Shown: positions 1-64,000 of the stretch, piece after piece | How positions within the stretch are numbered: position 1 is the stretch's first letter | Layout: each line of letters begins with the position of its first letter | Assembly (NCBI GenBank): GCA_902565895.1 | Contig: CACFGV010000007.1 | Coordinates: 1 to 64,000, forward strand | DNA: 64,000 bases | Direction of reading: 5' to 3' | Origin: K189A clade bacterium | Lineage (GTDB): Bacteria; Pseudomonadota; Gammaproteobacteria; Pseudomonadales; Azotimanducaceae | Notes under the pieces: generated by a model | Databases searched by the model: none | The model's input: the letters and a program-made list of their open reading frames with translations, nothing else | What the model was told of the DNA's origin: nothing | Translations under genes and position numbers: made by a program

Positions 1-747
1 GATCATACGCTCACCCTTGGCACCCTTCGCAAAGCTCTCGACCTTACCCTTTATGATGTCGACTTCGGCTGCGTGTTCTAAATAGTTCAGGGTAGAGACA
101 ATGCTCCACCGGTCCATTTGGCCTTGGTTTATCTGCTGGGTGCCGTGGTACAGACCCGTGGTATCGCCAAGACCCACGGTGTTGGTGGTAGCAAATAACC
201 GGAAGAATGGATTTGGGTCAATCACCTTGTTCTGGTCAAGTAAGGTGAGCTTACCCTCGATCTCCAGAATCCGCTGAATAACAAACATCACATCGGGACG
301 GCCGGCATCGTACTCGTCAAAGACCAAGGCCACAGGATGCTGCAAAGCCCAAGGCAATATGCCTTCACGAAATTCGGTAATCTGCTTACCGTCTTGCAGC
401 ACGATGGCATCTTTACCGATGAGGTCAATACGACTGATGTGGCTGTCCAGATTGATGCGAATACACGGCCAATTTAGCCGAGCGGCTACTTGCTCAATGT
501 GGGTTGATTTACCCGTGCCGTGATAGCCCTGAACCATAACGCGGCGGTTATGCGCAAATCCGGCAAGAATGGCCAAGGTAGTGTCGCGGTCGAACCGATA
601 GTCTGGGTCAATGGCCGGCACATAATCCGTTCTTTGGCTAAACGCCGGCACCGATAGTTCTTGATCAATTCCAAAGGCTTCGCGCACACTTGCTGTGGTA
701 TCGGGGGCGAACGATGAGGTAATTCCAGCTGCGGCTTGTTCTGACAC
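1..747 (-). CDS. cobS: Cobaltochelatase subunit CobS (AAA+ ATPase), 3' end cut by window
   Basis: The minus-strand frame is open from position 747 to the window edge, giving 249 codons. It starts with GTG behind an AGGAAG ribosome site (RBS). The product has a Walker A loop (GYHGTGKSTH), a Walker B region (ALVFDEYDAGRPDV) and the stretch ISRIDLIGKDAIVLQDG, which I recognise from CobS. CobS is the MoxR-type AAA+ subunit that, with CobT, powers CobN in ATP-dependent cobalt insertion of the aerobic cobalamin pathway; some homologues work outside B12 synthesis. CobT would be expected further left, beyond the window. The C-terminus is missing because of the window edge. Confidence 0.85.
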   Translation of the reverse strand, partial: MSEQAAAGITSSFAPDTTASVREAFGIDQELSVPAFSQRTDYVPAIDPDYRFDRDTTLAILAGFAHNRRVMVQGYHGTGKSTHIEQVAARLNWPCIRINLDSHISRIDLIGKDAIVLQDGKQITEFREGILPWALQHPVALVFDEYDAGRPDVMFVIQRILEIEGKLTLLDQNKVIDPNPFFRLFATTNTVGLGDTTGLYHGTQQINQGQMDRWSIVSTLNYLEHAAEVDIIKGKVESFAKGAKGERMI

Positions 748-869
748 GCGATCTTCCTAGACGTTATTTCATCCCGCTATTGTATGGAACCCAACACCAA
801 ATCACGAGGGCTGGCGCTCAATCTTAGTTGGACTTGGATGCTGGTTAAAAAGCAGGAGGAGCAAGATAA

Positions 870-1427
870 ATGGCACACATTCATTTGGTGCGTCACGGTA
901 AAGCGGCGGCCGGTTTCGGCAGTCACAAAGATCCAGGGCTAGACGACTTGGGACGGCAACAGGCCGAAGCCGTGGGCGCCATGTTGGATGCGCGCCATGG
1001 CACACAGCGCCCAATCTTATTTTCCAGTCCATTGGCTCGTGCGGTTGAGACGGCTCAACCCCTGGCTGCGCGCTGGCGGTGCGAAGTCGCCATTGAGGAC
1101 CGCGTTGCCGAAATTCCATCGCCCACCGACGACTTGGCAGAGCGCGCTCAATGGTTACAACGCGCCATGCAAGGTAGCTGGTCAGAGCTGGCACAGGCCT
1201 CACAAAACTGGCGGCGAGCCCTAGTTGATGCGTTGCTGGCGCAACCAAGCGACTGCATTATCTTCAGTCACTTTGTCGCCATTAACGCAGCCGTGGGTGC
1301 CGCCACTCAAGACGACCGGATGCGGATCTTCGCGCCTGACAACTGCTCGGTTACCACTCTAGACAACAGCAACGGCCAGCTTAGCGTTGAGGCCCTGGGC
1401 GTTACTGCAGAGACACACATCAACTGA
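870..1427 (+). CDS. SixA-like histidine phosphatase family protein
   Basis: The 185-residue product begins MAHIHLVRHGKAA, with the catalytic RHG motif at residues 8-10. A second histidine region (IIFSHFVAIN) lies near residue 130, as in the short SixA branch of the phosphoglycerate-mutase-like fold. Such enzymes transfer phosphate through a phospho-histidine; SixA acts on phospho-histidine proteins, but the substrate here is unknown. A strong RBS (AGGAGGAG) sits just before the ATG. It is followed after 27 bp by the PQQ dehydrogenase gene on the same strand. Confidence 0.85.
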   Translation: MAHIHLVRHGKAAAGFGSHKDPGLDDLGRQQAEAVGAMLDARHGTQRPILFSSPLARAVETAQPLAARWRCEVAIEDRVAEIPSPTDDLAERAQWLQRAMQGSWSELAQASQNWRRALVDALLAQPSDCIIFSHFVAINAAVGAATQDDRMRIFAPDNCSVTTLDNSNGQLSVEALGVTAETHIN

Positions 1428-1454
1428 CAGCCATTGCGTAGATTGGAGGGGAAT

Positions 1455-3332
1455 ATGAACTATCGCCTGGTTATTTTATTCAGCAGCCTGCTTGCAGCCA
1501 CCGCGAACGCAGGCAATACAGACTGGCCAACCTACGGCAACGATGCCGGGTCATCGAAGTACGCTGCGCTTGAACAAATTAACTCTGGCAACGTGGCTGA
1601 TTTGCGGGTGGCCTGGCAGTGGCAATCACCAGACAATGCGTTGGTAAAAGCTGACCTCAAAAAAACACCCTGGGGCTTTAAGTCGACACCGCTAAAGATT
1701 GGCAACCTGCTGTACATCAGCACATCGTTAGGACAAGTGGCCGCGATTAATGCCACCAACGGCCAAACCGTTTGGCTTTTCGATACCCGCACCTATGACG
1801 ATGGGCGCCCAACAAATCTTGGCTATAACCATCGAGGAGTCGCTTATTGGTCTAACGGTAAAGATAAGTCGATTATTTTCATGCCCACCAATAACGCCTA
1901 TTTGTGGGCCCTAGACGCGAAAACGGGTAAGCCCGTAGACGGGTTCGGCGATTCTGGACGGGTCGATCTCACTCTCGGCTTAGGCCGTCCAGTGAATCGT
2001 AAGCTCTACTCCGTGATCTCCGCACCCACGGTAGTCGCTGATGTTGTCGTAGTGGGTTCATCCATACTCGATGGTCCAGAAAACAAGACCATGCCGCCCG
2101 GCCATGTACGCGCCTTCGACCCCTTAACCGGCGAGCAGGTGTGGATGTTCCACACCATTCCCCAGGGCAAAGAATTTGGTGCCGACACTTGGGAAGACGA
2201 GTCTTGGCGGTATACAGGCAATGCCAACGTTTGGACCGGTATGAGTGCAGACCAAAACCTGGGGTACATCTACTTACCCACCGGCACACCAACCAATGAT
2301 TGGTATGGTGGACACCGTCTGGGCGACAACTTATTCGCCGAAAGTCTTGTCTGCGTCGATGCGCGAACCGGAAAAAGAGTTTGGCACTTCCAAATGGTCC
2401 ACCACGGCTTGTGGGACTACGATTTGCCTGCGGCCCCAACCTTGATGGACATCGAGGTAGCGGGAAAATCCATCCAAGCCGTGGCTCAGGTCACTAAACA
2501 AGGGTTTGTATTTGTCTTCGACAGGGTTACTGGTGATCCCGTCTGGCCGATCATAGAAACACCGGTACCCCAAAGCTCAGTACCCGGCGAACGGGCCAGC
2601 CCTACTCAACCCATACCGAGCAAACCCGCGCCCTTTGAGAGCCAGGGCATGAATGAACAACAGCTCATCGACTTCAGCCCAGAACTTTTCGCGGAGGCCA
2701 AAAAGATTATGGCCCAGTTCCAAACGGGCCCGCTGTATACGCCACCCAGTTTGCAAGGCACCTTAAATCTACCGGGGTGGGGTGGAGGCGCAAATTGGAC
2801 TGGTGCAGCCTTTGACCCGGCGACCCAGGTCTTGTTTGTGCCGTCCCAAGCAAGTCCCATTGCGGTAAAACTAACAAAAGGCAATCCCGACAAGACCGAC
2901 TTCCGCTATGTACGAAGCCGTAGCGTAAACAGCGTCAGAGGCCCCCAAGGCCTGCCGTTGATCAAGCCACCCTATGCACGCGTCACCGCCATAGACATGG
3001 GCACCGGCGATCACAAATGGATGACCATTAATGGTGACGGTCCGAGACAGAAGGTCATTGACATGGGCTTACCGGATCCAGGCCCATTGGGCGCTTCATG
3101 GTCGGGTGGTCCCGTACTCACCAAGAGTTTGTTGTTTGTGACCCAGGCCGATGGCCAGCGCAACGTGCTACGCGCCTTTGATAAAAGTGATGGCCAGATC
3201 GTGGCAGAAATCGACCTGCCCGCACGACCCTGGGGAACACCCATGACCTATAGCCAAAACGGCAAACAATATATCGTTGTCGCTATCGGCCAAGCGCAAG
3301 ATGCGCGCCTGGTGGCCTTAGCCTTGCCCTAA
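1455..3332 (+). CDS. PQQ-dependent dehydrogenase (soluble quinoprotein beta-propeller)
   Basis: I place the start at ATG 1455, behind GGAGGGG, and not at the upstream in-frame TTG at 1434. This gives 625 residues with a clean signal peptide (MNYRLVILFSSLLAATANA), so the enzyme is periplasmic. Repeated propeller blades carry W-motif-like segments such as INATNGQTVWLFD and VDARTGKRVWHF. The conserved segment HHGLWDYDLPAAPTL matches the membrane glucose/quinate dehydrogenase family, but the N-terminal membrane domain is absent. The likely role is oxidation of a sugar, polyol or alcohol, with electrons passing to the respiratory chain. No PQQ synthesis genes are in the window. The substrate cannot be assigned. 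Confidence 0.85.
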   Translation: MNYRLVILFSSLLAATANAGNTDWPTYGNDAGSSKYAALEQINSGNVADLRVAWQWQSPDNALVKADLKKTPWGFKSTPLKIGNLLYISTSLGQVAAINATNGQTVWLFDTRTYDDGRPTNLGYNHRGVAYWSNGKDKSIIFMPTNNAYLWALDAKTGKPVDGFGDSGRVDLTLGLGRPVNRKLYSVISAPTVVADVVVVGSSILDGPENKTMPPGHVRAFDPLTGEQVWMFHTIPQGKEFGADTWEDESWRYTGNANVWTGMSADQNLGYIYLPTGTPTNDWYGGHRLGDNLFAESLVCVDARTGKRVWHFQMVHHGLWDYDLPAAPTLMDIEVAGKSIQAVAQVTKQGFVFVFDRVTGDPVWPIIETPVPQSSVPGERASPTQPIPSKPAPFESQGMNEQQLIDFSPELFAEAKKIMAQFQTGPLYTPPSLQGTLNLPGWGGGANWTGAAFDPATQVLFVPSQASPIAVKLTKGNPDKTDFRYVRSRSVNSVRGPQGLPLIKPPYARVTAIDMGTGDHKWMTINGDGPRQKVIDMGLPDPGPLGASWSGGPVLTKSLLFVTQADGQRNVLRAFDKSDGQIVAEIDLPARPWGTPMTYSQNGKQYIVVAIGQAQDARLVALALP

Positions 3333-3483
3333 TCTTGGCAGTCGCAGCTCACGGGGTTGGTGGGGGTTTACCTACGGTCCATGCGGCGTTCTGCCACTTG
3401 GTATAGCGCCAACAATTCTTTATTGTTTCGCCTATCTTTAATATGACCGTTGGGGCAGACGCCCAACGATACGAGTTACAGCC

Positions 3484-4206
3484 ATGACCGACCAAGAGTT
3501 ACATGACTTGGTAGCCAGTTTTGCGAGCGAACGTCAGTACATTCAACAGCTGCAAGCCAATACCGAGCGACTGCAAGCTAACAGTGAACGACTGCAAGCC
3601 AACACTGAACGACTGCAAGCCAGCACCGAGCGACTGCAAGCCAGCACCGAGCGGCAGCTAGCCAAAATCACTACCCAGTTGGCAGCAACCGATGCACAAC
3701 TAGCGGCAACAGACGCCCAGCTACAGGCCAACGCGGTTCAACAAGCTCAAACCGAGGCCAAGCTAAACAGAACGGCAGAGAAAATCGATAGACTGGCCGA
3801 GATGTATGGTGGCATAAGCAACAGCCAAGGTGCTGTGGCCGAGGAGTTCTATTACAACAGTCTAAAAGACAAGCCCGTGTTGATCGGTATGAACTTCGAT
3901 AGCATCTACAAAAACATTGCAGGTAATCGGCATGGTGTGGAAGACGAATTTGATCTGGTTTTAGTAAATCGCGACAACGTATTCGTCCTAGAAATCAAAT
4001 ATAAAGCCCATCCTAGAGACCTTGCGCGGCTGCTGGAGAAAAAGCGAGGCAACTCCAATACGCTACTTCCTCAGTATAAGGACCATACCCAACACTGGGG
4101 CTTGGCTGCCTTTCACCTGCCCGACGAGGTCAAGCATGCCGCGCTGGCGCAAGGCATCCACCTACTGCAACGCAAGGGTGATGTCATTCAAACCGTAGCC
4201 GCCTAA
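3484..4206 (+). CDS. Coiled-coil protein with PD-(D/E)XK nuclease-like C-terminal domain
   Basis: The product has 240 residues. Residues about 20-95 are an almost perfect heptad array: LQANTER-type units repeated five times, then QLAATDA-type units. This predicts a long coiled coil. The C-terminal half contains EDEFDLVLVNRDNVFVLEIK, with D...ExK spacing as in PD-(D/E)XK nuclease folds. Similar coiled-coil plus nuclease-like proteins of unknown role are common in bacteria as DUF families. A hairpin (CGTTGGG/CCCAACG, 3448-3468) lies just ahead of the start. The gene stands alone between convergent or unrelated neighbours. The function is not known; nuclease activity is an inference. Confidence 0.7.
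   Translation: MTDQELHDLVASFASERQYIQQLQANTERLQANSERLQANTERLQASTERLQASTERQLAKITTQLAATDAQLAATDAQLQANAVQQAQTEAKLNRTAEKIDRLAEMYGGISNSQGAVAEEFYYNSLKDKPVLIGMNFDSIYKNIAGNRHGVEDEFDLVLVNRDNVFVLEIKYKAHPRDLARLLEKKRGNSNTLLPQYKDHTQHWGLAAFHLPDEVKHAALAQGIHLLQRKGDVIQTVAA
3550..3654 (+). repeat. Five tandem 21-bp in-frame repeats
   Basis: Five consecutive 21-bp units, each starting CTGCAAGC, encode the heptad LQA[N/S][T/S]ER inside the coiled-coil gene. Units differ by one to a few bases, and the last two are nearly identical, which suggests slippage-type growth. The length is a multiple of three, so unit gain or loss would keep the reading frame and only change coiled-coil length. Confidence 0.9.
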
Positions 4207-4262
4207 AGTATAGGTCTCGCTACAGCCAGCTTGCGAGATTTGGCCCTCAACAGGAGCCGCCG

Positions 4263-5270
4263 TTAGCGCCTTCTCAACAACCTCTGATGCACCGACGGTC
4301 GCGGTATTGAGGTCACACCGGCCATCGACAACAACAGCTGCTCTAGGCTAATCCAAGGATCACTGATACCAAGACCCTTAGCTTGCTGATCAATCAATGT
4401 GCACTCTGCGAGCCACTGATGTGTGGGTATGCGGCTACGCTGCATAAACCGTTGTATGGCCCGTGCGCGCGCTGGCGGCAGGCCACGAGTTTGATCTAAA
4501 CGGCGCAACTGACTGGTCAGCGCCCCCATAATGGCAAATACGCTCACGCCTTCTTCTTTAAGGCCGTGTAAGACTTTGTGCACACGTCCAGCATCGCCCT
4601 GTAATGCAGCGTCCACCAGATCAAAACTGGAAAATCGTGAGGTATCTTCCAGACATCCCGCCAACGCTTCAGCCGAGATCGGCATAGGTAGATTTTGCAG
4701 CGCCAGCTTTTCAATTTCCTGGGCTGCCGCCAGCAAGTTTCCCTCCACCCGAGCGGCCAAATACGACAGCGCATCAGTTTGCAAATCCAAACCTTTATGT
4801 TGGAGCCGACCCTTCAACCAGCGCGGAAACTCTTGAGCTGAAAGCGGCCAGATCAACACCACCACACCGTCTTTTTCTAAGGCCTTAAACCAAGCACTCG
4901 AGCGCTGCTTAGGTTGCAGTCGGTCTGTGCGCAACAACAGCACCGTGTCTGTGTTGCTCGAACCGTCAGCGACCCACTCTTGAAGCAAAGCAGAAGCCTC
5001 TTTATCGAGCTTCTTGCTGGCAACTCGAACATCCAAAATTTTGCGCTCTGCGAACAGTGACATACTCGCCGCGTCTTGGCTCAAACCGTGCCAACTAAAG
5101 CCCGTCTCCACATGATGCACACTACGCTCTGTAAATCCCTGCTGCTTGGCCGCAGCTACGATCTGATCGCAGGCCTCGGTCAAGCGCAAAGTGTCATCTC
5201 CACTGACTAGATACACCGGCGCCAAACCCTTGTTCAACACCTCAGCGAGTTGCTCTGGTCTAGTTGCCAT
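4263..5270 (-). CDS. holA: DNA polymerase III subunit delta
   Basis: The product has 335 residues, close to the usual HolA length, and begins MATRPEQLAEVLNKGLAPVY. The N-terminal segment VYLVSGDDTLRLTEACDQI is the typical delta start, where the family has 'Y.l.GdE..l..ea'. HolA is the clamp-loader subunit that opens the beta sliding clamp. It is the last gene of the leuS-lptE-holA run, and its start overlaps the lptE stop by 11 bp, implying translational coupling. This order is standard in gammaproteobacteria. Confidence 0.95.
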   Translation of the reverse strand: MATRPEQLAEVLNKGLAPVYLVSGDDTLRLTEACDQIVAAAKQQGFTERSVHHVETGFSWHGLSQDAASMSLFAERKILDVRVASKKLDKEASALLQEWVADGSSNTDTVLLLRTDRLQPKQRSSAWFKALEKDGVVVLIWPLSAQEFPRWLKGRLQHKGLDLQTDALSYLAARVEGNLLAAAQEIEKLALQNLPMPISAEALAGCLEDTSRFSSFDLVDAALQGDAGRVHKVLHGLKEEGVSVFAIMGALTSQLRRLDQTRGLPPARARAIQRFMQRSRIPTHQWLAECTLIDQQAKGLGISDPWISLEQLLLSMAGVTSIPRPSVHQRLLRRR

Positions 5271-5790
5271 TAGCGGAGGTTAAGTTCTGTTGGATTAAAT
5301 TGAGGCTGCGCAACAACTGTGCCGCCAACTCGTCCTCCAGGGCGTCAGCAATTTCTTCTTTCATGGTCGCTGTACCCAGTAGGTTGCTTCGATCTAAGCG
5401 AAAATAACGTTGTCGACTGAGCTGTTGAACCGGCACCAGCTCTACCGCCGATGCGTCTAAGACTCGGTAATCTATCTCCAGACGCACCGCCTGTTCGAGC
5501 AACATGGCTTCTGCGTTTACTGCGCCATCCACTTGTTGGCGCCGCACCCGCAGCAACTCCACCGTGATATCTGCAGACTCGCCACTACCAGCTAACACAT
5601 TCATTGCCTCAAGGCGTTGTTCCAGCGCCGCCGCAAACTGGCTGTCTTTGCCTGTCACCGCATAGGTATAGCCTGAGTTAACAAGGTCTTGTCCGCGCAG
5701 TTGAAAGCCACAGGCACTTAAACACAACGCCACCGCGGCAAAAGTTAAGCCTTTAGCCCACAACGATATTGACCAGCTTGTTTGGCACAT
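5260..5790 (-). CDS. lptE: LPS-assembly lipoprotein LptE
   Basis: The 176-residue product has a lipoprotein signal with lipobox LSAC followed by GFQLRG, the hallmark of LptE (RlpB). LptE plugs the LptD barrel and helps deliver lipopolysaccharide to the outer leaflet. The ATG at 5790 lies inside the end of leuS. An in-frame TTG at 5763 would give a more usual 17-residue signal peptide (MWAKGLTFAAVALCLSAC), so the start is uncertain; a weak AGAG site favours the ATG. It overlaps leuS upstream and holA downstream. Confidence 0.9.
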   Translation of the reverse strand: MCQTSWSISLWAKGLTFAAVALCLSACGFQLRGQDLVNSGYTYAVTGKDSQFAAALEQRLEAMNVLAGSGESADITVELLRVRRQQVDGAVNAEAMLLEQAVRLEIDYRVLDASAVELVPVQQLSRQRYFRLDRSNLLGTATMKEEIADALEDELAAQLLRSLNLIQQNLTSANGN

Positions 5791-8206
5791 AAATCTCTTT
5801 GCGAACCGTCTTTGCCTCTAGATGACGCGCCACATTCTCCTCGGCCTTAGCCAGATCAAGGATATCAGCTTGCTCTGCGTCCGCAGCCACATCAATCTGA
5901 CCACGCACCTTGCCGTTCACTTGCACGACAAGCGTCAACCAGTGCTGGGTCAGCGCGGCTTCGTCAACTTGCGGCCACGGGTGACTAACCAGCGTAGTGT
6001 CCTGACCCAAGGCCGCCCATAAACTGTGCGCGATATGCGGCGCTATGGGCGAAATAACTAAGGCGGCGCTTTCCAAGGCTTCCTGCACTGCTGCCCGGTC
6101 TGCGTGGTGTGCGCTGTCCATGCGGGCTATTTCATTCGCCAGTTCCATCACCGCCGAAACCACCGTGTTAAATTGCAGACGCCGCCCATAATCATCGTCA
6201 GCTTTTGCCAAAGTCGAATGGGTTTTACGACGTAAATTTTTGCCCGCGTCGGACAATGCGGCCACATCAAGGGCTGGCGCTGGCCCTTGTTCGATGTGTT
6301 CATGAGCCAATGCCCACAGGCGTTTAAGAAAACGCATTGCACCTTCCAGGCCCGCTTCGCCCCACTCAAAAGACTGCTCAGGCGGCGCCGCGAACATCAT
6401 GGCCACGCGCACCGCATCGGCGCCGTATCGATCCAGTAGCTTTTGCGGATCACCGGCATCGCCTGCTGATTTGGACATCTTCTTGCCCTCCTGCAACACC
6501 ATACCCAGCATCATCAGGCGCGTAAAAGGCTCATCGCCTTCTACCAACCCCTCATCGCGCATCAGCTTAAAATAGAAACGCGCATACAACAGATGCAATA
6601 TGGCGTGCTCAATGCCGCCCACGTAATGATCGACCGGCGTCCAATACTTAGCACGCTCATCCACCATGGCGTTGGCGTCTGGTGATGCAAAGCGCGCGAA
6701 GTACCATGACGATTCCATGAACGTATCAAAGGTATCAGTTTCTCGGCGCGCCGCCGCACCACAGTTTGGACACGCAACGTCGAGAAATTCCGGCATATCA
6801 ACCAATGGCGATCTAACCCCGTTAATGCTCACCTCAGTCGGCAACACCACCGGTAAGTCTTCTTCTGGCACAGGCTGCACGCCACATTGTGGACAATGAA
6901 TCATCGGAATCGGACAGCCCCAATAGCGCTGCCGCGAAACACCCCAGTCACGCAAGCGGTAGTTAGTGATCGAGCGACCGGCATCGCGTTGTTGCAAGGC
7001 ATCAACAATGCGGTTGAACGCTTCGGCGGAGGTCAGGCCGTTGAATTCTCCAGAATTGATTAGACGACCCTTGGTGGTAAACGCGGCTTCTTTCAGATCA
7101 CAAGCTGCATCATCCACGGGTTCGATTACTTGAATGATGTCAATGCCATACTTACGCGCAAACTCCCAATCTCGTTGGTCATGGCCAGGCACCGACATCA
7201 CGGCACCAGAGCCGTATTCCATCAATACAAAATTCGCGACCCAAACCGGTAACGCCTTACCCGTTAATGGATGCTGCACGGTAGCCTGGGTGGCTATACC
7301 TGCTTTTTCCATGGTCGCCATATCCGCTTCAGCGGTGGTGTTTTGTGCGCACTGCGCAATAAAGTCCGCCACCTCTGGGTTGGATTGCGCCGCCGCTTGG
7401 GCCAACGGATGCTCCGGAGCTACCGCAACGTAGGTGGCGCCCATCAGCGTATCTGGCCGCGTGGTAAACACTGTCAGCAAAGTTACTGAGTCGTCGTTTA
7501 CTGCAAAGTCAATTTCCGCTCCAAAGGACTGCCCAATCCAATTGCGCTGCATACTCTTAACGGACTCAGGCCAGCCGTCCATCTGGTCCAGCTCATTAAG
7601 CAATTCTTCAGCGTAGTCGGTAATCTTCAGGAACCACTGAGCCATTTCCCGCCGCTCAACCACCGCACCCGAGCGCCAACCCCGCCCTTCTACTACCTGC
7701 TCGTTCGCCAGCACGGTCTGATCTACCGGATCCCAATTGACCATGGCATTCTTGCGATATACCAAGCCTTTTTTATAGAGGCGCACAAACAACCATTGTT
7801 CCCAACGATAATAATCTGGATCACAGGTCGCAAACTCGCGAGACCAATCAAAGCCAAAGCCCAAACGCTGCATTTGTCCGCGCATGTAGGCGATGTTGTC
7901 CTTGGTCCAAGCGGCTGGCGCCACGCCGTGTTTAATCGCAGCGTTTTCCGCCGGCAAACCAAAGGCATCCCACCCCATGGGCTGCATCACATTGCGGCCT
8001 TTAAGGCGCTGGTAACGGTTGATGACATCACCCAGCGTGTAGTTGCGTACGTGACCCATGTGCAGACGGCCGCTCGGGTAAGGGAACATGGACAGACAGT
8101 AAAACTTTTCGCCCTCGCTTTGGTCGTTGCAGACAAAACAATTGTTGTCTTGCCAATAAGCTTGGGCGTCTTGCTCCACTTGTTGCGGATCATAAGTTGG
8201 CTTCAT
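5753..8206 (-). CDS. leuS: Leucyl-tRNA synthetase
   Basis: The 817-residue product carries the class I signature HMGH at residues 49-52 (PYPSGRLHMGHVRNY) and KMSKS near residue 574. Between them lies the CP1 editing domain, with a TTRPDT motif. A cysteine pair near residues 430-490 (CPQCG, CPNCG) probably binds zinc. It charges tRNA-Leu in the cytoplasm. The gene precedes lptE and holA as in Escherichia coli. An 87-bp gap separates it from lnt upstream. Confidence 0.98.
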   Translation of the reverse strand: MKPTYDPQQVEQDAQAYWQDNNCFVCNDQSEGEKFYCLSMFPYPSGRLHMGHVRNYTLGDVINRYQRLKGRNVMQPMGWDAFGLPAENAAIKHGVAPAAWTKDNIAYMRGQMQRLGFGFDWSREFATCDPDYYRWEQWLFVRLYKKGLVYRKNAMVNWDPVDQTVLANEQVVEGRGWRSGAVVERREMAQWFLKITDYAEELLNELDQMDGWPESVKSMQRNWIGQSFGAEIDFAVNDDSVTLLTVFTTRPDTLMGATYVAVAPEHPLAQAAAQSNPEVADFIAQCAQNTTAEADMATMEKAGIATQATVQHPLTGKALPVWVANFVLMEYGSGAVMSVPGHDQRDWEFARKYGIDIIQVIEPVDDAACDLKEAAFTTKGRLINSGEFNGLTSAEAFNRIVDALQQRDAGRSITNYRLRDWGVSRQRYWGCPIPMIHCPQCGVQPVPEEDLPVVLPTEVSINGVRSPLVDMPEFLDVACPNCGAAARRETDTFDTFMESSWYFARFASPDANAMVDERAKYWTPVDHYVGGIEHAILHLLYARFYFKLMRDEGLVEGDEPFTRLMMLGMVLQEGKKMSKSAGDAGDPQKLLDRYGADAVRVAMMFAAPPEQSFEWGEAGLEGAMRFLKRLWALAHEHIEQGPAPALDVAALSDAGKNLRRKTHSTLAKADDDYGRRLQFNTVVSAVMELANEIARMDSAHHADRAAVQEALESAALVISPIAPHIAHSLWAALGQDTTLVSHPWPQVDEAALTQHWLTLVVQVNGKVRGQIDVAADAEQADILDLAKAEENVARHLEAKTVRKEIYVPNKLVNIVVG

Positions 8207-8293
8207 GGGGGTGGGTCTTTCGTCGTCATTAAAAACGGCGGCAAGGATACCACCTCGACGATCAAATTGAGCGCTCTGGCGTCCCTTTAAACC

Positions 8294-9823
8294 CTAAGCG
8301 ACACCTGTGATCCCCATGCGATAACCGAGACCGACACACAGAGCCAGCAGCATTACGAACAACGGCCAATCGCCCAATGCACTGTAGGGCGTGGTGCCCT
8401 GCATAATTTGATACTCAGTAACCAGTACGCCTTGGGTAAATTGCGGCAACTGGCCGCGCAACCGGCCTTGGTGATCCACCACCCCTGTGACCCCATCGTT
8501 GGCCGCGCGCAACAACCAACGGCCATTTTCGATTGCTCGAACCCGAGCGATCTGCATGTGCTGGTGTGGGCCAATAGAACGCCCAAACCACGTGTCATTG
8601 GTCAGGGTCATTAGCACCCCAGCGTTTTGCGCGCGTTGTCGCATCGACTGGCCGTAGGCGATTTCATAGCAAATGCCAATGGCCGCTTCGGCAGAATTGC
8701 CCCCCAAGTTTAAAACCACATTCGACTGTCGAGCAGCACCACGGCTGGCGTTGGACATGGGCAAGTCAAAAAACTCGATCAACCCGCGCAGCCAGTCTTG
8801 TAACGGCACGTAATCACCAAAGGGCACCAGGTGGTGTTTGGTGACCAAGCCATTGGCCAAACCCAAACCGATGGCAGCATTAAATATGCGATAACGAGGC
8901 TCATCTTCCTTAACAGCAGCTGACAATTCGACTCGGGGTGCACCAATCACTACATTGGTGTCGCTGGCTTGAGCCCTAGTGTGCAAAGCCGCTGTCACCC
9001 GTTCTGCTTCTGCGCCATAGGCGGTCAGTGCAAACTCAGGCCACACCAGAGTATCTGCTGACCAATGCGGCTCCGACAACGACAAGTAGCGATTCACGAT
9101 AACGCTACGTTGATCGGCATCCCACTTAATCGCCTGATCGACATTGCCCTGCACAATGGCGGCTGAGTACTGACCTAAAGGTGTCACCCACTGCCAAGGC
9201 AGAAACGCCAAAACAAATGCGATTGGCGCGCCGGTCATAACCAAGACAGCTTTTGGCACTGGTAGACTGCGCCAGGCAGCTCGAAGGCACAGCGTTGCAC
9301 CAACAGTGCCGAGCAACGCTAAAAAACCGGTTCCCAGCGCGCCAACCAAGGGCAACAGGCCAACAAAGGGTGAGTCCGTCAAGCTGTAGCCAATAAAGAG
9401 CCAAGGGAACCCCGTAAGCACCCAGGTCAATAACCACTCTGCGACAACCCAAGCGGCACAAAAAATCAGACCATTTACCCAGGGTGTTGCCACCCTAAAA
9501 CGCTGCAACGACCAGCCCACTGGCAACACAAATACCGCCAGCGTGGCGACAAACAACAACACCAATACCGCCGCCAGCAGCGGCGACGCATTACCGTATT
9601 CGTTTATGCTGACGTAAATCCAAGACGCACCGCTCAAGTACTTGCCAAGGCCGTAAAACCAGGCCAACCGAAGCAAACCGCCTTGCGCGGAATTGAGAAT
9701 CAAAAACAAGCCTGCCGCCGACAGTAGGCTTACTGGCCACCAACCCAGGGGCGCAAAACCCAGCGGAAAGACAGCGCCCAGCAGCAGCGCGAGCAGTCCG
9801 TTACGCCATTCAGTCGTCAGCAT
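8294..9823 (-). CDS. lnt: Apolipoprotein N-acyltransferase
   Basis: The start is placed at ATG 9823 (MLTTEWRNGLLALLLGA), overlapping the corC stop by 14 bp; a longer frame from 9850 would run deeper into corC. The product is 509 residues. The N-terminal half has multiple hydrophobic segments, and the C-terminal half is a nitrilase-like domain. The triad can be seen as E in WPEFALTAYG, K in TKHHLVPFGDYVPL and C in IGICYEIAYG. Lnt adds the third acyl chain to outer-membrane lipoproteins at the inner membrane. Its place next to corC and leuS is conserved. Confidence 0.95.
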   Translation of the reverse strand: MLTTEWRNGLLALLLGAVFPLGFAPLGWWPVSLLSAAGLFLILNSAQGGLLRLAWFYGLGKYLSGASWIYVSINEYGNASPLLAAVLVLLFVATLAVFVLPVGWSLQRFRVATPWVNGLIFCAAWVVAEWLLTWVLTGFPWLFIGYSLTDSPFVGLLPLVGALGTGFLALLGTVGATLCLRAAWRSLPVPKAVLVMTGAPIAFVLAFLPWQWVTPLGQYSAAIVQGNVDQAIKWDADQRSVIVNRYLSLSEPHWSADTLVWPEFALTAYGAEAERVTAALHTRAQASDTNVVIGAPRVELSAAVKEDEPRYRIFNAAIGLGLANGLVTKHHLVPFGDYVPLQDWLRGLIEFFDLPMSNASRGAARQSNVVLNLGGNSAEAAIGICYEIAYGQSMRQRAQNAGVLMTLTNDTWFGRSIGPHQHMQIARVRAIENGRWLLRAANDGVTGVVDHQGRLRGQLPQFTQGVLVTEYQIMQGTTPYSALGDWPLFVMLLALCVGLGYRMGITGVA

Positions 9824-10694
9824 TAGCCACTTCGGGCACCACAGTATCAACTTTCAGTAAGCGAATACGGCGCGAATCCGCATTAAGTACTTCGAACGCC
9901 ATACCGGCGTAAACAATGGATTCACCACGCTCAGGTACATGCCCGAATTCGTGCAGCACCAGACCGCCAATGGTGTCGAATTCTTCATCACTTAGCGTAG
10001 TACCAAAGTACTCGTTAAAATCTTCCACCGTAGTGTTGGCTTTAACGTGAAAACTGTTGGCTTCGAGCTGTTTTACAAAACTATCGTCATCAACGTCGTG
10101 CTCGTCTTCTATCTCGCCAACAATCTGCTCCAACACATCTTCAATAGTCACCGCACCAGAGATCTGTCCGTATTCATCCACCACTAATGCCATATGATTT
10201 CGATTAGCGCGAAATTCTTGCAACAAGACGTTGAGTCTTTTGCTTTCAGGAATCAGTTGCGCCGGGCGGATGAAGTCGCGCATGGCAAAGGTCTGATGGT
10301 TTTCTTGCAACAACAGGGGCAGCAAATCTTTGGCGTGCAGAATACCTTTGATGTCGTCCACGTCGTCACCAATCACTGGGAACCGCGAGTGCCTGGACTC
10401 AACAATAACCGGCAGTAACTCGGCGGGCGTCTGATCTTCGCCGACCACGACCAAAGCTGAGCGTGGAATCATAATGTCCCGGGCATGCATATCAGACACC
10501 TGCAAAGCACCAAAAATGATGTTCAGAGCATCAAGATCAATAAGCTGACGCTCAGCGGCGTCACGCAATATGCTTAAAAGTTCGGGGAGATCTTCTGGTT
10601 CGTCAGAAAACAGATCAGAAAGCCACTCACGGACCCCTCTTCGGGGTGTCGAAGTTTCGGCTGAGTCATTTAACAACTCAGATGTATCACTCAT
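9810..10694 (-). CDS. corC: CorC/HlyC family CBS-domain protein
   Basis: The 294-residue product contains a CBS pair (around RDIMIPRSALVVV and FIRPAQLIPESKRL) followed by the small CorC_HlyC domain (EANSFHVKANTTVEDFNEYF). There is no DUF21 membrane domain, as in E. coli CorC (YbeX). It is linked to magnesium/cobalt efflux and, in other work, to ribosome function together with YbeY. The gene lies between ybeY and lnt in the conserved order. An AAAGGAGGAG site precedes the start. Confidence 0.93.
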   Translation of the reverse strand: MSDTSELLNDSAETSTPRRGVREWLSDLFSDEPEDLPELLSILRDAAERQLIDLDALNIIFGALQVSDMHARDIMIPRSALVVVGEDQTPAELLPVIVESRHSRFPVIGDDVDDIKGILHAKDLLPLLLQENHQTFAMRDFIRPAQLIPESKRLNVLLQEFRANRNHMALVVDEYGQISGAVTIEDVLEQIVGEIEDEHDVDDDSFVKQLEANSFHVKANTTVEDFNEYFGTTLSDEEFDTIGGLVLHEFGHVPERGESIVYAGMAFEVLNADSRRIRLLKVDTVVPEVANADD

Positions 10695-10762
10695 ATTTAA
10701 AGGAGGAGTCCTTACGGACTGTCTGTATAGGTAAGAAGGTCAAAAAAAGCAAGGGGCATAAT

Positions 10763-11245
10763 TCAATGATACGGATTCGCAATGCCCAAGTCGGCGAGAA
10801 TCGCAATTTCTAAACCCTCCATGCGCGCAGCTTCTGTGTCCTGTTCGTGATCATGACCAAGCAAATGCAGCAAACCGTGCACAGTCAGATGCGCTAAGTG
10901 ATGGTGTAACGGTTTATGTTGTTCGGTCGCTTCTTGGCACGCCACCGGCCAGCATAACGCCAAGTCCCCAAGGGGCAGTTCCGCTGCCGCGAGTTCCCCC
11001 GCCGGGAAACTAAGAATATTAGTGGGCTTGTCTTTGCCACGAAAGTTATCGTTCAAAGCCTGAGACTCTGCAGCGTCACATACGCGCAAACAAACCTCGC
11101 GGCGCAATCGTGAATCGTCTACATGATCACAGACGCTGCGCAGAACCCGTGCTAGACCTGTTTCTGTAGGTCCAGCAAACTGCGCAAACGCCGCGTTGAC
11201 GTCCTGCTCTGGAACGCCCTCAGCAATCTGCACTACGAAGACCAA
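10763..11245 (-). CDS. ybeY: Endoribonuclease YbeY (16S rRNA maturation)
   Basis: The 160-residue product has the zinc-binding motif HGLLHLLGHDH and the upstream segment GKDKPTNILSFPAG, both diagnostic of YbeY. It is a metal-dependent RNase in 16S rRNA 3'-end maturation and ribosome quality control. The start appears to be TTG at 11245, only 2 bp after the phoH stop, which suggests coupling; a GTG four codons later is possible. Confidence 0.95.
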   Translation of the reverse strand: MVFVVQIAEGVPEQDVNAAFAQFAGPTETGLARVLRSVCDHVDDSRLRREVCLRVCDAAESQALNDNFRGKDKPTNILSFPAGELAAAELPLGDLALCWPVACQEATEQHKPLHHHLAHLTVHGLLHLLGHDHEQDTEAARMEGLEIAILADLGIANPYH

Positions 11246-11247
11246 TG

Positions 11248-12348
11248 TCAGCCGTTGCTGTTGGAGTTCTGGCTACCGCTCCTTGAAGGCGGCTCGGTAT
11301 ACGCATCGTAAGCATCCACAATGCGTTGTACCAGCGGATGGCGCACAACGTCTTTCGACCCAAAATGGGTAAAGCTCACACCCTTAGTGTGGCGCAAAAC
11401 ATTAATGACATTGACCAGACCAGAGTGCTCGCCGCGGGGCAAATCGATTTGCGTAATGTCGCCGGTAACCACTGCTGTGGATCCAAAACCGATGCGCGTT
11501 AAAAACATTTTCATTTGCGCCACTGTAGTGTTTTGCGATTCGTCGAGAATGATGAAGGCATTGTTTAGGGTGCGGCCACGCATGTAGGCCAACGGTGCCA
11601 CCTCGATGATGTTGCGCTCGATATATTTATTAACCCGCTCAACACCAAGCATTTCATACAAAGCGTCATAGAGCGGACGCAAGTATGGATCAATTTTCTG
11701 CGCCAGGTCGCCCGGCAAAAAGCCAAGTTTTTCGCCCGCTTCTACTGCCGGTCGCACCAATAAAATCCGGGCCACCTGTTGCGACTCTAGAGCCTCTACC
11801 GCACAGGCCACAGCGAGATAGGTTTTGCCGGTACCCGCAGGCCCTACTCCAAAACTGATGTCATGACCACGCACCGCGCGAACATACAGTTGTTGATTGT
11901 GACCGCGGGGTTTGATGGACCTCTTAAGCGTACGAATCACCTGCACATCTGCCGGTTCTTCGCTTTGTTCTGCCCGCTCCTTACGGTCTTGGCGATTTAA
12001 CAACTCCTCAACACCGGCTTCCTGTAAAAACAGGTGTACCTGATCGGGCTCTAAGGTTTGCGCGTGGGCGGTCTCACGATACAGCTGATGCAATAGCGCT
12101 TCGGCTGCGCGCACACGAGCTTCTGGACCACTGATCTGAAATTCGTTGCCACGGTTACGAATGTGCACATCAAGTCGTTTTTCAAGATGCTTTAGATTTG
12201 CGTCCACAGGGCCAACTAAAGCGGCCAGGCGCTCAGCATCATCAGGTTCTAGCAAAGTACGACGTGTTAAGGGAACAACAGTGGCGGGGCTGGATTGTGC
12301 CGAGGTGTTCTCGACGGATTGATTAGAATCAGAATCTTGTTCTTGCAA
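11248..12348 (-). CDS. phoH: PhoH family ATPase (YbeZ)
   Basis: The 366-residue product has an N-terminal KH-like region (residues about 55-100), then the PhoH ATPase core with Walker A GPAGTGKTYLA and Walker B FIILDESQNT. YbeZ works with YbeY, and the two genes are adjacent here. The C-terminus is serine- and asparagine-rich (PPSRSGSQNSNSNG). Proposed roles are in RNA metabolism; the exact substrate is unsettled. Confidence 0.93.
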   Translation of the reverse strand: MQEQDSDSNQSVENTSAQSSPATVVPLTRRTLLEPDDAERLAALVGPVDANLKHLEKRLDVHIRNRGNEFQISGPEARVRAAEALLHQLYRETAHAQTLEPDQVHLFLQEAGVEELLNRQDRKERAEQSEEPADVQVIRTLKRSIKPRGHNQQLYVRAVRGHDISFGVGPAGTGKTYLAVACAVEALESQQVARILLVRPAVEAGEKLGFLPGDLAQKIDPYLRPLYDALYEMLGVERVNKYIERNIIEVAPLAYMRGRTLNNAFIILDESQNTTVAQMKMFLTRIGFGSTAVVTGDITQIDLPRGEHSGLVNVINVLRHTKGVSFTHFGSKDVVRHPLVQRIVDAYDAYTEPPSRSGSQNSNSNG

Positions 12349-12442
12349 ATTTCACCATTAAAGCAGGTTAGAGAGTAGGTAATGAGAGCTTAAACCCAGG
12401 CTTTGGGCTGTCAAATGACAATCTGGCACGTCCTTCGCGTGA

Positions 12443-13774
12443 TTAATCGACAAGTAGCGTTCCACGCATAGAGTTGGGCAGTGCCTCGGTGATTTCAACG
12501 GTACAAAAACCACCCACCAGTTCCGCCGGCCCCAAGAAATTTACCACCCGGTTGTTCTCAGTGCGTCCAGCGAGTTGTTTACCCGTAGGATCTTTCTTAG
12601 CAAAACCGGTTACCAACAAACGTTGCTGTGTGCCCACCATGGCGTCGGCTATAGCGTCTGCTTGATTACGCAGAGTCGCCTGCAAGTGCTGCAACCGTTG
12701 TTTTTTGACGGCTTCCGGGGTGTCGTCTGCCAGCGCAGCCGCAGGGGTTCCAGGACGAGCGCTGTAAATAAAGCTGAAGGACACATCAAAGCCGACTTCT
12801 TCGATCAATGCCATGGTCGCAGCAAAGTCTTCTTCGGTCTCACCCGGGAATCCCACAATAAAATCAGAGGAAAGGCTCAAGTTGGGCCGTATCGCCCGCA
12901 GCGCATTGATCTTGGCGACATACTGCGCAGCGGTATGACCACGCTTCATCGCCATCAAGATACGGTCCGATCCAGCTTGCACAGGCAGATGCAAATGATC
13001 CACCAACTGCGGCACGTCGCGATAGGCCTCAAGCAAACTGTCGGAAAAATCCATTGGGTGTGAGGTTGTAAAACGAATGCGTTCCACGCCCTCAATGTCA
13101 GCTACGTAGTAGATGAGTTCTGCTAGATCTGCTTTGTCACCATCAATAGCGCCCAAGTACGAATTTACGTTCTGCCCCAGTAAGTGAATCTCGCGCACCC
13201 CTTGGGCGACCAAGCCACGCACTTCTTGCAAGACCGAATCCACCGAGCGACTGACCTCTTCGCCACGGGTATAGGGCACCACGCAAAAACTACAGTACTT
13301 GCTACAACCTTCCATAATGGAAACAAAGGCGGCAGGGCCGTCCATTTTTGGTTCCGGGAGTCGATCAAATTTCTCGACTTCAGGAAAGGTCACGTCAACC
13401 ACAGGAACAAGCTGCTGCACCCGGCTGTCGAGCATTTGCGGTAGACGATGAATAGTTTGTGGCCCAAACACCATATCCACTACCGGCGCTCTACGCATAA
13501 TGGCATCGCCTTCCTGGCTGGCGACACAGCCACCTACACCGATGACCAAATCAGGCCGGTCTGTTTTTAGCTTTTGCCAGCGCCCTAATTGATGAAACAC
13601 TTTTTCTTGGGCTTTTTCGCGGATCGAACAGGTATTTAGCAACAACACATCCGCATCGTCCTCGCTGTCTGCCCGCTCATAGCCCTGAGTCTCGCGCAGC
13701 ACGTCGTACATACGCGCAGAATCGTATTCATTCATCTGACAGCCATGGGTTTTAACGAAAAGTTTTTTGGCCAT
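12443..13774 (-). CDS. miaB: tRNA-2-methylthio-N6-dimethylallyladenosine synthase
   Basis: The start is set at ATG 13774 ([19 protein letters not shown]); a GTG nine bases upstream is in frame. The product is 443 residues. The N-terminal methylthiotransferase domain contains [12 protein letters not shown]. The radical-SAM cluster motif is CSKYCSFC, and a TRAM domain closes the protein. MiaB adds the methylthio group to i6A37 in tRNAs. It is the first gene of the block reading leftwards, and divergent from the DUF1820 gene. Confidence 0.97.
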
Positions 13775-13901
13775 GATCAACACTGTGTAGCGGGGCCGCG
13801 ATTATACGCAAACTCTTGGACTACTTGAAAAGCCAAGGCTCATCCCCAAGTATTCCGCCACAGGGCGACACGCACCCGTTTTTTCTACACGAGCAAAGCC
13901 A

Positions 13902-14237
13902 ATGGCCGTTACCAAGACCACAGAAAATACTTACCGAATCCTGTTCCATAACCAGGGCCAGATTTACGAGGTCTATGCGCGCAATATCTATCAAAGCGAC
14001 CTATATGGTTTTGTCGAGGTCGAAGACTATGTGTTTGGCAATCGCTCCAAGATGCTCATAGACCCAGCAGAAGACCGACTGCGCAGCGAATTTGAAGGCG
14101 TACAGCGCTCTTATATCCCTATGCACGCCATTGTGCGCATTGACGAGGTAGAGAAAGAAGGCGTAGCGAAGATCACTACAGACTCCGGCGAAAAAGTAAC
14201 CCCGTTTCCAATGCCGCTGCCGAAAGACAAGAGCTAG
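13902..14237 (+). CDS. DUF1820 family protein
   Basis: The 111-residue product has the conserved core YRILFHNQGQIYEVYARNIY followed by YGFVEVEDYVFG and RSYIPMHAIVRIDEVEKEG, which I recognise as DUF1820. This small soluble family is common in gammaproteobacteria and has no assigned function. It is divergent from miaB, with 127 bp between the starts, so the promoters of both genes must lie in 13775-13901. Confidence 0.88.
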   Translation: MAVTKTTENTYRILFHNQGQIYEVYARNIYQSDLYGFVEVEDYVFGNRSKMLIDPAEDRLRSEFEGVQRSYIPMHAIVRIDEVEKEGVAKITTDSGEKVTPFPMPLPKDKS

Positions 14238-14443
14238 TTCCCCCATGGCAGGCCAAAGGGTGATCTGCACCATTGGCACTGCGACCCAAAATTACACCTC
14301 ATCCGAGTCATCCTCCCCAAGGCCAAAAGCAGCGATGCCGATGCTCGTTGCTTGATGTCTTCGCTCGCCAGCTCTACATTTCTTTTCTAAACCAAAAACA
14401 ATAAATCCACGGCTGATCGGAGCCACTTAAAAGGTAAAGCGCC

Positions 14444-15178
14444 ATGATGGAACTTTGGACTTCACCGACACCCAACGGCTGGAAGGTGTCGATCATGTTA
14501 GAGGAATTAATCGAAGCCGGGGTCGATATTGGCGACGTACAGGTGCGCATGATCAATCTACTGAAAGGCGACCAATTCAAAGACGACTTCGTGGAGCGCA
14601 ACTTAAATTCTAAAATCCCAACCCTACGCGACGACGGTCGCGACATCATCGAAAGCTGCGCAATACTCGAATACCTGGGCGAAAAATTTCCGACCTCACT
14701 GCTGCCACTGGATACACGCAAATGGGACGTATTACCTTGGGTCTACTGGCAGGCCGCCAATGTCGGTCCGATCTTTGGCAACAAGTTAAGCTACACCCGC
14801 TACATGGACGATGTTGCAGACGAACTAAAACAGCACCCCCTTGAGCGATTTAACAACGAAGCCCTGCGCTTGGTGTCTGTGCTGAACAAAAAACTCGGCG
14901 ACAACCCTTGGGTTTGTGGCGATGAATTTACTATTGCCGATATCGCCCTTTACCCTTGGCTACGAGGTTGGAAGTGGAGCAAGGTCAACATCACCACTAA
15001 ACCTCGTGTTATGGAATGGGTCGACCGAGTTCGAGCACGACCCGGCGTGGAGCGCGGCTTGGGCTACGGTGTACCGAAAAGCGAAGTCGATCAGTGGAGC
15101 GAAGAACGCAAAGCCAGTACTGCGAAAAGTGGCGCATCCATCGCCAGCAACACCAACATTAAAGATTCCATCCAGTAG
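14444..15178 (+). CDS. Glutathione S-transferase family protein
   Basis: The 244-residue product has an N-terminal thioredoxin-like domain (MELWTSPTPNGWKVSIMLEE; IPTLRDD; ESCAILEYLGEKF). An all-alpha C-terminal domain (FTIADIALYPWLRGW) follows. The TSPTPNGWKVS start resembles the YfcG/Ure2-like (nu-class) enzymes, which often have disulfide-bond reductase activity with glutathione. It is followed 8 bp later by a crotonase gene, so the two are probably co-transcribed. Two ATG codons are adjacent at the start; either could be used. Confidence 0.88.
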   Translation: MMELWTSPTPNGWKVSIMLEELIEAGVDIGDVQVRMINLLKGDQFKDDFVERNLNSKIPTLRDDGRDIIESCAILEYLGEKFPTSLLPLDTRKWDVLPWVYWQAANVGPIFGNKLSYTRYMDDVADELKQHPLERFNNEALRLVSVLNKKLGDNPWVCGDEFTIADIALYPWLRGWKWSKVNITTKPRVMEWVDRVRARPGVERGLGYGVPKSEVDQWSEERKASTAKSGASIASNTNIKDSIQ

Positions 15179-15186
15179 GCAATAGC

Positions 15187-15855
15187 ATGTCAGTAACCAC
15201 CGATATCCAAGACGACATAGCCATCATTCAATTCGACGACGGCAACAAGAACGTTATCAATCACGAGCTGCTCGACGACCTTGAAAGCGCCTTCGATCAA
15301 ACTGAGCGCAGCGACGCCAAAGTACTTATTCTGCAAGGACGCGAGGGTTCGTTTTGCGCGGGATACGACCTTTCAGTCATGGTCGGCGATGATCCCAAGG
15401 CAGCCTCGCGGTTAGGACAGCGCGGCGGGAACATCGCTCGCCGAATCTATGGCAGTCGTAAGCCCGTCGTCGGCCTGAGTCAGGGCCACGCCTTCACCAT
15501 CGGAGCCATATGGCTTGCATCTTGCGATCTCGCCGTCGCCGAGGACGGTCCCTACAAGTACGGTATGGTCGAAGTAGCTCTTAACGTGCCGTTAACGGGT
15601 TGGGCATTAGCGCCGGTGCAAGCAAAACTGCACCCTGCTTATCACACAAAGGCTCTAATGCACGCACACGTCTTCAACCCAAGTGATGCGCAAGAGGCCG
15701 GATTCATTGATCAACTTGCGTCATCGGGCGAGGGCCTTAACAGCGCCCTTAACGCCGCCGAAAACTTGGCGCAACTGCCAACTGAGGCCTACTACCAAAC
15801 CAAGCTGGCCCTGCGTCAACAGACCCTCAGCGCAATGGACAAACACCTAGGGTAA
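15187..15855 (+). CDS. Crotonase (enoyl-CoA hydratase/isomerase) family protein
   Basis: The 222-residue product shows the crotonase oxyanion-hole pattern (FCAGYDLSVMVGD and GHAFTIGAIWLASCDLAVAE). It is shorter than typical enoyl-CoA hydratases (about 260), lacking part of the C-terminal helical region. The usual second glutamate region reads KYGMVEVALNVPL. Which acyl-CoA reaction it performs cannot be told. It forms a probable two-gene unit with the GST gene and is convergent with the 2-hydroxy-acid oxidase. Confidence 0.85.
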   Translation: MSVTTDIQDDIAIIQFDDGNKNVINHELLDDLESAFDQTERSDAKVLILQGREGSFCAGYDLSVMVGDDPKAASRLGQRGGNIARRIYGSRKPVVGLSQGHAFTIGAIWLASCDLAVAEDGPYKYGMVEVALNVPLTGWALAPVQAKLHPAYHTKALMHAHVFNPSDAQEAGFIDQLASSGEGLNSALNAAENLAQLPTEAYYQTKLALRQQTLSAMDKHLG

Positions 15856-15865
15856 GAATCGGCAG

Positions 15866-17005
15866 CTAGTACCCCTCTTCGAGCAAAGGAAAGGCGCTTA
15901 GAACATGGCTTGGCCGCAAGGGTTGATCACGGACTAGCAAGCCCGGGTGTAAATCCGCCACATTAGTTACACCGGTCAGGGCTAACGATATCTGTATCTC
16001 CCGTTCGAGAATCGACAACGCGCGAAGCATTGCAGGCACGCCGCCAGCCGCAGCTGCCAAGGCTTCAAACCGGCCCATACCGACTGCGGTAGCACCCAAG
16101 CACAACCCTTTAATGACATCAGCGCCACGCATAAAGCCGCCATCTACCACTACGGGTATTCGGCCATCCACCGCCTCAACGACACCTGGCAAGGCATCGA
16201 TACACGCCAGCGTATGATCAAGTTGGCGACCGCCATGGTTCGAGACGTACACCACATCAACACCCACATCGACACAGCGCTTGGCGTCTTCGGGATTCAT
16301 CACACCCTTCACAATAAGCGGTATATCGAATTTCTCTTTGATGTGCGCGACAAGGTCCCATGACATGGTGGACTGATAGTTCACGCCGCCAGGATCCAAC
16401 ATGGTTCCCGTTGCAGTACGTGCCTGCATAGGCACATAACCCTTCATTAAGTCGCGCTCGCGGCGCGAATACACCTGGGTATCTGCGGTTAAACAAAAAC
16501 CCACATAACCACTGGCTATCGTGCGTTCGATCTGATCGTCGAGCCATGCTTGATCACCAGACAAATAAAGTTGATAGACCCGTGGGCCAGGCACCTCTTG
16601 CGCCACGGTTTCAAAGTCCGGCGCACAGGACGAGCTTAGAATGTGCAGTACTCCAAACTCATCCGCAGCTTTAGCTACCGCACTGCCCCCTTGTTCGGTA
16701 AAGGCCTGAATTGAACCAATTGGCGGCAACACCACCGGAATACGCAATGTCTGACCCAGCAATTGCGTGGCCGTATTGACCTTACTCACGTCCTGCAAAA
16801 TCCTTGGCAAAAACACCCAAGATTCAAGAGCGGACCGATTACGCCGCAACGACGCCTCGGTATCTGCGGCGCCCACCAAATAATCCCAGTCACCTTTGTC
16901 CAGATTGGCCTGCGCCAAACGAACAATATCTGTTAGCGTTTTAAAATCCCCCACAGCTCCCCCTTGCTTCTTGATGGCGCCACAAAGTTCATGGCAAGCG
17001 CCCAT
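15866..17005 (-). CDS. FMN-dependent alpha-hydroxy-acid oxidase/dehydrogenase
   Basis: The 379-residue product has the family hallmarks: LTADTQVYSRRERDLMKGY, then SNHGGRQLD with the catalytic histidine, then the FMN phosphate-binding stretch PVVVDGGFMRGADVIKGL. Family members oxidise L-lactate, glycolate, mandelate or similar 2-hydroxy acids. The N-terminus lacks a membrane segment, so it is probably soluble. The start is uncertain: ATG 17005 lacks a clear RBS, and GTG codons occur downstream. It is divergent from the ferredoxin-reductase gene, with only 49 bp between them. Confidence 0.88.
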   Translation of the reverse strand: MGACHELCGAIKKQGGAVGDFKTLTDIVRLAQANLDKGDWDYLVGAADTEASLRRNRSALESWVFLPRILQDVSKVNTATQLLGQTLRIPVVLPPIGSIQAFTEQGGSAVAKAADEFGVLHILSSSCAPDFETVAQEVPGPRVYQLYLSGDQAWLDDQIERTIASGYVGFCLTADTQVYSRRERDLMKGYVPMQARTATGTMLDPGGVNYQSTMSWDLVAHIKEKFDIPLIVKGVMNPEDAKRCVDVGVDVVYVSNHGGRQLDHTLACIDALPGVVEAVDGRIPVVVDGGFMRGADVIKGLCLGATAVGMGRFEALAAAAGGVPAMLRALSILEREIQISLALTGVTNVADLHPGLLVRDQPLRPSHVLSAFPLLEEGY

Positions 17006-17054
17006 GCTCAGGTTAAACTAGCACCTGATACGGACACAACGATGGGATAAAGAC

Positions 17055-18257
17055 ATGGCAGGAATGGTCATTATTGGCGCAGGCCACGCAGCAGGTCAGG
17101 CCGCCGCGAGCTTGCGGCAAGAAAAATATGAAGGACCGATCACAATCATTGGCGACGAAAGCCACCTGCCTTATCAACGGCCACCTCTTTCGAAAGCCTA
17201 TTTATCTGGCAGCCAAGAAGTAGAGCGCGTATACCTGCGCGCTGAAAAGTTCTATCAAGAAAAAGACATCAGCCTGCGCTTATCTACCCACGCTGAAAAA
17301 ATTAACCGCGACAGCAAGACCGTCGAACTACAGGGCGGCGAAACTGTTGACTACGACAAATTGCTGATCTGTACCGGTTCACGGCCACGCAAACTCAGTA
17401 TCCCTGGCAGCGACTTAGACGGCATTCACTATCTGCGCACCATTGATGATGTGGACGGCATTCGCGCTTCCATGCAAGAAGGTGCCAACCTGGTCATCGT
17501 CGGCGGCGGCTACATTGGCCTTGAGGTCGCAGCAGTGGGCAAAGAGCTGGGGCTCGACGTGCACGTATTGGAAATGGAGGATCGAATCCTACAGCGGGTG
17601 ACGACCCCGACCATGTCTGAGTACTACGACACCCTGCACCGCGGCCGCGGTGTGAACATCCACACCAATACCGGGGTTACAGGTTTTAGTGGTGACGGCA
17701 AAGTTGAGAAAGTGCTGTGCGGCGACGCCGAGTTTGCTGCTGACTTGGTAATCGTGGGTATCGGCATCGTACCCAATATCGAGCTTGCCGAAGCGGCCGG
17801 ACTGGCCTGCGACAATGGCATTGTCGTAGACGATCATTGCCAAACTTCAGATCCAGACATCTACGCAGCCGGCGACTGCACGAATCATCCAAACCCGCTG
17901 TTAGATCGGCGCCTACGCCTAGAGTCTGTACCCAACGCTATGGACCAAGCACGCACCAGTGCTGCGAACATGCTCGGCGGCGACAAAAACTACGCCGCCA
18001 TTCCGTGGTTTTGGTCCGATCAATACGAGCTCAAACTGCAAATGGTAGGTTTCTCTGCCGATGGTAATCGTGAAGTACTGCGCGGCGACATGGCCAGCAA
18101 CCAATTTGCAGTATTTTACTTAAACGACGCCACCGTCGTGGCAGCCGATGCGGTGAACAGCCCGAAAGAATTTATGATCTGTAAACAACTGGTAGGCAAG
18201 GAGGTTGATGCCACGGTGCTGGCCGATCCTGATGCCGACTTAAAGACGCTACTTTAA
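17055..18257 (+). CDS. NAD(P)/FAD-dependent ferredoxin/rubredoxin reductase
   Basis: The 400-residue product has an FAD-binding GxGxxG-type motif (VIIGAGHAAGQAAASLRQ) and the marker YQRPPLSKAYL. An NAD(P) motif (VIVGGGYIGLEVAAV) and the second FAD contact (IYAAGDCTNHP) follow. These are typical of the reductase component of cytochrome P450 or ring-hydroxylating dioxygenase systems. No ferredoxin or oxygenase gene is adjacent, so its partner must be elsewhere. Confidence 0.9.
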   Translation: MAGMVIIGAGHAAGQAAASLRQEKYEGPITIIGDESHLPYQRPPLSKAYLSGSQEVERVYLRAEKFYQEKDISLRLSTHAEKINRDSKTVELQGGETVDYDKLLICTGSRPRKLSIPGSDLDGIHYLRTIDDVDGIRASMQEGANLVIVGGGYIGLEVAAVGKELGLDVHVLEMEDRILQRVTTPTMSEYYDTLHRGRGVNIHTNTGVTGFSGDGKVEKVLCGDAEFAADLVIVGIGIVPNIELAEAAGLACDNGIVVDDHCQTSDPDIYAAGDCTNHPNPLLDRRLRLESVPNAMDQARTSAANMLGGDKNYAAIPWFWSDQYELKLQMVGFSADGNREVLRGDMASNQFAVFYLNDATVVAADAVNSPKEFMICKQLVGKEVDATVLADPDADLKTLL

Positions 18258-18269
18258 CCCTATGTGGTA

Positions 18270-18578
18270 CTAACCATGCGAGGGTGAGCAATTCAAGTCA
18301 CCCTCACTGAAACTATCAGTTTGCACGCACGGGAAGTGATCATGGGTGTGGGCGTGCTGACCGCCGTCGTACCTCAGAGGTATGGCACAGCCGCCAAATA
18401 AAATGCACGACAGCAACAAAAGCCTAAAGCCCTCCCAAAACTCTATTTCTCTGAGCTGAAATATGCCGGGGACAGTAATGTTCCACAGATGTACGAATAA
18501 CGCTGTGATAATAAAAATTATCAGCATCGCCAGAAGCGCTATAAACACGCCTTGAAGAATTATCCACAGGAAATCCAT
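18270..18578 (-). CDS. Small conserved membrane protein, function unknown
   Basis: The 102-residue product has a transmembrane segment at about residues 5-28. The motif LWNITVPGIFQLREIEFWEG follows, then RLLLLSCILFGG as a second hydrophobic stretch. I recognise this as the widespread small-protein pattern 'LWNxxxPxIFxLxxIxFWxxxxLLLLSxILFGG'. The C-terminal tail has a histidine cluster (QHAHTHDH) and several cysteines. No function is known. It is convergent with the ferredoxin-reductase gene. Confidence 0.65.
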   Translation of the reverse strand: MDFLWIILQGVFIALLAMLIIFIITALFVHLWNITVPGIFQLREIEFWEGFRLLLLSCILFGGCAIPLRYDGGQHAHTHDHFPCVQTDSFSEGDLNCSPSHG

Positions 18579-18993
18579 AACGCCACCGTCGCAACATAAA
18601 TTGGATCAATTTAGATGACTATAGCTACCGGTTGGAATCTATTTCGAGGAAAAAATTATTTGCAAACTGCGGAGCGATCATCTCGTTTATACGGCTAAAA
18701 AATTACCAACCGAATAAAAGGATGCAAATAAGCAATAAGTGGTGACCCCCTATAATTTAGCTGGCGGATCAGCATTAGATCAGGAACGGTTACATTCCAA
18801 AGCCATCTCAACAGCTCCGCCACAACAATTGCCAGGACAAACCACAAAGCATGCTGGCTCGCAAGTGACTAAGCCAAACTCACAACGCCATTCCAAACCT
18901 TCGTGCGGTAAATCAAGAGTAACTCAAACAGTTAGAATCTAAAGGAATGCCTTTTATATTCTCTGGCAATTGCTACATAGACTTAGCATTTTC
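18579..18993. other. 415-bp gap without a convincing gene
   Basis: The gap is AT-richer than its surroundings. It contains a perfect TATAAT at 18751-18756 on the plus strand, but no good -35 at 16-18 bp. An open frame at 18739-18942 (67 codons, GTG) has no RBS or family features, so I do not call it. The upstream parts probably hold the promoter of the small membrane gene. Confidence 0.5.
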
Positions 18994-20169
18994 CTAAAGT
19001 CCCAGAACCTGCTTGGCGATAATGTTGTGCTGAACCTCTGACGAGCCACCGGCGATCGTGAAGCCTCGATGATGGTAACGACCCGAGGCCACATACTCCG
19101 CCCAGTCTGGCGAGACCGCCTCACCACCAGTAGCCGCATCTAACGGCAACGCCATGTAATCGACTAGGGTGAACAACAACTCATCTTGAGCCTGTACCAA
19201 CTCACTGCCCTTCAATTTCAACATGCTCGGTTCAGCGCCAATTTGGTCGCCGCCGTCAAAAGCGGTGAGTATTCTTAAGCTGGTCGCTTCTAACGCTTGT
19301 AACCGAATGTCGAGTTCATTGATGTGGGTGCGAGCACCCTCTGGCAAGTTGATTCCACGCTGCACCTGGTGGGCAAAGGTCTCACGCAAATTCGCCAGAA
19401 TTCGTTTGTTTTCTGCCACCCGCGACACCATCAACCGCTCATCGCCCAACAAACTCTTTGCCACCGTCCAGCCACGATCTTCATCGCCAAGGCGTTGACT
19501 GACGGGCACCCGAACATCCTCGAAAAACACTTGGTTCCACAATCGCTTGCCATTAAACGCATATAACGGTTTCAAACTCACACCAGGAGAGGTGATGTCG
19601 AGTAACAAAAAACTGATGCCCTTCTGCTGCTGGACATCTGGATTGGTGCGCACTAAGCAAAAGATCCAATCCGCCATTTCCGCACCAGAGGTCCATATTT
19701 TTGAGCCATTAACTACGTAGTCGTCGCCATCACGCTCGGCACGAGTGCGCACACTGGCAAGGTCTGACCCTGCTTGGGGTTCCGAATAACCTTGGCAAAA
19801 CCAAAGATCCGCGTTGCGAATTTTCGGCAAAAACTCGGCTTTTTGCGCTTCGCTACCGTACTTAATGATCGCGGGGCCAACCATGTTGAAGCCAAAACCG
19901 GATAAAGCAGGCGCATGGTGCCGACGACACGCGACATCAAAAATATGTCGATAGGTGAGGTTCCAGCCCGTCCCGCCGTATTGCTCGGGCCAATTGGGTG
20001 CCGCCCAACCCCGGGCATTAAGGATGCGGGTCCAGTCTGTTAACTCAGCTTTCGAGACAAACGCACCATTGCGTACTTTAGTCGCAACCGAAGCCGGCAG
20101 GTTTTCTTTAAGAAAGTCTTCAACCTGCTGCTGGAACTGCAATTGCTCTGTGGAAAATTGATACTGCAT
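18994..20169 (-). CDS. Acyl-CoA dehydrogenase
   Basis: The start is placed at ATG 20169 (MQYQFSTEQLQFQQQVEDFL), behind GGCGAGG, giving 391 residues; a longer frame reaches 20205. It shows the family signatures WCFQGYSEPQ-type FAD contact (LWFCQGYSEPQAGSDLASVR) and the C-terminal helix ending GGSSEVQHNIIAKQVLGL. It oxidises an acyl-CoA to the 2-enoyl-CoA with electrons to ETF. The long insertion pattern resembles the FadE-like enzymes of sterol- or branched-lipid-degrading bacteria. The gene is divergent from the pterin-synthase homologue. Confidence 0.92.
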   Translation of the reverse strand: MQYQFSTEQLQFQQQVEDFLKENLPASVATKVRNGAFVSKAELTDWTRILNARGWAAPNWPEQYGGTGWNLTYRHIFDVACRRHHAPALSGFGFNMVGPAIIKYGSEAQKAEFLPKIRNADLWFCQGYSEPQAGSDLASVRTRAERDGDDYVVNGSKIWTSGAEMADWIFCLVRTNPDVQQQKGISFLLLDITSPGVSLKPLYAFNGKRLWNQVFFEDVRVPVSQRLGDEDRGWTVAKSLLGDERLMVSRVAENKRILANLRETFAHQVQRGINLPEGARTHINELDIRLQALEATSLRILTAFDGGDQIGAEPSMLKLKGSELVQAQDELLFTLVDYMALPLDAATGGEAVSPDWAEYVASGRYHHRGFTIAGGSSEVQHNIIAKQVLGL

Positions 20170-20231
20170 GACCTCGCCTGTTTCTGAACCCAAGACCTCC
20201 ATCATAGGCTTGGGAGTGATAGACTCAAGCG

Positions 20232-20720
20232 ATGCACACTACGATAGAAATCAGCAAAGAGTATCTGCATTTTGCAGCCGCCCACTTCACCCTGTTCAGC
20301 GCCACCGAACGTGAAAACCTGCATGGGCACAATTTTCAAGTCACGCTAAATGCTACCGCGCCTGTACATGACGACGGGTTGACCTTCGACTACAACATTC
20401 TGAAAAAAACGCTAAAGGCATTGTGCGACGAGTACGACGAACAAGTGTTGATGCCGACCAAATCGCCGTACCTGAGCATAGAAAACGACAATGAATTTAC
20501 TTACGTGCTGTTCAACGGCGAGCGCATTCCATTTCTTGACCGCGATCTAACATTGCTCCCCATCCGCAACGTCACCGTTGAAGAACTCGCCCATCACTTG
20601 TTGGAGCGACTCACTCAAGATGCAGCGATTGCTGCGTTAGACATCGAGCATTTGCTGTTGCGATGCGCGTCGGGGGAGGGTCAATGGGCTAGCGCTGAAT
20701 GGAGGCCTAGCTTGTCGTAA
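20232..20720 (+). CDS. 6-pyruvoyltetrahydropterin synthase (PTPS)/QueD-family protein
   Basis: The 162-residue product has the zinc ligands of the PTPS fold: H18 in FAAAHFTLF, and H31 and H33 in ENLHGHNF. In QueD a catalytic cysteine lies four residues before the first HGH histidine. Here that position is arginine, followed by glutamate (RENLHGH). This is like the PTPS-III branch, in which a glutamate replaces the cysteine and the enzyme substitutes for FolB in folate synthesis. The assignment to PTPS-III is an inference from this motif. The last 30 bp of the gene are duplicated at 20829-20858. Confidence 0.85.
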   Translation: MHTTIEISKEYLHFAAAHFTLFSATERENLHGHNFQVTLNATAPVHDDGLTFDYNILKKTLKALCDEYDEQVLMPTKSPYLSIENDNEFTYVLFNGERIPFLDRDLTLLPIRNVTVEELAHHLLERLTQDAAIAALDIEHLLLRCASGEGQWASAEWRPSLS

Positions 20721-20858
20721 GGCAAGGGTTTCTGTGGGTACCTAGCACTTCGGACCTAGGACAAGGGCAAACATCAATATTAGGTCCGTTCGGACCTAGG
20801 ACAAGGGCAAACATCAATATTAGGTCCGAGCGCTGAATGGAGGCCTAGCTTGTCGTAA
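20691..20858. repeat. 30-bp direct repeat of the PTPS gene 3' end, flanking a hairpin array
   Basis: The final 30 bp of the PTPS gene, including its TAA (20691-20720), recur without mismatch at 20829-20858. The similarity continues, imperfectly, for about 20 bp (AGGGTTTxTGxGG). Between the copies lie a 28-bp spacer and two 40-bp tandem units. The arrangement looks like an insertion or duplication that regenerated the gene end. Confidence 0.9.
20749..20828. repeat. Two tandem 40-bp units, each with an 8-bp inverted repeat
   Basis: Two identical 40-bp units (20749-20788 and 20789-20828) follow each other directly. Each contains CGGACCTA and its complement TAGGTCCG, separated by 22 bp, so each could form a hairpin in RNA. 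No open frame runs through them. They have no evident relation in sequence to the CCCCGC...GCGGGG repeats at 26 and 30.6 kb. Confidence 0.9.
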
Positions 20859-21000
20859 CACGAGGGTTTTTGGGGAAACAGCACCCTGTTTGATGGCGGA
20901 AGAATTCCGCAGGTCCTCTCACACCCGTTTGGTGGCGGAATCACAATTTAATCACTAGGACTCCTCTACTGTAGTATCGCTCGTTCAATAAGGGGGTCCT

Positions 21001-21696
21001 ATGCCACATTTAGTAATTACTGGCGCCAGCGCTGGCATTGGTGCTGCTACCGCAGATCTTTTTCAGTCTAGTGGCTTTAGCGTTGTGAACTTATCTCGTC
21101 GACCCTGCCCGGTTGAGGGTGTAGTGAATATTGCTTGCGATCTATCCCAACAGAACTTTGCTGAAGCCATCAGCGACGATTTGGATAATGCTCTGAGCGG
21201 CGCGCAGCAGATCACCCTCATTCACAATGCTGCCCTACTCATTAACGACAACATTGCTGATACCAGTTCTGAACAGCTTCGACGTGTGCTTGAAATTAAC
21301 ATCGTTGCCGCCAGCAGCCTGAACCAACTGCTGATTCCTAAAATGGCTGCTGGCTCCGGGGTGTTATACGTTGGCTCCACCTTGGGCGAAAAAGCCGTAC
21401 CTAACAGTTTTACGTATGCAACGAGCAAGCACGCAGTCATTGGTATGATGCGCGCCACCTGCCAGGATCTAGCGGGCACCGGGGTGCATACCGTGTGCAT
21501 CAATCCAGGTTTCACCAATACGGAAATGCTTCGGGATCACGTTCCCGCAGATGTCATGCCGCAAATCGCCGCTATGAGCGCCTTCGAGCGTTTAATTGAA
21601 CCTGAAGAGATCGCCCAAGCGCTATTGTTTGCGGCGCACAACCCGGTGCTCAATGGCGCCGTCATTAACGCCAACCTGGGCCAAATAGAGCGCTAG
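21001..21696 (+). CDS. Short-chain dehydrogenase/reductase (SDR)
   Basis: The 231-residue product has the cofactor motif TGASAGIGAAT at the N-terminus, and the catalytic YATSK at about residue 140 after a serine in YVGSTLG. An arginine after the first beta strand (LSRRP) favours NADP(H). Size and sequence are compatible with the sepiapterin/benzil reductase branch. The same-strand PTPS homologue upstream makes a pterin substrate conceivable, but the repeat-filled 280-bp gap weakens the operon argument. An AAGGGGG RBS precedes the ATG. Confidence 0.87.
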   Translation: MPHLVITGASAGIGAATADLFQSSGFSVVNLSRRPCPVEGVVNIACDLSQQNFAEAISDDLDNALSGAQQITLIHNAALLINDNIADTSSEQLRRVLEINIVAASSLNQLLIPKMAAGSGVLYVGSTLGEKAVPNSFTYATSKHAVIGMMRATCQDLAGTGVHTVCINPGFTNTEMLRDHVPADVMPQIAAMSAFERLIEPEEIAQALLFAAHNPVLNGAVINANLGQIER

Positions 21697-21717
21697 CCAA
21701 CCAGCGCGCGGTGGCGT

Positions 21718-22476
21718 TTAGCTGTTCGTGGCCTCCTCGTTCTGAGCCAGGCCTAGGTAGCCTCGCAGATAGCGCACGGCTAAATAAATCGGCCCAGTAT
21801 CCAGCGCAGCCACAACCAACTTAAAGACATAACCCGAGGCGATAAACACCAACAGCTGTGGCCATAATGGTTCCTCGGAGTTAATGGGCAAAGCCGCCGA
21901 CCAGAAGTGAGTCACTAGAATGACCGCCGTTGAATCTACGATTTGACTGATCATGGTGGACACATTGTTGCGCAACCATAGGTGCCGGCCCTTAGTCAGC
22001 CGTTTCATCATGTGGAAGATACGCACATCGCAAAACTGCGCGGCCAGATAAGCAATCATCGACGCGCCTACCGCACCAAAGGCTAGATTCTTAATCTCGA
22101 AAAAAACCGGTTCGCGCCCGGCGGCATCCACCAGCGGCGCTCCAGTTGCTGGGTCGGTTCCGGTCCCCGGCAGCACGCTACCGAGCCAGAGCAAAAACAC
22201 CACCCATAGGTTCAGCAGCAGCCCGACCCAAACCATATCTCTAGCTTTTTCTTCACCGTACAGTTCACTGATCAAGTCGGTGCACATAAAGGTAACCGGA
22301 TACGGCAATACCCCAATCGCCACCATCATGGGAATTTGCACGCCGAACACAGAAAAAGATAAATCCAAGAAGCGACTGATGCCCAGAATGTTGAGCATCG
22401 CCAAGGTGCCCAGGAATAATCCTGAAAGAACAAAGAACACCCGCTGGCGGCGCTTTTGGTAAATCGCCTCAGTCAT
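21718..22476 (-). CDS. Queuosine-precursor transporter-like (VUT/YhhQ family) membrane protein
   Basis: The 252-residue product has about six hydrophobic segments and the family core PYPVTFMCTDLISELYGEEKA. That motif marks the DUF165/VUT family, whose characterised member YhhQ imports queuosine precursors (preQ0/preQ1). The nearby PTPS homologue is distantly related to QueD, but lacks its cysteine. The function as a 7-deazaguanine importer is therefore plausible from family membership alone. It is convergent with the SDR gene. Confidence 0.88.
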   Translation of the reverse strand: MTEAIYQKRRQRVFFVLSGLFLGTLAMLNILGISRFLDLSFSVFGVQIPMMVAIGVLPYPVTFMCTDLISELYGEEKARDMVWVGLLLNLWVVFLLWLGSVLPGTGTDPATGAPLVDAAGREPVFFEIKNLAFGAVGASMIAYLAAQFCDVRIFHMMKRLTKGRHLWLRNNVSTMISQIVDSTAVILVTHFWSAALPINSEEPLWPQLLVFIASGYVFKLVVAALDTGPIYLAVRYLRGYLGLAQNEEATNS

Positions 22477-22518
22477 CGCAGATTCTCCTGGCCTATGCCT
22501 ACCCCGTTATACCGGGAC

Positions 22519-23526
22519 TTACCGCAGTTCGGTAACAAATTGCTGGTTAACGCAGTTGTCTAAACCGTTACCGTCCAGATACTTAATGGCGACCTCGCCA
22601 CCCTTAAAGCGCATATCAAAAACACTCTCTGGAGTAAAAAACGCAGAGTGCGGCGTAATCAGTAACCGATGGTCTATCCATTCTTCATCCGCAGCCCAAG
22701 CCTTAATCAAGGGATGATCAGGGTCAGCGGGTTCTTCTGGCAACACATCAAGACCACAAGCTTGAATCTTGTTTTCTTTCATAGCTGTGTACAGATCGTC
22801 CAGATCAATAATTGGCCCGCGGGCGGTATTTACCAGCACCAATCCGGGCTTAGAGGCGGACAACACATCCAGGTTAATCAACTTCTCGGTACTTTCGCCC
22901 AGAGGCAGGTGCAAGCTCACCACGTCGCATTGGCCAAACATTTCTTGTAACGAGTGCACACGCCGAATACCCACCGCCAACTCGGCGCCGTTTTCTCGGT
23001 ATGGATCAAACATCACCACGTCCATGCCAAAAGCCTTAGCTCGCAAGGCCGCCGCCGTGCCAATACGACCCAAACCAACCACTCCAAATACACAGGCAGA
23101 CAGCCGTTTTCCATAAGGATTCAATGCTGGGCGCCACAGCCCTTTGGGGTCTTTTTTCAATTCTCGGGTATGGAACGTTATACCTTTCATCAGCGACAAC
23201 ATCAGCGCCATCGCATGATCGGCAACTTCCTGGGTGCCATAATCAGGCACGTTACAAACTGGCATGCCCATGGCCCCCCAAGCGGCAAGGTCAAGGTTGT
23301 CGAAGCCGACCTTTGGCGTCACAACAATGCGGCATTTCTTCAGCTTGGCCCGATATTCGGCAGGGATGTCATTTACCGTAACAATGGCGTCGCAATTTTC
23401 CCACTGGTCGTCAGTGACATCGGCAAAGCGTTCGCAAAACTCAGCACTGTGCTCGCCAACGCTGGAAACCTCAATGTCACGGCCATCTGGCCAGCGCATC
23501 GCGGGCCACAAAATCCTGTAAGTCAT
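22519..23526 (-). CDS. D-isomer-specific 2-hydroxy-acid dehydrogenase
   Basis: The 335-residue product has the NAD motif FGVVGLGRIGTAAALRAKAF and the three catalytic positions: arginine in NTARGPIIDLDDL, glutamate in LDVLPEEP and histidine in ITPHSAFFTPES. It resembles the CtBP/SerA-like branch. It reduces a 2-keto acid or oxidises a D-2-hydroxy acid, substrate unknown. The neighbouring LLM gene on the same strand ends 32 bp before it and is probably co-transcribed. Confidence 0.9.
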   Translation of the reverse strand: MTYRILWPAMRWPDGRDIEVSSVGEHSAEFCERFADVTDDQWENCDAIVTVNDIPAEYRAKLKKCRIVVTPKVGFDNLDLAAWGAMGMPVCNVPDYGTQEVADHAMALMLSLMKGITFHTRELKKDPKGLWRPALNPYGKRLSACVFGVVGLGRIGTAAALRAKAFGMDVVMFDPYRENGAELAVGIRRVHSLQEMFGQCDVVSLHLPLGESTEKLINLDVLSASKPGLVLVNTARGPIIDLDDLYTAMKENKIQACGLDVLPEEPADPDHPLIKAWAADEEWIDHRLLITPHSAFFTPESVFDMRFKGGEVAIKYLDGNGLDNCVNQQFVTELR

Positions 23527-23558
23527 TATTCCCCCCTTAATTGTCCAAGCGGTGGATG

Positions 23559-24494
23559 TTACAAGCCGTCTAATGTTTCCGCTAGCAACGCCACACTGTC
23601 GCGTAACAGTGGCTCAGCTAAACCACTCACGCGAATACGCGTGGCGATCATATGCGTCATACCAAGATTTTCCTGGTACATACGTACCCGTTCGCGCACA
23701 AACTCCGGCTCGCCGATAATCGTCCAGTCGTCTACGGTTTCGCCTTCTTGTAGGCGGGCGTTGTCGGTTTCAGCGCTTAGCATCGCCTTTAATTTCTTAC
23801 ACTGCTGGGCATCACGACTAACAAATACCGTACGCATTAAGGGCAACTCGGTAGGTGGCGTAACACCTGCCGCCTCGGCAGCCGCTTGATGCTGGGCATA
23901 GTTGTGCCCCAGCGTGGCCATGCTTTCCATTGGCGACGAGAGATACGGCAACCCAAAACCTCCTGCTTGAGCTAACGCCTTCGGACCAAAAGCCGCCACC
24001 CAAATAGGCGGATGCGGTTGTTGCAGGGGTCGCGGGTACACTTCGATCGCATGTTCAGGATCGTCGTCTAAGGTCACCGGCTCTCCTGCCCAGGCCCTGC
24101 GCATAATGCCCAACGTCCAAGCAAAAATTTTGCGTTTTTCTGCCACCGGCACATGAAAGGCTCGCAGCATTTCCGGGGCATAGCCACGCCCGACGCCAAG
24201 GATCAGTCGACCACCACACATCTGATCGAATACCGCAACCTGTTCCGCCGCTTGCAGAGGGTTACGCAAGGTCAGTAGATACGACGTTGTACCTAGTTTG
24301 ATCGTTTGGGTAGCGCCTGCCACCGCCGCCAAGAGTGTGAGCGGGTCGGGTAATGCATTAGCACCGAAGTGATTTTCTGGGAGCCACAGCGATTGGTAAC
24401 CGCATTGTTCCGCAAATTGCGCCTGAGAACATAAACTGGGCGCGGAAAGGTCAGAAAAATTCCACGGGGTTAGGCCCAAATGCAGCTTTGTCAC
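23559..24494 (-). CDS. LLM-class flavin-dependent oxidoreductase
   Basis: I choose GTG 24494 as the start (VTKLHLGLTPWNFSDL), because AAGGA lies just upstream; an extended frame to 24545 would overlap the gene before it. The product is 311 residues. Family features are LWLPENHFG near residue 45, LGTTSYLLTLRNP, and GGRLILGVGRGYAPEM. These enzymes use reduced FMN or F420. The substrate is unknown. It is one of six LLM paralogues in this window, and the only one outside the 52-61 kb cluster. Confidence 0.87.
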   Translation of the reverse strand: MTKLHLGLTPWNFSDLSAPSLCSQAQFAEQCGYQSLWLPENHFGANALPDPLTLLAAVAGATQTIKLGTTSYLLTLRNPLQAAEQVAVFDQMCGGRLILGVGRGYAPEMLRAFHVPVAEKRKIFAWTLGIMRRAWAGEPVTLDDDPEHAIEVYPRPLQQPHPPIWVAAFGPKALAQAGGFGLPYLSSPMESMATLGHNYAQHQAAAEAAGVTPPTELPLMRTVFVSRDAQQCKKLKAMLSAETDNARLQEGETVDDWTIIGEPEFVRERVRMYQENLGMTHMIATRIRVSGLAEPLLRDSVALLAETLDGL

Positions 24495-24510
24495 AGAAAT
24501 CCTTATCTGG

Positions 24511-25422
24511 CTATGGCGTCTGGCTAAACTCGCCCGCTTCAGCATCTAAGTGTTGCATCAGCAGCATCGCTTTCATGGTGACCTTAACCGCTGCGGTGTG
24601 TCGAACATGTGCAAACTCTTGATAAAGCGGATCATTTTCCAACAGCAAGCATTCCTCTGAGCCGCACTTAAACAGCGTGCGTTCGCCGAATTTGTTGCCC
24701 GCCGGGCCGTATTTACCAAATTCGTCGGTGGCGCCAAATTGCCAAAACGCAGTCCATTGTGCAGGCAGACCATCAATAGGCGCACGCACGCTCATCATGG
24801 TGTCTTCCGCTGTTGCTTCTAAAAGACTCTGCAAACCAGGACGCTGATCTGGCGATTTCAGCACCTCGTCAAAAGCCACCAGCTGCGGACAAATTTGTTC
24901 AATAGAGCGTTCAAGTCGCGCCACATCTACGTCGTACCGGTCAAAGCGATCAAAGAATGAGAAGCGCCACCAGCGGCTGGTAAAAACAGGCACCACTCGA
25001 GGCGGCGAGGTCACGTCTTGCAGATAACTCAGCAAACGCCCAAAAACTTTAAGCCGTTGCTGACGATCATTGGTCTGTTGCAGTTCGTTATTGAGGCCGT
25101 TGAAGTGATCGTGAAACCGCGTGTCGATTAAACCTAGGGCGGCACGGCTTTGCGCCGCATCCCGGTTGTAGTAGTTCCAACGGAACATTCGCCAAAAGAT
25201 ATTCCTGTCGGCTTGGGCTGAATTAGCCCTGACCACATAGCGCGTATCTAGCGCAGAAAGCGGTTGTAACTCCGAAGTCTGATCGCAGCGACTGAGCTGT
25301 TTAGCCGCAAGAAAAGTCAGTTGCTGATGCACAGCACTGTCGTAGCTCCAGACCGGCGCAGCAATGCCTCCTGCACTGAGTAGCAGCAAACATGCAGCCA
25401 CTTTGCGCAGACTAGACCGCAT
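24511..25422 (-). CDS. Secreted protein resembling the P1-nuclease/phospholipase C fold
   Basis: The start is set at ATG 25422 (MRSSLRKVAACLLLLSAGG), overlapping the folK stop by 11 bp. The 303-residue product has a signal peptide ending near AAPVWS. Helical segments WSYDSAVHQQLTFLAAK, FHDHFNG and LSYLQDVTSPP recall the Trp/His/Asp zinc ligands of the zinc-dependent phospholipase C / S1-P1 nuclease fold. However, the HYxxD ligand motif reads SYLQD, so one histidine appears to be missing. The fold match is an inference and activity is uncertain. Confidence 0.5.
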   Translation of the reverse strand: MRSSLRKVAACLLLLSAGGIAAPVWSYDSAVHQQLTFLAAKQLSRCDQTSELQPLSALDTRYVVRANSAQADRNIFWRMFRWNYYNRDAAQSRAALGLIDTRFHDHFNGLNNELQQTNDRQQRLKVFGRLLSYLQDVTSPPRVVPVFTSRWWRFSFFDRFDRYDVDVARLERSIEQICPQLVAFDEVLKSPDQRPGLQSLLEATAEDTMMSVRAPIDGLPAQWTAFWQFGATDEFGKYGPAGNKFGERTLFKCGSEECLLLENDPLYQEFAHVRHTAAVKVTMKAMLLMQHLDAEAGEFSQTP

Positions 25423-25927
25423 AATAGGGTGGCAACGTTTCATGTGGGGTAACACACTCATCGGTCTGCAAATCATCCAAGAGTTGCTGTATGGACTTTC
25501 CAGTTTCGGGCCAGATCGCGTCGGGCACTAATTCCACCGCCGGCCGTAGTACGAACAACCGATTTTGGGCTCGTGGATGAGGTAGTACAAAATTCGGCAG
25601 ATTGCGCACTTGGTCACCAAACAGCAGTAAATCCAGATCGAGCTCGCGCGGTGCATTACGCTCATGTTTGACGCCACGACCAAATACGCGCTCCAGCTGC
25701 TTAAGCTCTTGCAGCAATTGTTCAGGCGACAAACCGTCCATCGCTTCAAAGGTAGCAGCGGAGTTAATAAAGTCCGCCGAACCCGGGGGGCAATCTACCG
25801 GTGTGGTACGCCAAAGGCGCGAGCTGCGCAGGGTGCCAGGCTGAGCGAACGCGGTTAAGGCGTTGATCGCCTCAACCATGATCTGTGTTGACTCACCCTG
25901 ATTTGAACCCAGCCCCAGCAACACCAT
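25412..25927 (-). CDS. folK: 2-amino-4-hydroxy-6-hydroxymethyldihydropteridine pyrophosphokinase
   Basis: The start ATG 25927 (MVLLGLGSNQGEST) gives 171 residues, close to the usual 160; a longer frame to 26020 would run into a repeat. Signatures are GLGSNQG, LWRTTPVDCPPGSADFINS, RELDLDLLLFGD and LPHPRAQNRLFVLRPAVEL. FolK pyrophosphorylates 6-hydroxymethyl-dihydropterin in folate synthesis. It is separated here from panB and panC, with which it clusters in many relatives. It may be transcribed from a promoter behind the repeat array at 26013-26089. Confidence 0.95.
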   Translation of the reverse strand: MVLLGLGSNQGESTQIMVEAINALTAFAQPGTLRSSRLWRTTPVDCPPGSADFINSAATFEAMDGLSPEQLLQELKQLERVFGRGVKHERNAPRELDLDLLLFGDQVRNLPNFVLPHPRAQNRLFVLRPAVELVPDAIWPETGKSIQQLLDDLQTDECVTPHETLPPYYAV

Positions 25928-26012
25928 TGAACCCAATGCACACACCACCCAACTACTATCGAACCACCAAAGTATAGACACCGTAGTGGAAAGCAACCAC
26001 CAACCCGCTCCG

Positions 26013-26089
26013 CCCCGCATAAGATCTCTTGCCTTCTAAGAGGCGGGGACCAGCCCCGCACAAGATCTCTTGCCTGTTAAGAGGCGGGG
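26013..26089. repeat. Tandem pair of 36-bp palindromic repeats (REP-like)
   Basis: Two near-identical 36-bp units (26013-26048 and 26054-26089), 5 bp apart, each read CCCCGC...GCGGGG with an inner CTCTT...AAGAG stem. The second unit overlaps the htrA stop codon: the last htrA codons (Pro-Ala-Ser-stop) lie inside it. Another array with the same outer stem sits at 30576-30686. This looks like a genome-dispersed REP family. Confidence 0.88.
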
Positions 26090-27471
26090 ATGGTTATCGG
26101 CCCAAAACGGCCATTACGATATACCCGCAAAGTGAGCCGCCGGTTGTCACGTCGTACGGCCTCACGCAGTTCTGCTATGTCCACGACCGTGCGCCTATTA
26201 GCGCTGACGATTATGTCACCTGCGCGCAATCCATAAGCGTACGCCGTGCTGCCGCGGTTGATCTCAGCCACTAAAACGCCGCCGCCAAAGTCGTCGGCGG
26301 CGCTTAGATTTTGCAGCGCCACGCCACTTAGCTGCGGCGTTATACGCTGGCCGGCCACTTGTTCTTGGGTATCGGCAAAAATTTCTAAGGTCAAGGTTTG
26401 CTGCTGGCCTTGGCGCACAAAGACAATGTCTAGGCGATCTCCAATGAACATCACCGCTGCTTGGTTCTCAAAGTCAGCAACACTGGTAATCTTCTTGTCG
26501 CCCATTTGTACAATGACATCACCTGGCGCGAGCCCAGCCTTTTCGGCAGAACTGGCGGGCTGTACATCAACAATCACTACACCGGCGGGTGCGCCATCTG
26601 CGGGCAGTACATCAAAGGCTTTGGCCAACTCGCGATTCAACGGTTGCACTACTGCACCGACATAGCCTCGATTAACTTCGCCGTTCTCAACCAGCTCATC
26701 AATAATGGCCGCCGCCATATTCGCCGGAATAGCAAAACCAATACCCACATTGCCGCCACTGGGGGCATATATCGCCGTATTAATACCCACGAGCTCACCA
26801 CGTAGATCAACCAACGCACCACCTGAGTTACCAGGATTAATCGGCGCATCGGTTTGAATAAAGTCTTCGTACCCTTCTATTCCCAAGCCACTTCGTCCCA
26901 AGGCGCTGACAATTCCGCTGGTAACGGTTTGGTTAAGCCCGAAAGGATTTCCGATGGCCACTACAAAGTCACCCACTCGCAGGGCTGCACTGTCGGCAAA
27001 TTCGATCGCCACAAGGTTTTCCGCCGACACTTTAAGTAACGCCAAATCAACCTGCGGGTCACGCCCAACGAGTTCTGCCTCTAGGGTCCTGCCGTCGGAA
27101 AGGCCCACGCTGATCTCGTCTGCGCCATCGACTACATGATTATTGGTCACGATGTAACCGAGGTCCGCATCTACGACCACGCCGGAGCCCGCGCTCTGAG
27201 TGCGGCGATAACGGCGACGGCTCTCTGGAATATTAAAAAACCGCCGAAAAAAGGGATCCGCAAGTAAACGATTGCGCTCGACCACCGTAGTGCGCGTTGC
27301 AATATTGACGACAGCCGGGTTCGTCCGTTCCAGCATGTCCGCTAAGCTTGGCAACGCTACATCTGCTTCCCCGGCGCCACCGGGCAAGACCAAGGGTAGG
27401 GCTGCGTGTGCAACGGGCGCTACGCTTGTGCCTAAGACCAAAACCGCAATGCTGATAAATCGGTACACCAC
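26077..27471 (-). CDS. DegP/DegQ-type periplasmic serine protease (HtrA family)
   Basis: I prefer GTG 27471 (VVYRFISIAVLVLGTSV), with AGAGG just upstream, over the longer frame to 27627 that enters the MFS gene. The resulting 464 residues begin with a signal peptide ending AHA. The triad is histidine in TNNHVVDGADE, aspartate in DLALLKV and serine in NPGNSGGALVD. Two PDZ domains follow (AGLAPGDVIVQMGD and YGLRAGDIIVSANRR). It degrades or refolds damaged envelope proteins. The final codons lie in a REP-like repeat. Confidence 0.93.
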   Translation of the reverse strand: MVYRFISIAVLVLGTSVAPVAHAALPLVLPGGAGEADVALPSLADMLERTNPAVVNIATRTTVVERNRLLADPFFRRFFNIPESRRRYRRTQSAGSGVVVDADLGYIVTNNHVVDGADEISVGLSDGRTLEAELVGRDPQVDLALLKVSAENLVAIEFADSAALRVGDFVVAIGNPFGLNQTVTSGIVSALGRSGLGIEGYEDFIQTDAPINPGNSGGALVDLRGELVGINTAIYAPSGGNVGIGFAIPANMAAAIIDELVENGEVNRGYVGAVVQPLNRELAKAFDVLPADGAPAGVVIVDVQPASSAEKAGLAPGDVIVQMGDKKITSVADFENQAAVMFIGDRLDIVFVRQGQQQTLTLEIFADTQEQVAGQRITPQLSGVALQNLSAADDFGGGVLVAEINRGSTAYAYGLRAGDIIVSANRRTVVDIAELREAVRRDNRRLTLRVYRNGRFGPITIPAS

Positions 27472-27584
27472 CCGCAGACCTCTTATCCTTTGTTTTTTGT
27501 TATTTCGTTGTTTCGTCGCTTTATGACTTTGCTGTTTAGCAATCGTACTGTTGAGTGGAGACCACGCAGAGCTCTGCTGTCTCA

Positions 27585-28838
27585 TTAGGATTGCGGACTC
27601 GAGGCCGGACCTATGCTCGCCATCCAAACAACAACAAACGCTACCAACGAGGTGGCTAGCGCGCAGATAAAGGCAAAAGTATAGGAACCCGCATAGTCAA
27701 AAATCCAGCCCATGCAGAAAGGCCCCGCTGCGACCCCTAATACAGAAATCGCATTCGCTCTGGCAAACACCTGGGGATAAATATCCACCGAGTACTTTTC
27801 TGCCAGCCACAAAGGTTGTGTCATTAACAAATTACCAACACTCAAACCAAATATGCCGGCTGCCACAACACCCATTACGCTGTTTGGGGCAAAAGCAATC
27901 AATAGCAGTCCAACACTTTGCAGCAACAAATTACCCAGAGCAAAACGCCGTATGGGCATCCAACTGACCAGCCAGCCGCCGATAAACCGCCCGGTTATGC
28001 TGGCAATAGACAATGCCTGCACCGCCAAGGCAGCCATGGTGAAGTCGCCTAACAGTTCTACACGACTGTACAAATGTGCAATCGAACCCACCTGGGAACC
28101 CATAATCAACACATAAGCTACTGCCAATAAAATATAAAAGCGGCTGCGCAACGCCGCCGCCAAGCTTGCGGCGAGTTGCGCGGACAACTGCCCGGTATCG
28201 GCGGCGTTGTGAGCTGAAGACTCCTCGTTGCTCGGAAATCGCAGAAACAAGGCGATGGGGACCACAGACAGCACCAAGAACACGCCCAGCCAATGCATGG
28301 TGAGATCAAATCCCCAGCCGTTCATAACATAGGCAGTTAACGGCGTAATTAGAAAACCACCAAGGGATAAACCAGTAGACCCCACAGCCAGCGCCATTGA
28401 CCGCTCTGGGCCCGGAAACCAACGAGTGATTAGCGTCGTAGAGATAACAATTGAGATACCGGCATTGCCGATACCAAATACAGTAAATAAGGCATAAACC
28501 TGCCAAAGCTGATCGGCGAAGCCCACCAGAGCTACGGCCACCCCGGATACCAACGCACCTGCGATCACCACTCTGCGCACCGACCAAACACGCAGTAGGT
28601 CAGCTACATACAGACCCGCCACCCCGCCGACGACAAAGAATAGACTCACTGCAAAAGATGTGTCGGCAGAGGACACCGCCAACTGCGCGGACAGGCGGTT
28701 GATGTAAACCGACATATTGTAGAAACCCAGCCCAGAACTCACGGTTTGCATAAGCAACGTCAGGCCCACAATCGCCCATCCATGGGGATTGTTTTTCACA
28801 GACATTCGCAAACTGGAGGAGTCAGGAGATGGCGGCAT
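27585..28838 (-). CDS. Major facilitator superfamily transporter
   Basis: The ATG 28838 (MPPSPDSSSLRMSVKNN) is taken as the start; an in-frame TTG lies upstream. The 417-residue product has about twelve hydrophobic segments. The first reads GWAIVGLTLLMQTVSSGLGF, and the pattern YINRL...S.A.TS.A.SL..V resembles the monocarboxylate/oxalate-formate type of MFS carrier. The substrate is unknown. It is divergent from an SDR gene, 150 bp away, and its end is 114 bp from the htrA start. Confidence 0.87.
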   Translation of the reverse strand: MPPSPDSSSLRMSVKNNPHGWAIVGLTLLMQTVSSGLGFYNMSVYINRLSAQLAVSSADTSFAVSLFFVVGGVAGLYVADLLRVWSVRRVVIAGALVSGVAVALVGFADQLWQVYALFTVFGIGNAGISIVISTTLITRWFPGPERSMALAVGSTGLSLGGFLITPLTAYVMNGWGFDLTMHWLGVFLVLSVVPIALFLRFPSNEESSAHNAADTGQLSAQLAASLAAALRSRFYILLAVAYVLIMGSQVGSIAHLYSRVELLGDFTMAALAVQALSIASITGRFIGGWLVSWMPIRRFALGNLLLQSVGLLLIAFAPNSVMGVVAAGIFGLSVGNLLMTQPLWLAEKYSVDIYPQVFARANAISVLGVAAGPFCMGWIFDYAGSYTFAFICALATSLVAFVVVWMASIGPASSPQS

Positions 28839-28988
28839 TGTATTCTTCAACCTCAAGAAAATAGCGGGCCGATTTGCAACCGCCTTCGAAGACTAACGCG
28901 CTGATCAGTACTCGGCAGCGCACTATAGAACCGACCCTGTAAAAGGTCTATGGTTCCAGGCTTGGAGAACAAATAGGGAGGAGCAGCA

Positions 28989-29759
28989 ATGGAGCTAGCC
29001 GATAAAATCGTTGTGGTAACCGGCGGTGCCAGCGGCATTGGCCGCGAAATGTGTCGCCGTTTTGTCCGCGAAGGCGCAAAGCAAGTCGTGGTCGCAGATC
29101 GAGATGGCGACGGTGCCGAAGCGGTCGCCGCAGAGATCGGGGGTGTTGCCATGGCGGTAGACGTGCGCGAAGAGGCACAGATTGTCAATTTGATTGAGAC
29201 CACCGAGAAGGACATTGGCCCTATTGATCTGTTTTGTTCCAACGCAGGTATTGGTATTGGCCGAGGTATCGATACCTCAGACGAAGTTTGGCAAACCATC
29301 TGGGAAGTAAACACAATGTCCCACGTCTGGGCCGCTCGAGCCCTGGTACCACTGATGATCGAACGCGGCGGCGGTTATTTACTCAGCACGGCCTCTGCTG
29401 CCGGACTGTTAAGCCAAATTGGCTCAGTGACTTACGCTGTAACCAAGCACGCTGCCGTTTCGTTGGCAGAATGGTTGTCGATCACCTACGGCGATCAGGG
29501 CATTAAAGTTTCAGTTCTGTGTCCGCAAGCCGTCCGCACCGCCATGACCGCTGGCGGCCCTGGGGTTGCCGGCGTAGACGGCATGATTGAGCCAGAGGTT
29601 GCAGTGGACGCAGTGGTCGAAACATTGCGAGAAGAACGCTTCTTAGTGCTGCCCCACCCCGAGGTGGCAGAGTACATTAAGCGCAAAACCTCAGACTACG
29701 ACCGCTGGTTGACCGGTATGCGACGGTTACAGGCCCAATATAACCGCCCAACAGAATAG
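28989..29759 (+). CDS. Short-chain dehydrogenase/reductase
   Basis: The 256-residue product has [11 protein letters not shown] at the cofactor site, NAG in CSNAGIGIG, and the catalytic serine and tyrosine/lysine ([18 protein letters not shown]). Aspartate after the second strand (VADRDGDG) favours NAD. A strong AGGGAGGAG RBS lies before the ATG. The stop is directly adjacent to the convergent coaX stop, with no spacer. The substrate is not known. Confidence 0.9.
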
Positions 29760-30548
29760 CTAGCCTGAGTCCTTTAAAAAGCCATTAAGACGCAGGGCTT
29801 CTAGGAGACCAATCAAGATCAAGTCTGAAACAACATGATCGAATAAGTCTTCACGATCGAAAAGATGTGCAAAACCACCAGTGGCAATAACCACTGGTGG
29901 GTCGTCGGCAAATACCTCAGCGCTGATGCGCGACGTCAACTCGCGCACCATGCCTACGTTGCTCCAATACAAGCCGCGCTGAATACTCTCTGTGGTGGTC
30001 TTACCCATAGCGACTTTAGCAGGTTTAATTTCAACCGACGGCAGCTTCGCGGTTTTTGCCTCTAGCGCCTCCATAGCCAGGCGAATGCCAGGCATGATGT
30101 TGCCACCCAAAAAGACCCGGTCTTTCGACACCGCACACACCGTGGTTGCGGTGCCAAAATCTACAACAATAAGATTACGGTCTGGAAACAACTTGACCGC
30201 ACCCATGGCGTCGGCAATGCGATCGCTGCCTACTTCCTTCGGGTCTTTGTAGCCAATTTGCAGGCCCGTCTTTAGTCCTGGCCGCAGCACCATGGGGTCA
30301 ATGTCGAAGTACTTCTGACAACACGCCCACAACGTATAATTGAGTTCAGGCACCACCGACGAGATACCAATGGTTTCAATCGCTTCCGGCGCAACACCGT
30401 TTTCGCGCAGTGCCCCGCGTAAAAACACACCAATTTCGTCAGACGAGCTGCGCGAGGTCGACGCGTAGCGGAACTGCATACTCAGTTCGCCCTGATCAAA
30501 TACCCCACAAAAGATCTGACTATTACCAACATCTAAAACAAGAATCAT
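29760..30548 (-). CDS. coaX: Type III pantothenate kinase
   Basis: The 262-residue product begins MILVLDVGNSQIFCGVFD, with the DxGN phosphate motif of the ASKHA fold. It also has VDFGTATTVC and FLGGNIMPGIRLAMEAL, both characteristic of CoaX. It phosphorylates pantothenate, the first committed step to coenzyme A, and needs a monovalent cation. panB and panC lie upstream on the same strand, so pantothenate synthesis and use are grouped. A three-unit repeat array separates panC from coaX. Confidence 0.95.
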   Translation of the reverse strand: MILVLDVGNSQIFCGVFDQGELSMQFRYASTSRSSSDEIGVFLRGALRENGVAPEAIETIGISSVVPELNYTLWACCQKYFDIDPMVLRPGLKTGLQIGYKDPKEVGSDRIADAMGAVKLFPDRNLIVVDFGTATTVCAVSKDRVFLGGNIMPGIRLAMEALEAKTAKLPSVEIKPAKVAMGKTTTESIQRGLYWSNVGMVRELTSRISAEVFADDPPVVIATGGFAHLFDREDLFDHVVSDLILIGLLEALRLNGFLKDSG

Positions 30549-30575
30549 TAGTTATGTCCTTCTGAACAGGTTTTA

Positions 30576-30686
30576 CCCCCGCATATCGGATTACTCCTGA
30601 ACTGGTCGCGGGCCCCGCAGATCAGATTTATCTCCTACTGATGGCGGGGCCCGCAGATCAGAGTGTTCCTGAACTGGTGGCGGGGG
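30576..30686. repeat. Three tandem 37-bp palindromic repeats (REP-like) overlapping the panC end
   Basis: Three contiguous 37-bp units (30576-30612, 30613-30649, 30650-30686) share CCCCGC...GCGGGG-type outer stems and an inner ATCAG/CTGAT (or CTGGT) stem. The panC frame runs through the third unit and stops inside the second, so its last 17 or so residues are repeat-encoded. The outer stem equals that of the array at 26013-26089, but the core differs. Confidence 0.88.
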
Positions 30687-31444
30687 ACATTATCAATCAA
30701 CCGCACCTGGCCATTACCACTGTTCACAACAATGGCGCCAAATCGCCGACCGTCGTTACTCTGCACGTAATCAACGTCCACCTCTAAGTCGCGCAATTGC
30801 TGCACGGCTTCAGAATCGCTGTGAGCGCTGCGCAATATGGCATTAAATCGACCTGCTTTGGATCGCGCGCACGCATCCAACAACTGGTTGCGCGATGACA
30901 TCGCCAAGCCATCGGCCTCGCGCACCGTTTCGCAACCGACAATGTCTACTGGCATAAAAAACGCGACGGCCATATCTTTTATCAGCTGGTATTGCTGATA
31001 ATCCTTCAAACCAAAGTACGCACGCTGAGGCTGAACCAGGTTCAGCAACTTCATTACCACCGTCAACACACCGGTAAAATGCCCCGGCCGGTCGGCGCCA
31101 CACAACCCCTTACTGAATTTGGTTTCATCCACTTGAAAGCAATAGTCGTCTGGATAAATTTGCCCATAGGTGGGCAACAGCACAGCGCTTACCCTAGACT
31201 CTTTGGCCATCTGCAAATCAGCTTCTAAAGTTTCTGGGTACGCCGCCAGATCTTTGGGGTCATTAAACTGGGTCGCGTTCAAATAGATACTCAACACCGT
31301 ACTTTGGTTTTCCGCCACGCTACGTTGCAGCAGCGATTGATGGCCCGCGTGTAACGCGCCCATCGTCGGCACAAAACCCAGAGTCTGATCTTGAAGCCCA
31401 CTGCGCCAGTCATGCCATGCCGGCAGGTTGTCGATCACCTTCAT
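30635..31444 (-). CDS. panC: Pantothenate synthetase
   Basis: The 269-residue product has the class I nucleotidyl-transferase motifs PTMGALHAGHQSLL and LNATQFNDPKDLAAYPET, with KDYQQYQLI and AMSSRNQLL. It joins pantoate and beta-alanine using ATP. The normal end of the family is near VRLIDN; here a tail of about 17 residues (through ICGPRHQ) is read from a repeat array. The start overlaps the panB stop by 4 bp (ATGA), so the pair is translationally coupled. Confidence 0.95.
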   Translation of the reverse strand: MKVIDNLPAWHDWRSGLQDQTLGFVPTMGALHAGHQSLLQRSVAENQSTVLSIYLNATQFNDPKDLAAYPETLEADLQMAKESRVSAVLLPTYGQIYPDDYCFQVDETKFSKGLCGADRPGHFTGVLTVVMKLLNLVQPQRAYFGLKDYQQYQLIKDMAVAFFMPVDIVGCETVREADGLAMSSRNQLLDACARSKAGRFNAILRSAHSDSEAVQQLRDLEVDVDYVQSNDGRRFGAIVVNSGNGQVRLIDNVPRHQFRNTLICGPRHQ

Positions 31445-32229
31445 TGATAGACTTCTTGGCAGTTCGGGAACGCGCCACTTGTCACGTCACTATGGAAATG
31501 ATTCACCGCCTCACTGAGCGCTTGGTGACCGTTCATATAATGGCGCAGAAACTTCGGCTTAAAGTCCGCCTGCATTCCCAGCAGGTCTTGCAGCACTAAT
31601 ACCTGGCCGTCTGTAAATGGCCCGGCACCAATACCAATGGTGGGTATCGACAGCGCTTGAGTGATTTTGCGCCCTAACATCTGCGGTATGCATTCCAGCA
31701 CCAGCGCAAAACAACCGGCTTGTTCCAGCGCCTTGGCGTCGGCCAGGATTTTTTCCGCAGCCGCCTCGGCGCGACCCTGCACCTTATGACCACCAAAGGC
31801 TTCCACAGATTGCGGGGTTAAGCCTAAGTGCCCCATAACCGGCACCCCAGACTCCACAACGTGTGCCATCAGATCGAGCTGCCCAGCAGCACCCTCAATT
31901 TTTATTGCATTACTGCCCGCCCGCATAAGCTCAGACACGCCTTGCAATGCGACATCATGGCTATAACGCGCCTGCATAAACGGCATGTCGCCCACAATAA
32001 ACTTATTCGGCGCACCCCTACGCACGGCTGCGACATGGGTCGCCATCATGTCAACGGTCGCGTGTACCGTGCTGGGAAAGCCATGCATCACCATGGCCAG
32101 ACTGTCACCCACCAGTAGGGTGTCTACATCACTTTGGTTAAGAAATTGCGCCGACCAATAGTCGTAACAGGTGACCATAGAAACCTTGTCACCAGCGACC
32201 TTACGGCGCGCGAAATCGTTGATATTCAT
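31441..32229 (-). CDS. panB: 3-methyl-2-oxobutanoate hydroxymethyltransferase
   Basis: The start ATG 32229 (MNINDFARRKVAGDKVSMV) has GGAG upstream and gives 262 residues, the family norm; a frame from 32280 is longer. Signatures include TCYDYWSAQFL, LLVGDSLAMVMHG and LGLTPQSVEAFGG. It makes ketopantoate from 2-oxoisovalerate and methylene-tetrahydrofolate. It begins the panB-panC-(repeat)-coaX unit. The 223 bp upstream contain no gene and should hold the promoter. Confidence 0.95.
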   Translation of the reverse strand: MNINDFARRKVAGDKVSMVTCYDYWSAQFLNQSDVDTLLVGDSLAMVMHGFPSTVHATVDMMATHVAAVRRGAPNKFIVGDMPFMQARYSHDVALQGVSELMRAGSNAIKIEGAAGQLDLMAHVVESGVPVMGHLGLTPQSVEAFGGHKVQGRAEAAAEKILADAKALEQAGCFALVLECIPQMLGRKITQALSIPTIGIGAGPFTDGQVLVLQDLLGMQADFKPKFLRHYMNGHQALSEAVNHFHSDVTSGAFPNCQEVYQ

Positions 32230-32452
32230 TTTGTCAGTGCTCCACTCAACAGAAGCACCGCGTCCACTGCTGTGGACCACGTTAGCGTCAACATACCGGC
32301 GCTTCCTGGTACCTGTCTGTTTAAGATCAGGTCCTCACGTTGTATGAATCAGATCGGCAAGATCCCCCAGTCTCTGCCCGGTCGCCCGAAGGCTGCCTTA
32401 GGTCAGAGCTCAGGCGGAAAGTACAATAAGCGTGTCGAGGTGTCGATAGGTG

Positions 32453-33469
32453 TTAACCCGGGGAATAACCGTTCATGGTGACAACGGCTTTACCTATAAC
32501 CTCGCGATTCTCCAACAGGCGCATGGCTTCCACCGCTTGGGCCAGCGGCAACGCATGACTGATATAAGGGTCAATTTCGCCGGCTTCTGCCATAGCGTGT
32601 AAACGGTCACGGTTTTCTTGACCCTTGACCGGGTCTAGCCGTCCGTATTCCCCAGCACGCACGCCGATCACCGACAATTGTTTAATCAAAATAAGATTCA
32701 CCGCCGCTTGGGGCCAACGGCCACTGGTGAAACCAATGGTCAGCAACCGCCCACCGACATTGACGCAGCGCATGCTCTCGTCAAACACGTCACCGCCCAC
32801 TGGGTCGTACACGACATCTGCACCCTTGCCCTCGGTCAACGCTTTCACCTGATCACGAAACCCACCTAACGAGCCGTCGGCCTGAGTGTAATTGATGACA
32901 TGATCAGCGCCGCGGGACTTCACCACCGCCAGCTTGTCGTCACGTCCACCGGTGCCAATGACCTGGGCACCAAAGTGTTTGCCCAAATCCACCGCCGCCA
33001 TGCCGACACCGCCCGTGGCACCATGCACCAGTAAATGCTCGCCAGCTTGTAAATCGCCGCGCCGGTACAGGGCAACATAGGCTGTTAAGTAGGCGGTTTG
33101 ATAACTCGCTGCCTTGGCGTAGTCCATGCCCTTGGGCAGCGGCTTAAGTTGAGACTCAGCCACCACCACCGCTTCGGCGAAGCCGCCATAACGCATACTG
33201 ACAACAACCGCATCGCCTTCTTTAACGCTGACACCTGGTCCGCAAGCCTCAACATCACCCGCGGCTTCGCCACCCGGCGCAAACGGCAGCGGCGGCTTAA
33301 ACTGATATTTGCCCTGAATCATTAACAGATCGGGGAAGTTCACCGCACAGGCTTTCAGCCGCACCCGCACCTCACCTGGGCCAGGTTCCGGTAACTCAAC
33401 TTCGCGCATCGACACCGAACCAATGTCTTCGGCAATCACGTCGCATATAACCGCGTTAATCCGCGTCAT
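32453..33469 (-). CDS. NADPH:quinone oxidoreductase family protein (MDR, zinc-free)
   Basis: The 338-residue product has the quinone-reductase pattern AVNFPDLLMIQGKYQFKPPL and PFAPGGEAAGDVE, and the NADPH motif HGATGGVGMAAVDLGKHFG. The structural zinc cysteines of alcohol dehydrogenases are absent. It reduces quinones or enones. Its ATG overlaps the coxM-like stop by 4 bp, so it is the last gene of the cox-like operon, which suggests that it acts on the same substrate or electron path. Confidence 0.9.
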   Translation of the reverse strand: MTRINAVICDVIAEDIGSVSMREVELPEPGPGEVRVRLKACAVNFPDLLMIQGKYQFKPPLPFAPGGEAAGDVEACGPGVSVKEGDAVVVSMRYGGFAEAVVVAESQLKPLPKGMDYAKAASYQTAYLTAYVALYRRGDLQAGEHLLVHGATGGVGMAAVDLGKHFGAQVIGTGGRDDKLAVVKSRGADHVINYTQADGSLGGFRDQVKALTEGKGADVVYDPVGGDVFDESMRCVNVGGRLLTIGFTSGRWPQAAVNLILIKQLSVIGVRAGEYGRLDPVKGQENRDRLHAMAEAGEIDPYISHALPLAQAVEAMRLLENREVIGKAVVTMNGYSPG

Positions 33470-34272
33470 AACGTTACCTCCAGCAGCTTCTGCACCGCAC
33501 GCTGGCCCATCACCCGCACTAAGTGCGCGCGATAGTCGGCTGAAGCGTGCAGGTCGCTGTTAAAACCGGCATTGGGAACGTCAGAATTTGCCAATGCCCC
33601 AGCACTGAAATCAGCTTGCAGCAGTTGTTCCATGCCACAAGCACGAAAGGCACAAGGGCCTGCACCGGTAACACCAACACGAATAGAGTCGCCAAAGTCT
33701 GCCACCAATACACCCACCACCGCATAACCAGACGCTTGGTTCGCAAACTTCGCGTAAGCAGCGCGCTGTGGCACCGGAAACTCAACCCGCAGAATAATTT
33801 CATTTGGACTGAGCGCTGTTTCGAACAGATCCACAAAGAATTCGTCGGCATGAATGCGGCGCTGGTTCGTCACAAACGTTGCACCCAAGGCCACCACTGC
33901 CGCCGGATAGTCTGCGGCAGGATCAGAGTTCGCAAGGGAACCGCCCAGAGTGCCGCGGTTACGCACTTGATTGTCACCAATGCCCGCCGCAACCTTAGCC
34001 AAAACAGGCAATACGCTGCCAAGGGCTTGATGCTCGGCCACCTGGTTGTGTGTAGTCAGCGCTCCCACCACCACGCTGTCTGGGTTCACGGTCACACCCC
34101 GAAGCTCGTCCACCGCCGCCAAGTCGATAACATCACTGGGCTGAGCCAGGCGTTGCTTCATAGAAGGAATCAGTGTCATCCCACCGGCGATGTAAATGGG
34201 ATCGTCTGCTTGGGCAAATAACGTGTTGGCTTCGGCCAAGGAAGTTGGCGCGTGGTATTGAAAGGAATACAT
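33466..34272 (-). CDS. FAD-binding medium subunit of a CO-dehydrogenase/xanthine-oxidase-type hydroxylase
   Basis: The 268-residue product matches CoxM: AGGMTLIPSMKQRLAQP at residues 31-47 and RNRGTLGGSLANSDPAADYP near residue 110 form the FAD site. A C-terminal CODH_C-like domain follows. In these enzymes the subunit passes electrons from the 2Fe-2S subunit to the acceptor. It is directly adjacent to the coxS-like gene (stop and start abutting). The catalytic molybdenum subunit (CoxL) is not in this operon. Confidence 0.9.
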   Translation of the reverse strand: MYSFQYHAPTSLAEANTLFAQADDPIYIAGGMTLIPSMKQRLAQPSDVIDLAAVDELRGVTVNPDSVVVGALTTHNQVAEHQALGSVLPVLAKVAAGIGDNQVRNRGTLGGSLANSDPAADYPAAVVALGATFVTNQRRIHADEFFVDLFETALSPNEIILRVEFPVPQRAAYAKFANQASGYAVVGVLVADFGDSIRVGVTGAGPCAFRACGMEQLLQADFSAGALANSDVPNAGFNSDLHASADYRAHLVRVMGQRAVQKLLEVTL

Positions 34273-34752
34273 TTACTCAGCCGCGCCTTGGGCTTTGCGT
34301 TGATCCGCCACAGCCTGCACAGCCCGCACAATGTTGTGGTAGCCAGTGCACCGGCACAGATTACCCTTTAGTCCAGCGCGGATGCTTATGTTCGATAGTT
34401 CCGAATTATTTTCCACCAAATCAATGGCCTGCATGATCATGCCGGGGGTGCAGAAGCCGCACTGCAGACCATGATGCTCACGAAACGACGCCTGCATGGG
34501 GTGCAAATTCTCGGCGTCGCCAATGCCTTCGATGGTAGTAATGGCCATGTCTTGCGCCTGCACCGCCAACAAGGAACAGGACTTAATTGCGCGGCCGTCG
34601 GCATGCACCGTGCACGCGCCACACTGAGACGTGTCGCAACCCACATGAGTACCGGTCAGCCCCAAGTGCTCGCGCAGTACATCCACCAGCAGTGTATGCG
34701 CTGGCACATCAAGTTCGTGAACGCAGCCGTTCACAGACAAAGCAATTCGCAT
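34273..34752 (-). CDS. 2Fe-2S small subunit of a CO-dehydrogenase/xanthine-oxidase-type hydroxylase
   Basis: ATG 34752 (MRIALSVNGCVHELDV), behind GGGAGAGGGG, gives 159 residues. The first cluster is bound by cysteines in GCDTSQCGACTVHADG and KSCSLLA, the second by CGFCTPGMIM and CRCTGYHNIV. This is the usual CoxS layout. It carries electrons from the molybdenum centre to FAD. The partner molybdenum subunit must be supplied from elsewhere if the enzyme is functional. Confidence 0.92.
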   Translation of the reverse strand: MRIALSVNGCVHELDVPAHTLLVDVLREHLGLTGTHVGCDTSQCGACTVHADGRAIKSCSLLAVQAQDMAITTIEGIGDAENLHPMQASFREHHGLQCGFCTPGMIMQAIDLVENNSELSNISIRAGLKGNLCRCTGYHNIVRAVQAVADQRKAQGAAE

Positions 34753-34781
34753 CCCCTCTCCCTCAGCGCTGGCAAATGAAA

Positions 34782-35408
34782 CTAAAGCGCCAGCACCCCG
34801 GCCAAAATTAGCACCGCAAAAGCAATAAACCAAATCATGCCGGTGCCGTCGGTGGCGCGTTGTTCCGGCTCTGCCTCAGCAGGTTGATCGGCCTCGTTGC
34901 CTTCGGTCTTGGATTCGTCTTCGTTCATACCCGCCACCTCTTTGTTAGCCTTCGCATCACCGACCTCGTCAGCCGCCAACGCGGCACAAAAGTTAGCAAA
35001 AAATTCGTCCGCCATTTTGCGCGCAGCGGCGTCAACCAAACGGCTGCCCACTTGAGCCAGTTTACCGCCAACCGAGGCGTCTACCGAATAGGACAAAGAC
35101 GTGACGTTTGCACAAACCTCAGACAACTGCACATTGGCCGCGCCCTTGGCAACACCGGCACCGCCTTTGATCTCGCCCTGCAAAACATAGCTGTTGGGAG
35201 GATCGCTTTCAGTAATGGCCAACTGCACTTGGAACGTTGCGTTCACCGGACCCACCTTGGCCTTAACCGCAGCGGCAAAATGCGTGTCGTCCAACTGCTG
35301 CATAGACTGGCAGCCCGGCACACAGCGCTGTAATACTGCGGGGTTATTCAGCGCCGCCCAAACCAACTCAACCGACGCCGGAACCTCGTAAACACCCTGT
35401 TGCTGCAT
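34782..35408 (-). CDS. CoxG-like SRPBCC protein with C-terminal membrane anchor
   Basis: The 208-residue product has a CoxG SRPBCC domain in residues 1-145 (YEVPASVELVWAALNNPAVL, LQRCVPGCQSM, VGGKLAQVGSRLVDAAARKM). An acidic linker rich in Glu and Ala and one C-terminal membrane segment (MIWFIAFAVLILAGVLAL) follow. CoxG is implicated in recruiting carbon monoxide dehydrogenase to the membrane. It lies 29 bp upstream of the coxS-like gene. Confidence 0.88.
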   Translation of the reverse strand: MQQQGVYEVPASVELVWAALNNPAVLQRCVPGCQSMQQLDDTHFAAAVKAKVGPVNATFQVQLAITESDPPNSYVLQGEIKGGAGVAKGAANVQLSEVCANVTSLSYSVDASVGGKLAQVGSRLVDAAARKMADEFFANFCAALAADEVGDAKANKEVAGMNEDESKTEGNEADQPAEAEPEQRATDGTGMIWFIAFAVLILAGVLAL

Positions 35409-35429
35409 AGCCCTGAACCTACCTTGAAC

Positions 35430-36096
35430 TCAATCAACCAACGGCGCGCCGTCGAAGCGCTCTAACACCGCAAACTCAGACACCGGCTTGCGCGACAGCT
35501 TAGTGAGTTGCTTAACCGGTTTACCCATGGGAATCATAGCCGCAAAGGCATAGTGCGACGGCACCCCAAGCAGCTCCTGCAAAACCGGCTCTTGGGCCCC
35601 AACAAAGGTGGTGAGCGTGCCGCCCAAGCCCTCGTTACGAGCCGCCAGCAAAATATTCCAAGCAAAGGGATAAATAGAACCGCCAGAAATGACCCCGATG
35701 CGATCAAGCCCAGAATCAAACGACGCCACCACTGACAAATCGACAAAAACCAACAACACAACCGGCGCACCCGTGAGCTTGTCGACAAAACCCCGCGGCA
35801 ACTTGGTGGCAGCAACGGTTTCATCAGACACCGCAGAAGCGTTGATAGTATTCCACGGCGCCTCACCCGCCTGCACCTGAGCGGCGTAGCGCTGAAACCC
35901 AGGCTCAATAAGCTCACCCAAGCGCGCGCGGGTCGCGTCATCCCGCACCACAATCACCTTCCAACCCTGACGATTCCCCCCCACTCGGCGCAAACCGCGC
36001 GTTGTCTAAGATGCGCGCAAGCGCTTCGTCTGGCACCAGCTCGTCAACAAAATCCCGCGCAGCAAAGGTTGTGCGCATTACCTCGTAAAGCTCCAT
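35430..36096 (-). pseudogene. Nitroreductase-family gene split by a +1 frameshift at a G7 run
   Basis: Starting at ATG 36096, the frame encodes MELYEVMRTTFAARDFVD through ARFAPSGG and then leaves the family sequence, stopping at 35938. The rest of the protein (NRQGWKVIVVRDDATR onward to 35430) is in another frame. The switch falls in a run of seven G on the coding strand (35976-35982); six would restore a continuous protein of about 220 residues. It may be a true mutation, phase variation, or a sequencing error. It heads the cox-like operon, 21 bp before coxG. Confidence 0.85.
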
Positions 36097-36376
36097 AACC
36101 ACCCCGATAGGAAAAATAGCGAAGCGGTAACTTAACCACAAACGGTAACAAGCGCGAAAGCAGTCTTGGACGCGAAAGCCCTAATAAAACTGTTCTTGTC
36201 AGCGCATCGCCTTAGTGAGGCCCGCTTAAGCGAGTGATGGAAAATTTGGTTATTGATACCGCTCTGGGCGAAAAGTGCTTAAGTGAGTTCCGGCTATCCA
36301 TTATAGCTTTAGCTGATCAACGGGAATGACTCACTCCCTCTTTCCCCCTCCACCCTTTTTAAGGTGAAATGCTTTT
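36097..36376. promoter_or_regulatory. 280-bp divergent intergenic region between nitroreductase/cox-like operon and rluE
   Basis: No gene was found. The region should contain the promoters for the leftward cox-like operon and rightward rluE. It carries a short direct repeat (CTTAAGCGAGTG, CTTAAGTGAGTT), about 55 bp apart. No -35/-10 pair is good enough to call. Confidence 0.4.
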
Positions 36377-36922
36377 ATGTCGACCACCCTCCTTTTCAAC
36401 AAGCCTTTCAACGTGCTGTGTCAGTTTCGTGATACGCAAGGTCGTGCGTGCTTGGGGGACTTCATTGATGTGTCTGGCGTGTACGCGGCGGGTCGTTTAG
36501 ATCGCGACAGCGAAGGGTTGTTGGTACTGACCAACGACGGTGCGTTGAATCACAAGATCACTGACCCTGCTCACAAGATGTCTAAAACCTATTGGGTGCA
36601 GGTTGAAGGTTCGCCGTCTGCGGCGGACCTTGCGCCGTTGGCGGATGGTGTTGAACTTAAAGACGGTGTTTGTTTACCGGCGCAGTTTTCTTTGGGTGAG
36701 CCGGTATGGCCGGCCGGTGGATTGTGGCCTCGGGTGCCGCCTATTCGTGTGCGGCAGTCTATTCCTACCTCTTGGTTGTCGCTGACGCTGCGCGAGGGAC
36801 GTAACCGCCAGGTGCGGCGTATGTGTGCGGCTGTGGGTTTTCCGGTGTTGCGGTTGATTCGTTATCGAGTCGGGTCGTGGACTTTGGACGGTTTGGCCCC
36901 GGGTGAGTGGCGCCTGCTTTAG
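36377..36922 (+). CDS. rluE: 23S rRNA pseudouridine synthase RluE-type (RsuA family)
   Basis: The 181-residue product lacks the S4 domain and has the catalytic motif [19 protein letters not shown] near residue 45. [20 protein letters not shown] follows near the C-terminus. This short form is like RluE, which modifies U2457 of 23S rRNA in E. coli. AAGGTGA lies upstream of the ATG. It is convergent with the following nitroreductase gene. Confidence 0.9.
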
Positions 36923-36943
36923 CTGTTTTTGCTCGGTTAGGCG

Positions 36944-37528
36944 TTACGCCACGCCGTCTGGCATTTGCCCTTCAAACACTATGTCTTTTAACGCTTTGCG
37001 TGGGCTGGGTTGTTCGCGCTCTTGCAGGGGCTCGGGCAGTTCGCTTTTGTCTCCCGGTTCGCCTACCGCCACTATGGCTTGTATTTGCATATTGTCCGGT
37101 AGGTTCAGGGCCTTTGGGATGTTGTCATGCTCTATGCCCCACATGGCGTGGCTGGCCAGTCCCATGGCTCGGGCTTGCAGCGCTAGGCTCATCCACGCCG
37201 CGCCGGTATCAAAGCTGTGGGTGGGGGCTGGGTTGTTGTTTGCTTCAAATGTATTGCGCGACACCACCGCAATCAGCGCACCTGCGTGCTGGGCCCAGGC
37301 TTGGTTCATGTCCATTAACAGCTTCAACATGGCCGGCCAGTGGGCACTGTCTTTTACCGCATAGACAAAGCGCCAGGGTTGCGAATTAAAGCAGCTGGGT
37401 GCCCAACGGGCTGCCTCTACCAGGGTCATGACTTGTTCCTGGCTGAGCGGCTTGCCATTAAACGCCCGTGGTGACCAGCGGTTTATAAACTGCTGGTCTG
37501 CCGGTGCTTGGGCGCCTCGTTCACTCAC
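36944..37528 (-). CDS. Nitroreductase family protein
   Basis: The 194-residue product has the FMN-site pattern RWSPRAFNGKPLSQEQVMTL and APSCFNSQPWRFVYA at the N-terminus, and AMGLASHAMWGIEHD with IVAVGEPGDKS later. The start is GTG, overlapping the pntB stop by 1 bp (TAGTG). It is thus co-transcribed with the pnt genes; an NAD(P)H-using flavoprotein beside a transhydrogenase is a sensible pairing, but the substrate is unknown. Confidence 0.9.
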   Translation of the reverse strand: MSERGAQAPADQQFINRWSPRAFNGKPLSQEQVMTLVEAARWAPSCFNSQPWRFVYAVKDSAHWPAMLKLLMDMNQAWAQHAGALIAVVSRNTFEANNNPAPTHSFDTGAAWMSLALQARAMGLASHAMWGIEHDNIPKALNLPDNMQIQAIVAVGEPGDKSELPEPLQEREQPSPRKALKDIVFEGQMPDGVA

Positions 37529-38892
37529 TAGGTGCCTTTAAATTCAGCCACCACCGAGGCGATGGACTGTTTTGCGTCACCAAACAACATGCGGGTGTTG
37601 TCGCCGAAGAACAGTGGGTTGTCGACGCCCGAAAAGCCCGACGCCATTGAGCGCTTCAACACAAACACCGTCCGCGCTTGGTCTACATTAATGATGGGCA
37701 TGCCGTAGATCGGGCTGTTCTCATCGTTGCGGGCCGCTGGGTTCACAACGTCGTTAGCGCCTATCACCACCGCAACGTCTACGTTGTCTATGCGCGGGTT
37801 GATGTCTTCCATCTCCACCAGCTGGTCATACGGCACGTTAGCCTCTGCAAGCAGTACGTTCATATGGCCCGGCATACGCCCTGCCACCGGATGAATAGCG
37901 TAGCTTACCTCGGCGCCGTTCTTTTCTAACAGTTCGCCTAGCTCGCGTACTACATGCTGGGCTTGGGCCACGGCCATGCCGTATCCGGGCACAAAGGACA
38001 CCGACTGTGCGGCTTCTAAAATCAAGAACGCATCGTCTGCGGTAATGGGCTTAACCTCGCCCTCTACCCTAGTGGCTTGCTTAGCCGCACCAAAACCTGA
38101 GAACAATACGTTCGCCAAGGAGCGGTTCATGGCCTTACACATGATGTTGGTCAAGATGATGCCTGCTGCACCCACCATGGATCCGGCCACAATCAAAATG
38201 TTGTTGTTAATAGCAAAACCCGCGGCACAGGCGGCCAGGCCGGAGTAGCTGTTCAACAATGAAATGACCACCGGCATATCTGCCCCGCCAATGGGCAGTA
38301 CCGCCATGATGCCAAACAGCAACGCTAGGCCAATGACTGCGTACAGATAGGGCGAAGATACCGACGGCTCCAGGCAAAACAGCACTGCACAAGCCACCAT
38401 GCCGATTAGGATGCCGGCATTCACAATTCGTTGTGCACCAAAGACCACCGCTGCCGAGGTCATCACTTCGGACAGTTTGCCCCAAGCGAGGATACTGCCG
38501 CTAAAGGTCATGCCTCCGATAATGATGGACAGCAATATCGTGATGTTGGTGAAGGTGCTGTTGTCGATATTGTACAGCGCCGCCCAGCCGACCATGAGGC
38601 TAGCCACGCCGCCTGAGCCGTTAAACAAGGCCACCATTTCCGGCATGCTGGTCATCTCAACTTTTTGCGCAACCACCGCACCTATACTGCCGCCTATCAG
38701 TGTAGCGCCAATAATCCATTCCCAGGGCAGTATGTTCTTGTTGAGCAGGGTCACCGCAATGGCAATGAACATACCCATTGCAGACAGCGTGTTACCGCGC
38801 ACCGCTGTGGCCGGTGAGCCCAGCTGTTTAAGTCCAAAAATAAACAGGGCTGCGGCCGCGACGTACCATAAGTTGATCAGTTCAATACTCAT
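37528..38892 (-). CDS. pntB: NAD(P) transhydrogenase subunit beta
   Basis: The 454-residue product has a membrane domain of about eight segments (residues 1-260) and a C-terminal NADP(H)-binding domain. That domain contains PGYGMAVAQAQHVVRELGELL, HPVAGRMPGHMNVLLAEANV and VVIGANDVVNPAARND. PntB uses the proton gradient to drive hydride transfer from NADH to NADP+. Its ATG overlaps the upstream small subunit gene by 4 bp. Confidence 0.97.
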   Translation of the reverse strand: MSIELINLWYVAAAALFIFGLKQLGSPATAVRGNTLSAMGMFIAIAVTLLNKNILPWEWIIGATLIGGSIGAVVAQKVEMTSMPEMVALFNGSGGVASLMVGWAALYNIDNSTFTNITILLSIIIGGMTFSGSILAWGKLSEVMTSAAVVFGAQRIVNAGILIGMVACAVLFCLEPSVSSPYLYAVIGLALLFGIMAVLPIGGADMPVVISLLNSYSGLAACAAGFAINNNILIVAGSMVGAAGIILTNIMCKAMNRSLANVLFSGFGAAKQATRVEGEVKPITADDAFLILEAAQSVSFVPGYGMAVAQAQHVVRELGELLEKNGAEVSYAIHPVAGRMPGHMNVLLAEANVPYDQLVEMEDINPRIDNVDVAVVIGANDVVNPAARNDENSPIYGMPIINVDQARTVFVLKRSMASGFSGVDNPLFFGDNTRMLFGDAKQSIASVVAEFKGT

Positions 38893-39191
38893 GCCTGACC
38901 TCCTGGTTGATCGCTGTCTTTCTTCTTAAACATGCTGAGCATGCGGTTGGTGACTAAATAGCCACCCACTACGTTAATGGCGGCAAACATCACAGCGGCT
39001 GCGCCTAAGTAAGTAGCCAGCGGGTCGCTGCCATCGCCAGCGGCAATTAGTGCGCCCACAATGGTGATGCCAGATATGGCGTTAGCACCTGACATTAACG
39101 GTGTATGCAGGGTGGCGGGCACTTTCGAGATCAGTTCGAAGCCCAAAAAAATGGACAGCATAAGGACCAGGGCGAGAAATACGGCTTCCAT
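38889..39191 (-). CDS. pntAB: NAD(P) transhydrogenase subunit alpha, membrane part (PntAB)
   Basis: The 100-residue product has three membrane segments (FLALVLMLSIFLGFELI, NAISGITIVGALIAAGDG, YLGAAAVMFAAINVVGGYLV) and the conserved HTPLMSGANAISGI. It corresponds to the C-terminal membrane region of fused PntA. The split alpha subunit is common in many proteobacteria outside the enterics. It lies 2 bp after the pntAA stop. Confidence 0.96.
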   Translation of the reverse strand: MEAVFLALVLMLSIFLGFELISKVPATLHTPLMSGANAISGITIVGALIAAGDGSDPLATYLGAAAVMFAAINVVGGYLVTNRMLSMFKKKDSDQPGGQA

Positions 39192-39193
39192 AA

Positions 39194-40333
39194 TTACGCT
39201 CCGCTGTAGATGTTCTTGATGGTTTCGTTAACAACTGCGCCGTCTCGTGTAATGACGCAACTTTGTACGATGTCGTCTTCTGGGTCTAAGTTGAGGGTTT
39301 TAGCCTCTTCGTCCCAGAATTCCTGCAATAGGTTAAGCAAGTTGTTGGAGTACATTTCACTGGCGTTGCGCGCCACTTCACCTGGCAGATTGCCTTGGCC
39401 CACGACTTTAACGCCGTTGATGTCTACCACCTCGTTCATCACTGAGCCTTCTACGTTGCCGCCAGACTCTACCGCCATGTCTACCACTACACTGCCGGGC
39501 TTCATGGCCTCTACCATGTCGCGGCCAACAATTACTGGCGCCGCTCGGCCAAACAATTGTGCTGTGGTTATGACTACATCGGACTGAGCGATGACGGCTT
39601 TCTGGCCTTCACGCTGCAACTCAAGTTGTTCTGGTGTTAATTCTTTTGCGTAGCCTTGTTCGGTTTGGCCCACTTCGCCCAAATCTATCTCTACGAACTT
39701 GGCACCGAGGGACTGCACTTGCTCGGCCACTACAGGGCGGGTGTCAAAGGCTTCTACTCGTGCACCTAAACGCTTGGCTGTGGCTATGGCCTGCAGGCCA
39801 GCGACTCCGGCGCCAATAACAAAAACCCTGGCTGGGGCAATGGTGCCCGCTGGGGTCATCATCATGGGCATGATCTTGGGGCTGTGGAACGCCGCCTGCA
39901 CCACGGTCACGTAGCCAGCTAAATTAGCCTGAGACGACAACGCATCCATCTTCTGAGCCCGGGTGCTGCGTGGAATCATTTCCATCGAAATCGATGTGAC
40001 GCCTTTGGCTGCCAGGGCTTCTATCAGCGCCTTTTCGTTGTAGGGGTCTAAAAAACTTACGCTGATCGCCGATGCTTTGAGTTGAGCCACCTCGTCGGTA
40101 TCCGGCTTACGAACCGCCAGAAAGATATCCGCAGCGGCCATCACTTCGGCCCTACTGTTCATTATGGTGACCCCCGCGTCGGCGTAACTTTCGTCGGTAA
40201 AGCCAGCCGCGGCCCCAGCACCACTTTGCATGGCAATGCTGAAGCCGCTCTTAATAAGTTTGGTTGCGTTGGCTGGCACCAGGGCGGTGCGCACCTCGCC
40301 GGGCCATGTTTCTTTAGCTACGCCTATCAGCAT
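39194..40333 (-). CDS. pntAA: NAD(P) transhydrogenase subunit alpha, NAD-binding part (PntAA)
   Basis: The 379-residue product has the AlaDH/PNT pattern MLIGVAKETWPGEVRTALVP and the NAD motif VFVIGAGVAGLQAIATAKRLG. GSVVVDMAVESGGNVEGS follows. This soluble part binds NAD(H). The gene starts the pntAA-pntAB-pntB-nitroreductase operon, and AGGAGG lies 5 bp before the ATG. The operon is divergent from the TRAP genes. Confidence 0.96.
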   Translation of the reverse strand: MLIGVAKETWPGEVRTALVPANATKLIKSGFSIAMQSGAGAAAGFTDESYADAGVTIMNSRAEVMAAADIFLAVRKPDTDEVAQLKASAISVSFLDPYNEKALIEALAAKGVTSISMEMIPRSTRAQKMDALSSQANLAGYVTVVQAAFHSPKIMPMMMTPAGTIAPARVFVIGAGVAGLQAIATAKRLGARVEAFDTRPVVAEQVQSLGAKFVEIDLGEVGQTEQGYAKELTPEQLELQREGQKAVIAQSDVVITTAQLFGRAAPVIVGRDMVEAMKPGSVVVDMAVESGGNVEGSVMNEVVDINGVKVVGQGNLPGEVARNASEMYSNNLLNLLQEFWDEEAKTLNLDPEDDIVQSCVITRDGAVVNETIKNIYSGA

Positions 40334-40616
40334 AAAGCCTCCTAGTAGTTTGCTGCTGCTCTAACTCCTACACGCACGTTTTACAACGCACGGCTTAATG
40401 CTCAAGCCCCCCCGACTCGTGGCGCAGAGTAACGGTGCGTAGTTGTCAAAAAAACGGAATAATTGAAAAGAAATATATTCCTCATACGAAACAGTTTCTG
40501 CAGCCTCGGCTTTTGCCTAGGTTGGCCGCACATTTGTTGCACTCACACCTTGCATCCCCTGCGCAGCCTTCTCACAATCTCGGTCGGAGTTGTGACTTGG
40601 GGATGAGGCAGCACGC
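40334..40616. promoter_or_regulatory. Divergent regulatory region between pnt and TRAP operons
   Basis: This 283-bp gap holds both outward promoters. An AT-rich block near 40455-40500 includes an inverted repeat (GGAATA at 40456-40461 and TATTCC at 40476-40481) that could be an operator. No gene was seen here. Confidence 0.4.
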
Positions 40617-41750
40617 ATGTCGGATGGCAACAGGGGAATTTCTAATCGAGCCGCTTTGATAGCGGTGATTACCGCTTTTTTGGTTGGCATGATTGGCACT
40701 TTGGCCGTGCGCCCGCCCGGACAGAGCGCCGCGCCAGCAACCCAGGGCGAGGGTCAAGTAGCCGCCACACGCATTCGCTGGCGCGTACCGCTGGTGTTTC
40801 AAACCACCATTCCAGTGCTGGGCGACAACCCCGTTTACGTTGCTGACATTATTGAGCGCTCCAGTGGTGGTGCGGTAAAGCTCGAGTTATTCGAGCCTGG
40901 CGAAATTGTCCCTGCGTTTTCAATTACCGATGCCGTGCGTGACGGCAAAATTGAAGCAGGCTATACCTGGCTCGGGTACGACCAAGGCAAAATCCCCGCC
41001 TCGCCCCTGGTCTCTGCCGTGCCCTTTGGTATGGAACCCTGGGAATACAGCGCTTGGTGGTATGTCGGTGGCGGGCAGCAGCTGACTGAAAATCTTTACC
41101 GCCGCTACAACCTGCACCCAGTTCTGTGCGGTCTGACCGGCCCTGAAACTGCCGGTTGGTTTCGCAACCAAATCACTAGCCTAGACGACGTTGAAGGTCT
41201 AAAAATCCGTTTTGCTGGACTTGGTGGTCGCGTAATTGAACGCCTTGGCGCCAGTGTCACCATGATCCCCGGCGGTGAAATTTTCCAAGCGCTGGAAAAA
41301 GGTGCGATAGACGCCAGCGAATTTGCCCTACCGGTGGTGGATCAATCCTTGGGCTTCAACCGCGTTGCTAAGTACAACTATTACCCTGGCTGGCATCAGC
41401 CCTTTACCTCGTCGCACTTGGTGGTCAACCTTGAGATTTGGAACACCCTCGCAAAATCAGACCAAGCACTGCTCGAGGCCGGCTGCACCGCTGCCGTAAC
41501 GCGCAACCTTGCCCAGGCTGAGGCTTTGCAAGGTGAGGTCATTGCTGGCTTTCCTGAAATCGGCGTGTCTGCCGAACGTTTGCCCGAACCGCTGCTAAGG
41601 GAACTCAATCGAGTTGCCGACACAATCATTGCCGAAGAAGCCGCTAAGGACGCGGACTTTGCAGAAATCCTGGCGTCTCAGCAGCGGTTCCGCGCCAACT
41701 ATAAGTATTGGAAGTCATTAGCCTACTTGCCTCGAGACTTCGATGAGTAA
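40617..41750 (+). CDS. TRAP transporter substrate-binding protein (DctP family)
   Basis: The 377-residue product has an N-terminal hydrophobic signal or anchor (residues 13-32). The DctP domain shows TDAVRDGKIEAGYTWLGYD, VEGLKIRFAGLGGRVIERLG and PGGEIFQALEKGAIDASEFA. The last two are typical of the TakP branch that binds 2-oxo acids or similar carboxylates. The arginine in KIRF usually contacts the carboxylate. The stop overlaps the dctQ start by 8 bp. Confidence 0.9.
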   Translation: MSDGNRGISNRAALIAVITAFLVGMIGTLAVRPPGQSAAPATQGEGQVAATRIRWRVPLVFQTTIPVLGDNPVYVADIIERSSGGAVKLELFEPGEIVPAFSITDAVRDGKIEAGYTWLGYDQGKIPASPLVSAVPFGMEPWEYSAWWYVGGGQQLTENLYRRYNLHPVLCGLTGPETAGWFRNQITSLDDVEGLKIRFAGLGGRVIERLGASVTMIPGGEIFQALEKGAIDASEFALPVVDQSLGFNRVAKYNYYPGWHQPFTSSHLVVNLEIWNTLAKSDQALLEAGCTAAVTRNLAQAEALQGEVIAGFPEIGVSAERLPEPLLRELNRVADTIIAEEAAKDADFAEILASQQRFRANYKYWKSLAYLPRDFDE

Positions 41751-42294
41751 AAGCGAATTACCCCACACACCGCTGTCTGCCGGCATTGACCGTGTCCTTG
41801 CGCGTGTGGGCGACGGACTGTCTTACCTTTGGCTGGTGCTGCTGGGCATTATTGTCATCAATGTGGTCGCGCGTTACGTGTTTGACGAAGGGCGTATCGA
41901 ACTCGAAGAACTGCAATGGCACCTGTATTCCGTCGGCTTTTTGTTTGGTATGAGCTACGCCTACCAGGCCGACACCCACATACGCGTGGATTTGCTGCAT
42001 GAGCGTATGCCGCCGCGACTGCAAGCATGGATCGAGCTGTACGGCATTTTGCTGTTCTTGTTACCGTTTATTGCGCTGATTCTGATTTACAGCGTGCCCT
42101 TCGTGATCTCATCCTACGAACTCAGCGAGGTCTCAGCGTCCCCTGGCGGCCTACCTCTGCGCTGGCTAATTAAAGCTGCGTTGCCTGTGGGCTTCGCTTT
42201 ATTGCTGTTGAGTGTGTTCAGCCGTGTGCTACGCGTATGGCACTTTTTGTTCTTAGCTGAATCTTCCGCGCCAACTACCGGAGCCCAACACTGA
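41743..42294 (+). CDS. TRAP transporter small permease (DctQ)
   Basis: The 183-residue product has four hydrophobic segments and the DctQ core VVARYVFDEGRIELEELQWH. This subunit joins the binding protein and DctM to form the sodium-coupled importer. It overlaps dctP by 8 bp and shares the last base of its stop with the dctM start, so all three are coupled. Confidence 0.9.
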   Translation: MSKSELPHTPLSAGIDRVLARVGDGLSYLWLVLLGIIVINVVARYVFDEGRIELEELQWHLYSVGFLFGMSYAYQADTHIRVDLLHERMPPRLQAWIELYGILLFLLPFIALILIYSVPFVISSYELSEVSASPGGLPLRWLIKAALPVGFALLLLSVFSRVLRVWHFLFLAESSAPTTGAQH

Positions 42295-43643
42295 TGGCGG
42301 CCAATGAGGTGCTCGCGGTTCTGATGTTCGTGAGCTTCATCGCCCTGGTGTTCTCTGGTTTTCCTGTGGCTTGGCTGCTGGGCGGCTTAGCCGTGATCTT
42401 CAGTGCTTTAGCCATTGTGCTGCAGGTGGATTTCAACCTGCCTATTGCCTTGGATTGGTCTTATACCTCCCTTTCTGTGGAGCGTATTTGGAATGTTATG
42501 GAAAACTGGGTCATGGTGGCGCTGCCCATGTTTATTCTTATGGGTTTGCTGCTGGACCGTTCGGGCATTGCTAATCAACTTATGACCAGTTTTGCACGGC
42601 TTTTTGGATCAGTACGAGGTGGCTTGGCGGTAACAGTGGCAGTCATCGGCCTACTGCTCGCCGCGACCACCGGGATCATCGGCGCATCGGTGGTGTTACT
42701 GGCGTTGCTGGGCTTACCGGCCATGCTGCAACAAGGTTACGACAAGAGCTTGGCCAGCGGCACGGTCTGTGCTGTGGGCACCCTGGGCATCTTGATTCCG
42801 CCAAGTATCATGCTGGTATTGATGGCTGACCGTATGGCCATGAGTGTCGGTGATCTGTTCGTAGGAGCGGTGTTTCCCGGTGCGTTACTCGGCTCTTTGT
42901 ACATTGGCTATATTTTGCTGGTGGGTTGGCTGCAACCACATAAAGCCCCTGCGGCAGCGGTTGAACGCTTCGATTGGCAAGCCGTTGCGGATTTGTTCAA
43001 AGCAATTTTACCTCCCGCCTTTTTGATTTTGGCGGTGCTTGGCAGCATTTTCTTGGGTCTGGCAACGCCTACCGAAGCCGCCGGTGTTGGCGCTGCTGGC
43101 GCATTGTTGCTGGCGGTGATCAAACGCCAAATGAATACCCACGTTATGCGCGACGTGCTGCAAGAAACGACCCGTACCACCGCCTTTATTTTTGCCGTGC
43201 TGCTTGGAGCCACCGCGTTTTCTTTGGTGCTGCGCGGTCTTGGCGGCGACGAATTGATCGAAAGAGTGCTTTTGGGCCTGCCTTTTGGACCCACGGGCAT
43301 TATCATCTGTATCCTCGCGGCAACGTTCGTTCTGGGTTTCTTTTTAGACTGGATCGAATTGACATTAATTGTGCTGCCGCTGGTGGCACCGGTGGTGGCC
43401 AACCTCGGTTTTGACCCGGTGTGGTTCACAATCTTGTTCGCGGTTTGTCTGCAAACAAGTTTTTTAACCCCGCCGGTGGGCTTTGCTATCTTTTATTTGA
43501 AAGGCGTCGCTCCCGAGGGGGTCGACGTCGTGACCATTTATCGCGGTGTGCTGCCCTTTATCGCGCTGCAAGTTCTAGGCATGTTGATTATCTTTAATTG
43601 GACTGAAATCGTTACATGGCTACCAACTCAGGCTTATGGTTAG
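42294..43643 (+). CDS. TRAP transporter large permease (DctM)
   Basis: The 449-residue product has about twelve membrane segments, with the DctM markers VALPMFILMGLLLDRSGIA, GTLGILIPPSIMLVLMAD and TSFLTPPVGFAIFYLKGVAP. It forms the translocation path of the importer. Its last eight bases overlap the start of a PurN-like gene, which is therefore probably read from the same message. Confidence 0.94.
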   Translation: MAANEVLAVLMFVSFIALVFSGFPVAWLLGGLAVIFSALAIVLQVDFNLPIALDWSYTSLSVERIWNVMENWVMVALPMFILMGLLLDRSGIANQLMTSFARLFGSVRGGLAVTVAVIGLLLAATTGIIGASVVLLALLGLPAMLQQGYDKSLASGTVCAVGTLGILIPPSIMLVLMADRMAMSVGDLFVGAVFPGALLGSLYIGYILLVGWLQPHKAPAAAVERFDWQAVADLFKAILPPAFLILAVLGSIFLGLATPTEAAGVGAAGALLLAVIKRQMNTHVMRDVLQETTRTTAFIFAVLLGATAFSLVLRGLGGDELIERVLLGLPFGPTGIIICILAATFVLGFFLDWIELTLIVLPLVAPVVANLGFDPVWFTILFAVCLQTSFLTPPVGFAIFYLKGVAPEGVDVVTIYRGVLPFIALQVLGMLIIFNWTEIVTWLPTQAYG

Positions 43644-44205
43644 ACTGGCAATACTTGCATCCCATGAAGGGACCACCCTGCAGGCGCTAATTGATGCCTG
43701 CGCTGAACAGCGCTTGGATGCGCAGCTTGTTGCGGTGATCAGCAACAACAGTGCGTCCGGCGCACTGCGGCGAGCCAAGTTAGCGGGCATACCAACACAT
43801 CACATCAGCAGCAAAACGCACGACTGCGAGGACAGTGCGGTACTGCAAGTTTGCCAAGATGCTCAGGCAGATTGGGTCTTGTTACTCGGTTACATGAAAA
43901 AACTCGGCGTACAGACCTTAGCAGCTTACAAGAGTCGCATTCTTAATACTCACCCTGCGCTGCTGCCCAAGTTCGGTGGCCAGGGTTATTTTGGTCGCCG
44001 TGTACACGAAGCCGTTCTTGCTGCGGGTGAAACACAAAGCGGTGCGAGCATTCATGTGGTCGATTACGACTACGATACGGGCCCGATTCTGGCTCAGGTT
44101 ACGGTGCCAGTATGCCCTGCCGATACGCCAGCGCAGCTTGAAGACAGGGTCAAACTGGCGGAACAAAGGTTGCTGGTGGAGACCGTGGCTACGCTCACGG
44201 CTTAA
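43636..44205 (+). CDS. PurN-like formyltransferase family protein
   Basis: The 189-residue product has the formyltransferase core: ILNTHPALLPKFGG with the catalytic Asn and His, then DYDYDTGPILAQVTVPV with the catalytic Asp. The N-terminal substrate loop reads LASHEGTTLQAL, where E. coli PurN has SGNGSNLQAI. The enzyme would make formyl-GAR or act on a related amine. It is shorter than E. coli PurN (212) and is the fourth gene of the TRAP operon, an odd place for a purine enzyme, so a specialised substrate is possible. Confidence 0.8.
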   Translation: MVRLAILASHEGTTLQALIDACAEQRLDAQLVAVISNNSASGALRRAKLAGIPTHHISSKTHDCEDSAVLQVCQDAQADWVLLLGYMKKLGVQTLAAYKSRILNTHPALLPKFGGQGYFGRRVHEAVLAAGETQSGASIHVVDYDYDTGPILAQVTVPVCPADTPAQLEDRVKLAEQRLLVETVATLTA

Positions 44206-45029
44206 CGTCCCAGTTTGGCTAATACCTGCTGATGCAGTTCTGGGTTGGCACTAGCCACCACGTGGCCACCCATACTCGGATTGCCACCGTCCCAGGTGGT
44301 AATCACCCCACCCGCGCCACGGATGATTGGGATCAGCGCCTGAATATCATAGGGATTTAACGAGCCATCTAGCCCAATATGCATTTGCCCCATTGCCACC
44401 AGGGCAAACAGGTAACAATCACCTCCAATACGCTTTAGCTGCACGTGGCTGGCTAGGTTTTGATATCGCGACACGGCGTTTGCGTCTAACCACTCGGTAC
44501 CGGTAGTACACAAGATCGTCTGTGTAAGGTCGGAAGTTCCGCTGGTGATTAAGGGTCTTTCTTGATCGCCACGTAGCAAACCAGCGCTTAATCCATCGCC
44601 AAAAAACAACTCGTCGGTATACGGCTGGTACAACACACCGACTATCGGGTTTTCGCCATCAAAGAGCGCCAACAACACTCCCCAATGCAGCATGCCACTC
44701 ATAAAGGCACGAGTACCGTCTATGGGGTCGATGACCCAGGTCAGTCCGTTACCCAACTGCAAGCCGAATTCTTCGCCGTAGATACCATGGCCAGGAAAGC
44801 GCTCGGTTATGTGTTGTCGGATGACCTGTTCGGCCTGTCGATCCGCTAGTGTTACGGGATCGAAGCCTTTTTGCAGTTTGTTCTCTAACCTCAGTCCATC
44901 TGCTCCAGATCGGAAATACGGCAAAACCACAGCACCCGCCGCGCGAGCTGTTGCCTTGGCAAAGTCCAAGTACTCTGCTCGCTGGACTGCGTTGATACTG
45001 ACCGGCGTTGTGTAATCGAAGTTCGACAC
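44202..45029 (-). CDS. Inositol-monophosphatase family, histidinol-phosphatase HisN-like
   Basis: The 275-residue product has the metal motifs GEEFG and WVIDPIDGTRAFMSGMLHWG, and later GGAGGVITTWDGGNPSMGG. The sequence around DGTRAFMSG is typical of HisN-type phosphatases in histidine synthesis, although inositol-1-phosphatase activity is also possible. The start is GTG at 45029. Its stop overlaps the stop of the convergent PurN-like gene. Confidence 0.83.
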   Translation of the reverse strand: MSNFDYTTPVSINAVQRAEYLDFAKATARAAGAVVLPYFRSGADGLRLENKLQKGFDPVTLADRQAEQVIRQHITERFPGHGIYGEEFGLQLGNGLTWVIDPIDGTRAFMSGMLHWGVLLALFDGENPIVGVLYQPYTDELFFGDGLSAGLLRGDQERPLITSGTSDLTQTILCTTGTEWLDANAVSRYQNLASHVQLKRIGGDCYLFALVAMGQMHIGLDGSLNPYDIQALIPIIRGAGGVITTWDGGNPSMGGHVVASANPELHQQVLAKLGR

Positions 45030-45600
45030 GGTGCGATTCTGCTGTAAGGCTGGGTTTCCACTTATATTACAAGACTTGCGCTGTCACTGCGCTGAATGCT
45101 TGTCGAGCAACCGAACACTACTGACGAGTTCGAATCATAGACCGTTAGGTCTCAATAAACCCGATAGCAAGTGGTCAACTCCTGAATGTGTCGACCGCTA
45201 TTCTTTAGCACCTTTGCGAACTGCTCCGGGTTGTGCAGCCAATAGCGACCTTCGCGTTGCGCTCACATCCTAACCTCACCGATATGGGTGCCCTCGAACA
45301 ACCGTAACGGCGTGAACAATGGGTAAATCGACTCGGTGACGGAACACCACCGTTCAATTATCGCCGCCCAATGCTTCGCTTTAAGGCGCTTATTAACCAT
45401 GCCAATCACCACCACTTGATCATCGCCAAGCTAACGCGATCTTCCATGACAACACCGCAACGGACCGCCGACCGGTAGCTATTTCTTCGCGAACGCGGCC
45501 AAATAAGCGAACGGCCCCTACTCACTTCGGCACACTAGACAAAGGTTAATCCTGAGTTTTTTCACCTCGTGATGATCTGTAGTCGTGCGATACTCAGCCT
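45030..45600. other. 571-bp gap with possible decayed reading frames
   Basis: No gene with family support was seen. On the minus strand an ATG frame at 45263-45400 encodes 45 residues with a protein-like pattern (KAKHWAAIIERW). Upstream, overlapping frames look equally protein-like, as expected of a frameshifted remnant. On the plus strand a frame at 45031-45273 has no support. I cannot name a parent family. Confidence 0.35.
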
Positions 45601-46956
45601 ATGCCCCAAACCGATCTGACCCAAGGCCACGTTCCGCTGTCGCTGGCCCGACTGACTGCGCCCATGATGATGGGTGTGTCTTCGAGTATTTTGGTACAGG
45701 TACTCGAAATGGGCTTTATAGGCCAACTGAGCACTGCCCACGTTGCGGCGATTACATTTACCTTTCCGCTCACTATGTTGCTCACCGGTATCGCCTTGGG
45801 CATAAGCATTGGTACGTCTTCAGTGATCGCGCGCAGCGTTGGTCAGCAATCCCAAAGCTCACACAGCAGTGACGACGTCCAGCGTTTGGGCACTCACAGT
45901 CTCATTCTGGTGACCTGCGCCATGTCCGTGTTAGCCGTGCTGTGTTGGTGGTCTATTGATCCAATCTTCTTAGCTCTTGGCGCCGACGAGGCCATGCTGC
46001 CGTTGATTCACGACTATCTGGACATTTATTTGCCGGGCAGCATCTTTTTTACCATTGCGATGATTCTCGGCAGCATCATGCGTGCCAACGGCAGCGCAAC
46101 GGTTCCCGGCGTGATTATGACGGTGGGTTCGTTAGCGCACTTACTGCTGGATCCGATTCTGATTTTTGGGTGGTTCGGTCTGCCCGCCATGGAACTCGCC
46201 GGTGCCGCCACCGCGATGACTGTTACACGATTAGTGGCCATGGTAGTGACGCTTATGTACGTGTTTCGCGGCCAAATGGTGTTGAGCACCGATCTTCTGC
46301 GTGCCTTTTTTAACTCCACCAAACGCATTCTGCATGTGGGTATACCGGCTATCGCCACCAATCTGATCGGGCCGATAACTGCAGCCTATATCACTCGCTT
46401 GATGGCTAACTACGGCGAAACAGCCGTTGCCGGATTCGGTGTGGCTGGCCGCATTGAGTCCATAGCCGCTATGCTTTTATTCGCGCTCTCTGGATCGATC
46501 GGGCCCTTTGTGGGACAAAATATAGGGGCAAAACGCATGGATAGAGTACGTCTTGGTGTGCGGGCCAGTTATCAGTTTTCCCTGGCTTGGGGTTTAGTCG
46601 TGGCGTTGCCGCTGTTTGTGTTTGGCGACGCCGTATCCGCCTTGATCGATAGCACGCCAGAGGTCATTGCCATCGCCGCGCTTTACTTGGCGCTGGTGCC
46701 ATGGAGCTATGGCTGTTGGGGCATGTTGATGATGGCAACCGCGTCCTTTAACGCTGTCGGCAAACCCCTGCCAAGTACTGCGTTATCGTTTGCTCGAATG
46801 GTGATCATCTATATACCTTTGGCATCAGTACTGGATCACTACTATGGCTATCAAGGTATTTTTATAGCCACACTGGTAAGCAATCTACTTTTGGGCATTG
46901 CCGCCTACTTTTGGTTTCGAACGCAACTTACAACTCTGTCTCAGGCTTACCCATGA
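45601..46956 (+). CDS. MATE family efflux transporter
   Basis: The 451-residue product has about twelve membrane segments in two similar halves, with MATE markers near residues 15-60 (LTAPMMMGVSSSILVQVLE) and ALSGSIGPFVGQNIGAKRMD in the second half. These pumps export cationic drugs or metabolites using a sodium or proton gradient. The stop overlaps the acyltransferase start (ATGA). Confidence 0.93.
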   Translation: MPQTDLTQGHVPLSLARLTAPMMMGVSSSILVQVLEMGFIGQLSTAHVAAITFTFPLTMLLTGIALGISIGTSSVIARSVGQQSQSSHSSDDVQRLGTHSLILVTCAMSVLAVLCWWSIDPIFLALGADEAMLPLIHDYLDIYLPGSIFFTIAMILGSIMRANGSATVPGVIMTVGSLAHLLLDPILIFGWFGLPAMELAGAATAMTVTRLVAMVVTLMYVFRGQMVLSTDLLRAFFNSTKRILHVGIPAIATNLIGPITAAYITRLMANYGETAVAGFGVAGRIESIAAMLLFALSGSIGPFVGQNIGAKRMDRVRLGVRASYQFSLAWGLVVALPLFVFGDAVSALIDSTPEVIAIAALYLALVPWSYGCWGMLMMATASFNAVGKPLPSTALSFARMVIIYIPLASVLDHYYGYQGIFIATLVSNLLLGIAAYFWFRTQLTTLSQAYP

Positions 46957-47912
46957 TTAAACGTCGCTTTCTCACCATCAGCGCTGTTGTTGTTATTACC
47001 GCTTTGTTGGTGATTCTCGCGCCGCTATTAATTGTCGTTTCGTTATTGGCAAGCATATTCCCCAATTTCCGTACCGCACCCCATAGCCTTGCTTTTATCT
47101 ACTGGTTCGTTATTTGTGAATGGATTGGTCTTGCGCGCTTTGTCTGGGTCTATACGCTCTATCGCAACAAACCGGTCTTTCTTCAGCGTCTGAGGGATAT
47201 CCAGTTTTGGTGGGCTCAAGCCCTATTCGATCTTGGCAAATGGGTTTTCGAACTAAAAATTGAAGTGCGCGGCAACGACGCGTTGAAGGGCCGCTGCGCC
47301 ATTCTGCTGTCGCGGCATACCAGCATGGCGGACACCGTGCTGCCGCTGTTGTACTTCGGAAAAGCTAGGGTAGAGAGCCTACGCTATGTGCTCAAGCAAG
47401 AGTTGCAATATTTCCCTTGCTTAGATATTGGTGGCAACTTATTGCCCAACGTCTTCGTAGACCGCTCAGGTGCTGACAGTGCTACCGCCGTAGCAGCGGT
47501 GAGCGAGTTGGTGGCGACGGCGGGGGACGAAGAGTCGGTGCTCATCTATCCAGAGGGCACCCGATTTACCCAAGCAAAGCATGACGCTTTGGGTGAAAAA
47601 CGACCCCAACTACGCGAGCAACTTGAGCGCTGGCCAAGTCTGTTGCCTCTTCGCTTGGGCGGTGTATCCGCCATGTTGGCAAATAATCCAGGTAAAGATT
47701 TGGTTTTTCTGGCCCACGTAGGTTTCGAGGGTTCAGCGAACGTTCACGATTTACTGGGTGGCGGTTGGCTACGACAGCGGGTGATTTTGCAATTTTGGCG
47801 CATTCCCTACGCGGACATTCCAAAAGGCGATGCCACAGAGTTCTTATTCTCCGAGTGGGACAAAATGCAGGGCGTGGTCAATGAGCTGAAGGCTGAGCTG
47901 GAGCTAATTTAG
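46953..47912 (+). CDS. PlsC-type lysophospholipid acyltransferase
   Basis: ATG 46953 (MIKRRFLTISAVVVITALLV) gives 319 residues with an N-terminal membrane segment. The motifs are LLSRHTSMADTVLPL (HxxxxD) and LIYPEGTRFT, with VFVDRSG between them. It acylates a lysophospholipid or related glycerolipid at the inner membrane. It overlaps the MATE gene by 4 bp; the pairing of an exporter and an acyltransferase may only reflect co-transcription. Confidence 0.9.
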   Translation: MIKRRFLTISAVVVITALLVILAPLLIVVSLLASIFPNFRTAPHSLAFIYWFVICEWIGLARFVWVYTLYRNKPVFLQRLRDIQFWWAQALFDLGKWVFELKIEVRGNDALKGRCAILLSRHTSMADTVLPLLYFGKARVESLRYVLKQELQYFPCLDIGGNLLPNVFVDRSGADSATAVAAVSELVATAGDEESVLIYPEGTRFTQAKHDALGEKRPQLREQLERWPSLLPLRLGGVSAMLANNPGKDLVFLAHVGFEGSANVHDLLGGGWLRQRVILQFWRIPYADIPKGDATEFLFSEWDKMQGVVNELKAELELI

Positions 47913-47915
47913 GAA

Positions 47916-48392
47916 TTAACCCAAGACTCGGTATTTGTCAAAGCAGCCACAACGCCTTATGCAACCGCCTTTACCCATTCGAGCCATCGCTAGGGTGCAG
48001 TCCAGGAGATTAGTGATAACGCGATAGAGCTTTTGTTACTCTAAGGAGAAAGACGCCAAACCCGCGTCAACATTTACCTCCATATCGACGCCAAAGTCTT
48101 GAGCTTTTTCGCTGTAGAGTAAGGCCAGGCGATGCACAAGCTCGGAGACATGCACTGAGGTGTTCTGCGCTTCGACTCGATTGTGGTTGAGATCACCCTG
48201 ATTGGACAGGTTCTGCATGATTAAGAAAAGATTTTGAGCCGCAGATTCCGCTCCCGAGAGCATCTGCAATTTGCTGGAACGAGTCAGTTCGGCTTTAAGC
48301 AAACTCAAAGAACCAAGCAACGTTCTAAGTTCAGTACGCGCTTCGGGCATGACATTAACCAATAGATGATGAGGGGAAAAAGGGTTAGACAT
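47916..48392 (-). pseudogene. Decayed histidine kinase: DHp remnant, internal stop, N-box remnant
   Basis: The intact part (48036-48392) encodes 118 residues resembling a DHp dimerisation domain (TELRTLLGSLSLLKAELTRS), but the phospho-acceptor position reads Thr where HELRTPL has His. After the in-frame TAA at 48036-48038 the same frame continues for 39 codons with QKLYRVITNLLDCTLAMARM. That looks like the ATPase N-box (rLxqVlxNLlxNA). Everything beyond is lost next to the acyltransferase stop. The match to kinase domains is by eye. Confidence 0.6.
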
Positions 48393-48651
48393 TTACGTCA
48401 ACACCAACCTTTGAGGCCCCACAACTGGCAAAACACGCGCGCTGCTTACTATCGCCAGTTTGCGCGCTTCACTCGCGTTAGTCGCGTCATTGTTAATCCC
48501 ACCCACATTCTGGCCCCTTTAGGGCTTCTATTGAGTGGTAGGACTGTTCCACACAAATCGGTGCGACAAAGCCTTGAGGGGACAGACGGTCTATTTTTGT
48601 CGACCAAAGGTTAAAATAATTATTCCTCGGTCTGTGAGAACGGAACCGTTT
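48393..48651. other. 259-bp gap, no gene seen
   Basis: The gap lies between the kinase remnant and the metallo-hydrolase end. It contains two copies of a CGCCAGTTTGCGCGC-like / CTGGCAAAACACGCGCGC inverted pair, but no open frame with support. It may hold the old kinase promoter. Confidence 0.3.
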
Positions 48652-49509
48652 TTATTCAACCTTCAGCCAATACCCACCGTCTGGCAGCGCTTTAACGTGG
48701 CCTGCGGTTGGAGTCGCGAAATGGGTGCCAATGACCAAAGTGTCTTGATCCACCAATTCAGCAAGTAGGTTTTCTCTAGTCCAACGCCCCTGGGACTGGT
48801 CGTAGTCCGCGGAGGAACACCAATCTGTGCGGGTCATCTGTACCGGGTGATGAATACAGTCGCCGGTGATGAGGGCACTTTGACCCGCGGATTCGATCTT
48901 TATCGAGACGTGCCCCGGGGTGTGGCCTGGTGTAGATTGCAGCGAAACCTCTGTGCACAACTGGTGGTCAGTTGCTACTAAATCTACAAGACCGGCATCG
49001 ACAACTGGACGGACGGAATCCGCCAAAACGGGGCCGTATTGAGACTCGTCCTCGTTGGCATCCCAGTAACGCCACTCGGTCTCGCCGATCAAGTAGCGCG
49101 CATTTGGAAAGGTCGGCAACCACTCGCCATCTACCAACATAGTATTCCAACCCACATGGTCGACATGCAGGTGGGTACACAAGACATAGTCGATTGATTC
49201 TCTGGGATATCCTGCCGCTGTAAGTTGTTGCAGAAAATCGGTTTGCAGATGCGACCAAGTGGGTATGTTGCGCTCTTTGTCGTTACCGATGCAGGTATCG
49301 ACAACGATGCGATATTTACCGGTATCTACGATCAGCGCATGGACGCTCATAATCAAATTTCCCTGCCCGTCCATAAAGTGTGGTTGCATCCAGCCTATGG
49401 GCTTGCAGGCATCTCGGGTTGCGTCAGGCAAGATAAAACGGCTGCCCCCAGTGGTTTCCATTTCAATGACCCGAGTAATCTTGACCGTACCAATTTGCCA
49501 AGTGTTCAT
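48652..49509 (-). CDS. MBL-fold metallo-hydrolase
   Basis: ATG 49509 (MNTWQIGTVKITRVIEME) follows a GGGGGAG site and gives 285 residues; longer frames reach 49575. The zinc motif THLHVDHVGWNT is present, with further ligands in STPGHTPGHVS and LITGDCIHHP. The family includes lactonases and hydrolases of many esters, so the substrate is open. It is divergent from the acyl-CoA ligase gene, and a promoter for that gene lies just upstream. Confidence 0.9.
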   Translation of the reverse strand: MNTWQIGTVKITRVIEMETTGGSRFILPDATRDACKPIGWMQPHFMDGQGNLIMSVHALIVDTGKYRIVVDTCIGNDKERNIPTWSHLQTDFLQQLTAAGYPRESIDYVLCTHLHVDHVGWNTMLVDGEWLPTFPNARYLIGETEWRYWDANEDESQYGPVLADSVRPVVDAGLVDLVATDHQLCTEVSLQSTPGHTPGHVSIKIESAGQSALITGDCIHHPVQMTRTDWCSSADYDQSQGRWTRENLLAELVDQDTLVIGTHFATPTAGHVKALPDGGYWLKVE

Positions 49510-49590
49510 GCGCTCCCCCCAGTCTTCAAAGTCGTTCATCCCCGATGCTTTGCCGAATAAAACACACCCCACCAACGCAGTACAAGGGCG

Positions 49591-49619
49591 TTAATTTTGC
49601 TATCTTTTAGGACTATAAA
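49591..49619 (+). promoter_or_regulatory. Sigma-70-like promoter for the fatty-acyl-CoA ligase gene
   Basis: A -10 TATAAA (49614-49619) lies 17 bp after a weak -35 TTAATT (49591-49596). The transcript would begin near 49626 and reach the GTG start at 49638 almost directly, with AGGAGA in between. The leader would be very short. Confidence 0.45.
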
Positions 49620-49637
49620 AGAACAGGAGAAGGTCTC

Positions 49638-51446
49638 GTGGGGGTAATCGACACCGTAAAAACGCTGAGCTATCTGCCAGCTTTATTGAAACTAAAAAAA
49701 GGTATGACTCCGCGACCGGCTGAGGTCACGGACAGCTTTGGCGCGCGGGTTGAAGCCAATGCTCAGAACTACCCCAACGCCTGTGCCATTATTTTCGAAG
49801 GCCAGCAAATGACTTGGTTTGAGTTCAATGCGCTGGCTAATCGTTTCGCGCATTATTTCGAGGACCAGGGCGTAAAACGCGGTGATGTGGTGAGCATCAT
49901 GATGGAAAATCGCATTGAATATCTGGCGCTGTTGGTAGGCTTGAACAAACTTGGCGCCATAAGCGGTTTGCTCAATTCCAACCTCGGTGGTGCGTCCCTG
50001 GTTCACTGCATTAACGTAACCGGATCTTCTAAGTGCATTGTGGGTGAAGAATGCATGACCGAGCTGGACGCGGTGCAAGAGCAACTGAATCTGCAAACAG
50101 GTTCCGATTTCTTTTTCGTTAAGGACGAAGGCGCCAAGCCTTGCCCCAATTGGGCCCAGGATCTGATGACCAGCAGTGCCGAATTGAGCGAAGAAAACCC
50201 CGCTCAAACTAACGACACCACCATTGGCGAAACTGCCTTGTACATCTACACGTCTGGGACTACCGGGCTGCCAAAGGCAGCCATTCTGTCTAACCGTCGT
50301 TATCTGATCGCTGCGGATATGTCATCCAAGGCCGGGCTAAACTGCAACGCTAATGATCGTATCTATCTGTGCCTACCCCTGTATCACGCCACTGGGTTGC
50401 TGCTGGGCGCTGGGGCTGCCTTTGCATCGGGTGCCAGTATGTTTGTGCGCAGAAAGTTCTCTGCCAGTAACTTCTTGCGCGAGGTTCGCGAGTACAACTG
50501 CACGCACATGATCTACATTGGTGAGCTGTGCCGATACCTAACCAACATTCCAGCTCAGGCTGATGACGCAAACAATCCTTTACACAGCATCATGGGTAAC
50601 GGCATGCGTCCCGACATTTGGATGGATTTCAAAAAACGCTACGGCATTAACCGGGTGTGTGAATTTTACGGCGCATCAGAGGGCAACGTTTCCTTTGCCA
50701 ACTTAATGAACAAAGACATGACTGTAGGCATGACCTCTGCCGAGGTGGCGGTCGTGGAATACGATGTCGACAACGACGAGATCGTTCGAGATCAAAATGG
50801 TCGTTGCCAGTTGGTTGCAGAAGGCGAACCGGGACTGCTGCTGGGGAAGATCACCCCTGACACTGTTTTTGAGGGTTATACCGACTCCGAAGCGACCGAA
50901 AAGAAGGTCATTCGCGACGCGTTTGCTGATGGCGACGCCTGGTTTAACACCGGCGACCTTATGCGTACGGTGGATGTAGGTTTTAATCTAGGTTATCCAC
51001 ACTACCAGTTTGTTGATCGAGTGGGTGACACCTTCCGTTGGAAAGCTGAGAACGTCTCTACCAACGAGGTGGGAGAAATTATCAACGGCTTTGATCAGGT
51101 TAAGTTCTGCAATGTCTATGGGGTCGAGATTCCCGGTACCGATGGCCGTGCGGGTATGGCGGCGTTTACTATACAGGATGGCGTCGAAACGCTGGATTTA
51201 ACGCGGTTTGCCGAATATGTGAGAGAGCATTTGCCCAGTTACGCCGTACCGGTGTTCCTGCGCGTACAACCAGAGATTGACGTCACCGGCACCTTCAAAA
51301 TGCTCAAGGGCGATCTGCGCAAGCAAGGCTACGATATCAATATGACAGACGACCCGATCTTCGTAATGAAAAGCGGAGAATCCACCTACAGCCCTATGGA
51401 CAGCGACTATCTGACCTTGATTCGCGAAAGTCAGGCCGGTTTTTAG
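49638..51446 (+). CDS. Long/very-long-chain fatty-acyl-CoA ligase (FATP/FadD6-like)
   Basis: The 602-residue product has the AMP-binding P-loop YIYTSGTTGLPKAAI, and FYGASEGNVSF where many ligases have YGxTE. FRWKAENVSTNEVGEII in the C-terminal part is typical of the FATP branch. It activates fatty acids, or possibly sterol side chains, as CoA esters. The start is GTG, with AGGAGA. The stop codon TAG forms the left edge of the inverted-repeat element. Confidence 0.92.
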   Translation: MGVIDTVKTLSYLPALLKLKKGMTPRPAEVTDSFGARVEANAQNYPNACAIIFEGQQMTWFEFNALANRFAHYFEDQGVKRGDVVSIMMENRIEYLALLVGLNKLGAISGLLNSNLGGASLVHCINVTGSSKCIVGEECMTELDAVQEQLNLQTGSDFFFVKDEGAKPCPNWAQDLMTSSAELSEENPAQTNDTTIGETALYIYTSGTTGLPKAAILSNRRYLIAADMSSKAGLNCNANDRIYLCLPLYHATGLLLGAGAAFASGASMFVRRKFSASNFLREVREYNCTHMIYIGELCRYLTNIPAQADDANNPLHSIMGNGMRPDIWMDFKKRYGINRVCEFYGASEGNVSFANLMNKDMTVGMTSAEVAVVEYDVDNDEIVRDQNGRCQLVAEGEPGLLLGKITPDTVFEGYTDSEATEKKVIRDAFADGDAWFNTGDLMRTVDVGFNLGYPHYQFVDRVGDTFRWKAENVSTNEVGEIINGFDQVKFCNVYGVEIPGTDGRAGMAAFTIQDGVETLDLTRFAEYVREHLPSYAVPVFLRVQPEIDVTGTFKMLKGDLRKQGYDINMTDDPIFVMKSGESTYSPMDSDYLTLIRESQAGF

Positions 51447-51671
51447 TGCTCCGACCACCTAAAATTTAGCATCAGAGAACGCCAGCTTCGGGCTGGCAAG
51501 GCAGCGAGAGGAGGACTATCTGGATATTGCGAAGAACGATAACGCAGTCAGTGTAAAGCTGGCGTTCTCCTATAGGACGGGCCTGTGGAAACCACCACAC
51601 CTGCGGTGTGCCACCTTGCGCGGGAATCCCACCGACCCGCTGATCTTAAAGTTTAGGTGGTTGGAGCGCTA
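51444..51671. mobile_element. 228-bp element with 32-bp imperfect terminal inverted repeats (MITE-like or structured RNA)
   Basis: The left arm (51444-51475) and right arm (51640-51671) are complementary over 32 positions, with only a few mismatches, two of which would be G-U pairs in RNA. TA dinucleotides bound both ends. Inside, a perfect 14-bp pair (51475-51488 with 51556-51569) competes with a local hairpin, GCCAGC-TTCGG-GCTGGC. A third hairpin reads CACACC-TGC-GGTGTG. There is no open frame. The right arm carries GGAG, the apparent RBS of the next gene. Confidence 0.75.
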
Positions 51672-52274
51672 GTGCCCAAGGCGGTACTGCTGGATCTCGG
51701 CGGCGTCGTGCTTGGTATTAACGTAGCCCAGGTTTTTCAAACCTGGGCCGCCTGCGCGGGCGTGACCGCCGACCATTTCAAGCACAACTGGATTATGGAT
51801 GAAGCCTACGAGCTACACGAAACCGGCGATATTGATTTCGTTGAATACGCGCGCCGGCAAGCTCAACACTTTGCCGTAGACATGCCCATAAGCGACTGGC
51901 AAGCCGGATGGAACGCTATTTGGACTGAGCCTTATGCCCAAGTGGTATCAGTGCTGCCCGAAATCGCTCAACGGTTCGAGCTGTATGCATTTAGCAATAC
52001 CAATGCCGTACATGCAGAGTCGTTCTTAACCAGATATCCAGATGCTCTTGCGCACTTTAATACCTTGTTTTTATCTCACGAGATTGGTGTGCGTAAGCCC
52101 CATCCCCAAGCGTTTAGATACGTATGCGACTTGATCGATATCCAGCCCCAAGAGGTCCTGTTTATCGATGACAACGCAGACAACATAAATGGGGCACGCG
52201 CAGCAGGGCTGGATGCCCACCACTTGCACAAAGAATACGACATTGCGCAAAAATTGCGGCGCTTGTTGGCTTAG
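51672..52274 (+). CDS. HAD-superfamily hydrolase, YihX-like
   Basis: I take GTG 51672 (VPKAVLLDLGGVVLGIN) as the start, because GGAG lies 5 bp before it; an in-frame GTG at 51657 is within the inverted repeat. The 200-residue product has motif I DLGGVV, motif II FSNTN and motif IV FIDDNADNINGARAAG, closely like E. coli YihX. YihX dephosphorylates alpha-D-glucose 1-phosphate; the substrate here is not shown. Its stop overlaps the end of the convergent ykgJ-like gene. Confidence 0.87.
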   Translation: MPKAVLLDLGGVVLGINVAQVFQTWAACAGVTADHFKHNWIMDEAYELHETGDIDFVEYARRQAQHFAVDMPISDWQAGWNAIWTEPYAQVVSVLPEIAQRFELYAFSNTNAVHAESFLTRYPDALAHFNTLFLSHEIGVRKPHPQAFRYVCDLIDIQPQEVLFIDDNADNINGARAAGLDAHHLHKEYDIAQKLRRLLA

Positions 52275-52519
52275 GTTTTGAGTTCCAACAATGCGATGAG
52301 GGATAACGCTTGGTCCCGATTCTCCCCACAAATCGAGGGCTCGGCTCTAAAGTCTGCACACACTTGAGGACGCCGCGGGTCACCAAAAAGTTGGCAGGCA
52401 AAGTCATCTGACAAATGCTGGCACCGCACCCCAGCAGGTTTACCACCTGGCATACCTGGAAGAGGTGTGGAAATGGAAGGCGCGATGCAACACGCTCCAC
52501 ACCCCCTACGACATTCCAC
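52271..52519 (-). CDS. YkgJ-family cysteine cluster protein
   Basis: The 82-residue product has the pattern CRRGCGACC near the N-terminus, then CQHL, CQLFGDPRRPQVCADF and CGENRDQA, the cysteine spacing of the YkgJ family. It probably binds an Fe-S cluster or zinc. The start is GTG, 2 bp after the stop of the LLM gene, so the two are co-transcribed. Confidence 0.88.
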   Translation of the reverse strand: MECRRGCGACCIAPSISTPLPGMPGGKPAGVRCQHLSDDFACQLFGDPRRPQVCADFRAEPSICGENRDQALSLIALLELKT

Positions 52520-52521
52520 TT

Positions 52522-53394
52522 TTAAGCGGAAAATTCGTGGGCGATGGCGGCGTATTTTTCTACCAGTGGCAAAACCACATCAGCAGAATCTGAAGGCAGT
52601 GCAAAAAGCACCCTATCGAAGCCCAACTCAACAAGTTCAGACACCGCACGACGATCTGGCCCAACGCCGAAGATGCTAAAACTCGGTTGCCCGTCGCGAC
52701 CGCGCGCTTGCCAAGCCTCCTTGGTGTTAGCGATGCCAGCCGCATAATCGACGCCGCCACTGGCTTGCCTACGGGCGTGGTCTTGATAAATCGGCATCCA
52801 ACCGTCGGCGTATTCTGCGATTCGATCATAAGTAAATCTGGAGGACGCACCCATCAGAATCGGCGGTCCACCTGACTGTTTGGGCTTGGGGTAACTCCAA
52901 ATTTTGTCGAAATCGACAAATTCGCCATGGAACTCTGCTTCTTCTGAGCGCCAGATTTCCCGCATCGCCAGGGTACGCTCGCGTAATATGGGCCAGCGTT
53001 TATCGAAGGGCGTGCCGTGATTTTCCATCTCTTCGGCGTTCCAACCCGCACCAACACCGAGAACGAGCCGCCCATTGGACAGATGATCTAGAGTCGCCAC
53101 CTGCTTTGCCATAAGAATAGGATCTCGCTCTGTGACCAAAGAAATTCCAGTACCCAGTTTTAAGTTTTGCGTGACCGATGCAGCCATCCCTAAGGCTATG
53201 AAAGGATCAAAGGTATGCCAATATTCTTTGGGTAACTCCTTCCCGCCAGGCCAAGGCGACTTGCGGCTGGCTGGAATATGCGTGTGCTCTGGGAAGAATA
53301 ACGACTCGAAGCCAAACATTTCAGCCTGCTGAGCCAAAGTCTGAGGGTCTACCGCGTAGTCCGTGGCAAACATAAGAAGACCGAATTGGGTCAT
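52522..53394 (-). CDS. LLM-class F420/FMN-dependent oxidoreductase (Rv2161c-type)
   Basis: The 290-residue product starts MTQFGLLMFATDYAVDPQ and has FESLFFPEHTHIPASRKSPW. The segment HIPASR-SPWPGG is typical of the actinobacterial Rv2161c-like subgroup, which is predicted to use F420. It also has LGTGISLVTERDPI and GGRLVLGVGAGWNAEEM-like patterns. The electron donor and substrate are not known. It is followed by the YkgJ-family gene. Confidence 0.88.
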   Translation of the reverse strand: MTQFGLLMFATDYAVDPQTLAQQAEMFGFESLFFPEHTHIPASRKSPWPGGKELPKEYWHTFDPFIALGMAASVTQNLKLGTGISLVTERDPILMAKQVATLDHLSNGRLVLGVGAGWNAEEMENHGTPFDKRWPILRERTLAMREIWRSEEAEFHGEFVDFDKIWSYPKPKQSGGPPILMGASSRFTYDRIAEYADGWMPIYQDHARRQASGGVDYAAGIANTKEAWQARGRDGQPSFSIFGVGPDRRAVSELVELGFDRVLFALPSDSADVVLPLVEKYAAIAHEFSA

Positions 53395-53457
53395 TTTCGC
53401 ACCTTCGATAACACGTGAGTGTCAGCTTAACGTTGCGTAATCGCCACGAACAGTCGG

Positions 53458-54081
53458 CTATAAAGGTTGACCGCCTAAACGTTCCAAATGCAGATCAATT
53501 TTTGCCACGTACCGAGCAGCAGCACGGTCTCTGGTGGCGTTCGGCCCAACATTGTATGCACCAAGGGCACAAATCATGTCGCCCGTACAGCGCTCCAGCA
53601 AGTGACCCAAAACTTGAGCACCACAGTAGACATTTTGCTCTGGGTCATCTAAGTGATCTTGCCCGCAAAAAGCCGCCCAATAATCCGGACGCACCTGAGC
53701 CGGCCCTACCGCGCCCACTCGGGAGCGAACGTTTTTGCGAAATGAACTCTCGGTTAAAACCAGGCTGGCCAAGAGGTCTGGCGAAATGCCCTGCCGTTCG
53801 GAGGCCTCAACCAGCCAATGGGAGAATTCTTCTGCTACTGTCGGGCGAATACCGAATGCCGTAGTGATACGACCACTCAAATTGGCCACCTCTTGGTCGT
53901 ACGCCAGCTGACCTGCAAAGGGTTTCGCAAAAGCTATCGTATGCTGCTCTGGTGCGTATTGTTTTTCGCTGATGAAGGTAACGCACAGCAATCCAGTCAA
54001 GGCGACCATCAGCACGTGCGGGTTCAACTTTGCTGATGTGGCTTGAAGCAGCCGGATTATTTCGTCGTTGATATGTTTCAT
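53458..54081 (-). CDS. Lytic transglycosylase SLT-domain protein
   Basis: The 207-residue product has an N-terminal membrane segment (residues about 20-40) and a C-terminal SLT domain. The catalytic glutamate is in LVLTESSFRKNV, followed by GAVGPAQVRP and ICALGAYNVGP. It cleaves peptidoglycan glycan strands in the periplasm while anchored to the inner membrane. It stands alone; 63 bp separate it from the LLM gene downstream. Confidence 0.9.
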   Translation of the reverse strand: MKHINDEIIRLLQATSAKLNPHVLMVALTGLLCVTFISEKQYAPEQHTIAFAKPFAGQLAYDQEVANLSGRITTAFGIRPTVAEEFSHWLVEASERQGISPDLLASLVLTESSFRKNVRSRVGAVGPAQVRPDYWAAFCGQDHLDDPEQNVYCGAQVLGHLLERCTGDMICALGAYNVGPNATRDRAAARYVAKIDLHLERLGGQPL

Positions 54082-54198
54082 CTAACGCCCCTCGCCCAAT
54101 TCAGCCCTCTCATGCCAAATTGGATTTGTTTTTAGATTGGACTGATATTCGACAATCGCGGGATTCTACTGATCGCGCCGAGAATGAGGAATAGAAAA

Positions 54199-54252
54199 AT
54201 GAATAAAAAATGGATTTTTCAACGAATTAACTTTGATCGGCGTAATAAGTGA
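54199..54252 (+). CDS. Possible small basic peptide (17 residues)
   Basis: The frame MNKKWIFQRINFDRRNK is preceded by GAGGA with an 8-bp spacer, a good arrangement. It is followed at once by a hairpin (GAGCG-TTCACTT-CGCTC) and a run of seven T at 54278-54284, so it could be a complete short transcript or a leader. Such a short frame can arise by chance. Confidence 0.25.
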   Translation: MNKKWIFQRINFDRRNK

Positions 54253-54316
54253 GCGTTCACTTCGCTCGAAAGGCCTATTTTTTTGCAGATTGGTTAGCGA
54301 ACAACGTCACAACGGG

Positions 54317-54347
54317 GCTTTGTTAGATCGAAATGATCTAACAAAGC
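54317..54347. other. 13-bp perfect palindrome with 5-bp loop
   Basis: GCTTTGTTAGATC and its exact complement are separated by GAAAT. It lies between the small reading frame and the end of an LLM gene. There is no T-run on either side, so it is not a standard intrinsic terminator; a protein-binding site or mRNA 3' stabiliser is possible. Confidence 0.6.
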
Positions 54348-54368
54348 TGGGAATATCTTACAGCAGCC

Positions 54369-55376
54369 CTAACCTGACCTGAGTGACTGAATGATTCCTC
54401 GACGTTGCTCTTCATCAGAGACCGGGAACGATGCCGATGTACGGTCCGTAAATGCGCCATAACGCTCAAGCATTTGCGGCGCAATTTCTGCCGGCTCACC
54501 AATAACACCAAATTCAGCCAGTATGTCGTCGCTAATCAGGGTGCCCATTTCCCGCCAACGGCCTTGCTTAGACATGGTGTTTAGCTCGCCCTGCAACTCC
54601 CCCACACCAATAGATTCAAGCACGCCCTTGTAGGCCGGCGTTGATCCGTAAAACGCGATGCGTTCTTGAGTGGCTTTTTTGCTGGCTGCGAATTCCGCTT
54701 CGTCGCGCCCCGTAACAACAAAACAGGAATAGGACAATTCAAAGTCGTCGCGGGTTTTACCTGCCTTTGCCAAACCTTGCTCAATGGCTGGCAGCGTAAC
54801 GCTGTTGATATACGGCAGCGTGCTGAAGGGATGAATAATCATGCCATCTGCCACCTCGCCTGCGACCTCGGTCATCTTTGGACCCACTGCCGCAAGCACG
54901 ACCTTAGGTGCGCCGTATTCTTTGTCCTCTGGCGTGAACGCCGGTGTCATCAATGTATGCCGATAATACTCGCCAACAAATTCCAACGGCGCGCCCTCGT
55001 ACCAATTAGCCCAAATGGCACGCATGGCCAGCACAAGCTCTCGCATCTGTGCTGCCGGCGCGCCCCACTGCATGCTAAAGCGCTTAGTGATGTGAGGTTT
55101 GATTTGGGAACCTAACCCTAAGGTGAATCGACCTTTGGAATAGGCATTGAGGTCGTGGCCAATGTTCGCCAGATTCATGGGGCTACGCGCAAAAGCCACT
55201 GCGATAGAGGAGGCGATCTCGATGTTTTCACTGTGCTCTGCTGCAAGCAGTAGCGGAAAAAACGGATCGTGGTTCATCTCGGCAGTGCGCACACCGTCGT
55301 AACCATCGGCTTCGAGCTTACTCACTATTGAAGGGATTTTATCTAACTTATGGCCTATGCCGGCATCTACTTTCAT
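54369..55376 (-). CDS. LLM-class F420/FMN-dependent oxidoreductase (MSMEG_2256-type)
   Basis: ATG 55376 (MKVDAGIGHKLDKIPSIVSK) follows GGGAGAGGAC and gives 335 residues, the same length as its neighbour. The core SIAVAFARSPMNLANIGHDL, then GRFTLGLGSQIKPHITKRFS and QGELNTMSKQGRW, is nearly identical to the next gene, so the two are tandem paralogues. This subgroup is predicted to use F420 in actinobacteria. The substrate is unknown. Confidence 0.9.
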   Translation of the reverse strand: MKVDAGIGHKLDKIPSIVSKLEADGYDGVRTAEMNHDPFFPLLLAAEHSENIEIASSIAVAFARSPMNLANIGHDLNAYSKGRFTLGLGSQIKPHITKRFSMQWGAPAAQMRELVLAMRAIWANWYEGAPLEFVGEYYRHTLMTPAFTPEDKEYGAPKVVLAAVGPKMTEVAGEVADGMIIHPFSTLPYINSVTLPAIEQGLAKAGKTRDDFELSYSCFVVTGRDEAEFAASKKATQERIAFYGSTPAYKGVLESIGVGELQGELNTMSKQGRWREMGTLISDDILAEFGVIGEPAEIAPQMLERYGAFTDRTSASFPVSDEEQRRGIIQSLRSG

Positions 55377-55413
55377 GTCCTCTCCCTGGTCTGTTGTTAT
55401 GGGTGTGTTTTGT

Positions 55414-56421
55414 TTAGATCGCAGACAATTTTTCGATGATGCTCGCTCTGTCGGCTTTACCAATGTGGGCGTAAGCTGCGGAGGTTCGATCCACTATGTC
55501 GCCATAACGCGTTGCGATCTGCCCCGCTAAGTTTTGTGGCTCTCCCACGATGGCAAATTCTTGCAGCAGCTCGGGTGTTATTAATTCACCCATCTCCTTC
55601 CAGCGACCCTGTTTCGACATGGTATTCAGTTCGCCTTGCAGTTCACCTGCGCCAATGCTCTCGAGTACCGGTTTGTAGGCAGGGGTAGATCCGTAGAAGG
55701 CAATCTGCTGACAGGTGGCTTGTTGTGCCTCGCGCATGTCTTCTTCTGTACTGCCCGTAACAACAAACATCGGATAACTGATTTCAAACTCTTCACGTTT
55801 CTTGCCGGCTTTTGCAAAGCCTCGCTCCAGTGCGGGTAGCGTTGTCTCGCGCAGATATTTTTCAGTGGTAAAGGCATGCACGATCACGCCGTCCGCTACC
55901 TCCCCGGCCACTTCTGTCATCTTTGGTCCTACCGCAGCGAGGAAAACTTTAGGTGCACCGTAATCCACATTGGTGGGTGTGAAGAACGGCGTCATTAACG
56001 TATGCGTGTAGAATTCACCAGTGAATTCAAGGGGTTGTTGTTGATGCCAACAGTCCCAGATAGCGCGCATGGCCATAATGTACTCGCGCATGCGCGCTGC
56101 AGGGCTAGACCAAGGCATACTGAATCGTTTGGTGATGTGCGGACGTATTTGCGATCCAAGGCCCAGTACAAAGCGACCTTTCGAGAAGGCGTTCAGATCG
56201 TGGCCAATATTTGCCAAAGTCATGGGTGAACGCGCAAAGGCCACAGCGATTGAGGTCATAAGTTGCACTCGCTGAGTATGTTGCGCGGCGACCAACAATG
56301 GAAAAAACGGATCGTGGGCAGTTTCTGCGGTCATGACCCCGGTATAGCCCATATCTTCCATTTCCGCCGCCTGGGCGCCAACTGCGTTTAAGTCGTTGCT
56401 GACTCCACCGTCTACATACAT
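55414..56421 (-). CDS. LLM-class F420/FMN-dependent oxidoreductase (MSMEG_2256-type), tandem paralogue
   Basis: The 335-residue product starts MYVDGGVSNDLNAVGAQAAE. It shares the family core SIAVAFARSPMTLANIGHDL and GELQGELNTMSKQGRWKEMG with the gene downstream, from which it differs mainly at the N- and C-termini. The pair is 37 bp apart on the same strand. A duplication with later divergence is the simple explanation. Substrates of the two may differ. Confidence 0.9.
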   Translation of the reverse strand: MYVDGGVSNDLNAVGAQAAEMEDMGYTGVMTAETAHDPFFPLLVAAQHTQRVQLMTSIAVAFARSPMTLANIGHDLNAFSKGRFVLGLGSQIRPHITKRFSMPWSSPAARMREYIMAMRAIWDCWHQQQPLEFTGEFYTHTLMTPFFTPTNVDYGAPKVFLAAVGPKMTEVAGEVADGVIVHAFTTEKYLRETTLPALERGFAKAGKKREEFEISYPMFVVTGSTEEDMREAQQATCQQIAFYGSTPAYKPVLESIGAGELQGELNTMSKQGRWKEMGELITPELLQEFAIVGEPQNLAGQIATRYGDIVDRTSAAYAHIGKADRASIIEKLSAI

Positions 56422-56449
56422 AAGACTCTCCTTCCCCGTAAATGATTCG

Positions 56450-57118
56450 CTATTCGCTTTGAATGGGCTGCTGCGGTGGCAAATCCGATAGAAACAAGCC
56501 AGCCTGGGGCTGCTCTGGATTTACCTCGCCAAGCACAAAACGATCACAACAATGACCTGTGTCGTTAAAACTAACTCGAAAAAATAAATCATTCGGGTGT
56601 GTAATACGAATGACTTCCTCTGGACTTAGCTGCAAAAAATGCTGCAACAGCGCCTTGGTCACTACCCCGTGGCTGATCACCGCTGCGCGCTCAACTTGCT
56701 TAATTTTTGGCATTAGGGGTGCAATCCGAGCACCCAAATCAACCAGGTTCTCGCCGCCTCCTGGTCTGTGGTTATAGGGGTCATCACGCAGCGCTTGCAA
56801 TCCGTCGGCGTCTTCAGATTCAACATCGCTAAGGGTTTTACCCGCCCACTGACCGCAGTCTCGTTCCACCAGCATGTCGGAATACTCTAAGGGCGCTTGC
56901 AAGTGTGAGTTAACCAACGCCGCTGTCTGTTGCGCCCTACCTGCTGTTGATACCCATAAATGATCAACACCCCCCAAACGCTTCAGTACGGCACCATGGG
57001 CGTCAGCCTGGACTTTACCTTGTTCGGTGAGCGGCGAATTTAATCGCCCCTGCATTCGCCGTTGCGCGTTCCATTCTGTCTGGCCGTGGCGCAATAAGTA
57101 GAGCAGCTTCAGTTTCAT
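56450..57118 (-). CDS. Histidine phosphatase family protein (phosphoglycerate-mutase-like)
   Basis: The 222-residue product has YLLRHGQTEWNAQRRMQGR, the RHGxTxWN motif, and VISHGVVTKALLQ with the second histidine. This is the CobC/GpmB/PhoE branch; a CobS gene at the left edge makes CobC worth testing, but the two are far apart. It sits between LLM genes on the same strand, 28 bp from the gene after it. Confidence 0.87.
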   Translation of the reverse strand: MKLKLLYLLRHGQTEWNAQRRMQGRLNSPLTEQGKVQADAHGAVLKRLGGVDHLWVSTAGRAQQTAALVNSHLQAPLEYSDMLVERDCGQWAGKTLSDVESEDADGLQALRDDPYNHRPGGGENLVDLGARIAPLMPKIKQVERAAVISHGVVTKALLQHFLQLSPEEVIRITHPNDLFFRVSFNDTGHCCDRFVLGEVNPEQPQAGLFLSDLPPQQPIQSE

Positions 57119-57139
57119 AGAAACCAGGCAGTGCCAAGC

Positions 57140-58141
57140 TTAAGTGAACTGGAAGGCTTTAGCGGTGAACGCTGCGAGCGTGCGTTCGGTATCCTCTCGA
57201 GACCCTGCCAGAGGCGCAATAATATGTGTATGCACACCGCCATCCGCGTCTTCTTGGATGCGTTGTTGGATCTCGTCTTCGTTGCCGACGATAGCGATCT
57301 CATCAATCATTGCGTCGCTCATGGCACCGGCTGTCTTAGCTCGATCCTTTGCCGCCCATCCTTCGGAAATCTGTGCAGCGGCATCTTCATACCCGGCCCA
57401 AGCGAGAAAGTTGTTGTACACCGGTGTCGCATAATAGGGCCCAAACGCCGCGCGAAATAAATTGCGGCCATATTCTTTATCGTCTGTGCACAGCACCATG
57501 GCGCGATTCACAATCTCTACATCCTCGGCCTTCTTACCGGCTTTTGCAGCACCAATGGCTATGTGCTCCATCATTTTTGGTAACGCAGCTTTCGGCCACA
57601 AGTTAAAAATGACGCCATCGCCAACTTCCGCCGCCATCTCAATCATCTTTGGTCGCAACGCCGCGAGATAGATCGGTGGTGGGTTTTCCATCGGCGCTTG
57701 TCGATACCCTTTACTGAACAGGGTTTCGCCATCGTAGTTGGTCTTTTCGCCAGTTAGCATGATTTTCACCAGTTCTGCGGTCTCGCGCACCCGTGTAAGC
57801 GGCTTGTCCAAAGGAATGCCGTTGAACTGGCCCATAATCGTCTGGCTGGAAGAACCGAGACCCATCACAAACCGGTCGGGTAATAGTTGGCCGATAACAT
57901 TGGCCGACGCCGCCAGCACTGACGGCGAGCGGGTGTATACCGGCGTTACCGCCGTACCAATACGAATATTCTTGGTCTGGTGAGCAATGGCCGCTACCTG
58001 GGTCAATGTGTCCGGCGCACCAGAGTCGCTAAACCAAGCATCGGCAATGCCCTCCTCTTCGGCCCATTGAATACGCGAAACAGTATCTTCAATGCGTGGT
58101 CCAGCTGGTAACGTGACTGCTATTCTTTTGGCTAACGCCAT
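57140..58141 (-). CDS. LLM-class flavin/F420-dependent oxidoreductase
   Basis: ATG 58141 (MALAKRIAVTLPAGPRIEDT), behind GGGGGAA, gives 333 residues; a longer frame extends to 58189. The core is IRIGTAVTPVYTRSPSVLAA, then DRFVMGLGSSSQTIMGQF and PPPIYLAALRPKMIEMAAE. The pattern is that of predicted F420-dependent LLM enzymes. It is divergent from the phosphotransferase gene, with 148 bp between starts. Confidence 0.88.
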   Translation of the reverse strand: MALAKRIAVTLPAGPRIEDTVSRIQWAEEEGIADAWFSDSGAPDTLTQVAAIAHQTKNIRIGTAVTPVYTRSPSVLAASANVIGQLLPDRFVMGLGSSSQTIMGQFNGIPLDKPLTRVRETAELVKIMLTGEKTNYDGETLFSKGYRQAPMENPPPIYLAALRPKMIEMAAEVGDGVIFNLWPKAALPKMMEHIAIGAAKAGKKAEDVEIVNRAMVLCTDDKEYGRNLFRAAFGPYYATPVYNNFLAWAGYEDAAAQISEGWAAKDRAKTAGAMSDAMIDEIAIVGNEDEIQQRIQEDADGGVHTHIIAPLAGSREDTERTLAAFTAKAFQFT

Positions 58142-58289
58142 ATCTATTCCCCCAATACCCGGTAGTTCGGCAATTACGCTGCATATCATGCTTAGCGGTG
58201 AAGATTCCTAGATTCGCATTTTGCCCTGTCGAAGATCAACCCGTATCCTTGTCTGCATACAACAATTTGACGCTTAACAGGGGGGCAGC

Positions 58290-59333
58290 ATGAGCGACGT
58301 AGAACTCACGCCAGTGCGCGAAGCACACAAATTTAACGAGGCCGCGCTTAGCCAGTACATGTCGGCTCATGTTGGGGGTTTTAGTGGACCCTTGACTGTG
58401 CAGCAGTTTGAAGGCGGGCAATCAAATCCAACCTTTCAACTCATTACGCCCGAAAGAACCTATGTGATGCGCAAGCAACCGCCAGGGGAACTGCTACCGT
58501 CGGCGCACCAAGTGGATCGCGAATATAAGGTAATGAACGCGCTCTGGGACACTCCGGTGCCCGTACCCAAAATGTATTGCCTATGCGAGGACACCAGCAT
58601 AATCGGTACCAAGTTCTACGTAATGGAAATGGTGGAAGGGCGGCTCTTTACCGAAACCAGGCTGCCTAACAACAGTAAGAGTGAACGCAAAGCCATCTAT
58701 CTTGATCTCGCTCGAGTACTTGCGGAACTACATAATGTCGACCCTAACCAAGTCGGGTTAGGAGAATTCGGTCGCCCAGGCAACTATTACGAGCGCCAGA
58801 TTGGTCGTTGGAGCAAGCAATACATCGCCTCAAAGACCGAGCAGATAGATGCTATGGACAACTTGATGGAGTGGCTGCCAAAGAACATTCCTGAAGAAGC
58901 CGGCAGCGTGATCGTGCACGGCGATTACCGATTGGGGAATGTGCTTATTCATCCCAGCGAACCCAAAATAGTCGCTGTGCTGGATTGGGAGCTGTCTACC
59001 TTGGGCGACGGCCTGGCTGATTTAGGTTACCTATGTCAGGACTATCATGGTGACGCCTACGACGATGAAGGCTTAGCGGGAGCTGACTATGAGGCTTTGG
59101 GCATTCCTACAGAGGCTGAGTTTGTTGCAGAGTACTGTAAACACGCTCACCGCGACGGCATCGACAATTGGCCGTTTTACCTGATCTACAACATGTTCAG
59201 ATCGTCCGGCATCATCCAAGGCGTCTACAAACGAGGCCTCGACGGCAATGCCAGCTCAGAAAAAGCGTTAGAGTATGTCGACGCAGCGCGGCTTCGATCG
59301 GAGCGCGGCTGGGCAATGGTGCAAAAGCTTTAA
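58290..59333 (+). CDS. Phosphotransferase family protein (APH/ACAD10-like)
   Basis: The 347-residue product has the nucleotide-binding region FEGGQSNPTFQLI and YVMRKQPPGELLPSAHQVDR, the catalytic loop VIVHGDYRLGNVLIH and the metal motif VLDWELSTLGDGLADLG. This is the branch related to the kinase part of human ACAD10/11, found beside acyl-CoA dehydrogenases, which phosphorylates hydroxy-acyl-CoA. AGGGGGGCAGC precedes the ATG. It may work with the window's acyl-CoA and LLM enzymes. Confidence 0.88.
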   Translation: MSDVELTPVREAHKFNEAALSQYMSAHVGGFSGPLTVQQFEGGQSNPTFQLITPERTYVMRKQPPGELLPSAHQVDREYKVMNALWDTPVPVPKMYCLCEDTSIIGTKFYVMEMVEGRLFTETRLPNNSKSERKAIYLDLARVLAELHNVDPNQVGLGEFGRPGNYYERQIGRWSKQYIASKTEQIDAMDNLMEWLPKNIPEEAGSVIVHGDYRLGNVLIHPSEPKIVAVLDWELSTLGDGLADLGYLCQDYHGDAYDDEGLAGADYEALGIPTEAEFVAEYCKHAHRDGIDNWPFYLIYNMFRSSGIIQGVYKRGLDGNASSEKALEYVDAARLRSERGWAMVQKL

Positions 59334-59457
59334 CTGCTAGAGGCGGCATTTTAGGTCACTAGGCAATTGCTTATATAAAAATCAGCCTTTGTCGACTGGT
59401 TATGGAGCAGCCAATGCTAACAATTGCTCCAACTGTCAACGCAGCGTAGGCTTCTTG

Positions 59458-59886
59458 ATGACATCAAAAACATCTGACGATATGACGACCTATACATTCG
59501 ATACCCTGACTTATGTGAAGGAACTGGTCGCCGCAGGCATGCCTGAGCCTCAAGCCGAGGTCATTTCGTTAAGGCAAAAGTCACCGATGGAAAGCGAGCT
59601 GACCACGAAAACAGATCTAAGAAATTTAGAACGGGTCACAAAGGCAGAAATCGAAGCTCTAGAGCATTTTACCAAAGCAGAGTTAAAGAAACTGGAGCTA
59701 TCAACTAAGACAGAGATCAAAGCCCTGGAACAATTTACCAGAGCAGAACTGAAGGCTCTTGAGTCATCCACACGACGGGATTTGCAGCAGATGGAGCTGC
59801 GCCTTACCCATGACCTAACCTTACGGTTAGGTTCTATGATGGTGATTAGTGTAGGGGCAGCGGCGTCACTGGCCACGCTTCTCTAA
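59458..59886 (+). CDS. CCDC90/DUF1640-like coiled-coil membrane protein
   Basis: I choose ATG 59458 (MTSKTSDDMTTYTFDTLTYV), giving 142 residues; ATG 59482 is also possible. The N-terminus YTFDTLTYVKELVAAGMPEP and the long KTDLRNLE/KAEIEALE-type repeat form a coiled coil. A C-terminal membrane segment ends the protein (GSMMVISVGAAASLATLL). This is the layout of bacterial CCDC90/DUF1640 proteins. Function unknown. Confidence 0.75.
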   Translation: MTSKTSDDMTTYTFDTLTYVKELVAAGMPEPQAEVISLRQKSPMESELTTKTDLRNLERVTKAEIEALEHFTKAELKKLELSTKTEIKALEQFTRAELKALESSTRRDLQQMELRLTHDLTLRLGSMMVISVGAAASLATLL

Positions 59887-59959
59887 TTACCCTAGAAAGG
59901 CTTGCAGGCTAAACGAGACGGCCAGGCAGTCACCTGGCCGCGACGTTCTCAATGGGCCG

Positions 59960-61021
59960 CTATAGCATTTCTTCTGCAACCACCTGCAATGCAGCGGGAT
60001 CTTGGCTGCCGATCAACATACTGGAAACATGGCCCTGAGCACCGGCGCTTTTCCAACGCTGCAATTGTTCACGTATATGCTCAGCAGGCCCCACCAACGC
60101 ACAGGCGTCAATCAATTCAGCAGGCACTGCAGCCATGGCTTCGTCTTTGCGTCCTGCTAGGTAATGATCCTGAATTTCAACCGCTGCATCCTCAAAACCT
60201 AATCGCTTGCAGTAATCGTTGTAGAAATTCTTATCCCTCGCGCCCATTCCACCGATGTACAGCGCCATCATCCCTCGCACAGGCATTCTGCACTGCTCGA
60301 TATCATCCCCCATAACTAGGGTCACAAAGGGAGCAATATCAAATTGGCTAAGGTTCTTTTCTGCCTCCTCGTTATCGCGGTTGGCATTAGCCAAGGCAAA
60401 CCCTTTATCAATCGGGTCAGAGAATACCGAGTATTTTTCTGGGTCCATCCATACCGGAAAGAATCCGTCCGCTACTTCAGCAGATGCGGTCACGCCGTTA
60501 TTAGTAATAGTGGCAGCATAAATCGGAATGTCTTCTTCGCAATGCAGGATACTCTTTAACGGCTTACCCAAACCCGTAGCGCCCTCCCCGGTATAGGGCA
60601 AGTTGTACATCGACCCCTCAAAAGACAGTGGAGCTTCGCGGGCGAAAATTTGCTTCATTATGCGCACATACTCTCGCAAACGACTCACTGGCTTGCCGTA
60701 CGGCACGCCGTGCCAACCTTCCACAACCTGCGGGCCGGACGCACCTAAACCAACAATAAAGCGCCCACCAGACAATTCTGCCAAGCTCATTGCGGTCATT
60801 GCTGCCATCGCAGGCGACCGTGCTGGCATTTGCATAATCGCTGTGCCTACTTTGATGCGATCCGTTTGCGCAAGAATCCAAGCTGCGGGTGTTACTGCAT
60901 CAGAGCCATAAGCTTCGGCGGTCCAAATGGATTCATAGCCAAGGTTCTCTGCATGCTTAATTGAGTCAATGGAGATGCTGAATTTGCGGCCAGAGTAGCC
61001 CGCGATAATGCCTAACTTCAT
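59960..61021 (-). CDS. LLM-class F420/FMN-dependent oxidoreductase (Rv3520c-type)
   Basis: ATG 61021 (MKLGIIAGYSGRKFSISIDS), behind AAGGAC, gives 353 residues. The marker IKVGTAIMQMPARSPAMAAM with GGRFIVGLGASGPQVVEGWH and VPYGKPVSRLREYV is typical of the Rv3520c-like subgroup, predicted to be F420-dependent. A glutaredoxin-like gene lies 13 bp upstream on the same strand, so they are probably co-transcribed. Confidence 0.9.
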   Translation of the reverse strand: MKLGIIAGYSGRKFSISIDSIKHAENLGYESIWTAEAYGSDAVTPAAWILAQTDRIKVGTAIMQMPARSPAMAAMTAMSLAELSGGRFIVGLGASGPQVVEGWHGVPYGKPVSRLREYVRIMKQIFAREAPLSFEGSMYNLPYTGEGATGLGKPLKSILHCEEDIPIYAATITNNGVTASAEVADGFFPVWMDPEKYSVFSDPIDKGFALANANRDNEEAEKNLSQFDIAPFVTLVMGDDIEQCRMPVRGMMALYIGGMGARDKNFYNDYCKRLGFEDAAVEIQDHYLAGRKDEAMAAVPAELIDACALVGPAEHIREQLQRWKSAGAQGHVSSMLIGSQDPAALQVVAEEML

Positions 61022-61034
61022 GGTTGTCCTTTTG

Positions 61035-61301
61035 TTATAGAGAGTTTTCGAATTGAGCATCCAGATAACGGATGATGTCCATGGATTCGTACATCCATTC
61101 AACTTCGTCGCCGCGTTCTATGCGCAAACACGGCACCATGCCGCGACCGCCGCCTTGCAACAGCTCTCGATACGCTTCAGGGTCACGAAGGGTGTCACGA
61201 AAGACCATGTCAATGCCCCGCTGATGTAAAAATTGTTTGACCCGGGCGCAAAAACCACAGGTGTCCGAGGCAAAGAGTTGGTAATTTTCTGATACTGGCA
61301 T
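61035..61301 (-). CDS. Glutaredoxin-like protein
   Basis: The 88-residue product has the redox motif CGFC at residues 15-18, a cis-proline in MVPCLRIE and the C-terminal ESMDIIRYLDAQF, which is like a GST N-terminal domain. It would reduce disulfides or mixed glutathione disulfides in the cytoplasm. It is divergent from the DsbA-like gene, 113 bp away. Confidence 0.87.
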   Translation of the reverse strand: MPVSENYQLFASDTCGFCARVKQFLHQRGIDMVFRDTLRDPEAYRELLQGGGRGMVPCLRIERGDEVEWMYESMDIIRYLDAQFENSL

Positions 61302-61414
61302 GGGCGGTATTTTGGTTATTCTTCTGCGCGAAGCAGCCTAATACCTGTAGATCATTATGGTCAATAACGTAACAATAACAGGCTATCGAACGTACTGTTT
61401 TTAGGGGAGCTAAT

Positions 61415-62116
61415 ATGCCCGCCGCCAAACGCAAAGCTGCTGATCGCGTTGCAGCCACACGAGCACTCTTTATCGGGCTTCTAGGCGTCGCCGGAGCCGC
61501 TTTATTTGGTCTGGGCATCTACTTTTCTACTGGCGGTGGCCACAGCGCAATACCTCTAGAAGATACCGACTACGAGATCATAGAAAACGCCGATCGACCA
61601 CGCCAAAACGGGCCCATCGAAGTGGTGGAGTTTTTTTCGTACGGCTGTATTCATTGTAAAAATTTTGATCCAGATTTTGAGGCCTGGGCTTCGACCGCCG
61701 CAGCAAACGTTCGGGTTTCTCGTCAACCTGCAAGTTTCTCTGCCAGTTGGTCACTGCTCGGCCAAGCGTATCTGGCCCTCGAACATGCAAACGCGCTCGA
61801 AGGTAACCATCAACGCATGTTCAATGCGATTCATAACGCCGGCCGACGTTTCACAACGAGCAGCGAGATTGCCGACTACCTAGACAGCTCAGATTTCGCC
61901 GCCAGTGACTTCATGCGCGCCTTTGATAGCGCCTCGGTCCGTCGTAAGTTGAGTCGTGCTACAGATAATACGAGGCGCTATCAAATTAATGCGGTCCCCA
62001 CATTAGTGGTCGCTGGAAGATACCGTGTAAGCACGCGCAACGGCACACGGCGCGCCTTGGAGGTTGCTGACTGGCTCATCGAACAGGAGCGCAATCGCAT
62101 GGCGACCGCCGGGTAG
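61415..62116 (+). CDS. Membrane-anchored DsbA-family thiol:disulfide oxidoreductase
   Basis: The 233-residue product has one membrane segment (residues about 17-37), then a thioredoxin/DsbA fold with the active site CIHC at residues 78-81 and cis-proline in NAVPTLVV. In E. coli DsbA the site is CPHC. The substrate-binding region and C-terminal helix are present. It acts on disulfides in the periplasm. It is convergent with the TonB receptor gene. AGGGGAG lies before the ATG. Confidence 0.88.
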   Translation: MPAAKRKAADRVAATRALFIGLLGVAGAALFGLGIYFSTGGGHSAIPLEDTDYEIIENADRPRQNGPIEVVEFFSYGCIHCKNFDPDFEAWASTAAANVRVSRQPASFSASWSLLGQAYLALEHANALEGNHQRMFNAIHNAGRRFTTSSEIADYLDSSDFAASDFMRAFDSASVRRKLSRATDNTRRYQINAVPTLVVAGRYRVSTRNGTRRALEVADWLIEQERNRMATAG

Positions 62117-62117
62117 C

Positions 62118-64000
62118 CTACCAATCTAACCTTATCGACACGCCGATCTGTCTGGGCCCGCCCAGTTGCGTCCACGCAGTATCAACATAATCGGCTCTTG
62201 GGTCGTTGCCGAAGTAAAACCCACGAACATGATATTCGGCGTCGGTTAGATTGCGTCCCCACACTCGTGCACTGAATCGACCCTGACGATAACCAAGCGC
62301 GCCATTAACAAGCGCGTAACTGTCCGCCTGGGCACTGTGGCTGTCAGAAAAGTAAAAACCGTCTTTCGCTTCTACTGCGATGCTTGCGAACCACGCTTGG
62401 GAGAATTCGTAGTCAATGCCTATGTGGGCCTGATAGCTGGGTGCATGAGCCTGCTCACGACCATCCAGGTCATTACCTGAAGCATCGATAAAGTCTTCAT
62501 ATTGCGTCTCCAACAAGCCTAGTCCTGCAATCATCGACGCCCGCTCGCTCAACGCCAGATCCAGCTCTACTTCAACGCCTTGATTGGCGCCTGAAGCTGC
62601 ATTGCCGGTGAATTCGATAAATTCCGACGAGCCATCATCACGTACGCGGACAATAGATGTGGCGATTTGCACATCAGAGCGCGCCATATGAAACAGAGCG
62701 ACCCGCAGCTGCCCGGCGTCATTGAAAACAGTGGCTTTGTATCCAACTTCGAAGTTCCAGAGGGTTTCTGGATCAAACAAACGTAAGTCCGCATCTAAAG
62801 TACCGGAGGTATTAAATCCGCCCGACTTGTAGCCTTGAGTAAAACTGGCATACGCGAGCGCGCCGGATTGATAGCTTCTTTCGAGACGTATTCGCCCACC
62901 AAAAAGATCGTCAGATGGCGTAAAGCTGACCCCAGCGTTATCTGCATAGTCTGCTTCATGTTGCTCAACACGCGCTCCGATCGACAACTTCCACAACCCA
63001 TTCAAAGGCACACCAAACTCACCATAGAGCGCCTGTCGCTGAACCGAAAACGTGCTGACAAAGTCGCTGTCCAACCAAGTATAGGTTCGCTGCAAGTCCA
63101 CCTCTCGATCAAGCAAATACAAGCCAAGCACCCAGTCCATGGCGTTAGCATCAGCGGGCTTAGATACCCAACGCAAATCTGCTGTGGTTGTCTCTACATC
63201 GCGATCGTAATAGTCCGTGGAACTGTAACCGTATGGATGAAAACCGTCGTAAGTCCAGTCCTCGTCATACCCGTAAACCACATCACTGCTGACAAAACCC
63301 AACGCTGCCACCAGGGTACCCTGCTGCAACTGTTTCGTTTCAACTCGCGCGCTGAAGAATTGGCTGCTTTGTTCATCAACTCCGGGCTGATCAGAGCGCG
63401 TCTGGCGATCATTGTCTAACGAAAAGGCATCATAGCCGTTGGCTATGTCGATCACACCGGCGCTGAGCTGCCAATCCACGACATCGTTTCTGCCATCGAG
63501 CTTTAAGCGCAGGGTCGTCTCGTCATGGTTATCGGTGTCATCGCGACGCAAATACTGGTTCTTTATAAATCCGTCGTCACTGTATTGTTGCGCACTCAAC
63601 CGCAGCCCCACATCGCTGCTAAGGGGACCACTAATAACACCGCCAAAACCTAGGGCGCCATAATTCCCGGCATCGAATCGCATCATTCTTTGCCATTGTG
63701 CTGCTGAGGCCGGGGTTACCACATTGATCAAACCCGCCAATGCATTAGCACCATAGAGTGTCCCCTGGGGTCCTCGTAGCACTTCAACTTGAGAAACATC
63801 GAATAACGTAGCAGCGGTACCCAAGCCGCTGAAATCCACATCATCAATCAGCAACGCCACTGAAGAATTCAGCGGCTCGGCAAACTGTCCCCGTTCGCCG
63901 ATACCACGCATCTGAACAAACCGCGCTCTAGATGCTCCGCTGGCTAGATTCACATTCACTGCACCGCCCAACACTTCCTCCAGATGATTAGCCACATCTG
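62118..64000 (-). CDS. TonB-dependent outer-membrane receptor, 5' end outside the window
   Basis: The frame is open to the window edge. The visible part of more than 620 residues starts within the plug (QMRGIGERGQF, VSQVEVLRGPQGTLYGANA). The beta-barrel follows, with alternating patterns and aromatic strand ends; it finishes VSIRLDW. The plug segment is typical of receptors for siderophores, vitamins or complex organic ligands. The signal peptide and TonB box lie beyond position 64000. The ligand cannot be named. Confidence 0.92.
   Translation of the reverse strand, partial: DVANHLEEVLGGAVNVNLASGASRARFVQMRGIGERGQFAEPLNSSVALLIDDVDFSGLGTAATLFDVSQVEVLRGPQGTLYGANALAGLINVVTPASAAQWQRMMRFDAGNYGALGFGGVISGPLSSDVGLRLSAQQYSDDGFIKNQYLRRDDTDNHDETTLRLKLDGRNDVVDWQLSAGVIDIANGYDAFSLDNDRQTRSDQPGVDEQSSQFFSARVETKQLQQGTLVAALGFVSSDVVYGYDEDWTYDGFHPYGYSSTDYYDRDVETTTADLRWVSKPADANAMDWVLGLYLLDREVDLQRTYTWLDSDFVSTFSVQRQALYGEFGVPLNGLWKLSIGARVEQHEADYADNAGVSFTPSDDLFGGRIRLERSYQSGALAYASFTQGYKSGGFNTSGTLDADLRLFDPETLWNFEVGYKATVFNDAGQLRVALFHMARSDVQIATSIVRVRDDGSSEFIEFTGNAASGANQGVEVELDLALSERASMIAGLGLLETQYEDFIDASGNDLDGREQAHAPSYQAHIGIDYEFSQAWFASIAVEAKDGFYFSDSHSAQADSYALVNGALGYRQGRFSARVWGRNLTDAEYHVRGFYFGNDPRADYVDTAWTQLGGPRQIGVSIRLDW

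What the first reader, a model, noticed from the sequence alone, without database searches (positions are those of the whole stretch)
51444..51671. Inverted-repeat element that spans the junction of two genes and supplies a stop codon and an RBS
The left and right 32-bp ends are complementary except for a few positions, and both are bounded by TA. The upstream acyl-CoA ligase stop TAG is the very left edge; GGAG of the downstream YihX-like gene is in the right arm, and its GTG start follows directly. Within the element one segment (GCCAGC) can pair locally or at long range, so two folds are possible. If transcribed, the closing stem would hide the RBS. It could be a MITE of the TA-target type that was adopted as a regulatory structure, or a structured RNA in its own right. 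No family is known to me.
Basis: seen in the sequence. Interest (0 to 1): 0.62.

Follow-up and report, generated by a model that had tools for sequence, protein, structure and literature searches.

The report
Small mobile hairpin element between genes
A short mobile DNA repeat that cannot move on its own landed exactly between two genes of an uncultured bacterium; it belongs to an apparently undescribed family that is abundant in a related genome, but it is an ordinary kind of element and nothing shows that the cell uses it as a switch.

Summary
The feature is real: 51444-51671 is a 228-bp inverted-repeat element (32-nt arms, 84% complementary) lying exactly between an acyl-CoA ligase stop (TAG) and the start (GTG) of a HAD hydrolase. 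It is not unique. It is one old copy of a MITE (non-autonomous transposon) family: a second two-ended copy and six single ends or remnants in the same genome, and 131 ends in a congener (G006), where resolved full copies are 263 bp with near-identical arms. Only these two of 40 genomes of the genus clearly carry it. Of 67 distinct G006 ends read, 64 lie at CTAG. The six closest relatives lack the element at this gene junction; five carry TTAG there, in the ligase stop codon. So the stop codon is the target site, not something the element supplies. The GGAG does come from the arm, but the listed G006 ends lack it and G006 copies are not enriched near start codons. Abutting gene stops is explained by avoidance of gene interiors. 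Paired changes in the stem fit co-evolving transposon ends; folding does not support a switch. No partner transposase was found; the target fits IS630-, IS5- or IS701-type enzymes. New member of a known kind; modest interest.

The parts
49638..51446 (+). acyl-CoA ligase (AMP-binding enzyme) gene; its TAG stop 51444-51446 overlaps the left end of the element
   Evidence: ORF; Pfam PF00501 E 1.8e-55 and PF13193
51444..51671 (.). MITE copy, 228 bp, terminal inverted repeats with two internal hairpin modules
   Evidence: 13 G006 matches, 79-83% identical to the first 121-145 bases, and 2 to the right part, 72-73%; alignment A3 with five full-length G006 copies
51444..51475 (+). left terminal inverted repeat
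   Evidence: TIR model R1 match, 34.4 bits, E 5.7e-8 (this row was in the model)
51640..51671 (-). right terminal inverted repeat
   Evidence: R1 match 51640-51672, 31.9 bits, E 3.7e-7 (this row was in the model)
51443..51446 (.). left target-site copy, TTAG (contains the ligase stop codon)
   Evidence: read; TTAG in the ligase stop of 5 of the 6 closest relatives, which lack the element
51669..51672 (.). right target-site copy, CTAG (its G is the first base of the GTG start)
   Evidence: read
51475..51569 (+). internal module A, imperfect hairpin with 14-nt perfect inner arms 51475-51488 / 51556-51569; shared with the G006 copies
51570..51639 (+). internal module B, diverged and 33 columns shorter than in the G006 copies; absent from the short G006 copy L030
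51663..51666 (+). GGAG, Shine-Dalgarno-like, in the right arm, 5 nt before GTG; pairs with CTCC 51449-51452
   Evidence: read; pairing
51672..52274 (+). HAD-superfamily hydrolase gene, GTG start
   Evidence: Pfam PF00702 E 5.7e-16; start lines up with ATG of relatives

Best explanation
It is an old copy of a miniature inverted-repeat transposable element (MITE) family that, as far as tested, is confined to two genomes of one genus of Pseudomonadales. The element codes for nothing; a DDE-type transposase encoded elsewhere (not found) recognises the roughly 33-nt ends and inserts the element at CTAG/TTAG. Here the site was the YTAG holding the ligase stop codon. Insertion leaves a copy of the site at each side, so the left copy keeps the stop codon, the right copy supplies the G of the GTG start, and neither gene is broken. 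The copy has since decayed (arms 27 of 33 alike against 29 to 33 of 33 in six G006 copies). The arm happens to carry GGAG before the HAD start, which may now serve as a ribosome-binding site. Shown: copies, ends, target, element-free relatives. Inferred: transposase in trans, duplication length, any use of GGAG.
For: Second two-ended copy in the own genome (99 bp, G000:C8). In congener G006, 66 forward and 66 reverse ends against 0 for the reversed-pattern control. End model R1: 131 hits in G006, 10 in G000, one weak hit each in G003 and G015 (E 0.026, 0.036; about 2 chance hits expected over 40 genomes at this threshold), none in 36 others. G006: 64 of 67 distinct ends have C before TAG (the pattern required TAG). 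Two ends lie back to back and share one CTAG (L037). Six closest orthologous junctions (70-75% identical HAD proteins): no element, TTAG at the ligase stop in five, TAA in one. Six two-ended G006 copies have near-perfect arms. Truncated, mini and single-arm derivatives exist, as usual for decaying transposons.
Against: No autonomous element with these ends was found: among the R1 hits listed for G006 and G000, the eight adjacent pairs that face inward are 99-265 bp apart, and 40 loci around PF13546/PF01609 transposases gave no R1 hit. Both genomes are drafts. The duplication is not clean in the window (left TTAG, right CTAG), so a 4-bp duplication needs one later change. Only one element-free junction was examined; those of the other copies were not.
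Confidence: 0.88

Rival explanations
1. The element was domesticated as a translational control device: the long stem hides GGAG/GTG of the HAD gene, and a ribosome finishing the ligase at the left edge opens the stem or is brought next to the start by it, so that the second gene is translated only after the first.
For: Stop codon UAG and the CUA just before GTG are paired with each other in the free fold, and CTCC 3-6 nt after the stop pairs with GGAG. Five of the six closest relatives have the start 8-11 nt after the stop, which suggests coupling in the ancestor. No sigma70-like match between 49500 and 52300, against 2.4 on average in shuffles. The second copy in the genome also lies just upstream of a start, with GGAG 8 nt before ATG (L002).
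Against: With the bases a terminating ribosome would cover removed, or with the left arm absent, the model re-pairs GGAG elsewhere (unpaired probabilities 0.02, 0.05, 0.88, 0.11 in the first case) and GTG stays paired. Arms have lost pairs since insertion. G006 copies show no preference for start codons.
Confidence: 0.1
2. A structured RNA (riboswitch or leader type) conserved for its own function, not a transposon.
For: z -6.3; 8 of 46 stem pairs changed on both sides, 0 of 500 shuffles as many; of 101 pairs in the consensus fold 11 have a both-sided change, four of them inside modules A and B.
Against: Dozens of copies in one genome at unrelated sites, nearly all at CTAG; absent at the same gene pair in the six closest relatives. 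Transposon ends change in step without RNA selection. The covariation term of the consensus fold is unfavourable, +2.4 kcal/mol. No Rfam match.
Confidence: 0.03
3. Not a MITE family of its own but the remnants of one longer insertion sequence whose middle was deleted many times.
For: Modules A and B vary in presence and length.
Against: Five resolved two-ended G006 copies have the same 263-bp length and structure, and a sixth is a 159-bp relative, so a short form itself spread.
Confidence: 0.05

Closest known systems
MITEPsy1 of Pseudomonas syringae (PMC3189936, passages read)
   Same: Short non-coding element with inverted ends, inserts at CTAG (or YTAA), found between genes as well as in them
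   Different: 100 nt, 18-nt ends of unrelated sequence (GGAAGGTC..), likely parent ISPsy2 named, transposition observed, 4-nt duplication observed
TA-ended bacterial repeats such as RUP (mobilised, by indirect evidence, by IS630-Spn1) and Correia/NEMIS (PMC2229807, passages)
   Same: TA at the ends, inverted repeats, long stem-loops in transcripts; IS630 is reported to prefer TA within CTAG (title of Tenzen and Ohtsubo 1991, seen only in the reference list of PMC2170065)
   Different: No IS630-type transposase was looked for here, and end sequences were not compared with IS630 members
IS701-type insertion sequence in the same genus (G006, L186:1386-2776)
   Same: Flanked by CTAG on both sides and its left end begins TGCT, as the MITE ends do
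   Different: Its ends continue ACTGTGTTA (right end begins TACT), the MITE ends CAAACCACTT; carries a 403-codon transposase frame

Membership tests
MITE (non-autonomous transposon), in general | terminal inverted repeats | tested here: met
   27 to 33 of 33 alike in 7 of the 8 two-ended copies compared, 21 of 33 without gaps in L002
MITE (non-autonomous transposon), in general | multiple dispersed copies without coding capacity | tested here: met
   longest frame inside the two 263-bp copies that measured is 68 codons
MITE (non-autonomous transposon), in general | target-site duplication | tested here: inconclusive
   CTAG or TTAG at both ends of 5 of 8 two-ended copies, the other 3 with one altered side, and element-free relatives with one TTAG; but TA and CTAG duplication give the same sequence when the site is CTAG
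MITE (non-autonomous transposon), in general | autonomous partner with matching ends | tested here: not met
   no inward-facing adjacent pair longer than 265 bp among R1 hits listed for G006 and G000; draft genomes, so absence is weak
IS630/Tc1-mariner-derived MITE | duplication of TA | tested here: inconclusive
   window left TTAG and right CTAG with TTAG in element-free relatives fits TA duplication; the base next to the element is G in every G006/G000 end while the outer base varies; few exceptions
IS630/Tc1-mariner-derived MITE | ends matching an IS630-family element | not tested
IS701-derived MITE | 4-bp duplication | tested here: inconclusive
   same data as above; 4-bp duplication of IS701 from PMC2266710 (passages), though two Geobacillus members gave 4-9 bp without a consensus (PMC8024623, passages)
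IS701-derived MITE | ends matching an IS701-family element | tested here: not met
   only TGCT shared with L186; no R1 hit in any of 40 transposase loci
Known structured RNA family | Rfam covariance-model match | tested here: not met
   0 at gathering score; one chance-level match E 2.4

The most novel reading that the evidence does not exclude
The insertion was tolerated because its transcript folds out: the 32-bp stem pairs the stop codon of the first gene with the bases directly before the start of the second, so the ribosome that terminates is set down beside the new Shine-Dalgarno and coupling survives a 225-nt insertion. The mobile element would then act as a ready-made translational bridge at operon junctions.
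Probability: 0.08. Interest if true: 0.6.

Novelty: new member of a known kind. Interest (0 to 1): 0.3.

Why it matters
It adds an apparently undescribed MITE family with a strict CTAG site and shows how such a site choice can land elements on TAG stop codons without harm. Two genomes of one genus hold it at very different copy number and age, so bursts and decay of a MITE can be followed. It also warns that a stem spanning a stop and a start codon, with paired changes, can come from a transposon alone.

Tried and rejected
Stop-codon steering: in G006 (55 fetched contig pieces), 16 of 62 element sides abut a gene's TAG stop against 31 of 554 background CTAG sides (p 2e-6), but against CTAG sites outside genes (31 of 170 sides) the excess is no longer clear (odds ratio 1.6, p 0.20). 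An earlier cruder count gave 18 of 65 element sides with at least 400 bp of flank, against 60 of 880 site-strands. Rejected as a special preference.

RBS supply as a family trait: 3 of 60 G006 sides have a start within 30 nt outward, against 95 of 705; rejected.

IS701 partner: one intact IS701-type element plus a fragment in G006, the intact one with CTAG flanks but different ends; none of the other 39 genomes of the genus has PF13546 at E 0.001. In a sample of 390 genomes of the order, 27 have PF13546. Of 39 transposase loci examined (L186, L220-L257; only CTAG was tried as border), L186 (again as L254), L222 and, for PF01609, L252 showed CTAG-flanked inverted ends with 16 of 20 matches; the rest had 13 or fewer. 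None matched R1.

Wider distribution: no match in 56 of 58 relatives. The order sample (390 genomes drawn evenly, G006 not among its matches) gave G000 and one 34-base match in G349, and by exact end pattern one hit each in G000 and G352. Viral contigs 0 for one exact pattern; plasmids (G006 copy) and phages (window copy) no match. In genome contigs 55 of 93 stretches are JANQKS contigs (the G006 genome); among the other 38 only L101 showed a weak partner end (19 of 26, 2754 bp apart), not followed, and I take them for chance. The weak R1 hits in G003 and G015 were not inspected.

Literature: searches with IS701/YTAR (0 papers), MITE/CTAG sets, IS701/CTAG, MITE with ribosome binding site, IS630/CTAG. 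No listed title or abstract start described this family. I saw an abstract and passages, no whole paper. I recall, without a call, that quasi-palindromes can be corrected by template switching.

Full report
What was claimed and what is there. The inverted-repeat element exists at the stated coordinates. Its arms are 32 nt and 84% complementary. It begins in the TAG stop of an acyl-CoA ligase gene (ORF 49638-51446; PF00501) and ends directly before the GTG of a HAD hydrolase gene (PF00702). As RNA it folds to -103.7 kcal/mol, z -6.3, 0 of 200 shuffles as stable. The two alternative pairings of GCCAGC exist; the long-range one wins by 8 kcal/mol, and the consensus fold of six copies uses it.

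It is a repeat. A BLAST search of the window's own draft genome (2.02 Mb, 87 contigs, 69% complete) finds one further piece, on contig 8, which turns out to be a complete 99-bp copy with both ends. In the genus, G006 holds many copies: 13 matches of 79-83% identity to the first 121-145 bases of the window element, and 2 to its right part. An end pattern with up to three mismatches gives 66 forward and 66 reverse matches, against none for the reversed pattern. Many ends lie 45-200 bases from a contig end, as expected of a repeat that breaks short-read assembly.

A sequence-only model of the ends (13 rows), run over 40 genomes of the genus, gives 131 hits in G006, 10 in G000 and one weak hit each in G003 and G015 (E 0.026 and 0.036, not inspected); about two chance hits are expected at this threshold. 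The other 36 have none. The ten hits in G000 are the two ends of the window copy, the two ends of the contig-8 copy, and six single ends or remnants (C2, C6 twice, C13, C14, C35). I looked at five of these six in context (C2, C6 twice, C13, C14) and read the sequence around C35. Seven of the 13 model rows come from G000, so its hits to those rows are by construction; C13, C14 and C35 were not in the model.

Anatomy. Resolved two-ended G006 copies are 263 bp (five: L020, L024, L027, L258, L259), plus one of 159 bp that has module A only (L030). Arms are 29 to 33 of 33 alike in these, 27 in the window copy and 21 (ungapped) in L002. So the window copy is older and decaying. The window copy shares module A well and has a shortened, diverged module B.

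Target. Of 67 distinct G006 ends found with a pattern that includes TAG, 64 have C before TAG, 2 T, 1 A. A count without requiring TAG gave 66 CTAG among 93 rows; that set includes chance matches in other genomes, and the G006/G000 exceptions with good end sequence were TTAG (two), ATAG, CTGG and ACAG, with G always next to the element. Two further non-CTAG ends were read later: CCAG in L259 and CTGG in L266. In C24 an end and a truncated copy lie back to back with one CTAG between them.

Relatives at this junction. I fetched 30 HAD loci of the genus, the window's own among them; 29 gave a readable start region. The six closest proteins (70-75% identity; the next is 52%) lie next to a ligase 3' end and have no element. 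In five the ligase ends TATTAG and the HAD ATG follows 8 to 11 nt later; in the sixth (G022) the stop is TAA and the start unclear. G006 has no close HAD relative (best E 2.3e-9), so this junction cannot be compared there. So the TAG stop codon is host sequence that served as the target. A TTAG target with duplication of TA gives exactly the observed left TTAG and right CTAG; a 4-bp duplication would need one later change. I lean to TA within CTAG, but a CTAG site cannot tell the two apart. Four more distant relatives have TTCTAG there (L162, L163, L165, L168), so a CTAG ancestor followed by a silent C to T change is also possible.

Transposase. None was found. The only intact PF13546 (IS701-type) element in the genus is in G006; it is flanked by CTAG and its left end starts TGCT, but its ends then differ. 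A PF01609 element in G006 (L252) is also flanked by CTAG, with other ends. Known precedents for CTAG are MITEPsy1 (PMC3189936, passages) and IS630 (title in a reference list). IS630-type transposases were not searched.

Function. Three tests speak against a family role at gene junctions. There is no clear excess at gene stops once gene interiors are set aside. There is no excess near starts. The G006 ends listed (the first part of 132) all read GCTCAAAC, so they carry no GGAG. At least four of the eight G000 loci do abut a TAG stop on one side: ligase, a rubredoxin-like protein, a dUTPase-like protein and a transporter-like protein (these three names are my reading of the translations, not a search). 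This agrees with the site choice. Eight of 46 stem pairs change on both sides (0 of 500 shuffles; slid controls 0 to 3). About half of these set the window copy apart from G006; others fall within G006 (columns 14-250, 18-246, 20-244), so arms change in step inside single copies, as ends that must both be recognised would. Four pairs inside modules A and B also change on both sides (50-110, 51-109, 140-226, 148-218); this could reflect structure, or mutational correction of a quasi-palindrome. The covariation term of the consensus fold is unfavourable, +2.4. The folding model hides GGAG in the full stem, but GGAG stays mostly paired when the left arm is removed, so no switch follows from it. 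No sigma70-like match was found from 49500 to 52300; this says little for an organism with unknown promoters.

Verdict. Apparently undescribed MITE family, ordinary in kind; the position between stop and start is explained by the target sequence. What remains open is the transposase, the exact duplication, and whether this one copy's GGAG is used by the HAD gene, whose close relatives mostly start 8-11 nt after the ligase stop and so may rely on coupling.

Noticed in passing
G006: L044, L054, L090, L114, L116, L266: Six 'solo' units of the same make: CTAG (TTAG in L114, CTGG in L266), then TGCTCAAACCACTTGAAAA, then CTAG, i.e. one arm without the rest and with a target copy at both sides. Identical breakpoints six times suggest a mechanism such as aberrant excision or slippage rather than random deletion.
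   Followed up: partly
L186:1386-2776: IS701-type insertion sequence of 1391 bp including CTAG at both sides, the only intact PF13546 element found in 40 genomes of the genus.
   Followed up: partly
L252:924-1744: 821-bp stretch around a PF01609 transposase in G006, also flanked by CTAG, ends GGCGTGTTAACACTA.
   Followed up: no
L002:1442-1540: Second two-ended copy in the own genome directly upstream of an ATG, with GGAG of its arm 8 nt before that start.
   Followed up: partly
L267:454-501: Mini copy of about 48 bp in which both ends remain around a tiny centre.
   Followed up: no
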